Source: Halomonas sp. (GTDB taxonomy: Bacteria > Pseudomonadota > Gammaproteobacteria > Pseudomonadales > Halomonadaceae). From it: a stretch of DNA of 46,110 bases. A program made the translations under genes and the position numbers. Positions 1-46,110 of the stretch are shown here, one piece after another. The notes beneath the pieces were generated by a model that saw nothing but the letters and a program-made list of their open reading frames with translations, was not told the origin of the DNA and ran no database searches. Location: the NCBI RefSeq assembly GCF_017515565.1, contig NZ_JAFWFN010000065.1:1-46110 (forward strand), given 5' to 3'. Numbering within the stretch: the stretch's first letter is position 1; the number at the start of each line of letters is the position of its first letter.

Positions 1-495
1 CATGGCCAAGCGGTGGGCACAGGAAAGCCCCGCAGGTCCTGCGCCCACCACGGCAATATGACGGCCGGTGGTGGCGGCGCGTTTGAATGGGTGACCGTCA
101 AACTGCATGTGGTCGGTGGCGTAGCGCTGCAGCAAGCCAATTAATACCGGCTGGCATTCGGTATCGTGGTTACGCACGCAACTGCGCTCGCAGAGGATTT
201 CCGTCGGGCACACCCGAGCGCAGCTGCCACCGAGAATGTTGGCTTCCAGAATGGTTTCCGCCGCACCGTTGATATTGTTTTCGCCGATTTGGCGAATAAA
301 ACTCGGTATATCAATATCCGAGGGACACGCCTCGACGCAGGGTGCATCAAAGCAGTAAAGGCAGCGCTGGCTTTCGATGATGGCTTGGCGCGGGGTTAAC
401 GGCGGGTGTAGATCGCTAAAGTTACTGTCCAGCGTGTGTGGGTCGTAAGTGCCGACCTCTTTAGCGCTGGGTAGGTGATCAAGTGAATGGGTCAC
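1..495 (-). CDS. preT: NAD-dependent dihydropyrimidine dehydrogenase, PreT-type subunit (partial)
   Basis: The gene runs off the left edge of the window, so only the first 165 residues are visible. The N-terminal part carries two cysteine clusters typical of the Fe-S domain of the glutamate synthase small subunit/PreT family (CLYCFDAPCVEACP, then CARVCP and CERSC). A dinucleotide-binding motif starts near the edge (VVGAGPAGLSC). In PreT/PreA enzymes this subunit passes electrons from NAD(P)H to the PreA subunit, which reduces uracil and thymine. The GTG at 495 was chosen because a GGAG lies about 9 bases upstream and the ATG further upstream hits an early stop. It lies 39 bases downstream of the dihydropyrimidinase gene on the same strand, which supports pyrimidine degradation. 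PreA would be expected next, outside the window. Other members of this oxidoreductase family share the Fe-S domain, so the specific name rests partly on context. Confidence 0.85.
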   Translation of the reverse strand, partial: MTHSLDHLPSAKEVGTYDPHTLDSNFSDLHPPLTPRQAIIESQRCLYCFDAPCVEACPSDIDIPSFIRQIGENNINGAAETILEANILGGSCARVCPTEILCERSCVRNHDTECQPVLIGLLQRYATDHMQFDGHPFKRAATTGRHIAVVGAGPAGLSCAHRLAM

Positions 496-534
496 GGTTT
501 TTCTCCATTGCTCTGTTCTTTCAGGGGCAGGGCT

Positions 535-2873
<2,339 letters not shown>

Positions 2874-3054
2874 ATTACAGCCCTCTCTTTTCATACGCGC
2901 CAACCGCATGCGGGCGCATGGGTTCGTTACCGGTCAAGTGGGGAGTTATTGTTTAACTCCTACCAAGTACGATGGCTGCGTGGCGTGCAGTGGCGCTGCC
3001 CTTCGCTTTTCTATAAAGCGTGAGAGGCAAGCGATTATTGTTATTTTCTAAAGT

Positions 3055-3068
3055 TGTCATATTTGACA
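3055..3068. promoter_or_regulatory. Inverted repeat, candidate operator
   Basis: TGTCA and TGACA form a perfect 5-bp inverted repeat around a TATT spacer. It lies about 180 bases upstream of the beta-ureidopropionase start. It is the right size for a dimeric regulator site but is short enough to occur by chance in AT-rich DNA. No regulator can be assigned. Confidence 0.25.
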
Positions 3069-3314
3069 GCTTTTTGAACATAGACTGTTATGCGGTGTGT
3101 TTTCAAGATTTTTTTGAAATTCATTTAACTCTTTGATTTGTTAAATTTTTTATGACGATTATTACTGTTTTTACTAAATTGGTGAAAGCATGCACATTAA
3201 TGGCGTTTATTTTAAAGTCATATAAAATAAGTAGTTAGTGAATTTTTTACGGATTTTTTTAATTTTAATAGCATCTTTTTGGTGCGATTTTTTATGGAAG
3301 AACTACGCTGATTA

Positions 3315-3331
3315 GTGGTTTGTATAACCAC
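3315..3331. promoter_or_regulatory. Inverted repeat GTGGTT-N5-AACCAC, candidate operator
   Basis: A perfect 6-bp inverted repeat with a 5-base centre lies about 170 bases upstream of the permease start. It could be an operator for the permease gene, for example for the nearby LysR protein. That is inference from position only. Confidence 0.3.
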
Positions 3332-3498
3332 AAGGCGAATAATAACAATCACGCTAACAGTGTCTGTATGCCTGTCGGATAAGTCAGCTTCTTGATCAAT
3401 AAGTTAATGGCGTTGTCGTTGTTTTAGGCATGCTTATTGCTCTGCATAAGACTGATACCGTGAATGTAACGGGCAACAGCGCTGCTGAGGAGAATAAA

Positions 3499-5016
3499 AT
3501 GACTGGCTCAACCTCCCAAATGGTGGATAGAGAGGGATTAATTGAACTCGATGTAGGTAAAGACGTACGCGATAGCCCGCGCTTTAACGAGGATATTGCC
3601 CCCACTCAGGCGAGTGAACGAACCTGGAGCAAATGGAACATTGCTGCACTGTGGGTGGGTATGTCGATTTGTGTACCGACCTATACGCTGGGCGGCGTGC
3701 TAACCGCCTATTTTGGCTTAAGCGTTGGGGAGGCACTGTTTGCGATTTTGCTGGCGAACATCATTGTGCTAATTCCGTTAACCCTTAACGCCTTCCCCGG
3801 CACTAAATTTGGTATTCCCTTTCCCGTCGTACTGCGCTCATCGTTCGGTATTTTAGGCTCTAACGTGCCGTGTTTAATACGCGCGCTGGTAGGCTGCGGA
3901 TGGTTTGGCATCCAAACAATGTTTGGTGGTTTAGCCATTCACCTGCTGCTTTCCGCGTTATTTCCTGCTTGGGCAGCCTTGGGTGGCGTAGGTGAAGTTA
4001 TCGGCTTTTTTGTCTTTGGCGCGATGAATTTGTATGTCGTTATTCGTGGAGCCGAATCGATTAAATGGCTGGAAACACTGGCCGCGCCGCTGCTGTTGGC
4101 GGTGGGGATTGGGCTAATGATGTGGGCATGGCCGCATATGTCGATGACTGAGATTTTAGCCCAGCCGCCCTCGCGGCCCGAAGGCGCTTCCGTTTATGGC
4201 TACTTCTTTGCTGGTTTAACCGCCATGGTGGGCTTTTGGGCGACCCTGTCGCTGAATATTCCCGACTTCAGCCGTTTTGCCAAAAGCCAAAAAGATCAGA
4301 TAGTAGGCCAAGTAATTGGGCTGCCGCTGACCATGTTCTTCTTTGCGGCTCTTGGTGTAGTGCTCACCGCAGCGTCTGAATCATTGGTAGGACAAACCAT
4401 TGCTGATCCGGTCAATTTGATCGGGATGATCAATAGCCCATTCTGGGTAGTGCTGGCGATGATATTGATCATTATCGCGACACTTTCCACGAATACGGCC
4501 GCTAATATTGTTTCCCCCACTAATGACTTCCAGAATATTGCACCGAAGTGGATTAACCAGACCCGCGGTGTGCTGTTAACGGGAGCGATGGGCGTGCTGC
4601 TGATGGGCTATGACCTTTTGCAAAAATCCGGGGTGATTACCCAGGGGGTATCGTTAGAGCAGATGTACTCTAACTGGCTGTTGGGTTACTCCAGCCTGCT
4701 GGGCCCAATTGCGGGCATTATGGCAGTGGATTACTTTCTGATTAAAAAGCAGCGTCTGGATGTGCCAAGCCTGTACATGGATAACCACGCTTATCCTGCG
4801 GTGAACACTGCTGGGTTCATCGCTTTCGGTGTGCCGGTGGCACTGACGTTGCTTTCACTATTAACCGGCACCATGAATTGGTTCTACGACTACGGCTGGT
4901 TTACCGGCTCAGCGCTGGGTGCAATTGTTTATTACATTGCAAGCCAAGCGTTAGCCACGTCATCCCAGGTGGGGCCTACGCCGCTAGCTGCAAGTGAAGC
5001 GGTAAAACAGCCATAA
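3499..5016 (+). CDS. NCS1 family nucleobase:cation symporter
   Basis: This is a 505-residue, very hydrophobic protein with about twelve predicted membrane segments and a short soluble N-terminus. Its sequence resembles the NCS1 (cytosine/uracil/hydantoin permease) family, for example WVGMSICVPTYTLGG in the first membrane segment and SLNIPDFSRFAKS in the middle. It should import a pyrimidine or a related ring compound across the inner membrane. The ATG at 3499 was chosen over the upstream in-frame ATG at 3430 because GAGGAG lies six bases before it. It is divergent from the reductive pyrimidine operon, so uracil, thymine or dihydropyrimidines are the likely substrates. Exact specificity cannot be read from the sequence. 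A hairpin overlaps its stop codon. Confidence 0.9.
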   Translation: MTGSTSQMVDREGLIELDVGKDVRDSPRFNEDIAPTQASERTWSKWNIAALWVGMSICVPTYTLGGVLTAYFGLSVGEALFAILLANIIVLIPLTLNAFPGTKFGIPFPVVLRSSFGILGSNVPCLIRALVGCGWFGIQTMFGGLAIHLLLSALFPAWAALGGVGEVIGFFVFGAMNLYVVIRGAESIKWLETLAAPLLLAVGIGLMMWAWPHMSMTEILAQPPSRPEGASVYGYFFAGLTAMVGFWATLSLNIPDFSRFAKSQKDQIVGQVIGLPLTMFFFAALGVVLTAASESLVGQTIADPVNLIGMINSPFWVVLAMILIIIATLSTNTAANIVSPTNDFQNIAPKWINQTRGVLLTGAMGVLLMGYDLLQKSGVITQGVSLEQMYSNWLLGYSSLLGPIAGIMAVDYFLIKKQRLDVPSLYMDNHAYPAVNTAGFIAFGVPVALTLLSLLTGTMNWFYDYGWFTGSALGAIVYYIASQALATSSQVGPTPLAASEAVKQP

Positions 5017-5035
5017 AACGTTACTAACGTTTTAT
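5013..5035. terminator. AT-rich hairpin over the permease stop codon
   Basis: ATAAAACGTT and AACGTTTTAT form a perfect 10-bp stem with an ACT loop, overlapping the TAA at 5014-5016. It lies between convergent genes, which suits termination. There is no long T run after the stem. Confidence 0.4.
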
Positions 5036-5042
5036 CAGCAAA

Positions 5043-5073
5043 GACAGCGCTCGGCCCTTGGCTGGGCGTTGTC
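5043..5073 (-). terminator. Hairpin downstream of the LysR gene
   Basis: On the minus strand GACAACGC can pair with GCGCTGTC (one mismatch in DNA, a G-U pair in RNA), and the stem is followed by TTTGC. It starts only a few bases past the LysR stop codon. This suggests a weak intrinsic terminator for that gene. Confidence 0.4.
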
Positions 5074-5076
5074 GGT

Positions 5077-5982
5077 TTAGTCTGGCTGTTTGAGAAAGCT
5101 CAAAAAAGCATTAACCACTCGGTTGGGACGGCGGTCGCGGCGGGTGATTAACACAAAGGGCGTAAGATAGTGTTGGGTGGCTGCATGGAGCGTGCGCATT
5201 TTGCCCGCTGAGACCCATTGTGCTGCAACGTGTTCCGGTAAAAAGCCGATAAAGCGTCCAGTGAGAATCAAAAAAGCAGCGCCTTCGCGGTCGGAGGCCG
5301 ACGCCTGTGGGTTGAGCGTGTCGTGGGCTACACGCGCATCGCTTGGCAATGGGTAGCGGGGCGTGATGGCTGGCGCATGGGCAATCTCTGCAGCGCTTAT
5401 AGCGTCGTCAGGTTGTTCATAAAGCGGATGATCGGTTGAGCAGTAAAGATAGGAGGGTTCATCGTAAAGTAGGCGAGTTTCCAAGCTGGTGGGCAGGTTT
5501 ACCGCAGGCACCACGCCAACCTGTAAGTGACCGTCCATCACTCCGCGGATGACCGCATCCGAGGGTTCCATATGAATATTAACCGTGACGCTGTGATGGG
5601 GCGCGGTCAGCTTCGCCAGTGCATGGGTAACGTGCATATCGGGCAGGGTTACTAAATTATCGGTAATGCCGATATTCAGCTCGCCCTTGATGCTGTGGTG
5701 CAGGGCGTTAACATCGCTTTTAAACGTCTCCAGCGCCGTCAGCAGCGTCAGGCCTGCCTGATAAATCTCTTTGCCCTCTTCGGTTAAGCTGAACCCTCCG
5801 CGCCCGCGTTGGCAAAGCGAAAAGCCTAAACGGCCTTCTAGATCGTTCATGTGCTGGCTAATGGCTGAGCGGCTAATGCCTAAGGCAGTTTCGGCTGCGG
5901 TAAAGCCGCCGCACTCCACTACGGTTTTAAAAATACGCACCAAGCGTATTTCATAGTCGCTCATTTGGCCTAGGGTGGGCAT
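5077..5982 (-). CDS. LysR family transcriptional regulator
   Basis: A 301-residue protein with an N-terminal winged helix-turn-helix (about residues 9-68; AETALGISRSAISQHMNDLE is the recognition region). A LysR-type substrate-binding domain follows from about residue 95 (KGELNIGITDNLVTLPDMHV). LysR proteins bind DNA as tetramers and respond to a small metabolite. The gene faces the permease convergently and is divergent from the GGDEF-EAL gene at 6177. It could regulate pyrimidine uptake and breakdown, but this is inference from proximity. The ATG at 5982 has an AAGGA about 12 bases upstream. An internal ATG at 5964 is an alternative start. Confidence 0.9.
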   Translation of the reverse strand: MPTLGQMSDYEIRLVRIFKTVVECGGFTAAETALGISRSAISQHMNDLEGRLGFSLCQRGRGGFSLTEEGKEIYQAGLTLLTALETFKSDVNALHHSIKGELNIGITDNLVTLPDMHVTHALAKLTAPHHSVTVNIHMEPSDAVIRGVMDGHLQVGVVPAVNLPTSLETRLLYDEPSYLYCSTDHPLYEQPDDAISAAEIAHAPAITPRYPLPSDARVAHDTLNPQASASDREGAAFLILTGRFIGFLPEHVAAQWVSAGKMRTLHAATQHYLTPFVLITRRDRRPNRVVNAFLSFLKQPD

Positions 5983-6176
5983 GGTGCTGTTTTATCCTTT
6001 AAGAAACCTAGCAAAATTAGCTCTTTAATGGATCTATTGCATTGTAAACTAAGCCTATATCCAATTTAATCGTAAGTAGAGCTGTACGCTTGACGTTATT
6101 CAGTGGGTTATTGTCCCTGTGCAAAAGAGGGCTTGCGTTCCCGTTGCGAACATAATTATAAGGATTTTAAGGCACT

Positions 6177-9100
6177 ATGCCGCAGAGTTTGCCGCCGTCA
6201 TCGTCTTTGTCTCCCAACGCTTTTCCTTTATATCGGCGTCAGCGCTGGGGGAGCATTGCACTTTATTATGCGGCCATGGTGGGGTTGCTGGTGCTCTTTA
6301 CGTGGGCACTAAGTGACCAGTACCGCCAGGAAGTCAACTCCTCTCGCGAGCGTAGCGCCACGCGCGCTGAGCTGGTGGCGGAGTGGGTGAACAGCACCTT
6401 CGTGTTAAGCAATCAGGTGCTGGTCGATGTGGCTCAGTTAGTGGAGCTGCCAGTAGCGCCTGTTGTCGCCGAGTTGCACGATTTCGACTTTGAGGAGCTT
6501 CTGCGCAAGCGCCGGGATAGCTTGGCGATGATTCACGAGATCGAGGTTATTGATCATCAGTGGCAACGGCTGGCGAGCTCTAGTGCCAGCCAGCCGCTAG
6601 GGTTAGAACCTAGCGCCAAAGAGTTCCTGGAGAAATTTGAGCAGGAGCCGTGGCGCGAACAGCTAGTGACACCGCTCTCTTGGTCTGCTGCTTTCAACGA
6701 CTACCATATTCTTCATGCGCGTCGAGTCCAGGGAGCTGAGAGCCGCTTTAATGGCCTTGCTTTGTTGTGTGTAGAGCCACTTGTTTTCAATCAAGCGTTG
6801 GATCGCCTGAGCATGGGGCCGGGTGAGAGTATCGCGATTATCGATACCGAAGGGCAGCTAGTTGCTCGTCGCCCTGGACTTGGGCCGCAAACGGTGCTCG
6901 GTACACCAATTAACCACGCGCGTATTACGCAATTTTTAACCGGCAATACACCCAGCGACAGCGTGCAAATGGTCTCGCCGTTAGAAGGCGATGAGCGTTT
7001 GTTTTGGCTGCATCGCGTTGAGGGATTGCCGTTTGCCGTGGTGGTTGGGGAGAGCATGCAGCAGGTGCTGGCGGGCTGGTGGCAGCGGCTATGGATACTC
7101 AGCGCCATTTGGGTGTTGATTGGCCTGCTGGGGGGCTGGGGCTTACGCCACTATCTCAACCGCCTACAGCTTGAAATGCAGCTTTATCAGCGTATGCAGG
7201 AGCGAGAGCTGGCACGGGCAGAGGCGCAGCAGCGAGAAGCGCGGTTACAGGCGCTGGTCTACTCCATCCAGGACATGATTTTTGTGTTTGATGGCCAGGG
7301 GTGCATGAGCTACGTTCACGCGATTCATCAGCACCGGCTGCTTAAGGATGTCCACAACATTACTGGAAAACACTACAGTGATGTGCTGCCTGAGGAGGTG
7401 GCGAAGGCATTTTCCAGCGTTTTTTATCGCGTACGGCGCCATCGGCATGCTGAGGAGCTTGAATATTCGCTGACATTTGAGGGCGAGGTGAGATATTTCA
7501 CGGCCACCATCAGCCCGTTAAGCGATGCTAGCGGTGGTTTTGATGGGGTGTTGGCGCTGGTGCGGGATATTACCCAGGCCAAGATGGATGATGTGCAGCT
7601 ACGCATTGCCGCGACTGCGTTCCAAACACATCTGGGTATGCTGATTACCGATGCCCAGGGGTGCATTTTAAAAGTGAACCGGACCTTTACGCGCATTACA
7701 GGCTACCAAGAGAGCGATGTGCTGGGGGAAAACCCGCGCATGTTCAGCTCAGGCCGTCACGATGCCGATTTTTACCGCACGCTGTGGGGTAATGTCGCTA
7801 AATCAGGCAACTGGGAAGGGGAGGTTTGGAACCGGCGTAAAAATGGCGAAGTATTTCCTGAGTGGCTCACCATCAGTGCGGTTAAAGATAATGACGGTGT
7901 GTTGACGCATTATGTCGCGACGCTTAGCGATATCACCGAGCGTAAAGCGGCGGAAAAAGAGATCCACAAGCTAGCGTTTTACGACCCGTTAACCGGGCTT
8001 GCGAATCGCCGTTTGTTTATGGATCGCTTGGAAGCCACTATGAAGACCCGTCCGCGGAACCCGCATCACGGCGCGCTGCTATTTATCGATTTAGACAACT
8101 TCAAGCAGGTCAACGATACCCTAGGCCACTACGCCGGAGACCAGTTGCTTCAGCAAATGGCCACGCAGCTGCAGGCGGTACTACGGGAAACAGATACCCT
8201 GGCGCGCTTAGGGGGCGATGAGTTTGCAGTGGTGATTGATACGCTCAATGAAGATGCCGAGCAAACGGCGCTGCTGGCGGAGGGTATTGCCCAAAAGCTG
8301 CTGGTCGCGATTCGTCGTCCGGTGCTGCTGCGCGATGAGACCGTGATGGTAACCGGGAGTATTGGTATTACGGTGGTGGATGGCAGTGCACCAAGCGTCG
8401 ATGACTATTTGCAGCAAGCGGATATGGCGCTATTCCAGGCCAAAGAAGCCGGGCGCGATACGCTGAGCTTCTTCGACCCCGCCATGCAGTCAGAGCTGGT
8501 GCAGCGTGCGCGGCTTGAGGCAGACCTTCGCCATGCCTTGGCCAATCAGCAGTGGCGGCTGCACTATCAGCCCCAAGTCGACGGCGACGGTGTGCCAACG
8601 GGGGTAGAAGCGCTACTACGTTGGCAGCATCCTGAGCGCGGCATGGTGTCTCCTGGGGTGTTTATTTCACTACTGGAGAGCACGCGGTTAATTAACGAAG
8701 TGGGCGATTGGGTGCTGGAAGAGGCGTGCTGCCAGCTGGCCGAATGGGCGCAGCAGCCGCAGTACGCGCACTTGGAAATGGCCGTGAATGTGAGCCCACT
8801 GCAGTTCCGTGAGCCAGACTTTTTAGCCCGCACCCAAGCTATTTTGCAACGAACCGGCGCGCCACTGGAAAAGCTGAAACTTGAAGTCACCGAAAGCCTG
8901 TTTGTAGAAGCCCGTGATGATGCCCGGGCTAAAATGGAGGCGTTAAGAGCACTCGGCGTACGCTTCTCTCTGGATGACTTTGGCACCGGTTACTCATCGC
9001 TTGCGTACCTGGCAAAACTGCCGCTGGATCAGCTGAAAATTGACCAGAGCTTTGTGCGTGAAATTCTGCAAAGCCCCGCCAATGCGGCGATCGTGGAGAG

Positions 9101-9275
9101 TACCATTGCGCTGGCCAAGAGCTTAGGGCTTGAAGTGATTGCTGAAGGAGTAGAAACCGGCGAACAGCAGCGCTGGCTGGCCGAGCACGGCTGCTACTGC
9201 TACCAGGGGTATCTGTTTGCACGGCCGATGGCGTTGTCTGGGTTAACCCAATGGGTCAGCCAGCAGGAGGGGTAG
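6177..9275 (+). CDS. Membrane-bound CACHE-PAS-PAS-GGDEF-EAL cyclic di-GMP protein
   Basis: This 1032-residue protein has a membrane segment at about 26-46 and a periplasmic sensor region to about 300 that resembles a double CACHE domain. A second membrane segment lies at about 305-327. Two PAS domains follow (about 355-470 and 476-595; the second ends in the usual DITERKAAEKE). Then comes a GGDEF domain with an intact GGDEF near residue 679 and an upstream RETD that matches an RxxD inhibition site. The EAL domain starts near residue 810 (EALLRWQHP) and keeps NVSPLQF, LEVTES, DDFGTGYSSL and EGVET. Both cyclase and phosphodiesterase activity are therefore possible. It stands alone, divergent from the LysR gene, and its 3' end overlaps the convergent COG0523 gene by 33 bases. 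The signal sensed is unknown. Confidence 0.92.
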   Translation: MPQSLPPSSSLSPNAFPLYRRQRWGSIALYYAAMVGLLVLFTWALSDQYRQEVNSSRERSATRAELVAEWVNSTFVLSNQVLVDVAQLVELPVAPVVAELHDFDFEELLRKRRDSLAMIHEIEVIDHQWQRLASSSASQPLGLEPSAKEFLEKFEQEPWREQLVTPLSWSAAFNDYHILHARRVQGAESRFNGLALLCVEPLVFNQALDRLSMGPGESIAIIDTEGQLVARRPGLGPQTVLGTPINHARITQFLTGNTPSDSVQMVSPLEGDERLFWLHRVEGLPFAVVVGESMQQVLAGWWQRLWILSAIWVLIGLLGGWGLRHYLNRLQLEMQLYQRMQERELARAEAQQREARLQALVYSIQDMIFVFDGQGCMSYVHAIHQHRLLKDVHNITGKHYSDVLPEEVAKAFSSVFYRVRRHRHAEELEYSLTFEGEVRYFTATISPLSDASGGFDGVLALVRDITQAKMDDVQLRIAATAFQTHLGMLITDAQGCILKVNRTFTRITGYQESDVLGENPRMFSSGRHDADFYRTLWGNVAKSGNWEGEVWNRRKNGEVFPEWLTISAVKDNDGVLTHYVATLSDITERKAAEKEIHKLAFYDPLTGLANRRLFMDRLEATMKTRPRNPHHGALLFIDLDNFKQVNDTLGHYAGDQLLQQMATQLQAVLRETDTLARLGGDEFAVVIDTLNEDAEQTALLAEGIAQKLLVAIRRPVLLRDETVMVTGSIGITVVDGSAPSVDDYLQQADMALFQAKEAGRDTLSFFDPAMQSELVQRARLEADLRHALANQQWRLHYQPQVDGDGVPTGVEALLRWQHPERGMVSPGVFISLLESTRLINEVGDWVLEEACCQLAEWAQQPQYAHLEMAVNVSPLQFREPDFLARTQAILQRTGAPLEKLKLEVTESLFVEARDDARAKMEALRALGVRFSLDDFGTGYSSLAYLAKLPLDQLKIDQSFVREILQSPANAAIVESTIALAKSLGLEVIAEGVETGEQQRWLAEHGCYCYQGYLFARPMALSGLTQWVSQQEG

Positions 9276-10250
9276 CTGAAGGCGGGTTGCTAGCGCGTCG
9301 GGAACAATCACTTCCAGGCGCGAATCCTGGCGCCAAGCGCTGCTCTCTACACTGAGTGTGCCGTCGGCGCGATTAAGGCGCTTCCAGCCGCTGTCGGTAT
9401 GAAACACTCCTTTTACCCGTGCCGCAGCGGGGAGTTCGCCCAACCAAATTGCTAAGCGGTCAAGGTCAAAGCGCTCACTAGGGTGCCAGCGCACCCCCGT
9501 GCTGGTGTAGCCAAGGGCGCTAGCGGTTTCTTGCTGGGGTTTGCCAGGCGGAGGGGGAAAGTCAAAAAAATCGCCTTCCAGACTAGGAGCGGTGGCGGGC
9601 TGCTGATGGGCCACGGGTACGTCAGCACGCGTCGAGGTGGCTTTGCCGCTGTTAAGTAATCGGGAAATAGGCAGTTGTCCAGCGTTAGCGTGGTGAATCC
9701 ATTTGCGCGTTGGCCAAAGCGCGTCAACAAACTGCTGTGCATTTTCAAGTTGCTCAGGAGCTGACTGTTCCCGCATGGTAATCACTACCGCGTCGGCCAT
9801 GGCCAACTGGTCTTGAAACGTTTCGTGGGCGCGCACGCGCGCTTCATCCAGGCGGCGAGGGTCGAGCGTAGCGATAATGTCGTGGATATCAACGACGTCT
9901 TGAAACGCCTCGCCTCGCAGTAGGTCAAGTAGCCCCGCCGGATGACCCAGCCCCGAGGGCTCGATAATCACTCGGTCAGGTTTGCTGCGCGCCAGTAGAT
10001 TTACCTGCGCTGCCTGGAGCACAAACGCCAGCTGGCAGCACAGGCAACCGCCGGGCAGGCCTTTCACTACCACATCCTCGCGGTGGTCAAACATCGCTTG
10101 ATCGATGCCAATTTGACCAAACTCGTTGACCAGAATTGCCCACGTTTCATCCACAGGCTTTTGTTCAAGCAGGCTGTGGATAAGCGTGGTTTTTCCGCTG
10201 CCTAAAAAGCCGGTGATGATATGCACCGGTACTTTTTTTAAAGCTGCCAC
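9243..10250 (-). CDS. CobW/COG0523 family metal-chaperone GTPase
   Basis: A 335-residue G3E GTPase with a P-loop GFLGSGKT (14-21) and the family metal-binding motif GGCLCC (Cys69, Cys71, Cys72). IIEPSGLGHP is the expected switch region, and a CobW C-terminal domain is recognisable. Members bind zinc, cobalt, nickel or iron and deliver it to client proteins using GTP. The start is a GTG at 10250, just after the moaA stop codon, with a G-rich ribosome site that overlaps the end of moaA. It is the last gene of the fdhD-mobA-moeA-moaA operon, so a role in metal supply to the formate dehydrogenase or cofactor pathway is plausible but unproven. Its 3' end overlaps the GGDEF-EAL gene on the opposite strand. 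Confidence 0.9.
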   Translation of the reverse strand: MAALKKVPVHIITGFLGSGKTTLIHSLLEQKPVDETWAILVNEFGQIGIDQAMFDHREDVVVKGLPGGCLCCQLAFVLQAAQVNLLARSKPDRVIIEPSGLGHPAGLLDLLRGEAFQDVVDIHDIIATLDPRRLDEARVRAHETFQDQLAMADAVVITMREQSAPEQLENAQQFVDALWPTRKWIHHANAGQLPISRLLNSGKATSTRADVPVAHQQPATAPSLEGDFFDFPPPPGKPQQETASALGYTSTGVRWHPSERFDLDRLAIWLGELPAAARVKGVFHTDSGWKRLNRADGTLSVESSAWRQDSRLEVIVPDALATRLQLPLLLADPLG

Positions 10251-10253
10251 GCC

Positions 10254-11261
10254 CTAGCCCCCCGTCATGTTCATAAAGCGCACCACCTGAACATCGCCAT
10301 CGGTGGTGAAATGATGGCGTTCAGGCTTCAGCGGCAGCGCATTGATAATGGCAGTTTTCAGTGCCTGCATATCCCCTGGATAGCGGCGCAGCACAGCGCG
10401 CAGATCCACCGAGTGCTCGTTGCCTAGGCAGAGCAGCAGGCGCCCTTCAACGGTGACACGAACGCGGTTGCAGGTGTCGCAAAAATTGTGGCTATGGGGC
10501 GAAATAAACCCCACGCGACTGTCGCTATCGGCCATTTTAAAGTAGCGCGACGGGCCGGGCGTCGTTTCTGTGGTAGGGGTTAGCGGGTAGCGAGTTTCAA
10601 TCAGTGCCTGCACATCGTCGCTAGAGTAGAAGGTCTCTGCCCGGGAGTGGTCAGAAACGTCGCCCAACGGCATCTCTTCGATAAAACTAATATCGAGCCC
10701 TTCTTGGCGGGCAAAGGCAACGAGGTCGAGCACTTCATCGTCGTTACGCCCTTTCAAAATCACCGCGTTGAGCTTAATGCGCTGGAAACCGGCCTCTTTG
10801 GCGGCGTGGATGCCGTCAATCACCTTGGCTAAGTCACCGGTGCGGGTCAGTTGCTTAAAGCGTTCCGGGTCGAGTGAGTCCAGGCTGATGTTCAACCTGC
10901 GCAGGCCGCCCGCAAACAGCTGTTTCGCGTGTTTGCGTAGGCTGGCGCCGTTGGTGGTCATGGTGAAGTCGTTAAGCCCTGGCAGCGTGCCTATTTCATC
11001 TACTAACTGCTCAATGCCTTTTCGCACCAGCGGTTCGCCGCCTGTGAGGCGGATTTTTTCAACGCCTAGCTCGGTGAAGGCACGGGCGACCATCGCCAGC
11101 TCTTCCAAGGTGAGCACTTGCGCGCGAGGTAGAAACACCATCTCCTCGCTCATGCAGTACACGCAGCGGAAGTCGCAGCGATCGGTGACAGAAATCCGCA
11201 CGTAGCTGACACGGCGGCCAAAGTCGTCAATCAGTTGTTTGGCAATCTGTGGATCGGTCAT
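10254..11261 (-). CDS. moaA: GTP 3',8-cyclase MoaA (molybdenum cofactor step 1)
   Basis: A radical SAM enzyme of about 335 residues. The CxxxCxxC motif is Cys29, Cys33, Cys36 ([10 protein letters not shown]). The second, C-terminal cluster motif is CDTCNRVR with a further Cys in LLLCLG. The protein ends in the conserved double glycine (MNMTGG). With MoaC it converts GTP to cyclic pyranopterin monophosphate. I chose the ATG at 11261, which overlaps the moeA stop as ATGA. A GTG two codons upstream (11267) is an alternative. MoaC is not in the window. Confidence 0.96.
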
Positions 11262-12511
11262 TGCCACCCCGTTAGTGGTTGAATGGATACCGTTTCGCCG
11301 GGCTGAGCGCCTGCCTGATCGTCGCCCAGCTCAATCAGGCAGTTGGCCGCTACCATCGAGGTCAAAATACCCGACCCCTGAGCACCGGTCGTGCGCACGT
11401 GAAGTACTCCTTGCGGGTCGCAGCGGTACACGCCACGTAAAAAATCGGTGCGCTTCAAGCGGCTTTTTAGCGGCGTTTCCGCGATGGCCGTTAAGCGTGC
11501 AGGTGGTGAGGGGGTTTGCCCTTGCAGGCGTTGCAGCAGCGGCACCACAAACTGGCTAAAGGTTACCATGACCGCCACCGGGTTGCCGGGCAAGCCAATA
11601 AACGGTGTGTGCGATTGGCCAAGCCTGCCGCAGGCCATGGGGCGCCCAGGGCGTAGCGCTACCCGCCAGAAAGCTAACTGCCCAAGCTGCTCTAGCGCTT
11701 GGCGTGTGAAATCGGCATGGCCGACGGAAACGCCGCCGCTAGTAATCACTAAATCGCTGTTTTCGGCAGCTTCTGCCAGCGCGTGCTGAATAGCGGTTTG
11801 ATCATCGGGCAGAATCCCTAGGTCGACGACCTCGGCGCCTTGTTCGGCGAGCAGGCCCATCAAGGTAAACCGGTTGGTGTCGTAAATAGCGGCGCTGGGT
11901 AGTGCTTCGCCAGGGGGAGTTACTTCATTGCCGGTGGAGAAAATCGCTACCTTGGGGCGTTTAAAGACCGCGACGCCGGCGTAACCCAGCGATGCAATAA
12001 GCCCCAAACTAGCGGCATCTAGCCGAGTGCCCGCGGCCAAGGCTACCTCGCCTTCAGCGATATCTTCCCCCGCTTGGCGAACGTGCTGGCCGCGTAGCAC
12101 CCGCTCAGGCGCATCAATCACCACGCGATCAGGGTGCTCTACTAGCTGCTCCCGCATAACCACGGTATCAGCGCCTGCGGGTAGCGGGGCGCCGGTAGTA
12201 ATGCGCACGCACTGGCCTGCAGGCACTTGGCCTGCAAACGCGTGCCCCGCAAAGGCGTCGCCTGCAATGGGCCAGCGGGTCTGAAAAGGCGCCGCTTCTG
12301 GCCAGGCAAGCGCTACCCCGTCCATTGCGGCATTGGTGTTTTGCGGCACATTAATAGGGGCGGTGATATCAACAGCGAGTCGCCTGCCATAGGCCTGACT
12401 GAGCGCGATGTGCTCACTCCCCACTGGGCGCTCAACCAGTGTCATAAGCGCTTCCCGTGCGGCGTCAACAGGGAGCATGTGTTCGCCTAGCTCAAAGCAC
12501 GACAGGCTCAT
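11258..12511 (-). CDS. moeA: Molybdopterin molybdenumtransferase MoeA (first copy)
   Basis: A 417-residue MoeA. It shows the conserved [11 protein letters not shown] near the N-terminus, the MoCF-binding core [11 protein letters not shown] and [11 protein letters not shown], then RPGRPMACG and [11 protein letters not shown]. MoeA inserts molybdate into adenylylated molybdopterin. It overlaps mobA by four bases upstream and moaA by four bases downstream, so the genes are translationally coupled. A second, clearly different MoeA lies at 31262-32467. This copy sits in the formate-dehydrogenase-linked operon, so it may serve that enzyme. GGAGAG precedes the ATG. Confidence 0.95.
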
Positions 12512-13128
12512 GGTCTCTCCTGGGCGGCAGTGGCTAGCGCCAGCTCCAAGCGATGTTTTTCTTCCTCAGTATTTAAGTTGGCAAACGCTTCCGGGCAGTC
12601 GGACATATCCACCTTGCACCACGCGTGGCGTGCGAACCAGCGGTCGATTTTGCGCTCGCCCTGGGCAAGGGCGTCGGCAAGGTCGTCGGCTAGCGAGGTG
12701 CGCAAGAGGACGACAACCGGGTGAAGGCGCTCACCGTCAAAAGCGACGGCGATATCCTGCTCGCCGCTTTCTGTCATGATGCCTGCGAGCATGCGTGGCA
12801 CGAGGTCGCTGGGTAGAGCAGGGGAGTCGCAGGGGGCGACCAGCAGCCAGGGCGTTTTAGCCGCCCGTAGCCCGCTATAAATTCCCATCAACGGCCCTTT
12901 AAAGCCGCCCTCAGCATCTTCTATCACCCGGTTAGCAAATGGCGCGTAGCCGTCAATATTGCGGTTGGCATTAATCAGTAGCTCGGCCACGCGGCCTTCC
13001 AAGCGCTTTGCGACATGGGCCACCAGCGGCAGTCCGGCGAAGGGCTCAAGGCCTTTATCGCGGCCACCCATGCGGCGACCCTCACCGCCTGCCAAAATCA
13101 TGCCGGTAATATCGTGTGTTGCGATCAT
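12508..13128 (-). CDS. mobA: Molybdenum cofactor guanylyltransferase MobA
   Basis: A 206-residue nucleotidyltransferase. The GTP-binding signature LAGGEGRRMGGRDKGL starts at about residue 12, and VAPCDSPALPSDLV provides the metal-binding aspartate. MobA attaches GMP to the molybdenum cofactor, giving the bis-MGD form used by DMSO-reductase-family enzymes. Formate dehydrogenase, encoded nearby, is one of these. It overlaps fdhD and moeA by four bases on each side. Confidence 0.95.
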   Translation of the reverse strand: MIATHDITGMILAGGEGRRMGGRDKGLEPFAGLPLVAHVAKRLEGRVAELLINANRNIDGYAPFANRVIEDAEGGFKGPLMGIYSGLRAAKTPWLLVAPCDSPALPSDLVPRMLAGIMTESGEQDIAVAFDGERLHPVVVLLRTSLADDLADALAQGERKIDRWFARHAWCKVDMSDCPEAFANLNTEEEKHRLELALATAAQERP

Positions 13129-13982
13129 ACGCCCGCCTCCTTTGATGTGCGCGCAGTCGGGGGTTTGGCGGGGATAGCGTCAAGCGTTAAACGGCCATTA
13201 GCATTGATTGCCTGAAAGTTTTTGCCCTTGGCGCGGCCAATCAGCATCACGCCGAAGCGCTCGGCCAGCTCCACGCCTTTTTGGGTAACGCCAGAACGCG
13301 AGACCAGCACGCTAATGCCCATCTGCGCCACTTTTAGCACCATCTCGGAGGTCAGGCGGCCCGTGGTGTAAAAAATGTCGGCGTTAGCGCTCTCAGCTTG
13401 CTTAAGCCACTGGCGGCCTGCCAGGGTGTCCACTGCATTATGCCTGCCAACATCTTCCACAAAATCAAGCACCTCGGTTTGGCGGCATAGCGCACAGCCG
13501 TGCACCGCGCCTGCACTGCGGTACGTCTCGTTATAAGCGTTAAGATTGCTCAGTAGCTGGTAGAGCGTTGACTGCGTTAGCCGTGTTTCAGGCAGCGCGG
13601 TTAATGAGGTTTGGGCGAGCAAGTTTCCAAACACCGTTCCCTGACCACAGCCGGTGGTCACCGTGCGAGTACTTAAGCGCGCCTCTAAATCTTCCGGCAA
13701 GTGGCGTGTAACCACAACGGCCGCTTCCACTTCCCACTCCACTTGAACGGCGGTTAAGTCCTCGGCCGAGCGCAGCAGCCCCTGATTGCGCAAATAGCCC
13801 ACCACCAGGGCTTCTGGGTCGTCTCCCAAGGTCATGAGCGTAACGATTTCGCGTTTATTGAGGTAAACCGTCAAGGCGCGCTCGGCGGCAATCGCCTGCT
13901 GGCGTGTCTCGCCATAGGCATCCATGACGTTGATAGTAGTGGTCGCTGGTAACCGGGCTCGGCTTAATTGAAGGGCGGGCAT
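13125..13982 (-). CDS. fdhD: Formate dehydrogenase accessory sulfurtransferase FdhD
   Basis: The protein is 285 residues from the ATG at 13982, which has GAGGA six bases upstream. The frame is open to 14240 but that extension crosses the divergent DUF3305 gene and is unlikely to be translated. EDVGRHNAVDTLAGR and TTGRLTSEMVLKVAQMGI are hallmark FdhD segments. FdhD passes sulfur from IscS to the molybdenum centre of formate dehydrogenase. Oddity: the usual GCGxCG loop is GCGQG here, keeping only Cys112. A CxxC (Cys163, Cys166 in HGCALC) appears at the later position that holds an alanine-rich segment in the E. coli protein. It is the first gene of the fdhD-mobA-moeA-moaA-cobW operon. Confidence 0.93.
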   Translation of the reverse strand: MPALQLSRARLPATTTINVMDAYGETRQQAIAAERALTVYLNKREIVTLMTLGDDPEALVVGYLRNQGLLRSAEDLTAVQVEWEVEAAVVVTRHLPEDLEARLSTRTVTTGCGQGTVFGNLLAQTSLTALPETRLTQSTLYQLLSNLNAYNETYRSAGAVHGCALCRQTEVLDFVEDVGRHNAVDTLAGRQWLKQAESANADIFYTTGRLTSEMVLKVAQMGISVLVSRSGVTQKGVELAERFGVMLIGRAKGKNFQAINANGRLTLDAIPAKPPTARTSKEAGV

Positions 13983-14154
13983 CCGCAATCCTCGCTGGTA
14001 CTTAATCAAGCGCCTGAAAAGCAATACCTGAAAAACAGTACCTAAAAACAATAATAGTTGAGTAAAACACTCTGAGTTGACGATGATGGCGCTCGGGGGG
14101 CTTACTTGTCTACCCATTCTAGGTCTAAGGTAATTAGCAAAGAGGTCTCCCGCT

Positions 14155-14595
14155 ATGACGGATAATTTACGCGCATTGAGTATTACCTTGGTCGCTGAGC
14201 CTAAACAGGTGAAGGGATTTACCCTGACGCAGTGGCGCATTGCTAGCCTGGCGCCCGGAGATCAGGGCGAGTGTGTGCTCGCGCTTCAGCTCTCGATGAC
14301 TGAGCGCGCTGCCTACCGCTTTAACCTAACGTCGGCTTCTCCTCGGCTATTCGTTCGGGCAGGATTTAGCGGCCAAACGCCCAAGCCCGATGCCATCACC
14401 GCGAGTCAGGATGTGGCGGCCGGCTGGCTGGATGGCGAGCAGCAGGTGCTAGAAGCGTCGATGCCCATGGCGATTCAGGTATGGCTTGAAAATTACCTTG
14501 CCCGCCACGGCGAGGCGCCACTGGAGATGCGTAAGAAAAAACGTAAAGGGGCTGGGCGAGCAAAAGAGCTGCCCACCAAGGAGCAGCCGCAGTGA
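14155..14595 (+). CDS. DUF3305 family protein, formate dehydrogenase cluster
   Basis: A 146-residue soluble protein recognised as DUF3305-like from its N-terminal pattern (VKGFTLTQWRIASLAPGD) and its pairing with DUF3306. The C-terminus is very basic (RKKKRKGAGR). No catalytic motif is visible and the function is unknown. It is divergent from fdhD and overlaps the DUF3306 gene by four bases, so the two are co-translated. Such pairs are found next to cysteine-type membrane formate dehydrogenases, which suggests a maturation or assembly role (inference). AAGAGG lies about nine bases before the ATG. Confidence 0.8.
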   Translation: MTDNLRALSITLVAEPKQVKGFTLTQWRIASLAPGDQGECVLALQLSMTERAAYRFNLTSASPRLFVRAGFSGQTPKPDAITASQDVAAGWLDGEQQVLEASMPMAIQVWLENYLARHGEAPLEMRKKKRKGAGRAKELPTKEQPQ

Positions 14596-15215
14596 GCCGA
14601 TTAGAGCGCTGGTCGCGCAAAAAGCGGGGTGAAGAAGTTGATGAGCAACCGCTGGAAAGCGCGGCATCAGCAACAGTGGAAGAACGGTCCCGGGAGAGTG
14701 CGCCGATAAACGATGGCGCAGAAGAGCAGGCTCTGCCCAGCGAGTTGTCAGCACAGCAAGCGGTTGACGAGACGCCCGCACCGGGAAGCTTGGACCATAC
14801 GTTACCTGACCCTGATGCGTTGCCCCCAGGCAGTGACTTCAGCGTGTTTATGGCCTCTGGCGTTAGCGCTGCGCTGCGTCGTCGGGCGCTCAAGCGGCTA
14901 TGGGCTACGGGTAACTACAACGTGCGCGATGGCTTAGACGACTACGATGCCGACTACCGTCAGCAACTAAAGCCCATGGCGAGTGAGCTAGCGAGTAAAT
15001 TGCGGCGTTGGGCCAATAAAGCAGAAGAGCGCGTCACTACTAATGAAAAAGTCGTAGATGAAACGATCACAGCGGAAGAAAAAACGGGTTTAGAAGAGCG
15101 TTCGGCTGCGTTGAATGCCCGTGAAGATGAGGAGCATTTAGCGCAAAATGGCAGGCTAGACGACCAGTCTGATAGAGTAAGTGCCCCATCAGGAACAACG
15201 CCCGAAAAGCAATAA
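14592..15215 (+). CDS. DUF3306 family protein, formate dehydrogenase cluster
   Basis: A 207-residue protein with the DUF3306 signature: an N-terminal RLERWSRKKRGE and a central segment with SDFSVFMASGVS, LRRRALKRLWAT and GLDDYDADY. The intervening and C-terminal parts are acidic, low in complexity and probably disordered. Function is unknown. It follows DUF3305 with a four-base overlap and precedes the ferredoxin-like gene after a 187-base gap. Confidence 0.8.
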   Translation: MSRLERWSRKKRGEEVDEQPLESAASATVEERSRESAPINDGAEEQALPSELSAQQAVDETPAPGSLDHTLPDPDALPPGSDFSVFMASGVSAALRRRALKRLWATGNYNVRDGLDDYDADYRQQLKPMASELASKLRRWANKAEERVTTNEKVVDETITAEEKTGLEERSAALNAREDEEHLAQNGRLDDQSDRVSAPSGTTPEKQ

Positions 15216-15350
15216 AATTATTTTTATACAATGGGTTATAAGTATGTTGATGACTTAGCGTTGACACTTCAGTCGCTAAGAGAGTGGCAAAAAAGACCAT
15301 TGGCCCATACGCTCAAGGAATAGAAAGCGTTAAGATAAGTGTCTGAAACT

Positions 15351-15383
15351 AAAAAATGACATTTCATTATAACAAAAAATGAC
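15351..15383 (+). repeat. Two direct repeats AAAAAATGAC upstream of the ferredoxin-like gene
   Basis: AAAAAATGAC occurs at 15351-15360 and 15374-15383, 23 bases apart, shortly before the start at 15403. The 187-base gap is AT-rich and probably carries the promoter of the main formate dehydrogenase operon. The repeats could be activator sites. This is positional inference. Confidence 0.3.
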
Positions 15384-15402
15384 TTCCTGACCGTGAGCAT
15401 GC

Positions 15403-17127
15403 ATGAACCAACGTATCCAACTGGCGTCGTTAGACGACCAGCGCAATGTCGCCGCCCGTGAGGCGGTGCGTCAGCGCATCTCGTGGCCGGCCAATTTAAC
15501 GCCGGCTAATGTCACCTATCATAGTCGTGGCCATGTGCTGTTGCTGGGCAGCGCTCATACTGCGTACTCCGCCGCCCGCCTTTTACAAGGCCGCGGGTTA
15601 GCTTCGCTGACCCTGCTGCTGACGGATGAGCCTGAGCAGCAGAACGCGCTTTCCGGTGGCAGCGAGCCTTTGATAGAGCGCCGCTTCTCTACTGAGCAGT
15701 TACAGCAGCTTCACGTGTCTGGTCACTTAGGGGCTTTTCACGTTGAGCTTCGCCCCGTTGGAGGTGAAGTGCTTAACCTAGCCCAAGCGCTGATTGAGCG
15801 AAGTGACTTTGACGTGGTGTTGGACATGACCGGGGCCGAGTGTTCGATTAACACGCCTCCCTGGGAGTTGCCTCCACCCGGCTACGTGGCGCTTGATTGG
15901 GCAACGGCCAGCAATCCTGGTGAGGTGCTAGACAGTGTTGCTGAGCTAATCGGCGAGTTTGATAAACCCCGTTACTTTCAGGTCAATAGCGACCTGTGCG
16001 CCCACTCCTCCAGCGGTAATGTCGGCTGTACGAGCTGCCTGGATGTTTGCCCCGCAGACGCCATTTCCAGCCATAAAGGGCGGATCGAGTCGCGCATTGA
16101 AATTGATCCCTTTCTTTGCCAGGGCGTTGGCAGCTGTACCAGCGCCTGCCCCACCGGCGCCATTGAGTTCCGCTTACCGGAAACCCGTCGGCAGCAGGAC
16201 ACCTTGTCGACGTGGCTGACCGCCTATCGCGAGGCCGGTGGCCAAGTGCCGGTAATGCGCTTTATTACCCAAGATGCCCTCGACGCTGAACGCCAAGCGG
16301 GCGTCGTCACGCCGGGCTTCGTGTTGGATGCGCCTCTCGAAGAACTTGGCGCTGCGGGTCACGACCAGTGGCTCACCGCGCTGGCAAATGGTGCCGCTGA
16401 AGTGCGCATCCATCTGCACGAAGCAATGCCACCACGCTTAAGCGCCTTTTTAACCGACCAGCTTACTCAGGCCCACAGCCTGCTTGAAGCGTTGGGTCAT
16501 GATGCCGCGCGTATTCAGTTCATTGAGCCAAGCGATAGCGACGCCCGCGATGCACTACCCGCCTTAATGCCGCTAACCGATGCTGCACTGGCCTTGCCTG
16601 AACCCGATAAGCGCCAGCGGTTAAATCGTGTGCTGGAACACTTAGCCACTCTTGGAACACCTAGTGGCGAACGCCACCCGATGCTAAGCGGTGCTGCTTA
16701 TGGTGCTATCGAGGTAGATATTGTCGCCTGTACGCTCTGCTACGCCTGCGTCAGCAACTGCCCAACCCCTGCGTTGAGTGCCGGTGGCGATACGCCTTCG
16801 CTTAGCTTCCGCGAAGCGGACTGTGTGCAGTGCGGCTTATGTGAAAAGGCCTGCCCTGAAGACGCTATTAGCCTGTTGCCCGGATTTTTAGCCGCCCCAG
16901 AACGGCACGTGCGGCATGTTTGCCATGAAGAAGCGCCGTTTGAGTGTATTAACTGTGGCAAAGCCTTTGCAACGGCCAGTACCGTGGCGACGATTAAACA
17001 AAAACTCGCCCACCACCCCTACTTTGCTGGGGAGGCGATGGCACGTTTAGAAATGTGTGAAGACTGCCGGGTGAAGGACGTTTGGAAAACCATGATCCGC
17101 GACCCTGACGCGCAATTAAAGGTGTAA
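15403..17127 (+). CDS. 4Fe-4S ferredoxin-type protein of the formate dehydrogenase cluster
   Basis: A 574-residue protein with an N-terminal Rossmann-like segment (about 45-80, HVLLLGSAHTAYSAARLL). It then has two pairs of ferredoxin-type cysteine motifs. The first pair is near residues 199-216 and 239-250. The second is near 443-453 (CTLCYACVSNCP) and 474-484 (CVQCGLCEKACP). Two further CxxC pairs follow at the C-terminus (CINC, CEDC). At least four [4Fe-4S] clusters are likely. It is cytoplasmic, as no signal peptide is seen. It is followed after four bases by the TorD-like chaperone, so it belongs to the formate dehydrogenase operon. It may relay electrons or help assemble the enzyme; which of these is unknown. 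The ribosome site before this ATG is weak. Confidence 0.85.
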   Translation: MNQRIQLASLDDQRNVAAREAVRQRISWPANLTPANVTYHSRGHVLLLGSAHTAYSAARLLQGRGLASLTLLLTDEPEQQNALSGGSEPLIERRFSTEQLQQLHVSGHLGAFHVELRPVGGEVLNLAQALIERSDFDVVLDMTGAECSINTPPWELPPPGYVALDWATASNPGEVLDSVAELIGEFDKPRYFQVNSDLCAHSSSGNVGCTSCLDVCPADAISSHKGRIESRIEIDPFLCQGVGSCTSACPTGAIEFRLPETRRQQDTLSTWLTAYREAGGQVPVMRFITQDALDAERQAGVVTPGFVLDAPLEELGAAGHDQWLTALANGAAEVRIHLHEAMPPRLSAFLTDQLTQAHSLLEALGHDAARIQFIEPSDSDARDALPALMPLTDAALALPEPDKRQRLNRVLEHLATLGTPSGERHPMLSGAAYGAIEVDIVACTLCYACVSNCPTPALSAGGDTPSLSFREADCVQCGLCEKACPEDAISLLPGFLAAPERHVRHVCHEEAPFECINCGKAFATASTVATIKQKLAHHPYFAGEAMARLEMCEDCRVKDVWKTMIRDPDAQLKV

Positions 17128-17131
17128 AGCC

Positions 17132-17746
17132 ATGAGCGATGCGATGCCCACGCTGAGTGATTCAGAGGCACTCCGATCTGATATTTATCAGCTACTAGCC
17201 AGCTTATTGCGCCAAGCGCCGGACACAGAGTTGTTGCAGTGGTTAGCAGCCCTTGAGATCGAGCAGGATGGCAGTCGACTGGCAGAGTGCTGGGCGGCGC
17301 TATCAAGCACTGCCCGTGCCAGTACTCCTGAGGCGTTACAGCGTGCCCATTTCCGCCATTTGGTGGGCGTCATTCAGGGCGAAATAGTCCCTTATGGCTC
17401 CTGGTATTTAAACGGCGAGTTAATGGAAGCGGCGTTGGTGGCGCTGCGCCACGACCTGCGCGCACTAGGCTTTGAGCGTCGCGAGTCGGTGCGTGAGCCA
17501 GAAGATCACTTAGCCGCTGTATGCGAAGTCATGGCAATGCTGGTGGCCTCGCAAAGCCAAGAGCAAAGCTACTTTTTTCAGCAACATATCAAGCCCTGGG
17601 CCGGTAGCTGTTTTGCTGACCTTGCCAAGGTAGACACCGCTTTCTATGCAGCGCTTGGGCAGTTGGGTGGCGCTTTTATGGAAAGCGAACAGGCTAGCTT
17701 GAGCGATCAAGCGGCCTATCAGCCGGTTCGTATTGTTGAGCCATAA
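17132..17746 (+). CDS. TorD/DmsD family molecular chaperone
   Basis: A 204-residue, mostly helical protein with the family's PYGSWYLNGELM and EPEDHLAAVCEVM motifs. Such redox-enzyme maturation proteins bind the twin-arginine signal of a molybdoenzyme and hold it until the cofactor is inserted. The client is probably the formate dehydrogenase catalytic subunit or the small Tat protein, both encoded immediately downstream. It lies four bases after the ferredoxin-like gene. Confidence 0.88.
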   Translation: MSDAMPTLSDSEALRSDIYQLLASLLRQAPDTELLQWLAALEIEQDGSRLAECWAALSSTARASTPEALQRAHFRHLVGVIQGEIVPYGSWYLNGELMEAALVALRHDLRALGFERRESVREPEDHLAAVCEVMAMLVASQSQEQSYFFQQHIKPWAGSCFADLAKVDTAFYAALGQLGGAFMESEQASLSDQAAYQPVRIVEP

Positions 17747-17776
17747 AAAGAAAGGGCATGAAAGAGGAGACCCCCC

Positions 17777-17980
17777 ATGCAAACGTCACATAACTCTGAG
17801 CGCCGTCGGTTTATCAAAACCGTAGGATTAGGAACCGCTGCCGCGGGCGCGGCCGCTGCTGTGGGCCATGTAACCTTGGCTCAAGCTGATAACAACAAGC
17901 CGGTGGAGCGCGAAAAAGCGTCAGTCAATTACCGTGAGACTGACCATGTTCGTGCTTACTACGCGTCGCTGCGCGACTGA
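17777..17980 (+). CDS. Small twin-arginine signal protein, formate dehydrogenase region
   Basis: This 67-residue protein is largely a Tat signal: SERRRFIKTVGLG is followed by an alanine-rich stretch and a possible cleavage site after LAQA. About 30 polar residues remain after cleavage. It matches the small Tat-target proteins that precede fdhA in many cysteine-type formate dehydrogenase operons. Function is unknown. It could be a small subunit or an assembly factor in the periplasm. GAGGAG lies upstream of the ATG. Confidence 0.85.
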   Translation: MQTSHNSERRRFIKTVGLGTAAAGAAAAVGHVTLAQADNNKPVEREKASVNYRETDHVRAYYASLRD

Positions 17981-18004
17981 CGGCTAAACGCCAGGAGAAT
18001 TGCC

Positions 18005-20857
18005 ATGCGTCTAACACGCAAAACAACAGCCCCCAAGGCCCCAGGTCTGGGAATTTCCCGCCGTCAGTTTTTGCAGCGCACGGGTGTCGCAACCGGTGGC
18101 GTGGCGGCCGTAGGCTTTATGGGCGCGCCGATGATGCAGCGTGCCGAGTCGGCCCAGAAAACCCCGGTGCTAGACTCCCCCGTAGAGACTAAGCGCACCA
18201 TCTGCACGCACTGCTCTGTAGGTTGTGGCGTTTATGCGGAGGTTCAGGAAGGTATTTGGACAAAACAAGAGCCTGCCTTTGACCACCCCATTAACCGTGG
18301 TGCCCACTGTGCCAAGGGCGCCTCGCTGCGCCAGCACGGCCACTCCACCCGCCGTCTCAAGTACCCGATGAAGCTGGTGTCAGGTGAGTGGCAGCGCATG
18401 AGTTGGGACGATGCGGTCAACGAAATTGGCGACAAGCTGCTTGAGCTGCGCGATGAGCACGGCCCCGATAGCGTTTACTGGCTAGGCTCGGCCAAGTTCA
18501 ATAACGAGCAGGCGTATTTAATGCGCAAGCTGGCCTCTATGTGGGGCACCAACAATACCGACCACCAGGCGCGTATCTGTCACTCCACCACGGTGGCGGG
18601 TGTGGCGAACACCTGGGGTTACGGGGCGATGACTAACTCGCTCAACGATATGCAAAAAAGCAAATCCATACTGTTTATTGGCTCTAACCCGAGTGAAGCC
18701 CACCCGGTGGCGATGCAGCACATCTTGATTGCCAAAGAGCGCAATAATTGCGACATCATCGTTGCCGACCCGCGCTTCACCCGCACAGCGGCGAAAGCCA
18801 ATAAATTTGTACGTATTCGTCCTGGTTCGGATGTGGCGTATATTTGGGGCTTGCTGTGGCACATTTTTGAGAACGGCTGGGAAGATAGCGAATATATCAG
18901 CCAGCGCGTTTATGGCATGGACGATGTCCGTGCTGAAGTGGCCCAGTTTACCCCGAGCGTTGTAGAAGAAGTTACCGGCGTGCCGGAAGCGGATATGTTT
19001 GATGTGGCCAAACGCCTTTCGGACAACCGCCCAGGCTGCGTAGTGTGGTGTATGGGCGGCACTCAGCACACGACCGGTAACAACAATACCCGCGCTTACT
19101 GCATTTTAGAGCTGGCGCTGGGCAACATTGGTAAATCTGGTGGCGGTGCCAACATTCTGCGCGGTCATGACAACGTGCAGGGCGCTACCGACCTTGGACT
19201 GGGCTGTGACTCGCTGCCGGGCTACTACGGTTTGGCCGAGGGTGCCTGGCAGCACTGGTCAACCGTATGGGACGTTGACTATGAGTGGCTGAAAGAGCGC
19301 TTTGACGACACCGAGTATGCCGACGGCAAGCCCATGTACTCCAGCGGTATTACGGTATCCCGCTGGGTGGATGGCGTACTGGAAGAGGATGAAAATATCT
19401 CCCAGCGGACGGCGCTTAAAGCGATGTTCTACTGGGGCCACGCGGTTAACTCGCAAACCCGCGGCGTCGAAATGCAGCAGGCAATGAAGAAGCTTGAGAT
19501 GATGGTCATCGTTGACCCTTATCCCACCGTTGCCTCCGTTATGCACGACCGCAGTGATGGTGTTTATCTGCTGCCTGCGGCTACCCAGTTCGAGACTACC
19601 GGTAGCGTAACCGCCACCAACCGCTCCATTCAGTGGCGCGATAAAGTGATTGAGCCGCTGTTTGAGGCTAAGCCCGACCACGAGATCATGTACCTGTTCG
19701 CCCGCAAACTGGGCTTTGGTAATGAGTTCGTCAAGAACTTTGAGATGAATGGTAACGAGCCGCTTATTGAAGACGTACTGCGGGAAATTAACCGCGGCAT
19801 GTGGACGGTGGGTTACACCGGACAAAGCCCTGAGCGGCTCAAAGAGCACCAGAAAAACTGGCATACCTTCAGCTTTGAAAACCTGCGTGCCCAGGGCGGC
19901 CCCGCTGACGGCGACTACTATGGCCTGCCATGGCCCTGCTGGGGAACGCCGGAGTTTCGTCACCCTGGCTCACCCAACCTTTATGACACCAGCGTGCCGG
20001 TCATGGAAGGCGGTATGGGCTTCCGCGCCCGCTTTGGCATTGAGCGCAACGGCGTCAACCTGCTGGCCGAAGGCTCGGCACCTGTAGGTGGGGATATCGA
20101 CGATGGCTACCCCGAGTTCAACGATCAGTTGCTGAAAGATCTAGGCTGGTGGGATGACCTGACCGACGCTGAGAAAGTGGCCGCTGAAGGTAAAAACTGG
20201 AAAACCGACTTCTCAGGCGGTATCCAGCGGGTCGCGATTGAGCACGGTTGCGCCCCTTATGGCAACGCCAAAGCGCGCGCTGTGGTGTGGACCTTCCCCG
20301 ATGAAGTGCCAAAACACCGCGAGCCGCTTTACACCACGCGCCGTGACTTGGTTGAACGCTTCCCCACGTGGGACGACTTCGACTCCATCATGCGTCTGCC
20401 TACGTTGTACAAAACCATCCAGGATCGGGATAACAGCGCTGACTACCCGATTATTCTGACCTCGGGCCGACTGGTTGAGTACGAGGGCGGTGGTGAAGAG
20501 ACGCGCTCCATGTCGTGGCTGGCGGAGCTCCAACAAGAGATGTTTGTTGAGATCAATCCGGCCAATGCCAACGACCTAAGCATCAAAGATGGCGATGATG
20601 TCTGGGTGGAAGGTGCAGAAGGCGGGCGGGTAAAAGTTAAAGCCCTAGTCACGCCTCGCGTTGATCGTAACGTTGCGTTTATGCCATTCCACTTCGGTGG
20701 CATGTTCCAAGGCGAAAGCCTGCGCGACCGTTATCCGGACGGCTCTGATCCGTACATCATTGGTGAAGCAGCGAATACCGCCACCACCTATGGCTACGAT
20801 CCGGTGACACTAATGCAAGAGACTAAGTGCACCATTTGCCGCATTGAGCGCGCCTGA
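18005..20857 (+). CDS. fdhA: Formate dehydrogenase, catalytic (alpha) subunit, cysteine type
   Basis: A 950-residue molybdopterin oxidoreductase with its own Tat signal (ISRRQFLQRTGVATGG). An N-terminal [4Fe-4S] motif is CTHCSVGC, completed by GAHCAKG. The molybdenum ligand lies in ARICHSTTVAG as Cys192 (codon TGT at 18578), where the E. coli enzymes have selenocysteine. The C-terminal domain matches molydopterin-dinucleotide-binding folds. It should oxidise formate to CO2 in the periplasm using a bis-MGD cofactor and pass electrons to the beta subunit. The neighbouring accessory genes (chaperone, fdhD, moaA, mobA, moeA) fit this role. AGGAGA precedes the ATG. Confidence 0.96.
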   Translation: MRLTRKTTAPKAPGLGISRRQFLQRTGVATGGVAAVGFMGAPMMQRAESAQKTPVLDSPVETKRTICTHCSVGCGVYAEVQEGIWTKQEPAFDHPINRGAHCAKGASLRQHGHSTRRLKYPMKLVSGEWQRMSWDDAVNEIGDKLLELRDEHGPDSVYWLGSAKFNNEQAYLMRKLASMWGTNNTDHQARICHSTTVAGVANTWGYGAMTNSLNDMQKSKSILFIGSNPSEAHPVAMQHILIAKERNNCDIIVADPRFTRTAAKANKFVRIRPGSDVAYIWGLLWHIFENGWEDSEYISQRVYGMDDVRAEVAQFTPSVVEEVTGVPEADMFDVAKRLSDNRPGCVVWCMGGTQHTTGNNNTRAYCILELALGNIGKSGGGANILRGHDNVQGATDLGLGCDSLPGYYGLAEGAWQHWSTVWDVDYEWLKERFDDTEYADGKPMYSSGITVSRWVDGVLEEDENISQRTALKAMFYWGHAVNSQTRGVEMQQAMKKLEMMVIVDPYPTVASVMHDRSDGVYLLPAATQFETTGSVTATNRSIQWRDKVIEPLFEAKPDHEIMYLFARKLGFGNEFVKNFEMNGNEPLIEDVLREINRGMWTVGYTGQSPERLKEHQKNWHTFSFENLRAQGGPADGDYYGLPWPCWGTPEFRHPGSPNLYDTSVPVMEGGMGFRARFGIERNGVNLLAEGSAPVGGDIDDGYPEFNDQLLKDLGWWDDLTDAEKVAAEGKNWKTDFSGGIQRVAIEHGCAPYGNAKARAVVWTFPDEVPKHREPLYTTRRDLVERFPTWDDFDSIMRLPTLYKTIQDRDNSADYPIILTSGRLVEYEGGGEETRSMSWLAELQQEMFVEINPANANDLSIKDGDDVWVEGAEGGRVKVKALVTPRVDRNVAFMPFHFGGMFQGESLRDRYPDGSDPYIIGEAANTATTYGYDPVTLMQETKCTICRIERA

Positions 20858-20932
20858 GTCTTGAAAAAAGGCCGACCGACCTGACAGCACGGCGGTGCGG
20901 AAGCCATCCCGCACCGGCATGAGGAGAACACC

Positions 20933-21547
20933 ATGGCTCAAATGAAATTTATGTGTGACGCCGAGCGCTGCATCGAATGCAACGGCTGTGTCACCGCCTG
21001 TAAAAACGCTAACGATGTTGAATGGGGCATTCAACGCCGTCGAGTGGTCACGCTTAACGACGGTGAAGCAAGCGAGATGTCTATCTCAGTGGCCTGCATG
21101 CACTGTGACGACGCCCCCTGCATGGCCGTTTGCCCCACCGACTGCTTCTACAAAACCGATGACGGCATCGTGCTACACGATAAAGACCTGTGCATTGGCT
21201 GTGGCTACTGCCTGTACGCCTGCCCCTTTGGTGCGCCCCAGTTCCCCAAACAGAATGCCTTTGGTGAGCGTGGCAAGATGGACAAATGCACCTTCTGCGC
21301 TGGCGGCCCTGCTGAGAGCAAAGAAGAGGAGTATCAGAAGTACGGCTCTAACCGTATTGCCGAGGGTAAGCTGCCGCTATGTGCCGAGATGTGCTCAACC
21401 AAGGCGCTACTTGCGGGTGATGCCCAAGACGTGGCTGACATCTTCCGTCAGCGTGTAGTACACCGCGGCCACCCAGACGGTGCCTGGTCCAATAATCCTC
21501 AGGCCAGTGCCGATAACTTAGCCTACGATGCTGCCCGTAAAGGGTGA
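20933..21547 (+). CDS. fdhB: Formate dehydrogenase, iron-sulfur (beta) subunit
   Basis: A 204-residue four-cluster ferredoxin-like subunit. Cysteine motifs occur as CIECNGCVTAC, CMHCDDAPCMAVCP, CIGCGYCLYACP and CTFC with a late CAEMC. It should carry electrons from the catalytic subunit to the cytochrome b subunit. It has no signal of its own and probably travels with the alpha subunit through the Tat system. A GAGGAG lies before the ATG, and it is 75 bases downstream of fdhA. Confidence 0.95.
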   Translation: MAQMKFMCDAERCIECNGCVTACKNANDVEWGIQRRRVVTLNDGEASEMSISVACMHCDDAPCMAVCPTDCFYKTDDGIVLHDKDLCIGCGYCLYACPFGAPQFPKQNAFGERGKMDKCTFCAGGPAESKEEEYQKYGSNRIAEGKLPLCAEMCSTKALLAGDAQDVADIFRQRVVHRGHPDGAWSNNPQASADNLAYDAARKG

Positions 21548-21558
21548 GGAGGCGTGTC

Positions 21559-22659
21559 ATGAACCTGTTGACTGCACAGGCACCCGTCAGGGTGCCGCGC
21601 TCAGGTAAAGGGCTCGCCCTGGGCATTTGGCGCTTGGTGATGGTGGCGCTAGTACTGATGCTTAGCCTTGGGTTCACCCAGGTAGCGGTGGCCCAGGCGG
21701 AACCTGATCGCGAAATGAGAACCGCTGCCCCCGGCATTACGGCCGATCAGTGGCGCCAGGTGCGAAGTGGCGAGACGGATGCAAATTTCCGGGATTCTCG
21801 TCATGACAGCAACTACAACCTGATCAACGCCAGTGGTGAAACATGGCGGACTCTGCGCAACCGCTGGGTGTCGCCATTTGGCCTAATCGCTGTGTTTGGC
21901 ATGGTGGGCATTATCACGCTGTTCTATCTGATAATCGGCCGTAAGGAATTAGCAGAGCCGCGTACTGGCCGCAAGCTGTTCCGCTGGTCACTACTCATGC
22001 GCTCGTTGCACTGGACCGTGGCCACCCTGTTTATCACCTTGGCGCTGACCGGTTTAAACTTGCTGTACGGCAAGTTCGTATTCCGGTCGCTTTTCGGTGA
22101 TGCTTTTTGGGGGTGGATGATCTCGGCCTCGAAAGTTTTACATAACTACTTGGGGCCGCTATTTGGCATTCTGCTGGTTGTGCTACTAGTGAAGCTGCTT
22201 AAAGATAACATTCCCAAAAAGCACGACCTGCAGTGGTTCAAGCAGGGCGGTGGGCTTGTAGGGAAAGGCCATCCGGATGCAGGTTTCGCTAATGGCGGGG
22301 AAAAAGCCTGGTATTGGTTGCTGGCTACCGCAGGCATTGTGGTTGTTGCTAGTGGCTTTGTGCTCGACTTTCCTAACTACGGCCAAAGCCGTGACACCAT
22401 GCAGTGGGCGAATATTATCCATGCGGTGGGTGCCCTTGGCTTAACCGCAGTAGCGCTTGGCCATATCTACATTGGCACGGTGGGCACCGAAGGGTCGCTT
22501 GAAGCCATGACCACGGGTTACGTGGATGAAGCTTGGGCGAAAGAGCACCACAACCTTTGGTATGAAGAAGTGAAGGATCAAGCGATCTCGGAAGAGGAGG
22601 TTGCCGCTCGCAAGTCGGGTGACAGCAGCAGTGACGTTTCAGCTTCTCGACCTAGCTAG
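21559..22659 (+). CDS. fdhC: Formate dehydrogenase, cytochrome b556 (gamma) subunit
   Basis: A 366-residue membrane protein. It has an N-terminal signal-like segment ending near VAVAQA and a periplasmic stretch of about 55 residues. A membrane anchor follows, then the cytochrome b561-like core with histidines in RSLHWTVATLF, KVLHNYLGPLFG and IIHAVGALG. It should bind haem b and transfer electrons to quinone. I chose ATG at 21559 because GAGGAGG lies six bases upstream; a GTG at 21544 is less likely. The C-terminal tail is serine-rich. A strong terminator follows. Confidence 0.94.
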   Translation: MNLLTAQAPVRVPRSGKGLALGIWRLVMVALVLMLSLGFTQVAVAQAEPDREMRTAAPGITADQWRQVRSGETDANFRDSRHDSNYNLINASGETWRTLRNRWVSPFGLIAVFGMVGIITLFYLIIGRKELAEPRTGRKLFRWSLLMRSLHWTVATLFITLALTGLNLLYGKFVFRSLFGDAFWGWMISASKVLHNYLGPLFGILLVVLLVKLLKDNIPKKHDLQWFKQGGGLVGKGHPDAGFANGGEKAWYWLLATAGIVVVASGFVLDFPNYGQSRDTMQWANIIHAVGALGLTAVALGHIYIGTVGTEGSLEAMTTGYVDEAWAKEHHNLWYEEVKDQAISEEEVAARKSGDSSSDVSASRPS

Positions 22660-22680
22660 CGACGTAAAGTAATGCCCTTT

Positions 22681-22706
22681 GACACCGCCTACGGGCGGTG
22701 TCTTTT
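22681..22706 (+). terminator. Intrinsic terminator of the formate dehydrogenase operon
   Basis: GACACCGCC and GGCGGTGTC form a perfect 9-bp GC-rich stem with a TACG tetraloop, followed by TTTTG. It lies 21 bases after the fdhC stop codon. Confidence 0.88.
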
Positions 22707-22744
22707 GTTATGCTGCCCTAAACTCACTTTAAAGAGACATCAAC

Positions 22745-23071
22745 ATGGCAACATTTGACGAACTGGATACTACCGCGCGTACCGAGCTTGAAGCAGCCGC
22801 TTTTCGCCGCCTACTGAAGCATTTAGACGACAACAAAGACGTGCAAAATATCGACCTGATGATCCTGGCTGACTTCTGTCGCAACTGCCTTTCCAAGTGG
22901 CTGGTCACGGCAGCAGAGGAGCAGGGTACTTCGCTTGAGATGGAAGCCGCCCGAGAGTACGTGTATGGCATGCCCTATAGCGAGTGGAAAGAGCACTACC
23001 AAGGTAAGGCAACGCCCGAGCAGCTCGCTGCGCTAGAGGCGCGTCACGCTCAGAAGAAAACCCAGGAGTAG
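22745..23071 (+). CDS. DUF1244 family protein
   Basis: A 108-residue helical protein with the DUF1244 core: HLDDNKDVQNIDLMILADFCRNCLS in overlapping segments, and YGMPYSEWKEHYQ near the end. The conserved FCRNCL pair of cysteines is present. Function is unknown. It follows the formate dehydrogenase terminator and is three bases from moaB, so the two probably share a transcript. Confidence 0.85.
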   Translation: MATFDELDTTARTELEAAAFRRLLKHLDDNKDVQNIDLMILADFCRNCLSKWLVTAAEEQGTSLEMEAAREYVYGMPYSEWKEHYQGKATPEQLAALEARHAQKKTQE

Positions 23072-23074
23072 CCC

Positions 23075-23593
23075 ATGGAAAGCATGGTGGCGTTAAACGT
23101 AGCGGTGTTAACGGTGTCGGATACGCGCACGGAAGAGACCGATCGTTCGGGCCAATTCCTAATAGAGCGACTCACCGGTGCGGGCCATAACCTGGTTGAA
23201 AAGCGCATCGTGCAGGATGATGTGTATCAACTTCGCGCGGTGGTGGCCCAGTGGATCGCCGACCCAGCGGTTCAGGTGGTGATTACCACGGGGGGAACTG
23301 GCTTTACCGGGCGTGACTCCACCCCCGAAGCTATCTCGGTACTGCTGGATAAGCGCATCGAAGGCTTTGGTGAGCGCTTTCGCCAACTGAGTGGCGACGA
23401 GATCGGCAGCTCCACGATTCAAAGCCGCGCCTTGGGCGGGTTCGCCAACGCCACCGTGGTGTTCTGTTTGCCCGGTTCAACCGGCGCGTGCCGCACTGGC
23501 TGGGACGGCATTCTGGCCGAGCAGTTGGATAGCCGCCATAAGCCGTGCAATTTTGCCAACTTAGTGATTCCAGGCCGGGGGCAGCATGGCTGA
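23075..23593 (+). CDS. moaB: Molybdenum cofactor biosynthesis protein MoaB
   Basis: A 172-residue MoaB/Mog-type protein. The molybdopterin-binding motifs TTGGTGFTGRDSTPEA and CLPGSTGACRTGWD are intact. MoaB-type proteins adenylylate molybdopterin or assist that step before MoeA acts. AGGAG lies six bases before the ATG at 23075. The last 11 codons and the stop lie in a 37-bp repeat that recurs at 31233-31269 in front of the second moeA. Without the intervening island, the moaB stop would overlap the moeA start. Confidence 0.94.
   Translation: MESMVALNVAVLTVSDTRTEETDRSGQFLIERLTGAGHNLVEKRIVQDDVYQLRAVVAQWIADPAVQVVITTGGTGFTGRDSTPEAISVLLDKRIEGFGERFRQLSGDEIGSSTIQSRALGGFANATVVFCLPGSTGACRTGWDGILAEQLDSRHKPCNFANLVIPGRGQHG
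23557..23593 (+). repeat. Left 37-bp direct repeat (candidate attL) at the moaB 3' end
   Basis: The sequence begins CAACTTAGTG and ends CATGGCTGA. It is identical base for base to 31233-31269, and identity breaks on both sides. It encodes the moaB C-terminus and stop. It marks the left edge of the restriction-modification island. Confidence 0.92.
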
Positions 23594-23643
23594 AGGTGTG
23601 CTCTACTTATAATCTATGAGCAGTATGATACGGCTTTGCGAGA

Positions 23644-23670
23644 CACATGGCCTGCTTGGCAGGCCATGTG
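23644..23670. terminator. Perfect 12-bp hairpin inside the left island edge
   Basis: CACATGGCCTGC and GCAGGCCATGTG pair perfectly around a TTG loop. On the plus strand it is followed by ATGGCTTTTG, a weak T run. It may stop transcripts leaving moaB, or those arriving from hsdR on the other strand. A recombination-related palindrome is the alternative. Confidence 0.5.
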
Positions 23671-23699
23671 ATGGCTTTTGTCGTGAATCCGATAAATCT

Positions 23700-26087
23700 C
23701 TAATAGAGATTTTTTTGAAAATCCACAAATACGTCACGGATATTTCCTACTGAACCTAGTTCGCTCACCGCATCTCGGATGGTGTGATACTTCAACTCAA
23801 TCAGCAGCGGAAGTTTGTCAGGATCTAACTCTCCAACACCACGCTCCACGTAATGACCTAGAACAAAACGCAGGAATTCTTGCTGTTGATAGTCGTACTC
23901 ACGGAAAATCGCTTCCCGGTGTGAATCCACGCGTTCGGTGCGTGTGACGGGGGGATGATTAAATGCAATGTAAGCTAGCACGTCGTAAATATCGCTTTTG
24001 TCGGCCTCAATCATCTTGCCGACATCAAGTAATTGTTCGATGGAGTATCCCTTTTCTTCCAGGCTAGCCATCAACTTCTTCCGCGTATCTGGACTGCTCC
24101 ACAGTTCCCGTAGTTTGTCCTCATCAGAAAACCAAGCGGGTAGGTCGCCATAAAGGCGCTTTACGAACTCAGCGGCCGACATCGGCGTTCCGTCAGGACT
24201 CCAGAAACTGGTGGCGCTCATGTGCTGTAACGTGCGCTCCTTCCCATCGGCTAACTTAATTTTTACTTTTGTTTTTTTCTGACAGATACAGGGACTCTCG
24301 CCACATTCAGAGCATGGTTCAGTTGGCTCTTTCTTACACGTGCAGGGGCGTTCGCTGCACTCAGGGCATGGTGCCGGTGGTTCAACAGCACACTGGCAAG
24401 GAATTTGGCCGCATTCCTGACAAGGCTCTGGCGGTAGCGGCTCACCGTCCCACTCTGGGTCATTAAAGTGCTCATGAGCTCTGACAAAGTCGTAGATGGT
24501 GAAATAGTCTTTACCATCAAACAAACGCGTGCCGCGACCGATAATCTGTTTAAACTCAATCATTGAGTTTACCGGGCGCATCAACACTATATTGCGCACA
24601 TTGCGGGCATCTACGCCGGTCGAAAGCTTTTGTGATGTGGTCAGAATAGTAGGAATCGTCTTTTCGTTATCCTGAAACTGCTTTAGGAAGCGTTCGCCCT
24701 CAGCGCCGTCGTCAGCGGTGACGCGCTCGCAATAATGGGGATTATTACTGCTTTTCATTTGGTTGATCAGGTCACGAACCGCCAGCGCATGCTCCTGAGT
24801 GGTACAGAAGACGATGGACTTTTCACGCTGATTAATCTGCTCCATGAACAAACGAATACGATATTTCTCTCGGGCCTTGATTTCGATAACACGGTTAAAA
24901 TCCGTCTCGGTATATCGGCGACCCTTTTCTATCTCACCCTCAATAACTTCGTCATCACTGGTATAAACATAGTCATCTAACGTAGTCGCAATCTGCTTTA
25001 CCTTGAACGGGGTAAGATAACCGTCGTTAATGCCTTCTTTAAGTGAGTATACATATACAGGTTCACCAAAGTAGGCGTAGGTATCAGCGTTGTTATCACG
25101 CTTTGGCGTTGCTGTTAGCCCAAGTTGCACTGCTGGTTGGAAGTATTCCAGAATGCCTCGCCAGTTGCCTTCATCATTAGCACCACCCCGATGGCATTCG
25201 TCGATAATGATAAGATCGAAAAAGTCCGGAGGGTAATCACCAAAATGGGGTGCCGACCCACCATCTTCATCGCGGCCCGTCATAAACGTCTGGAAAATAG
25301 TGAAAAAGATGCTGCCGTTCTTGGGCACACGGCCTTTTTTGCGGATAGTGTCTGGATCGATACGCACTAAAGCATCTGGAGGAAAGGCCGAAAAGTCATT
25401 GAAAGCTTGGTTGGCGAGGATGTTGCGATCAGCCAAAAATAGAATACGCGGCCTGCGTCCTGTCTCGCCTGTCTCCTGGGCAGCAAGACTCCACCGGGAG
25501 TGAAATAGCTTCCAAGCAATCTGAAAAGCAATAGCCGTTTTGCCTGTTCCAGTGGCAAGGGTTAGCAGAATCCGGCGTTGGTCATGAGAAATCGCTTCCA
25601 ATGCCTGGGTAATCGCGTTGTGCTGATAGTAACGTGGTTGCCAGAACCCACCCTTATCTTCGAAGGGAACGGCACCAAAGCGCTCGCGCCAGGCATTCTG
25701 TTCAGCGAAGGTCTCCGCCCAGAGCGCTTCCGTTGTGGGGTAGCTATACACCAAGCCCTCTTCACCGGAGTAGAGGTCTACACGGTAAATACCCTCTCCA
25801 TTAGTGCTGTAGGCAAAGCGGGCCTGAAGGCGTTCGGCGTAGCGCTTTGCCTGGGCAAGACCTTCTGTTACCGGCAGCGCGCGCTTTTTGGCCTCAATCA
25901 CCGCTAACTTCTGGCCTTTATAGGTCAGCACATAGTCAGCAATATCCGAAGGGCCTCGGCGGCCACCGCCTTGCAGTCGCCCTGGAGCAATCACCTCGCG
26001 CCGAACCCGGCTGGCATCAACCACACCCCAGCCAGCGGATTTCAGCGCCGGATCAATCAGTTCTGCTCGGGTTTCTGCCTCGTTCAT
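23700..26087 (-). CDS. hsdR: Type I restriction endonuclease subunit R (HsdR)
   Basis: A 795-residue restriction and translocation subunit. The N-terminal nuclease domain shows Asp51 and the Glu65-x-Lys67 pair (AVIEAKK). The helicase part has a P-loop TLATGTGKTAIAF near 177-189, a DEAD-box-like IIIDECHRGG, and QIIGRGTRL in the second RecA-like domain. HsdR translocates DNA and cuts it far from the unmethylated target when bound to HsdM and HsdS. Oddity: residues about 553-604 hold three copies of an 18-residue unit, each PC-x-EC-x3-PC-x-C, twelve cysteines in all. This suggests zinc knuckles between the helicase and the C-terminal region. AGGAAG precedes the ATG. It lies 156 bases after the Schlafen-like gene. 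Confidence 0.95.
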   Translation of the reverse strand: MNEAETRAELIDPALKSAGWGVVDASRVRREVIAPGRLQGGGRRGPSDIADYVLTYKGQKLAVIEAKKRALPVTEGLAQAKRYAERLQARFAYSTNGEGIYRVDLYSGEEGLVYSYPTTEALWAETFAEQNAWRERFGAVPFEDKGGFWQPRYYQHNAITQALEAISHDQRRILLTLATGTGKTAIAFQIAWKLFHSRWSLAAQETGETGRRPRILFLADRNILANQAFNDFSAFPPDALVRIDPDTIRKKGRVPKNGSIFFTIFQTFMTGRDEDGGSAPHFGDYPPDFFDLIIIDECHRGGANDEGNWRGILEYFQPAVQLGLTATPKRDNNADTYAYFGEPVYVYSLKEGINDGYLTPFKVKQIATTLDDYVYTSDDEVIEGEIEKGRRYTETDFNRVIEIKAREKYRIRLFMEQINQREKSIVFCTTQEHALAVRDLINQMKSSNNPHYCERVTADDGAEGERFLKQFQDNEKTIPTILTTSQKLSTGVDARNVRNIVLMRPVNSMIEFKQIIGRGTRLFDGKDYFTIYDFVRAHEHFNDPEWDGEPLPPEPCQECGQIPCQCAVEPPAPCPECSERPCTCKKEPTEPCSECGESPCICQKKTKVKIKLADGKERTLQHMSATSFWSPDGTPMSAAEFVKRLYGDLPAWFSDEDKLRELWSSPDTRKKLMASLEEKGYSIEQLLDVGKMIEADKSDIYDVLAYIAFNHPPVTRTERVDSHREAIFREYDYQQQEFLRFVLGHYVERGVGELDPDKLPLLIELKYHTIRDAVSELGSVGNIRDVFVDFQKNLY

Positions 26088-26124
26088 AGGCTTCCTGCTA
26101 GTTTGATGGCCTTGGCTGAAGACG

Positions 26125-26145
26125 GAATCAAGAATGAATCAAGAA
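26125..26145. repeat. Tandem 11-bp direct repeat upstream of hsdR
   Basis: GAATCAAGAA occurs at 26125-26134 and 26136-26145, a period of 11 bases or about one helical turn. It lies 40-60 bases upstream of the hsdR start. It may be a regulator site. The evidence is positional only. Confidence 0.35.
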
Positions 26146-26153
26146 AATATGCC

Positions 26154-26211
26154 GCCGTTAAAATATTAAATTATTGATTTATAATGTTTTTATAAGAAGT
26201 GACTTAACGGC
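26154..26211. repeat. 8-bp inverted repeat enclosing a 42-bp AT-rich segment upstream of hsdR
   Basis: GCCGTTAA (26154-26161) and TTAACGGC (26204-26211) are perfect inverted copies around a very AT-rich spacer containing several TATAAT-like hexamers. The spacer may hold a separate hsdR promoter. No -35 element is clear. Confidence 0.35.
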
Positions 26212-26243
26212 TGGCAGTGTGAAATCAAAACCCGATCAAGAAA

Positions 26244-27698
26244 TCAGGCCCACCAGGGAACGTAGCCGGCTCTCGGGTGCTCGGAATCTGCTTCTCTAAT
26301 CAGATTCGCTTCTTTTGCCTTCTTGATAACAACAGAGGCTTGTGACGCATTCCTACTTTCAATACCGAATCGCTCACACAGTGTTGCGTTTTTCATGCGC
26401 TCGCCGGTTAAAAATTTAAGAACTGCATGGTGATAACATGCCCGTGTGCGCTCTTCTGGGGTCATCTGGGCAAAGTTTCGCGGCCCATAAAGTACCACCT
26501 GCATGGCATTACCTTCTTCCCGAAACAGCGGTGGTGGCAACTGGAACATTTCAACGGAAGCGATCACTTTATCTAAGCCGCTGCCCTGCTCTTCACACAT
26601 GCCCATCCGGCGCATCAGTGAAGCCAGCGCTTCATTTCGTGAACGGGGCGGGAGGTCAATCATTCGGTCAGCGGGCACCAACGGCTTACCGGGATTAGTT
26701 ATCTCCATGCGATCCTGAAAAACCTCAACCTGTGGGCCAGCTCCGGAGATAGTCATGTCTTGATGAATCAGCGCATTGGCGATCACTTCACGAACCGCGA
26801 TAGTAGGAAATAGCGGCTCTTCGGTGCGCAGCGCTACATCAATATGCTCATTTTTAGGCAGGATACCGTTAATAAATTCAATGAGCCCTTCAAAGCCCAC
26901 TGCATAGCCTTTCTTACCTTCAACCCGATGGCTGACCTGAGCCGCTCGATTTTTGCCTGCATAGGCAGTAAAGCGAACGGCCTTACGGGCTAAAGCACTA
27001 TCAAACTGGGTAAGGTCAGAAGCAAAAAGAATGGCACCCAGATGGGTGATGTTCCAGCGTTCACCGACATCCTGCTGAATCAAACGTTCGGCCGCTAATT
27101 TATCGAAAATTCCCCGTCGATTATCCGGCAGTGGCTGCTTCGTAAGTTTGAAGTAATTGCTGTAATCAAGCAGATCCAAGACTTCATCGCCACTAACATA
27201 CTGACGAGCTATCGCATGCTCCCAGGTATAGGGGCGCAGCCGCTCAATTAACTGTTGATAGCGCTCCGGGTAATCCGTCAGTTTAGGTGTTGCACTGCCA
27301 ATGCGAATGTAGGGGATGTTTTTGAAAGCAACTGGCGCAGAGGTAGCTGCCGGTATCTCCAGAATCACCACGTTGCCACCCGGATGCTCGACCCGCCTAA
27401 ATTGGAACGCGATGCTAGGCTGTAACTCTCGAGCCAGCCAAAAGGCTAGTTCTTGCCCATTGGATTTCTGGGTATCTGGGTTGAAACTTGAACCGATGAC
27501 TTGAAGTGAGGCGTCGTCAATGCCCCAGAGCATATAGGCGATATCTTTGCCCACAAGGCGAGCGGCATTAGCCAGTGCAGAACAGCGAACGCCGATCATG
27601 CTGGGTTCAACATTATCTTTCTTGAACTCCAGCCAGTCTGTTTCTGCACCTTGAGCTAGCAGCTCGTTGACCAGGTCAATATCGCGTTGCTGGCTCAT
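26244..27698 (-). CDS. Schlafen AlbA_2 / RecG-like ATP-binding protein in the R-M operon
   Basis: A 484-residue protein with an N-terminal AlbA_2 (Schlafen) domain, about residues 8-150. TDWLEFKKDN holds the Glu-x-Lys typical of that fold, and DIAYMLWGIDD follows. A middle region resembles the GHKL ATPase-like segment of this family (VREVIANALIHQDM, then FQDRMEITNPG and GSGLDKVIASVEMF). The C-terminus has a winged-helix-like segment (FGIESRNASQASVVIKKAKE). Such proteins are annotated as RecG-like or putative transcriptional regulators and are often found inside type I restriction operons. Their role is not settled. The gene overlaps the hsdS end by four bases, so it is translationally coupled to it. 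Confidence 0.85.
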   Translation of the reverse strand: MSQQRDIDLVNELLAQGAETDWLEFKKDNVEPSMIGVRCSALANAARLVGKDIAYMLWGIDDASLQVIGSSFNPDTQKSNGQELAFWLARELQPSIAFQFRRVEHPGGNVVILEIPAATSAPVAFKNIPYIRIGSATPKLTDYPERYQQLIERLRPYTWEHAIARQYVSGDEVLDLLDYSNYFKLTKQPLPDNRRGIFDKLAAERLIQQDVGERWNITHLGAILFASDLTQFDSALARKAVRFTAYAGKNRAAQVSHRVEGKKGYAVGFEGLIEFINGILPKNEHIDVALRTEEPLFPTIAVREVIANALIHQDMTISGAGPQVEVFQDRMEITNPGKPLVPADRMIDLPPRSRNEALASLMRRMGMCEEQGSGLDKVIASVEMFQLPPPLFREEGNAMQVVLYGPRNFAQMTPEERTRACYHHAVLKFLTGERMKNATLCERFGIESRNASQASVVIKKAKEANLIREADSEHPRAGYVPWWA

Positions 27699-29575
27699 AG
27701 GGCAAGACTCTCTTGCCCAGTCACACGTTTACCGCGCCCTCGGGGTTCCAAGCCATTGTGGCGTAGCTGAGAAATGGCAATGCGGAATTGCTCCTCTGAA
27801 TACTTAAGCTTATCAGCATGCCAGTTTTCACGCGCTTCGTGAATGATGGCGTGCTCTGTAGGCTCAATACCTTCAAGGAGCAAGTTGTTCCATGCCGCAT
27901 AGACCGTCGCTAGAACTTCCGTTTCTGCGGTATTGAGTGGCATGAGTACCTTAATCACGCGCTTCAATACGTGCTCATACGGCGCCAGGGCTTGCATGGC
28001 TTCTGCAACCAGTTCCCCATAACGCGCGCCTTTTCTAAAATCGAAGCCTCGCTGTGCAGTAGGGCGCTTAACAAACTCAAAAAAGCCATGGTCTTTGGCC
28101 CAGTCTTCTGCTCGTTGCATATGTTGAAAATCATTGGGGCCAGCGGCATCTTTAATCGGCTGACGCCCCAGGTCGATATCCGCCAGTGACTCCACCAAAT
28201 GAAGCGTTTTCTGTGCCTTAACCCGACCAAAGGTCTTTCCGCGATGCTCTGAAGCATGCCAGTGATAAGCGGCTGCCATAATATGAGCAGCAAATTCTGG
28301 AGAGTTGGTTTCTATCAGGGTCGTCGGCTGTTTTTGTTTAGTGATCTCAACCACATTATTAGCGGTGAGCTCCCCAGAAAAGGCTTTTTTAAGAAGGGAT
28401 TGTTTTAGCTCTTTTAATACCATGAGTTTTTGTTGATAGATATCTTCTAGACGACAAGTTTCAGCACTTACTTCATCAAGCTTGGTAATAACTTCACTCT
28501 GTTCTTTAAGTGAAATATCAGGAGCCTGAAATCCACGTAGAGCTTTTAAGGAAACGGTTTTTTGTGCGGTTCCAGTGGCCTTTTCAAGTGCTTGGTTCTT
28601 AATTTGCGGAGATAATAGTAAGTAATACATCCACTTGCTATTAACAGAATTTTTAGGCCTCACTAAACCGATATGGCGTTGAAAACAAAAGAGTGCATCG
28701 CCATCAACCATTACGGAGATGCCGAAAGAGCCAGTAACGGTGTACAAAATATCACCTTTTATTGGCTTGCGATTATTTTTCAAGTTATTAAAATATTCAA
28801 GGCTCACTCGGAAGGCGTTATCAAAATCAATTTCTTTTGTTTTTTTGTTTATGTTTTTTATTGTAATAAAAGGAATGCCCGATGCACTTTTCGGTGGCGG
28901 CATATGATCGCCATCAGTAATATCAGATGCTAATTCAGACAGCGTAACAACATTATTGGATAAGTAAGCAGTGTTGAATGCTGAATGCAAGTGGCTCTCA
29001 AATAACTCCTTAATATTAGCAAGGTTCTGCTCGGTGTTGGCAATAGCTGCATCAATGCTCGTAAAGGCTTCGTCGAGAATGGCGACGATGTGCTTTTGCT
29101 CAGCGAGTGTCGGAAGTGGGATAGAGTGCTTCTCGATAAACTCTTTTGAAACACGCTTATGCCCAACAGCCCCTGACATCACCCTTTCGCCTGCATCCCG
29201 AAAACTGTTCTGCGCCAGGTAATAAAACAAAAACTCAGGATCTAGACTGTCTTTCGTACGAAAAACAATAAATTCACTTGAGCCAAACCCGATGCCGTTC
29301 GTGAGTCCACGCGCAATTCCTAGTTTTCCATTCTCAAAGCATGGCGTAATCTTCGCTAGCAGTACATCACCATCGGCAAAGTAAGTATAACTACCAGAAA
29401 CCTTCTCTAAGGCTTTCTCTTCCACTGGTGAAAAATATTTCTCTCTTATACCGAGGGCATTCATCGGTACAAAAGAAACCAAGTCTGTTTTTCTTAGTTG
29501 CTCTTGGGCCTCTTTTTTAGGAGGTTTTATCTTGCATGCCTCGCTTAGAGGAACGTAAGTCCAGGTTTCTTTCAT
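27695..29575 (-). CDS. hsdS: Type I restriction specificity subunit HsdS with C-terminal extension
   Basis: A 626-residue protein, longer than the usual 400-450. Two target recognition domains are visible. The first ends in the conserved IPLPTLAEQKHIVAILDEAF helix and the second in SLKEQSEVITKLDEVSAE and LKQSLLKKAFSGEL. These set DNA sequence specificity for both methylation and cutting. Residues about 404-626 (27698-28366) form an extra domain with FGRVKAQKTLHLVE and DAAGPNDFQHM. By eye it resembles the Panacea/SocA antitoxin-like fold that some HsdS proteins carry; this is inference. It overlaps hsdM and the Schlafen-like gene by four bases each. Base composition is the most AT-rich of the island, as often seen for exchanged recognition domains. 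Confidence 0.92.
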   Translation of the reverse strand: MKETWTYVPLSEACKIKPPKKEAQEQLRKTDLVSFVPMNALGIREKYFSPVEEKALEKVSGSYTYFADGDVLLAKITPCFENGKLGIARGLTNGIGFGSSEFIVFRTKDSLDPEFLFYYLAQNSFRDAGERVMSGAVGHKRVSKEFIEKHSIPLPTLAEQKHIVAILDEAFTSIDAAIANTEQNLANIKELFESHLHSAFNTAYLSNNVVTLSELASDITDGDHMPPPKSASGIPFITIKNINKKTKEIDFDNAFRVSLEYFNNLKNNRKPIKGDILYTVTGSFGISVMVDGDALFCFQRHIGLVRPKNSVNSKWMYYLLLSPQIKNQALEKATGTAQKTVSLKALRGFQAPDISLKEQSEVITKLDEVSAETCRLEDIYQQKLMVLKELKQSLLKKAFSGELTANNVVEITKQKQPTTLIETNSPEFAAHIMAAAYHWHASEHRGKTFGRVKAQKTLHLVESLADIDLGRQPIKDAAGPNDFQHMQRAEDWAKDHGFFEFVKRPTAQRGFDFRKGARYGELVAEAMQALAPYEHVLKRVIKVLMPLNTAETEVLATVYAAWNNLLLEGIEPTEHAIIHEARENWHADKLKYSEEQFRIAISQLRHNGLEPRGRGKRVTGQESLAL

Positions 29576-31047
29576 AACAGCCCCCGAATCCCTTCCAGAA
29601 TGGCCTCGCTTTCTTTATCCAACGTCTCAATCTCGTTGATGATGACTTCTGGATCGCGAAGCGGTGCCTCATCGGCTTTGTTTGGGTTCTTCACCGACAA
29701 ATCGAAAGTAGTGGTATCGATATCGTCGATACTCACCGTCCATGATTGATCAGAATCCGCAAAACTAGCTTGGCGGGCGACAAAGTCCTTGAGGTCATCA
29801 TCATTCAGCGGGTTGGTTTTGCCCAGGCTACGGCCTGGCTCTAGCTGGTAATACCAAATGTTGTGCGTGGGTGCGCCTTTCTCGAAAAACAGCACAACGG
29901 TTTTTACCCCTGCCCCCAGAAAGGTGCCGCCGGGACAATCCAGAATGGTGTGCAGGTTGCAGCTTTCCAGCAGCTCTTTACGCAGTGCTTTTGAGGCGTT
30001 GTCCGCGTTAGACAAAAAGGTGTTTTTAATGACCACCGCCCCACGACCGCCAGCACGCAAATACTTAATGAAGTGCTGCATAAACAGGAACGCGGTTTCC
30101 CCGGTTTTAATAGGGAAATTCTGCTGTATTTCCTTACGCTCTTTGCCGCCGAAAGGCGGGTTAGCAAGGATAACGTCAAAGCGGTCTTTCTCCTGAATAT
30201 CATTCAGGTTTTCAGTCAGGCTATTGGTATGAACGATATTGGGCGTTTCAATACCGTGCAGGATCATGTTCATGATACCAATCACGTACGGCAGGCTCTT
30301 TTTCTCTTTACCGTAAAAGGTGCGGGACTGAAGAATATCAAGATCCGATGTGGAGAGACGTTTGCCGTCCTGCTCGCCTTCTGGCCCGTAGCGGAGGTAA
30401 TCGTGGGCTTCGCATAAAAAGCCTGCCGACCCAACAGCAGCGTCGTATATACGCTCGCCAATCTGCGGATCAACCACCTTGATCATGGCGCGGATCAGCG
30501 GGCGTGGGGTGTAATACTCTCCGCCGTTACGCCCAGCATTGCCCATATTCTTGATTTTGGCTTCGTACAGATGGGAGAGCTCATGCTTCTGAGCCTGAGA
30601 GCCAAAGCTGAGTTCATCCACCAGCTCTAGGGCATCGCGCAGGCTGTAACCACTAGCGAATTTATTGCGGATCTCGCCAAAAATTTCGCCAATTTTGTAT
30701 TCAATCGTGTCACTGCTCGTCGCGCGCTCTTTGAAACCATGCAAATAGGGGAAGAGTTCAAAACTGACGTATTGAATCAGGTCATCGCCAGTTAGCGCAT
30801 TGTCATGGTCAAAGCTACCGTCCTCTTTTTTTGGTGCTGCCCAGCGTGACCAACGATGCTCTTCGTCGATAATGAACTCGTAGGCTTGGCCGCGCAGTTC
30901 GGCCTCTTGTGAGCGCTCGAACTCCAGGTCGTCGAGGTACTTCAGGAACAGCATCCAGGATGTTTGCTCGGTGTAGTCCAGTTCGCTGGCGCAACCAGCC
31001 TCTTTCCAAAGGACGTTATCGATGTTTCTGAAGGTTTGTTCAAACAT
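29572..31047 (-). CDS. hsdM: Type I restriction methyltransferase subunit HsdM
   Basis: A 491-residue N6-adenine methyltransferase. It has an HsdM N-terminal helical domain, then GGEYYTPRPLIRAMI, an AdoMet-binding segment YDAAVGSAGFLCEA (about 201-214) and the catalytic NPPF at 296-299. With HsdS it methylates adenines in the recognition site and protects host DNA. It is the first gene of the island operon, so the promoter should lie in the roughly 150 bases before it, shared divergently with the minicistron and moeA. Confidence 0.95.
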   Translation of the reverse strand: MFEQTFRNIDNVLWKEAGCASELDYTEQTSWMLFLKYLDDLEFERSQEAELRGQAYEFIIDEEHRWSRWAAPKKEDGSFDHDNALTGDDLIQYVSFELFPYLHGFKERATSSDTIEYKIGEIFGEIRNKFASGYSLRDALELVDELSFGSQAQKHELSHLYEAKIKNMGNAGRNGGEYYTPRPLIRAMIKVVDPQIGERIYDAAVGSAGFLCEAHDYLRYGPEGEQDGKRLSTSDLDILQSRTFYGKEKKSLPYVIGIMNMILHGIETPNIVHTNSLTENLNDIQEKDRFDVILANPPFGGKERKEIQQNFPIKTGETAFLFMQHFIKYLRAGGRGAVVIKNTFLSNADNASKALRKELLESCNLHTILDCPGGTFLGAGVKTVVLFFEKGAPTHNIWYYQLEPGRSLGKTNPLNDDDLKDFVARQASFADSDQSWTVSIDDIDTTTFDLSVKNPNKADEAPLRDPEVIINEIETLDKESEAILEGIRGLL

Positions 31048-31197
31048 GTAGATTCCGGTGGTATCAAAGTGCCTATTGATGAAAGTAAGTAAGACGCCAA
31101 CAGGCTGTTTCTGTCCGTTGATCGTGGCATTCTACCTATACCGGTTATCTAATTCTTGGGTTTCACGACTCTGGTTTTCCTGTTTTTAGAGGCGACT

Positions 31198-31269
31198 ATG
31201 CCATCAGTTCTTAATTCTCAGTGCATGCTTAACAACTTAGTGATTCCAGGCCGGGGGCAGCATGGCTGA
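31198..31269 (+). CDS. 23-codon minicistron that rebuilds the moaB tail before moeA
   Basis: The ORF starts at ATG 31198 with AGAGG five bases upstream. It begins MPSVLNSQ and ends NNLVIPGRGQHG, the last 11 residues being the C-terminus of MoaB in the same frame. It stops with TGA at 31267-31269, inside an ATGGCTGA that also contains the moeA start. This recreates the stop/start overlap that moaB would have had with moeA. The first twelve codons come from island DNA. The peptide itself may have no function. Translational coupling to moeA is the likely purpose, and is inference. Confidence 0.55.
   Translation: MPSVLNSQCMLNNLVIPGRGQHG
31233..31269 (+). repeat. Right 37-bp direct repeat (candidate attR) at the moeA start
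   Basis: Identical to 23557-23593. This copy holds the moeA ribosome site (CCGGGGGC) and start codon and marks the right edge of the island. Confidence 0.92.
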
Positions 31270-32467
31270 TTTACAGCCGATCGAAACAGCCCTTGAAGCG
31301 CTGCTGGCAGGGGTGGTGCCGCTGGAAGCTGAGCCGGTGCCGCTGGTTCAGGCGGCGGGCCGCGTGCTGGCCGATGTTGTTTATGCGCAGTTGGATGTGC
31401 CGCCGTTTGATAATAGCGCCATGGATGGCTACGCCCTGCGCGCCGCTGATGCGGGGCAGTGGCTGCCGGTGAGTCAGCGCATTGCGGCGGGCACGCAGGC
31501 TCAAGCGCTTGCGCCTGGAAGCTGCGCGCGTATTTTTACCGGCGGTGAGATCCCGGCTGGGGCGGACTGCGTGGTGATGCAAGAGCGCGTAGAGGTTGAC
31601 GGCGAGCGCGCACTGATGCCCGCGGATATTCCAGCGGGAGATAATGTGCGCCGTCAGGGACGCGACGTGAAAAGTGGCTCTTTGCTGCTAAATGCAGGTG
31701 AGCGGTTGGAAGCTGCTGCATTGGGTCATTTGGCTGGGCAAGGCGTCACCGACGTGAGCGTACGCCGTCGGCCCCGCGTGGCGTTACTCTCAACCGGCGA
31801 TGAGATTATTGACCCCGGTAAGCCGTTAAAGCCCGGTCAGCTCTATAACTCAAACCGGCCAATGCTCAAGCGCCTGTTAGAAAACTTTGGGGCTGACGTT
31901 GTGCAGCTGGTTAGCGTACCGGATGACTACGCTCAAACCGTTGAGCTATTACGCCAAGCAGCGGCAGAAGCTGACGTAGTGATTAGTACCGGCGGCGTAA
32001 GCGTGGGTGAAGAGGATCATGTCAAAGCCGCGCTGGAATCGCTGGGCCAGCTCGATATGTGGAAGCTGGCGATTCGCCCTGGCAAGCCGCTGGCGCTGGG
32101 CCGTTTGCCCCGCGAAGATGGCAGCCAAGCACGTTTTGTAGGGCTGCCGGGGAACCCAGTATCTAGTTTTGTGGGGGCATGGCTTTTTTTGCGCCCACTA
32201 ATGGGCGCACTACTTGGCTGCCCTGCTTTAAAAGCTCTGCCCAATATGACTGCCAGCGCTGGTTTTGCTACCTCAACCGGCCCCCGCGAACACTATATGC
32301 GCGTGACGCTAACGTTCACACCCAACGGTGTGACGGCGGCGGCATTTGATGACCAGAACTCGGGGGTGCTCTCGTCGTGTATCAACGCCGATGCCTTAGC
32401 GGTGATCCCGCCTAATAGCGAAATAGCTAAGGGCGATGAGATCCGCTGTTTATGGTTGATGAGTTAG
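31262..32467 (+). CDS. moeA: Molybdopterin molybdenumtransferase MoeA (second copy)
   Basis: A 401-residue MoeA with NSAMDGYALRA, LLSTGDEIIDPGKPL, STGGVSVGEEDHV, RPGKPLALG and GLPGNPVSSFV. It is closer to the classical MoeA pattern than the copy at 11258-12511, and the two differ over most of their length. The ATG and its ribosome site lie in the 37-bp repeat. Before the island arrived the gene would have been the third in a DUF1244-moaB-moeA operon. It now depends on whatever promoter the island edge provides. It faces the chemosensory operon convergently, with 12 bases between stops. Confidence 0.95.
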   Translation: MADLQPIETALEALLAGVVPLEAEPVPLVQAAGRVLADVVYAQLDVPPFDNSAMDGYALRAADAGQWLPVSQRIAAGTQAQALAPGSCARIFTGGEIPAGADCVVMQERVEVDGERALMPADIPAGDNVRRQGRDVKSGSLLLNAGERLEAAALGHLAGQGVTDVSVRRRPRVALLSTGDEIIDPGKPLKPGQLYNSNRPMLKRLLENFGADVVQLVSVPDDYAQTVELLRQAAAEADVVISTGGVSVGEEDHVKAALESLGQLDMWKLAIRPGKPLALGRLPREDGSQARFVGLPGNPVSSFVGAWLFLRPLMGALLGCPALKALPNMTASAGFATSTGPREHYMRVTLTFTPNGVTAAAFDDQNSGVLSSCINADALAVIPPNSEIAKGDEIRCLWLMS

Positions 32468-32479
32468 GGGTTGAGAAGG

Positions 32480-32887
32480 CTAAGGAGTAAGCTTGTGCGC
32501 GTCCAGTAGCAGCACGAGTTGCTGTTGTTCAAACGTGAAGCCGCACAGCGCCATTGAAAATCGTCGGGAACGCAGCAGCTTAGGCAGCGGGTAAAGCGTG
32601 TTGGCAGGCAGTTGCCGAAGGGTAATGTCGCCGCTTACGCCCAGCTGCCAAGTGCTGTTTTTTTCGCTCTTTACTTGAGCGTCGCGCAGGGTTAGCCAGC
32701 GGCTAGGCGGCGTCGGTTGGTTGCGTTCTTCATAGAGCAACGAGTGAGCGCTGGCGCTGCGCAATGCCGTCGGTTGATCGGTCATGGCGAGTACATGACA
32801 CGCTTCCAGGGCAGCACGGTAAGGCCCTACGCGAAACAGCACCATCGCCACCTTGGCTTGCTCGTAATGATCTCGATGCTGAGGCAC
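32480..32887 (-). CDS. CheW-like protein, short and divergent
   Basis: The last gene of the chemosensory operon, 135 residues from a GTG at 32887 just after the CheW stop. An AAGGG about ten bases upstream supports this start. The N-terminus (MVLFRVGPYRAALEACHVLAM) and C-terminus (GFTFEQQQLVLLLDAHKL) look like the first and last strands of a CheW fold, while the middle is shorter and weakly conserved. Wsp systems contain two CheW-type couplers (WspB and WspD), and this could be the second. A decayed copy is the alternative. Confidence 0.65.
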   Translation of the reverse strand: MPQHRDHYEQAKVAMVLFRVGPYRAALEACHVLAMTDQPTALRSASAHSLLYEERNQPTPPSRWLTLRDAQVKSEKNSTWQLGVSGDITLRQLPANTLYPLPKLLRSRRFSMALCGFTFEQQQLVLLLDAHKLTP

Positions 32888-32888
32888 C

Positions 32889-33422
32889 TTAACCCAACCC
32901 TTGCCGGTAGGCGTCGAATAGCGCCTCTGGCTCAAGCAGGGCAAGCGCTTGGCGATCATCTATTTGCCACAGCGCGCTAACATACGGGCGCAACGTGCTG
33001 GAAAGCGTTTCGGGGGGCGCTTGCAGCATGCTTTGGGTCACGTCGCATACATCGTCTAGCTGTTCTATACGCACGCCGCTACTCATGCCCGCCGCATTGA
33101 CTAACAAAATCATGCCTTGGTCAGAGGTCTCGGGTGCGGGCAGGCCGAGTAGCTGATGCAAGCTAATGACAGACTCAATGTGGCCACGTAGGTGCAGTAC
33201 GCCTTCAGTAGAGGCGGGTAGCCCCGGTACGTAATAAACGGGCTGGTCGCTGGGTAAAATCTCACTCACTGCGCTGCCGGGTAGTGCAAAGCGCTGGCCA
33301 TTGAGCCGAAAAAGCACTAGCTGCTGGGTGGGCTCATCAACATCTACCACTGTATTAGCATCGCCGTGTGCCGCTAACGCCTCTTCCAAAGAGTGGCTGT
33401 CGCGTGGCGTTTCAGCAGTCAT
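32889..33422 (-). CDS. cheW: Chemotaxis coupling protein CheW
   Basis: A 177-residue protein with a CheW domain from about residue 33 (QLVLFRLNGQRFALPGSAVSEIL, then GVLHLRGHIESVISLHQLLGL). A leader of about 30 polar residues precedes it. CheW bridges the receptor array and the CheA kinase at the inner membrane. The start overlaps the end of the diguanylate cyclase gene by 11 bases, which implies coupled translation. Confidence 0.92.
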   Translation of the reverse strand: MTAETPRDSHSLEEALAAHGDANTVVDVDEPTQQLVLFRLNGQRFALPGSAVSEILPSDQPVYYVPGLPASTEGVLHLRGHIESVISLHQLLGLPAPETSDQGMILLVNAAGMSSGVRIEQLDDVCDVTQSMLQAPPETLSSTLRPYVSALWQIDDRQALALLEPEALFDAYRQGLG

Positions 33423-35091
33423 TGGCTTGCTCCATTGATACGACTACCTGATTGCGTCCTTGGTCTTTGGCAAGGTAGAGCGCCTGGTCGGCGCTTAAAC
33501 GCAGCGATTCGGTAGAAGGCTGCGCGGGGAAGCTGCTTATACCAGCGCTGAAGGTGCAGCGAAAACCGACGTCACCGGCGTGGAAATCGACCAGTGCAAA
33601 ATCCTCGCGCAAACTATTGATTAATGTGGCGGCTTTCTCGGCGTTGACACCTTTTAGCAGCACAACAAACTCTTCGCCGCCGTAGCGGCCGATAATATCA
33701 GAGAGCCGCAGGCGGCTCTTTAATAGCCTCGCCAGGGTGATAATCACTTGATCGCCCGCCAAGTGGCCGTGGGTATCGTTAACATGTTTAAAGTGATCGA
33801 TATCAATCATCGCCATGGCGTGCTGGCTGTTTTCGCGGTGTGCTTGGGCGAGGGTTTTATTGATGAGTTCGGTGGTGGTGCTGTGGTTATACAAGCCGGT
33901 CATACTATCGCGGGTCATTAATGAGCGCAGCAGGCGTAGGCGTTCAGCGCGCAGCCGCACGGCCGAGACCAGCTCCTCAGCCTGCACGGGCTTGGTAAGA
34001 AAGGCTTCAACGCCCGCGGACATCGCGGAAATTTGCTTTTGGCTGTCGGTTTCACTAGAGAGATAGATGATTGGTAGCCCTAGGTACTCCGGCTGCTGAC
34101 GAATAATCGTCGCCAGTTCTTCCCCTGAACACACCGGCATATACACATCGACCAGCAGTAAGTCGGGGCTAAAGCGCTCCATCGTAGTGAGCGCATCGGC
34201 GGGATGGTGAACTTGGTGAGCCATCATGCCGCCCTCTTCAAGCAGCAAGGCATGGTAGGCAGCTACTTCAGGCTCATCATCCACCACGAGTACCTTGAGC
34301 GGCTCTTCCGCCGCCGGAGCAGTGAGCTCATCCACCGCCAACATAAGATCCAGCGGCTTCACCGGCTTGATGAAGTAGCCGTCGCAGCCTGCGCGAACGG
34401 CGCTCAGGCGTGAATGAAAGTCGCTGTGGGCCGACAGTACGATGGCGGGCAGCGGTTGGTCGGTTAATTTGTTGAGGCTGGCCAGGGTTTCCGTGCCTGC
34501 TGTCTGGCCTTGGGGGAACTGTACATCCATGATCACCGCGTCGGGCCGACGAGTGAGTACGGCGTTAAAGAACGTTTCCGTGTCGATAAAATGCACCACC
34601 TCATGACCAAAACAGCGGAGATGGTGGATCAGTTGATCGACCTGCTCGGGCTCATCGTCGCACAAGTAAATCAACCGCTGGCGCTTATTGCGCAGCGGCT
34701 CCACTTGGCCGGTCAGCTCAAAGCTGTGCACGGCAGCCAGCGCTTGCTGCTGACCATTATGCGAACGCAAGTGCTGCTGTTCGCGCCCCAGCTGACGTAG
34801 CAGTTCGCTGATATAGGTGTCGATATCAGCACGCTGGGGGGAGGAGGTGAGCGACGCCTCAGCCTGGTCTGCTAACTGAGCAAGCCGCTCAAAGCCTAGT
34901 GACCTTCCGGTTCCTTTCAGGCTATGAAAGAAGCGGTGTAGTTCCGGCGTGAGCCGCGTTTGCTCTTCGGTTGAGGCGCAGCTCTGCTCCCACAGCTTGG
35001 CGGTTTGCGCTAAGCGGGCTGGAAGCTGCTCAATAAAACGCGCACGTAACTGATTTAGCTTTTCGTGCAGCGAAGGGGCGGGCTGAGACAT
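33412..35091 (-). CDS. Hpt-REC-REC-GGDEF response regulator diguanylate cyclase
   Basis: The protein is 559 residues from ATG 35091 (AGG seven bases upstream); a start at 35160 would add 23 residues but lacks a ribosome site. Domains in order are an Hpt with His56 in FFHSLKGTG, a first receiver (YLCDDEP, IMDVQFP, FIKPVKP), a second receiver (VVDDEP, VDVYMP, LTKPVQ) and a GGDEF domain with GGEEF near 468. An RLSD five residues upstream matches the product-inhibition site, so the cyclase looks active. WspR in Pseudomonas has a single receiver and no Hpt. This version can take and pass on phosphate internally. It is probably the output of the CheA encoded upstream. Confidence 0.9.
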   Translation of the reverse strand: MSQPAPSLHEKLNQLRARFIEQLPARLAQTAKLWEQSCASTEEQTRLTPELHRFFHSLKGTGRSLGFERLAQLADQAEASLTSSPQRADIDTYISELLRQLGREQQHLRSHNGQQQALAAVHSFELTGQVEPLRNKRQRLIYLCDDEPEQVDQLIHHLRCFGHEVVHFIDTETFFNAVLTRRPDAVIMDVQFPQGQTAGTETLASLNKLTDQPLPAIVLSAHSDFHSRLSAVRAGCDGYFIKPVKPLDLMLAVDELTAPAAEEPLKVLVVDDEPEVAAYHALLLEEGGMMAHQVHHPADALTTMERFSPDLLLVDVYMPVCSGEELATIIRQQPEYLGLPIIYLSSETDSQKQISAMSAGVEAFLTKPVQAEELVSAVRLRAERLRLLRSLMTRDSMTGLYNHSTTTELINKTLAQAHRENSQHAMAMIDIDHFKHVNDTHGHLAGDQVIITLARLLKSRLRLSDIIGRYGGEEFVVLLKGVNAEKAATLINSLREDFALVDFHAGDVGFRCTFSAGISSFPAQPSTESLRLSADQALYLAKDQGRNQVVVSMEQANDC

Positions 35092-35175
35092 CAGACTACC
35101 TACGTGATTGGTCGAAAGCGGCGATCCGTTCCATTTTATCCATTCCATCGCATCGAACATTGTTTAAGAGCATTC

Positions 35176-35532
35176 TTAGCCGTTGAGCGCCTGTTGAACG
35201 GCGGCTTCTAGGTTACCGGCCAGCTCGGCATCTTTACGCAAACAGGCGTCCAGCCCCGGTGTCTGTCGTAGTGCTTCATCCGGGGTGTCCCCGGTAAGTA
35301 AAATAAACGGCAGGTGATTGTCTTGCTCGCGCAGCATCGCTAGCAGTGCTGTTCCGCTGACAAGGGGCATGTGCATATCGCTGACAATCAGTTTGATATC
35401 GCTGTGAGTGTCTAACTGCTCGACGGCTTCCATTGCGTCATTGGCCATCAGGGTGTCATGCCCCTGTGACTCAAGCAGTGCCGCCGTCATTTCACCCGCT
35501 AGCGGATCGTCGTCTACGACCAGAATATGCAT
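35176..35532 (-). CDS. Single-domain response regulator (CheY-like)
   Basis: A 118-residue receiver domain with VVDDDP, the phospho-acceptor in IVSDMHMP, a threonine in LLTGDTP and a lysine in LRKDAEL in place of the common KP pair. There is no output domain. In this operon it may act as a phosphate sink or a carrier between CheA and the Hpt domain of the cyclase (inference). AGAGG precedes the ATG. Confidence 0.9.
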   Translation of the reverse strand: MHILVVDDDPLAGEMTAALLESQGHDTLMANDAMEAVEQLDTHSDIKLIVSDMHMPLVSGTALLAMLREQDNHLPFILLTGDTPDEALRQTPGLDACLRKDAELAGNLEAAVQQALNG

Positions 35533-35569
35533 CCATGACCTCTTGATTGTTGTGTAAGTAACCTGCGCT

Positions 35570-37678
35570 TTAGCCCAGCAGTGCCTGGAGAGTCTCTACT
35601 AAATTGTTTTGATCAAAACTGCCCTTGACGATATAGGCATCGGCACCGACCTCAATGCCGCGTCGCCGATCAGACTCTTTTTCCCGAGAGGTGATAATAA
35701 TAATCGGCCGATAACGATAAACCTCATTTTCGCGCAGTCGGGCAGTCAGCGCAAAGCCATCCATTACTGGCATCTCAACGTCGGTTAGTACCGCATCAAA
35801 TGGTTCCGCCAATGCTTTGGCTAAGCCATCGCGACCATTTTCGGCCAGCGTGACGTGGTAGCCCCATGCTTCGAGTACGTCTTTCTCTATTTCGCGGGTA
35901 TTCAGTGAGTCATCGACCACCAAAATGCGCTTCGCGAGAGTGGATGAGGGACGCTCATTACCAAGGTGCTGGACATTGTGCCGGGTCGCCTCCAGCAACG
36001 CAGGTATGTGCAGTAGGCTCACCAGTGCATTACGCCCCATGGAAACCATGCCTGAGACCAGCGGTAAATGACGTAGATGCACCGGGAGCGGCTTAATCAC
36101 CATATCGCGCTCATCAATCAGTGAATCAATCATCAAGGCGAGCTTCTGGTGTCGCTGGTGGACGACCAGCAGTAAGGCGTTATCAGTGACGGACGTCGTC
36201 TCAGGTAGCTCAAGCAGTTGGGCCAGTGAGACCACCGGTACAAATTCATTGCGTAAAATCAGCGTGCGCTGTCCAGCAGCATCAATGAATGATTCAGGTG
36301 AACACTCCACCAGCTCGGATACGTAAGGCGCGGTTACCCCTAGGGTGACACCGCCAACGCTGATCAACAGCACGCGCATCATAGCCAGTGAGAGAGGCAG
36401 GCGCAGGGTAAAGCGCGTGCCGTTGCCGCGTTCGCTGGTAAGCTGCAAGTCGCCGTTAAGCTCGTCCATTACAGTGCGCTTAACCACATCCAAGCCTACG
36501 CCGCGCCCAGAAAAGTCGGTAATCATGCTTTTAGTAGAGAAACCCGGCAGGAAAATAAGCTCCAGGGTTTCCTGCTCACTCAGCGTATTTAGCTGCTCTT
36601 CACTGACCAGCTGTTTGGCGAGCGCTTTCTGACGCACCGCGTCCAACGCAATACCTGCGCCATCATCATGCATCTCAACCACCACCCAGTCCGCATCCTG
36701 CCACGCTTCAATCACCAACTTCCCCCGGGGTGATTTACCCGACGCCACGCGCTCGGCAGGTGGCTCGAAGCCATGATCCAAGGCATTGCGCAGCAGGTGA
36801 ATGAGCGGGTCTGACAAGCGATCAATCATCTGGCGATCAAGCTCTATTTCGCCGCCTCGTACACGGCAGTCGACCTGTTTGCCGAGTGATTGAGCCAACT
36901 CACGGGACATGTGCGCGAGTGGATCAAACACCACGCTTAGCGGCAGCATGCGCATTTGCAGTGCTCGGTCGTGGAGGTCGTTCATCAGCGAATCGTGACT
37001 TAAAACGCTATCTTTCAGCTCACGGTGAAAGACGTGAAAGGGCGCCTGCTGCTCGGCAGGGAGCGTAGTGCTTAACGCGCGGGCTTGGTCAACCAAGGTA
37101 TGTAAGTGGTGATGGCCGGAAAGTACTTCACCCATCAAGCGGATAACATCGTCTAGCCGGTCCAAACGAACCCGCACCGTATCGCTGAGGCGTAGTTCGC
37201 TCTCGGCGGTCTGCGTAGTGGAGGTAGAGGGTGCCGAAGGCGTAACAGAAGGCGCGGGTGCAGGCGTACTGGGCAGGGGTTGAGTTTGAAGAGCAGCCTG
37301 TTCAAGGGCGCTACACAACGCCTCATCAGCGGCAGGTAAGTCATCACCTGTCGCCCCCTGGGCTAGCCGACTGACAAAGTCAGAAAGCCCATCAACGGCT
37401 TGGTTAAGCAGGCTGGTAACCGTCGGCGATGCAGTTAGGGTGCCGTCGCGCAGGGCGCTGAGCAGTTCTTCCGTGCTATGGGCCAGTGCCGTAATGGGCG
37501 CCAGCTTCAACATGCGCGATGAGCCTTTGAGCGTATGCGCTGCGCGAAACAGCTCATTGATCAGCTCACGGTCAGCGTTGCCCTGCTCTAATGCGCTTAT
37601 CCCTTCGCGTAAACGCGGCAGGTGGTCGGCGGCCTCCTCCACAAAACGCTGAATAAAGCGGCGAATATCCAGCGCCAT
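35570..37678 (-). CDS. Hybrid CheA-REC histidine kinase (WspE-like)
   Basis: A 702-residue kinase. The N-terminal Hpt has His48 in AAHTLKGSS, and a proline/serine/threonine-rich linker lies at about 135-160. Dimerisation and ATPase regions follow (HLLRNALDHGFEPPAER, HDDGAGI, GRGVGLDVVK). Then come a CheW-like regulatory domain and a C-terminal receiver (VVDDSLNTREIE, LTDVEMPVMDG). Fusion of CheA to a receiver is typical of WspE and other chemosensory systems not devoted to swimming. One base separates the CheR stop and this start. Its likely targets are the receivers encoded downstream and CheB. Confidence 0.94.
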   Translation of the reverse strand: MALDIRRFIQRFVEEAADHLPRLREGISALEQGNADRELINELFRAAHTLKGSSRMLKLAPITALAHSTEELLSALRDGTLTASPTVTSLLNQAVDGLSDFVSRLAQGATGDDLPAADEALCSALEQAALQTQPLPSTPAPAPSVTPSAPSTSTTQTAESELRLSDTVRVRLDRLDDVIRLMGEVLSGHHHLHTLVDQARALSTTLPAEQQAPFHVFHRELKDSVLSHDSLMNDLHDRALQMRMLPLSVVFDPLAHMSRELAQSLGKQVDCRVRGGEIELDRQMIDRLSDPLIHLLRNALDHGFEPPAERVASGKSPRGKLVIEAWQDADWVVVEMHDDGAGIALDAVRQKALAKQLVSEEQLNTLSEQETLELIFLPGFSTKSMITDFSGRGVGLDVVKRTVMDELNGDLQLTSERGNGTRFTLRLPLSLAMMRVLLISVGGVTLGVTAPYVSELVECSPESFIDAAGQRTLILRNEFVPVVSLAQLLELPETTSVTDNALLLVVHQRHQKLALMIDSLIDERDMVIKPLPVHLRHLPLVSGMVSMGRNALVSLLHIPALLEATRHNVQHLGNERPSSTLAKRILVVDDSLNTREIEKDVLEAWGYHVTLAENGRDGLAKALAEPFDAVLTDVEMPVMDGFALTARLRENEVYRYRPIIIITSREKESDRRRGIEVGADAYIVKGSFDQNNLVETLQALLG

Positions 37679-37679
37679 G

Positions 37680-39095
37680 TTAACCCACTCCCTGTGAGGT
37701 GCTAGTTGATGCCAGCGTGGTGCTGTCCGTTTCTAAATAACGTTCGGCAAGAAAGCGCGCATCACCGGGTGGCAGTGGTGGGGCGATAGTGTCTAACCCG
37801 CCGCTGGAGGTGGGCGCGGTGGTCAGCAAACGCACCACCGCGGCATAGCGTTGCTTGCGCTGTAGCGGCTCGTCGGTCAATTCACCCTGGCGATACAGTT
37901 CAGCTAAATAGAAGTGCGCTGGCCAGCACTCTGGGGCAACGTAAATAGCCCGTTTAAAATAGTCGTAGGCCACATGGGGCTTTTGCTGCCAGCGGGCGAC
38001 TAGCCCGGCTAGTACTAGCGTATCGATTGACCACGGCTGTTGTTTAAGGAGCGCCTCTAGTAGTGTTGCGGCCTCGTTAAAGGCATTTTGATTGAGCAAC
38101 TGATGGGCAGTGTGCAGCTGGTGAGTGGAGCTGTCTGCTTGTTCGTTATCCGCCTCCTGGGCAAGAGATGCGTCGGGCGCTAAATCAGTGCTGCTCGTTT
38201 TACTGGCGCTCTCACTGATTTCAATACTGTCATCAGCTTTTTCGACCATTGTGAGCATGGGGGGCTCAAGGGGAGCCGTTGGTACTGTTGGGGACTGCTC
38301 TGCGCGGCGAAAGTAAAATACGCCCTGATCTTCGACCAGCTCAAATACGCCGAGATCGTTACCCAACGTTTCGGTAACACCGCAGAGTAAGATGCCATTC
38401 GGAGCCAGCAACTGGCTAAGCTGATGGTGAATACGCCGCCGCGTCTGCGGGTCAAAGTAGATTGATACATTGCGAAACAGAATCACATCAAAGGGGCCGC
38501 CCGGATGACTCTCATTGGCGTTTAAAAGGTTAAACGGACAAAACGTTACCCATTGGCGAAGTGATTCGTGAAGCTTGAAGCGACCCTGGAAAGGGCTAAA
38601 ATAACGCGCTTTGAAGTCAGGCGAGAGTGCGCGAAACGCCATGCCGCTATAAATCGCCTGGCGTGCCTTGGCGAGAATTTGTTGATCCAGGTCGCCGCCG
38701 GTGAGAGTAAACAGTGATTTAGCGCGCTCGCCAAAGCGCTCAAACAGCATCATCGCTACGCTGTAGGGCTCCTCACCGGAAGAACAGCCTGCGCTAAAGA
38801 TGGATAGCGGCGGCCCCCCTGCCGCTAAACGCTCAGGCAGATAGGTGCTAACTAACCAGTTCAAAGCATCTGGTTCACGGCAAAAATAGGTCTCGTTAAC
38901 CGTTAACTGGCTGACAAAGTGATCGAAGAGCACTGTGTCGCTGGTTAATTGTTTAAGCAGCTGGGTGTTATCAGCTAGCCCAGTGAAGGCTTGCAAGCTG
39001 GCGACCGCCCGGGATAGCCGCGCTTCGGCTAAGCCCTCTAGGTGTAAGCCGCAGCGCTGATGCACCAGGGTTTTAAAGGGGGCATGGGTGCTCAT
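37680..39095 (-). CDS. CheR methyltransferase with C-terminal TPR region (WspC-like)
   Basis: A 471-residue protein. The CheR domain covers about residues 1-265 (NETYFCREPDAL, IFSAGCSSGEEPYSVAM, VILFRNVSIYFD). A low-complexity acidic linker is followed by tetratricopeptide-like helices from about 325 to 430. It should methylate glutamates on the operon's receptor using AdoMet. A CheR with a TPR tail is characteristic of WspC. Asn-Val replaces the more common Asn-Val-Leu/Met-Ile wording of the active loop only slightly. It overlaps cheB by four bases. Confidence 0.92.
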   Translation of the reverse strand: MSTHAPFKTLVHQRCGLHLEGLAEARLSRAVASLQAFTGLADNTQLLKQLTSDTVLFDHFVSQLTVNETYFCREPDALNWLVSTYLPERLAAGGPPLSIFSAGCSSGEEPYSVAMMLFERFGERAKSLFTLTGGDLDQQILAKARQAIYSGMAFRALSPDFKARYFSPFQGRFKLHESLRQWVTFCPFNLLNANESHPGGPFDVILFRNVSIYFDPQTRRRIHHQLSQLLAPNGILLCGVTETLGNDLGVFELVEDQGVFYFRRAEQSPTVPTAPLEPPMLTMVEKADDSIEISESASKTSSTDLAPDASLAQEADNEQADSSTHQLHTAHQLLNQNAFNEAATLLEALLKQQPWSIDTLVLAGLVARWQQKPHVAYDYFKRAIYVAPECWPAHFYLAELYRQGELTDEPLQRKQRYAAVVRLLTTAPTSSGGLDTIAPPLPPGDARFLAERYLETDSTTLASTSTSQGVG

Positions 39096-40159
39096 GCTTG
39101 TGGCTCCGGTCGGCTATCTAGGTAACCGCAAACATTGTGTAACAGTTGACCAGCGAGGCGATCAAGCGGTAACTCATACTGAATAATGCCCGCTTTAACG
39201 GCTTCCTGGTTCATGCCATAAATAACTGAGCTGGCTTCATCTTGCGCGAAGGTGGTGCCACCTGCTTGATAAATAGCCCGCATGCCAATAACGCCATCGC
39301 GGCCCATACCGGTCAAGATAATGCCGATGGCATCTCTGCCGTAGACCTCTGCGACACTCTGCAACAGCACATCGCCGCTAGGGTGATAAAGAGAGTTATG
39401 GGGGCTGGGTTGAAGCTGGAAGCGGTGGCGGGGGGAGGCACATAAATCACGCTCTGAAGGTGATAGGTAAATGTGCCCAGGCCGGATCTGCTCGCCCTCT
39501 TTGGCAACAGTGACCGGCATGGCGCATAGCGATGCTAGCCATTCAGCCATGCCATCAATAAACCCATGGCTGATGTGCTGGGCGATCACAATAGGCGCTG
39601 GAAACCCGGCGGGTAGCGTTCGCAGCAGGCGCACTAGGGCTTGCGGGCCACCGGTCGAACAGGCGATTGCGACGACGTGTTGAAAATCCCGCGGTACGCC
39701 ACTTGGGGCTGCGGGCAGGGTAGGCATGGTGATAATGGGAGCAGGTGTTGTGACGCGCCGCCGTAGTCGAGTGATCACCGCAACACCAGCGAGCAGGCGA
39801 ACACGCTCCAAAAGACGCTCTGCGTCGGCCCCTTCTAATGTGGGTTTAGGCATTACTTCCAGCGCGCCCACTTCTAAAGCCTGATAAGCCGTTTGAGCAT
39901 CGGAGCGGTCACTGACCACCAGGATGGGCACGCCCCTGCTATACATAATTTCTTCAATAGCGCTTAGGCCGTCCATCACCGGCATGTTGAGATCCATGGT
40001 GATCAGCTGCGGTGCAAGGCGTTTGACCAGCTCCACTGCTTCGCGGCCGTTAGTGGCTTCACCTACGACCTCAATATCATCGGCTCGGCTAAGGATATCG
40101 CGTAGCACGTCGCGGGCTACTTGGCTGTCGTCGGCAATGACTACCCGAATTACACTCAT
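39092..40159 (-). CDS. cheB: CheB protein-glutamate methylesterase (WspF-like)
   Basis: A 355-residue protein with an N-terminal receiver (Asp56 in TMDLNMPVMDG) and a methylesterase domain. The esterase triad is visible as Ser168 (ACSTGGPQ), His195 (AQHISHG) and an Asp in GMGRDG. It removes methyl groups from the receptor after phosphorylation by CheA and so resets the system. AAGGA lies six bases before the ATG, 12 bases downstream of the receptor gene. In Pseudomonas, loss of the equivalent WspF locks c-di-GMP production on. Confidence 0.94.
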   Translation of the reverse strand: MSVIRVVIADDSQVARDVLRDILSRADDIEVVGEATNGREAVELVKRLAPQLITMDLNMPVMDGLSAIEEIMYSRGVPILVVSDRSDAQTAYQALEVGALEVMPKPTLEGADAERLLERVRLLAGVAVITRLRRRVTTPAPIITMPTLPAAPSGVPRDFQHVVAIACSTGGPQALVRLLRTLPAGFPAPIVIAQHISHGFIDGMAEWLASLCAMPVTVAKEGEQIRPGHIYLSPSERDLCASPRHRFQLQPSPHNSLYHPSGDVLLQSVAEVYGRDAIGIILTGMGRDGVIGMRAIYQAGGTTFAQDEASSVIYGMNQEAVKAGIIQYELPLDRLAGQLLHNVCGYLDSRPEPQA

Positions 40160-40171
40160 CCGGTATCCTTA

Positions 40172-42184
40172 TCAGCGGTCTTTATGGGTAAGGGTGAACT
40201 CCTGCACCAGCGCGTTAAGCTCTGTCGACATATGGATCATATCTTGGCTGATATCGGTAATGCTGCGCACCGAATGGGCATTGCGTGAACTGGCTGTGTC
40301 GATGTCGCGCAGCGCCATGACCACCTGGCTACTGGCGGTTTTTTGTTGCTGAGTAGAGAGCGATATCTGCTGGGCTGCACTGCTGGTTTGACTTGCCGCT
40401 TTGAGCAGTGCGTCCAGGTCCTGGGCAGTGCTCATACTGGCTTCAACGCCTTGCTCGATTGAGGAGGCGCCTTTTTCAGAAGCCACGACTAAGCGATTAA
40501 TAGCCGTCTGAATATCATCGGTATGCGCTTCGATTTCTTGGGTAGAGTCGGTCACGCTGTCAGCCAAACGGCGTATCTCGCTGGCCACAACCGAAAAGCG
40601 TCGGCCCGACTCCCCCGCGCTGGAGGCTTCCAGCGCGGCATTAAAGGCGATCAGCTTGGTCTGGGCGGCTAGCGTATTGATCAATTCCATGACTTTATTG
40701 ATCTGCTTAGATTTAGCCCCCAGCGTCATGATCTCGGTCAGGCTCTGCTCGCTGTCGCTGCGGATATCCTGCATTTTTGACTGCAGAAGCTGCATGGCCG
40801 CACTGCCTTTGCGGCTGCGCTCCAGGGTTTGGTTGGCAACGTCGACCACTGACTGGGAGTGGTCAGCGATTTGGGTAGATGAGGTAGAAAGTTCTTCCAT
40901 GGTGGAGGTGATTTCAGCGACCGAAGAGGCCATCTCTTCAACGGCTGCGGCCATGGTCTGGCTTGCTTCATTGTCAATATCGCTGCCGTGCACACCTGAA
41001 AGACCAGCGGTTTTTGCCAGCCGGTCGGCGACGTGCGTTAGCGCCATTGCGTTCTTGGCCACCGCCGCAATGGCGCGGGAGAGACGCTCAAGGAGCTCGT
41101 TAGTTTGATGGGCTAAGTCGCCAAGCTCCGCTTTGTCGTCGGTGCTGACGCGCCGCGAGAGATCTAAACTGTGGGTGATATCTTTCAGCTGGCGCTGGAA
41201 ATCAATGAGTGGACGAATAAGGCTGCCGGTCAGTGGGTACAGAATCAGCAACCCGACAAGCAGTATGAGTAAACCTATACCGCTGGATTCCAGGAAGCGC
41301 ACACGCGTGGATGCCAAGTAAGCCTCTTTATCAACCTCAACCATTAGGTAGCGCTGCAGCTCGGGTAGCCAGCGTGTGTTAACCAGCAGTGCGCTGCCAT
41401 CGCGCTCAATTTCGTGAAACTGACGCCGTTCATCGGGCTGCAAGCGCTGCGACATTTGATTGGGCAGAGGCTCTGACGTTATTACGCCCTCACCGCTGTG
41501 AATGAGCAACTCACCTTCGGCGCTGATAAGCGAGGCGCGCCCGGTATTCCCTAAGCGGAAGTCACTAATCAAGCTGGCCATTTGGGAGAGATCAAGCCCC
41601 GCTCCGGCCACTACCAGCGGTCGCCCATTGGCAGCATTGATTTCACTGCGGTAGTTAACGTACACAAAGGCATCATCGGGTGAAAAAGTATCGCTATCTA
41701 AATTTAGCTCGTAAGCGTTATCGCTTTCAGTAAAGCGGTAGTACCAATCATCGTCACTGCCAGGCGGCTGGAGAGTACGCTGCAGGAGTTCGCCGTTGCG
41801 CAGTTGGAAATAGTAACCCCGCCCCTGGTACTGAGCGGCGATAAACAGTAGCTCGGTGTCTATCTGCTCCATCAGGCGCGTAAGGTAGCGGGTAATATCG
41901 TTTTGTTGTGCTTCAGGTAATCCGTCGCTAATCCACTGTTCAATAAAGTAGCTATTGGCAAGGCTTTCGGAAATGGCCAGATCCTGGCTAAGGTTAAGGT
42001 TTATATGCGCAGCTAATCCTTCGATCTGTGCCGGTAGCTCCTGATTAAGCAGATTATCCAGCCGCGCTTGGCTGTGGGAGCGCGCTTGAAGATAGAGCGC
42101 CAGAAGCATGGCTAGCGCTAAGACGATCCCAAAGGATAAAAATAGCCGAAGCCGTAAAGGTAGGGATTTCCAGCGCGCCATCAT
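40172..42184 (-). CDS. Methyl-accepting chemotaxis protein (WspA-like receptor)
   Basis: A 670-residue receptor from ATG 42184, with GGAG 11 bases upstream; an upstream in-frame TTG is less likely. Membrane segments lie at about 13-33 and 298-320. The periplasmic part between them (about 34-297) looks like a double CACHE domain. A HAMP domain and a long signalling helix follow. The tip reads QTKLIAFNAALEASSAGESG, a pattern I recognise from WspA, in contrast to the LLALNAAIEA of swimming receptors. It heads the operon, so ligand or surface-contact input would control the whole cascade. Three 15-bp repeats lie 112 bases upstream. Confidence 0.92.
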   Translation of the reverse strand: MMARWKSLPLRLRLFLSFGIVLALAMLLALYLQARSHSQARLDNLLNQELPAQIEGLAAHINLNLSQDLAISESLANSYFIEQWISDGLPEAQQNDITRYLTRLMEQIDTELLFIAAQYQGRGYYFQLRNGELLQRTLQPPGSDDDWYYRFTESDNAYELNLDSDTFSPDDAFVYVNYRSEINAANGRPLVVAGAGLDLSQMASLISDFRLGNTGRASLISAEGELLIHSGEGVITSEPLPNQMSQRLQPDERRQFHEIERDGSALLVNTRWLPELQRYLMVEVDKEAYLASTRVRFLESSGIGLLILLVGLLILYPLTGSLIRPLIDFQRQLKDITHSLDLSRRVSTDDKAELGDLAHQTNELLERLSRAIAAVAKNAMALTHVADRLAKTAGLSGVHGSDIDNEASQTMAAAVEEMASSVAEITSTMEELSTSSTQIADHSQSVVDVANQTLERSRKGSAAMQLLQSKMQDIRSDSEQSLTEIMTLGAKSKQINKVMELINTLAAQTKLIAFNAALEASSAGESGRRFSVVASEIRRLADSVTDSTQEIEAHTDDIQTAINRLVVASEKGASSIEQGVEASMSTAQDLDALLKAASQTSSAAQQISLSTQQQKTASSQVVMALRDIDTASSRNAHSVRSITDISQDMIHMSTELNALVQEFTLTHKDR

Positions 42185-42295
42185 GTTCGCCGTTGCTCCA
42201 AAGTAGACGGTGGCCCTGAAGACGCAACGGCATTTAGCATTAACGCTGTTAGGCAACGCTCAGGGTAAAGAAGGTGAAGGGTTGATGCCCCCTCT

Positions 42296-42340
42296 ACTCG
42301 CGGAAGTAATACTCGCGAAAGTAATACTCACGATAGTATC
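42296..42340 (-). repeat. Three tandem 15-bp repeats upstream of the WspA-like operon
   Basis: On the plus strand the units are ACTCGCGGAAGTAAT, ACTCGCGAAAGTAAT and ACTCACGATAGTATC, back to back with no spacer. The first two differ at one base and the third is more diverged. They lie 112-156 bases upstream of the receptor start, where an activator or repressor array would sit. A protein cannot be assigned. Confidence 0.55.
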
Positions 42341-42416
42341 AATCAGTAATACCAATGATTTCAGCTTTTTTAGGGAGCAATGTCCAGCGCTAATAAGTCG
42401 AATTTGGTGCTTCTGT

Positions 42417-43583
42417 TTATACGATCGCGTGGGGAATAAAGCACGAGGTGTCTTTGGTGATGCGCCCCATGTCTTCACGAATGCCCATGCCGCAGGCTCG
42501 GTCACCCACTACCCAGCTACCGACTAGGGCATGATTATCACCAAAGCGCGGCATCGGGTGGTAAGCCTGACGAATCCAGGGGCTGTCAGTGTAAGGGCCA
42601 TTTACCGCCTCGCGCTGGCCTGATGGGGTAATCAGCTCTATGTTACTGCCTTCCCGAGAGAAGAACGGTTTGCGCACCCAGCCCGCTGGTAGCGGTGGGC
42701 TGTTAGCATTTTCGAAAAAAGCCGGTAGCAGATTAGGGTGGCCCTCAAAGTGCTCCCAAAGCAGCGGCAAAATACCTTTATTGGATAGGATCGCTTTCCA
42801 GGGCGGCTCGAACCAGTGCGTGTCGAGTAACGGCAGCTGTTGGCCAAACGCATCGTCAGCCATCTCTTCCCAGGGGTAGAGTTTGAAGATTGCTGTAATG
42901 GGCTGGTTGTCTAAATCGACAAAGTGGGTGGCACCGGGTTGCAGGCCTATATCATCGGTATAAATAAAGGGCGTATTCAGCCCCGCTTGAAGGGCAATAT
43001 CTTGCAAGTAGCTCACCGTTGCTCGCTCTTCATCGCTGCCTTTTACACAGGAGAAGTAGAGCGTACGCCTTTCCAAGCGGTCGCCTAAATGGGCCATGGC
43101 GTTGATTAAACGCTCTTGAATCGAGTTGTACTGGTCTGCCTGACGAGGAAGAATGCCCTGCTCAATGGCTTGTTCAAGCCACACCCACTGGAAAAATCCC
43201 GCTTCATAAAGCGATGTGGGCGTATCGTAATTCAGCTCTAACAGCTTCGCTGGGCCGTTACCGGAATAGGCAAAGTCCATACGTCCATACAGGTGCGGCT
43301 GGCCCGCTTTCCAGGAGTTATGAATGGTGTCCCACATAAACTCAGGAATCGCTAAGCGCTGCATTAACGCATTGGAGTGGCAGACGTTGTCGACCAACTC
43401 CATACACATCTCGTGCAGCTCCTCGGTGGGAGCTTCAATGTCCTGCTCTACCTGTTCCATGGTGAACTGGTAGTAGGCGTCCTCTTTCCAGTAGGGCGCA
43501 CCGTCGATGGTGTGAAAATGAAACCCTAGCTCGTCGGCTAGGGTTTTCCACTCTTTACGTTCAGGTATATCTACCCGCAGCAT
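42417..43583 (-). CDS. Glutathionylspermidine synthase family protein (YgiC/YjfC-like)
   Basis: A 388-residue protein from ATG 43583 (GAGGA five bases upstream); the frame extends further but overlaps the DUF1190 gene and lacks a ribosome site. It matches the C-terminal synthetase-like domain of glutathionylspermidine synthase, an ATP-grasp fold: YGRMDFAYSGNGPAKLLELN, YDTPTSLYEAGFFQW, VRKPFFSREGSNI and VGSWVVGDRACGMG. The amidase half is absent. Such stand-alone proteins probably form peptide-like bonds with ATP, but the substrate is unknown. It is the third gene of an operon with DUF350 and DUF1190, the same set as E. coli ygi and yjf clusters. Confidence 0.88.
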   Translation of the reverse strand: MLRVDIPERKEWKTLADELGFHFHTIDGAPYWKEDAYYQFTMEQVEQDIEAPTEELHEMCMELVDNVCHSNALMQRLAIPEFMWDTIHNSWKAGQPHLYGRMDFAYSGNGPAKLLELNYDTPTSLYEAGFFQWVWLEQAIEQGILPRQADQYNSIQERLINAMAHLGDRLERRTLYFSCVKGSDEERATVSYLQDIALQAGLNTPFIYTDDIGLQPGATHFVDLDNQPITAIFKLYPWEEMADDAFGQQLPLLDTHWFEPPWKAILSNKGILPLLWEHFEGHPNLLPAFFENANSPPLPAGWVRKPFFSREGSNIELITPSGQREAVNGPYTDSPWIRQAYHPMPRFGDNHALVGSWVVGDRACGMGIREDMGRITKDTSCFIPHAIV

Positions 43584-43602
43584 AGCAATCCTCGAATACT
43601 GG

Positions 43603-44208
43603 CTATGAGCCCCAGGAGGCTGAACGTGTGCCCAGACCGCGTCGTGTCGTTGCTTGGCGGTTCTGAACCACCGAGCTTCGCATGGCCTCATTGCGCTGAT
43701 TAACACGCTGGGTTGCTTGGGCGGAGGCGGTATTCCAATTGCCCTGGTTTTGGCGATTACGGTAAACCGGCTCTTGATAGACCCGCTCAATAGAACGACC
43801 ACGGTTGGTGTTCGACAACATGCTGCCCATCATGTAACCCATCATGGCGGGCATAAACCAACTGCCGCCACCGCTAGTGGCTTGGGCTTGTTCCTCGGTA
43901 GGTGCCGTGCAAGCGCCTTCACCGTGCTCTGCTTCGCAGGCTTCCAGTGTGTCAAAGCGGGGAACAGACTCAAGCGATGCAGCGTGAGCATCTTCGCAGG
44001 CGTTGCGGGTATAAACGTTGGCAGCAACGCACTCCTCAACGCTTTGAAAGCTTCTGGGTTCATCGAAGCTGACTTCGGTCACGTGCTCATCTGGCGCTGA
44101 CTCAACACAGGCAGTTAAGCCAAAGGCGCTGGTGCCCATCATTGCCAGGGTCAGGCGAGCGCTGCGCTTGCGACGGGGTAAATGTGCCGGGGGGGTATGC
44201 GTATCCAA
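43603..44208 (-). CDS. DUF1190 family lipoprotein (YgiB-like)
   Basis: About 201 residues with a basic N-terminus and a lipobox (GLTAC), so it is probably a lipoprotein. A cysteine-rich conserved middle has paired motifs (SVEECVAANVY, TLEACEAEHGEGAC). A glycine/methionine-rich stretch (FMPAMMGYMMGSML) and a low-complexity Gln/Arg/Asn tail follow. The start is uncertain: AAGGAG is seven bases before a TTG at 44208 but only one base before a GTG at 44214. Function is unknown. It lies between DUF350 and the glutathionylspermidine synthase-like gene. Confidence 0.82.
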   Translation of the reverse strand: MDTHTPPAHLPRRKRSARLTLAMMGTSAFGLTACVESAPDEHVTEVSFDEPRSFQSVEECVAANVYTRNACEDAHAASLESVPRFDTLEACEAEHGEGACTAPTEEQAQATSGGGSWFMPAMMGYMMGSMLSNTNRGRSIERVYQEPVYRNRQNQGNWNTASAQATQRVNQRNEAMRSSVVQNRQATTRRGLGTRSASWGS

Positions 44209-44220
44209 TGTCACTCTCCT

Positions 44221-44634
44221 TTACCACGTCATTGAGGCTGCATTAATTAAGCCGACCGCAATGGAAACGCTGCCTACCAACGTGCCGTAGGCTTGGTGGC
44301 CTTCGTTAATATGTTGGGAAAGGCTTTCGCCCTGCTGGCGCAGAAACAGCTTCAGCCCGAAGAAGGTCGCTAACTGCACTCCAAAGGCAATAATGCCCCA
44401 GAGAATAAAGTCGATATAGCTGACAGAGTTCGCCATGGCGCTATACAGCGGAATGGTAAAGCCCAGAATAGAGCCGCCGTAGGCGCGGGCGGCAGCGGCG
44501 TTGCCTTCACGAATCAGTGTCCACTCGTGGTGTGGCGTAATGCGGCTATAGCAGTACATAAAAGCAACTAATAGCCCAAGAGCGCTGATCAAGTAGCCAA
44601 AAAAGTGGGGGAGGCCTTGTAGGTAGTGCAGCAT
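44221..44634 (-). CDS. DUF350 family inner membrane protein (YjfL-like)
   Basis: A 137-residue membrane protein with four predicted helices. The conserved REGNAAAARAYGGSILGFTIPLYSA region, seen here in shorter segments, marks the DUF350 family. ATG 44634 has AGGAAGAG upstream; the longer frame lacks such a site. It is the first gene of the operon with DUF1190 and the synthetase-like gene. Function is unknown. Confidence 0.85.
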   Translation of the reverse strand: MLHYLQGLPHFFGYLISALGLLVAFMYCYSRITPHHEWTLIREGNAAAARAYGGSILGFTIPLYSAMANSVSYIDFILWGIIAFGVQLATFFGLKLFLRQQGESLSQHINEGHQAYGTLVGSVSIAVGLINAASMTW

Positions 44635-44874
44635 TGCGAGTCTCTTCCTGGTTAATAGTTGCGCCTGTAGATAAGCCCATTGTGACATAGCATAGCGCTA
44701 TGTGGGGCTATCGCAGATGAAGATAAAGACGCTAAAGCAGCAGTAATATCTTTCTTGAGTAACTTCAAAAGCTGAACGCTGCATTTTCAACGACTTCATA
44801 GCTTGCTTGAAAAGGGTTCGCCTTATCTGTGCGAGTATGGGAAAACGGCAGCACCAAATAGAGGGTAGTTTTCA

Positions 44875-45453
44875 ATGCTAGATAACCTAAGCCACAGTGT
44901 TCTGGCGGGTCAGCTCTTTGGCTTGGTGGCGCTGGTGATATGCGTGGTGGCTTTTGCCAGCAAAAACGACGACAGATTATTAGTGCTGCTGATTTCCGCC
45001 AATGTGGCCTTTGCGCTGCAGTTTGTCTTTTTTGAAAGCTGGACGGCGGCCGCGCTCACCGTAATGGTGATTGTGCGAATTGTGCTGGCCCGACGCTATA
45101 TGGGGAGCAAAGCCGTTATGGCGGGCGTGCTGCTGGCCAGTGGTATTGCCGCTGCTTTCACGTGGCAAAACTGGGTGGATATTCTCCCCATGGCGGCCAT
45201 GGTAATGGGAACCGTTGGCATGTTTTTGCTGCGCGGTATCGCCATGCGGGTATGCCTGGGGCTGGCCGCCTTCGCGTGGATGCTGAACAACCTGCTCATT
45301 GGCGCGATCGGTGGGACTATTGCGGAAGGGCTGATTGTGGTCACTAATATCGTCACCATCATCCGTTTAGTGCGGGCCAAGCGCAGATATCCTGAAGTAT
45401 TCGAAGATCCGGATGGGCTTGATCCCATCACCAAGAAAAATCGCCCGACCTAG
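44875..45453 (+). CDS. YgjV family inner membrane protein
   Basis: A 192-residue hydrophobic protein with about six membrane segments and a charged C-terminal tail (YPEVFEDPDG). It starts with GQLFGLVALVICVVAFASKNDDRL in overlapping segments and has ANVAFALQFVFFESWTAA, typical of the YgjV family. Function is unknown. The gene is monocistronic by appearance, divergent from the DUF350 operon across a 240-base gap in which I see no clear promoter. Confidence 0.82.
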   Translation: MLDNLSHSVLAGQLFGLVALVICVVAFASKNDDRLLVLLISANVAFALQFVFFESWTAAALTVMVIVRIVLARRYMGSKAVMAGVLLASGIAAAFTWQNWVDILPMAAMVMGTVGMFLLRGIAMRVCLGLAAFAWMLNNLLIGAIGGTIAEGLIVVTNIVTIIRLVRAKRRYPEVFEDPDGLDPITKKNRPT

Positions 45454-45580
45454 CATCTTAATACCTACCTGTTGAGTGTTGGCCACACACGCCTTCCAAC
45501 CCGCTTTGAGCATGCAACGTTTACCGTTGGCGCGACTGCTATGCTGAAAGCGTGTTAATCATGGGAAGAGGAGTAAAGTC

Positions 45581-45847
45581 ATGGCCGGTGGATGGGCAAA
45601 AGATGGCGCGGAACAAGAGCAAATTGAGAGCACGGTAGATGACGCAGTGCAGCGTGCCCGTAGCCAACTGCCCCGTGGCGAGAGCCTTGACGTTTGTGAT
45701 GAGTGTGGTGACCCCATACCTGAGCCGCGCCGTAAAGCAGTTCCTGGGGTTCGTTTCTGTATTGTTTGTCAGGAAGCGTTAGACAAAAAACAGTCGGGCT
45801 TCAGCGGCTATAACCGGCGCGGCAGTAAAGATAGCCAGCTGCGTTAA
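45581..45847 (+). CDS. DksA/TraR-type C4 zinc finger protein (YbiI-like)
   Basis: An 88-residue protein with CDECGDPIPEPRR and RFCIVCQEALDK, the four-cysteine zinc finger of the DksA/TraR family. The long coiled coil of DksA is missing, as in YbiI. It could interact with RNA polymerase, but this is not established. GAGGAG lies eight bases before the ATG. Confidence 0.88.
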   Translation: MAGGWAKDGAEQEQIESTVDDAVQRARSQLPRGESLDVCDECGDPIPEPRRKAVPGVRFCIVCQEALDKKQSGFSGYNRRGSKDSQLR

Positions 45848-45973
45848 TGCTACCCGCCTTTACTAATTAATGGCGATGGCGACAGTGCCTTTGTTACCCT
45901 CCTCAAATTAACGTCTTTCAGTCCTGCTTTCGGGCATGCCTGCACGCAACAATTCGATGAGGATGGACCTTTG

Positions 45974-46110
45974 GTGACTGATCAACAGTACTGCGCGCTC
46001 AGTGTTGAGACACTTCCCCAGCGGCTAGGTGGCGTAGATGACGTCGCCAGCAGGGTAGGCGGCGATTCGTCAACCTGGCGAGTTCGCGAAGTGGGTGATG
46101 GCAACCTGAA
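45974..46110 (+). CDS. mtnK: S-methyl-5-thioribose kinase (partial, 5' end)
   Basis: Only about 45 residues are inside the window. The visible part (SVETLPQRLG, then WRVREVGDGNL) matches the start of methylthioribose kinase, where VGDGNLN forms the nucleotide-binding loop of an aminoglycoside-kinase-like fold. The enzyme phosphorylates methylthioribose in methionine salvage. The GTG start has a GGA six bases upstream. The upstream reading frame stays open, so another start is possible. Confidence 0.72.
   Translation, partial: MTDQQYCALSVETLPQRLGGVDDVASRVGGDSSTWRVREVGDGNL

What the first reader, a model, noticed from the sequence alone, without database searches (positions are those of the whole stretch)
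23557..31269. R-M island bounded by a perfect 37-bp direct repeat of the moaB/moeA junction, with no recombinase inside
The copies at 23557-23593 and 31233-31269 are identical and diverge immediately outside. Together they reconstruct one moaB-moeA junction, so 7,676 bp (island plus one repeat) appears to have been added without disrupting either gene. This is the footprint of site-specific integration in a conserved coding end rather than in a tRNA gene. None of the four island genes resembles an integrase, transposase or relaxase. The island may move using a recombinase in trans, may have lost its own, or may exchange by homologous recombination through the repeats.
Basis: partly seen in the sequence, partly recalled or inferred. 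Interest (0 to 1): 0.78.

Follow-up and report, generated by a model that had tools for sequence, protein, structure and literature searches.

The report
Gene-cargo slot between moaB and moeA
A salt-loving bacterium carries defence genes wedged between two overlapping cofactor genes, and the short repeat that looks like an integration scar is more likely the copied overlap that lets the downstream gene still be translated; related bacteria use the same slot for quite different genes.

Summary
A perfect 37-bp direct repeat flanks a 7.6-kb type I R-M island in which no recombinase was found. The nearest relative compared lacks the island, and a strain pair with flanks about 99.5% identical differs by a clean insertion with an exact 37-bp duplication. 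Across 82 genomes of the genus (taken to be Vreelandella) the moaB-moeA junction is a hotspot: 9 occupied, 69 empty, 3 unresolved, 1 not readable. Cargo differs: two type I R-M sets, a lone SLFN/AlbA_2 gene, a TRAP transporter with degradative HMG-CoA reductase, small inserts. In 7 of 9 the right end is the same module (~95 bp) plus a leader that, in 6 of these 7, runs in frame through the copied moaB tail and stops on the TGA overlapping moeA's ATG. I read the repeat as the duplicated moaB/moeA overlap, kept because it holds moeA's start and coupled stop, rather than simply an att core. Promoter and coupling are inferred. Transfer is most likely by homologous recombination in the flanks: clear in one genome, absent in two. 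Closest precedent: R-M 'insertion with long target duplication'. A sister genus carries tandem coupled moaB-tail mini-ORFs here.

The parts
23075..23593 (+). moaB (172 aa), left flank; its last 37 bp are the left repeat copy
   Evidence: ORF; Pfam PF00994
23557..23593 (+). left copy of the 37-bp direct repeat (moaB codons for NLVIPGRGQHG plus stop)
23644..23670 (+). terminator-like hairpin at the left end, 12-bp stem; similar palindromes near the left ends of G037 and G057
   Evidence: (10 sites against 9.3 in shuffles, so no excess), alignment
23700..26087 (-). hsdR, EcoAI/FtnUII family type I restriction subunit (795 aa)
   Evidence: NCBIfam NF046051 809 bits, cutoff 550; Pfam
26244..27698 (-). 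SLFN_AlbA_2 / HATPase_c_4 protein (484 aa)
   Evidence: Pfam; in 3 of 82 genus genomes at E <= 1e-50, all at this junction
27695..29575 (-). hsdS specificity subunit (626 aa, with a C-terminal extension)
   Evidence: Pfam PF01420; PADLOC
29572..31047 (-). hsdM N6 methyltransferase (491 aa)
   Evidence: Pfam PF02384; PADLOC
31104..31197 (+). right-end module shared by islands with unrelated cargo; presumed promoter and ribosome-binding site for the leader and moeA (inferred)
   Evidence: at this junction in 7 of 82 genus genomes
31198..31269 (+). leader ORF of 23 codons from ATGCCA (MPSVLNSQCMLNNLVIPGRGQHG*), in frame with the duplicated moaB tail, stop overlapping moeA's ATG; a TTG 14 codons further up is also in frame
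   Evidence: choice of start is mine
31233..31269 (+). right copy of the 37-bp direct repeat, holding the moeA start region
31262..32467 (+). moeA (401 aa), right flank
   Evidence: ORF; Pfam

Best explanation
The moaB-moeA junction of this genus is an integrase-free cargo slot. In most empty genomes moeA's start codon lies inside the last codons of moaB (ATGGCTGA), so moeA probably depends on ribosomes finishing moaB. An insertion that harms neither gene must duplicate this overlap. The islands do so, and their right end supplies a conserved ~95-bp module (presumed promoter plus ribosome-binding site) and a short leader ORF. The leader runs in frame into the duplicated moaB tail and stops on the TGA that overlaps moeA's ATG. 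The 37-bp repeat is thus first of all a coupling device kept by selection. Cargo (R-M, AlbA_2, TRAP/HMG-CoA reductase) is gained, swapped and lost mainly by homologous recombination in moaB on the left and in the module or moeA on the right; recombination between the repeats would restore a perfect empty site. Shown: repeat, empty sites, hotspot, different cargo with one right end, in-frame leader, horizontal transfer of islands, no recombinase found. Inferred: promoter activity, translational coupling, homologous recombination as the general route.
For: (1) Junction state in 82 genus genomes: 9 occupied, 69 empty, 3 unresolved, 1 not readable. (2) The right-end module was found by DNA search in 8 of 82 genomes: 7 at this junction, and one weak 46-nt hit elsewhere in G015. 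It precedes moeA beside hsdM (opposite strand), AlbA_2 (opposite strand) or HMG-CoA reductase (same strand), so it looks tied to moeA rather than to one cargo. (3) An ORF ending exactly on the moeA-overlapping TGA is present in 8 of 9 occupied genomes. From the homologous ATGCCA the leader is in frame in 7 of 8 genomes (23 codons in five, 28 in G032, 22 in G068; G031 out of frame). G040, with an unrelated IS-derived right end, also has one, but there a chance ORF was not tested against. In the five 23-codon leaders, codons 2-12 vary freely (4 synonymous, 62 nonsynonymous codon differences over pairs): the frame is kept, not the peptide. (4) G068 and G040 share only 22 and 20 bp, around moeA's start (reading). 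(5) Islands are exchanged between species: G028/G031/G075 are mostly 95-99% identical inside, 82-93% in moeA. (6) In G031 the first 600 nt of moeA differ from G059 at 86/600 sites, the rest at 16/590 (Fisher p 1.2e-13), while G059 and G010 agree at 95% over that 5' part. (7) In G075 the two repeat copies differ at 7 of 37 positions; its right copy is nearer to G028's (3 differences, by reading), which suggests that it came with the island.
Against: No expression data: promoter and coupling are inferred; the sigma-70 scan found 7 sites against 7.7 in shuffles and none at the module. The flank signature is strong in 1 of 6 tested occupied genomes (G031), weak in G028 (p 0.004), G075 (0.003) and G057 (0.05), absent in G037 and G000; p values are uncorrected, the nearest genome was picked by the 3' half, which favours a contrast, and empty genomes (G077, G003, G043) show milder switches. 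On the moaB side the contrast is small: 90-99% outside the G028/G031/G075 islands. In G000/G057 hsdR is 76-84% identical, only a little above the flanks. G037/G038 show only background divergence (0.76% over 17.8 kb, 0.65% over 19.6 kb) and no foreign tract at the island. Both copies equal the relative's sequence in G000 and G037, which a true target duplication would also give. The same breakpoint in different cargo classes would also fit a site-specific enzyme. The leader start is my choice: the earliest in-frame start lies further up in G000, G037, G057, G032 and G068. The G031 leader is out of frame (1-bp deletion; that assembly has other broken ORFs).
Confidence: 0.58

Rival explanations
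1. Site-specific integration. The 37 bp is an att core used by a tyrosine or serine recombinase acting in trans (helper phage, plasmid or ICE) or lost from the islands. The leader is the element's way of restoring expression of the gene it splits, as dusA islands are proposed to do.
For: Same breakpoint with different cargo; clean insertion without foreign flanks in G037/G038 and no flank switch in G000/G050; dusA islands re-supply a gene end by means of an integrase (passages).
Against: No such recombinase seen at any of 9 occupied sites, as far as ORFs were scanned or read; the right copies are not a fixed core; G068 and G040 share only the moeA start region; the module pattern hit only 4 loci in genome contigs, all four contigs of genus genomes already found (records near the window's genome may be left out there).
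Confidence: 0.23
2. Insertion with long target duplication, as proposed for R-M systems in Helicobacter pylori. Each island inserts by an unknown event that copies tens of base pairs of the target, so both copies are host DNA at birth.
For: Copies identical in G000 and G037 (0 of 37 differences) and nearly so in G057 and G028 (1 of 37), matching relatives' tails in G000, G037 and, for the left copy, G028; R-M cargo; precedent seen in passages.
Against: Non-R-M cargo uses the same end; one shared right module argues for a single founder rather than repeated fresh insertion; copies in G075 and G031 differ from each other.
Confidence: 0.16

Closest known systems
Insertion with long target duplication of R-M genes (Nobusato et al. 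2000, not read; known here through passages in PMC3031569, PMC1643837, PMC3874152 and PMC4978471)
   Same: R-M island, direct duplication of target against an empty allele in relatives, no recombinase
   Different: 37 bp at one recurrent site, where the passages speak of variable lengths of the order of 100 bp; it spans a gene overlap and is fused in frame to a leader ORF; non-R-M cargo uses the same end
[quoted passage not shown] 2017, PMC5635113, passages seen)
   Same: One locus, many cargos, mobility genes absent or only IS, recombination tract in a flanking core gene in G031
   Different: Here the element end carries a specific module that appears to keep the downstream gene's start and coupling; the recombination signal is strong in one genome only
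dusA-associated genomic islands (PMC4482086, passages seen)
   Same: Insertion at a housekeeping gene end with direct repeats; the element re-supplies what the split gene needs
   Different: Those are linked to a dedicated integrase and semiconserved 21-bp attachment sequences; no integrase was found here
EcoAI/FtnUII-family type I R-M system
   Same: HsdR passes the NCBIfam cutoff (809 against 550 bits); HsdM and HsdS present
   Different: Carries an SLFN_AlbA_2 gene and an HsdS C-terminal extension; activity untested
Coupled short upstream ORFs (for example iraD, PMC5574718; title and start of abstract seen only)
   Same: A short ORF whose translation controls the next gene
   Different: Here the short ORF is partly made of a duplicated end of the former upstream gene

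Membership tests
Integrase-borne site-specific genomic island | Encodes a tyrosine or serine recombinase | tested here: not met
   4 of 4 large window island ORFs have other assignments; scanned ORFs of G040 (8), G068 (1), G028 (8) and G037 (1): only IS transposases; G057, G031, G075 and G032 not scanned, ORFs read
Integrase-borne site-specific genomic island | Flanking direct repeats against an empty site | tested here: met
Integrase-borne site-specific genomic island | Element-borne core conserved between elements | tested here: inconclusive
   right copies differ between elements; equal to the left copy in G000 and G037, 7 of 37 different in G075
Integrase-borne site-specific genomic island | Excised circle or reconstituted attP | not testable with these tools
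   needs PCR or reads
Insertion with long target duplication | R-M genes inserted with a long direct duplication of the target, absent in the empty allele | tested here: met
   37 bp, empty allele in G050 (window island) and G038 (AlbA_2-only island of G037)
Insertion with long target duplication | Duplication copied afresh from the host at each insertion | tested here: inconclusive
   copies identical in G000 and G037, 1 of 37 different in G057 and G028, 7 of 37 in G075
Hotspot exchanged by flanking homologous recombination | Different cargo at one core-gene junction | tested here: met
Hotspot exchanged by flanking homologous recombination | Recombination tracts in the flanking core genes of occupied genomes | tested here: inconclusive
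   G031 strong; G028, G075, G057 weak; G000, G037 none; empty genomes show some too
Type I R-M, EcoAI/FtnUII family | HsdR above the curated cutoff, with HsdM and HsdS | tested here: met
Coupled leader ORF | ORF whose stop overlaps the start of the next gene | tested here: met
   8 of 9 occupied genomes; G031 out of frame
Coupled leader ORF | moeA translation falls when the leader is not translated | not testable with these tools
   needs a reporter assay

The most novel reading that the evidence does not exclude
The element end is a portable coupling cassette: promoter, ribosome-binding site and a start codon that adopts the last codons of moaB, so any cargo can sit inside a translationally coupled gene pair without loss. 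Duplicated gene overlaps would then be a general reason why R-M and other integrase-free islands show long target duplications. The tandem moaB-tail mini-ORF arrays of the sister genus would be the cargo-free version of the same slot.
Probability: 0.33. Interest if true: 0.72.

Novelty: new variant of a known kind. Interest (0 to 1): 0.52.

Why it matters
Direct repeats at island ends are usually read as attachment sites. Here the repeat is better explained by selection on overlapping genes: an insertion between coupled genes survives only if it copies the overlap and supplies a new upstream ORF. If general, this would account for recombinase-free islands with 'long target duplications', long noted for R-M genes, and it gives a testable rule for where such islands can land.

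Tried and rejected
Att-site reading: weakened as above, not excluded. Rfam search of 22600-32500: one chance-level hit, nothing at the module. Sigma-70 and terminator scans: no excess over shuffles. Vector search: the AlbA_2 protein has relatives below 60% identity on 64 plasmid records; one viral contig encodes a 61% relative and 11 encode HsdM relatives of 59-75%; no near vector was found and these loci were not studied further. Near-identity search of plasmids: one record, Halomonas sp. PA16-9, matching moeA only; its junction carries the right module (78%) and the left end seen in the TRAP-type islands, 6.2 kb apart; its cargo was not read. A foreign tract around the G037 island was sought and not found.

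Literature: searches listed no paper on this junction by title or start of abstract. These cover an open-access library only, and most lists were cut (for example 12 of 100, 12 of 1,334, 15 of 4,214). One listed Halomonas genome paper naming moeA (PMC12226641) was checked by passages and names moeA only in a gene list. Furuta 2010 was not held; Nobusato 2000 was not read. PMC3120642 was looked at by passages without use.

Limits: one genome per species. G020, G039 and G081 are unresolved (moeA not found in the fetched stretch of about 10 kb downstream). G058 has moaB at a contig edge and was not fetched. Searches used only the 61 of 82 genomes that matched the first tail pattern, so a nearer relative could be missed; one search used the 59 of these with 1190 nt of moeA, compared ungapped, 6 of them occupied. 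The tail pattern itself fixes the amino acids VIP..GQH, so synonymous-only variation in pattern-found tails is partly forced by the search; occupied sites were called from moaB-moeA distance, not from the pattern. One search compared 5 of 9 leaders, those with 23 codons and an intact tail. Outside the genus, 20 of 193 family genomes had their junction fetched (15 with repeated tails, 5 others). The tail pattern matched 182 of 275 family genomes and its list of places was cut.

Full report
Observation. The window is the whole of contig C83 of an 86-contig, 3.76-Mb genome. The 37-bp copies at 23557-23593 and 31233-31269 are identical, 7676 bp apart, and unique in the assembly within 3 mismatches. 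Between them (7639 bp) lie, all on the minus strand, hsdR (EcoAI/FtnUII family), an SLFN_AlbA_2/HATPase_c_4 gene, hsdS and hsdM. No mobility gene was found among them.

Empty sites and hotspot. I therefore take the genus to be Vreelandella. moaB was found in 82 of 82 genus genomes. From tblastn and the junction sequences: in 60 the moeA alignment starts inside the last codons of moaB, and in 9 more a start codon at the moaB stop opens a frame of at least 300 codons, giving 69 empty; 9 are occupied (G000, G028, G031, G032, G037, G040, G057, G068, G075); in 3 no moeA was found in the roughly 10 kb fetched downstream (G020, G039, G081); G058 is cut at a contig edge. G050, nearest to the window by moaB among the 61 genomes compared (95.1% nt), is empty. 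G037 and G038 are 99.8% and 99.4% identical in the immediate flanks, and G037 has 1945 bp more, with an exact 37-bp duplication.

Cargo. G057 has the same R-M set as the window. Windows in its AlbA_2 and hsdM genes are mostly 85-96% identical to the window's and hsdR windows 76-84%, against 68-77% in moaB and moeA; hsdS recognition regions are about 45-56%. G037 has only the AlbA_2 gene. G028, G031 and G075 have a MocR-type regulator, a TRAP transporter and a degradative HMG-CoA reductase (ORFs; families scanned for G028); the G028 copy is split by an IS. G040 has a different type I R-M set (HsdR with an EcoR124_C domain), a BRO-N protein, a helicase and an AAA protein, and ends in an rve-type IS gene. 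G032 (571 bp) and G068 (1.2 kb, one 178-aa ORF without a family) are small. The AlbA_2 protein occurs in 3 of 82 genomes at E <= 1e-50, each time here.

The right end. The stretch before moeA aligns across unrelated cargo. A DNA search found it in 8 of 82 genomes: 7 at this junction and a weak 46-nt match elsewhere in G015. G068 shows a weaker likeness in the alignment only, and G040 none. The conserved parts are GCTGTTTCTG...TTGATCGTGGCATTCTA and TTTTTAGAG...ATGCCA. From ATGCCA an ORF runs in frame into the duplicated moaB tail and stops on the TGA whose neighbouring ATG is moeA's start. It is 23 codons in G000, G028, G037, G057 and G075, 28 in G032, 22 in G068. In five of these seven a further in-frame start lies upstream; I prefer ATGCCA because it is conserved and preceded by a purine-rich stretch. 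G040, with an unrelated right end, also has an ORF ending there, which could be chance. G031 has a 1-bp deletion and is out of frame; its island ORFs are broken elsewhere too. In the five 23-codon leaders, codons 2-12 differ mostly nonsynonymously (62 of 66 codon differences over pairs), so the peptide seems free while the frame is kept; the tail differs mostly synonymously (39 of 43), as expected of a copy of moaB. G068 and G040 share only 22 and 20 bp with their moaB end, around moeA's start and the purine-rich stretch before it, and in G032 the longest shared stretch is 9 nt although the frame is kept (reading).

Reading. moaB's end and moeA's start overlap, so an insertion that leaves both intact must copy the overlap. 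To keep a coupled start for moeA, it must also supply an ORF ending there. Occupied sites do this in 8 of 9 cases. I therefore read the repeat first as a duplicated gene overlap joined to a substitute upstream ORF. That the module is a promoter and that coupling matters are inferences; the promoter scan gave no support. Overlapping stop and start codons are reported to allow translational coupling by termination-reinitiation (PMC6728339, title and start of abstract).

Movement. Islands pass between species: in three pairwise comparisons of G028, G031 and G075, identity inside is mostly 95-99% and falls to 82-93% in moeA; on the moaB side it is 90-99%, so the contrast there is small. In G031 the foreign tract enters moeA: 86 of 600 differences from G059 in the first 600 nt against 16 of 590 after, while G059 and G010 agree at 95% over that first part and 91-95% after it. 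This is a homologous-recombination signature. G000 and G037 show none, G028, G075 and G057 weak ones, and some empty genomes show milder switches; the nearest genome was chosen by the 3' half, which favours such contrasts. G037/G038 show background divergence over 17.8 and 19.6 kb on the two sides, with three SNPs clustered 57-69 bp from the moaB end and none from there to 1932. Repeat copies within one genome differ at 0 (G000, G037), 1 (G057, G028) and 7 (G075) of 37 positions; G031 has two substitutions and a deletion. Homologous recombination mostly from conspecific donors explains this mixture; fresh target duplication or a trans-acting recombinase is not excluded.

What is known. R-M insertion with long target duplication, hotspots exchanged by recombination in flanking core genes, and islands that re-supply the end of the gene they split are described (passages). 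The combination here, a duplicated gene overlap joined in frame to a conserved leader and shared by unrelated cargo, did not appear in the listings, most of which were cut.

Sister genus. A wider tail pattern found 15 of 90 genomes of genus g8 with 2-5 tail copies at this junction, mostly 85-94 bp apart. In these 15 the stretches between copies read as mini-ORFs of 30-33 codons, each stop overlapping the next start, with an end like HKPCNSLYVQANLVIPERGQHG; two genomes (L106, L110) have a further unit with a diverged tail. The amino acids of the last part are partly imposed by the search pattern. This is another case of moaB-tail duplication that keeps the coupled arrangement, without cargo.

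Noticed in passing
L096-L110 (15 of 90 genomes of genus g8, Halomonadaceae): Tandem arrays of 1-4 moaB-tail-like mini-ORFs of 30-33 codons between moaB and moeA, each stop overlapping the next start, with an end like HKPCNSLYVQANLVIPERGQHG.
   Followed up: partly
window 24279-24425 (inside hsdR, minus strand): HsdR residues 555-603 hold three cysteine-rich repeats of the type PCxECxxxPCxC, perhaps metal-binding; also in the G057 protein.
   Followed up: no
window 27722-28306 (C-terminal part of hsdS, minus strand): HsdS has an extra C-terminal region of about 195 residues matched by PADLOC model PDLC03088.
   Followed up: no
window about 28400-29500 against L035: hsdS recognition regions of G000 and G057 are about 45-56% identical while neighbouring segments are about 85-96%: a specificity swap within otherwise shared islands.
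   Followed up: partly
L033 10328-11508: An IS with HTH_Tnp_1 and rve proteins splits the TRAP large permease gene of the G028 island.
   Followed up: no
L033, L059, L065: A TRAP transporter, MocR-like regulator and degradative HMG-CoA reductase form a transferred set, perhaps for mevalonate use.
   Followed up: no
L034 and L124 against L126: G037 and G038 moaB differ by three SNPs within 13 bp just upstream of the repeat and by none over the next 1.86 kb, an odd local pattern next to the insertion.
   Followed up: partly
L072, L076, L086: In G020, G039 and G081 no moeA was found in the roughly 10 kb fetched downstream of moaB; whether these are larger islands or operon breaks is open.
   Followed up: no
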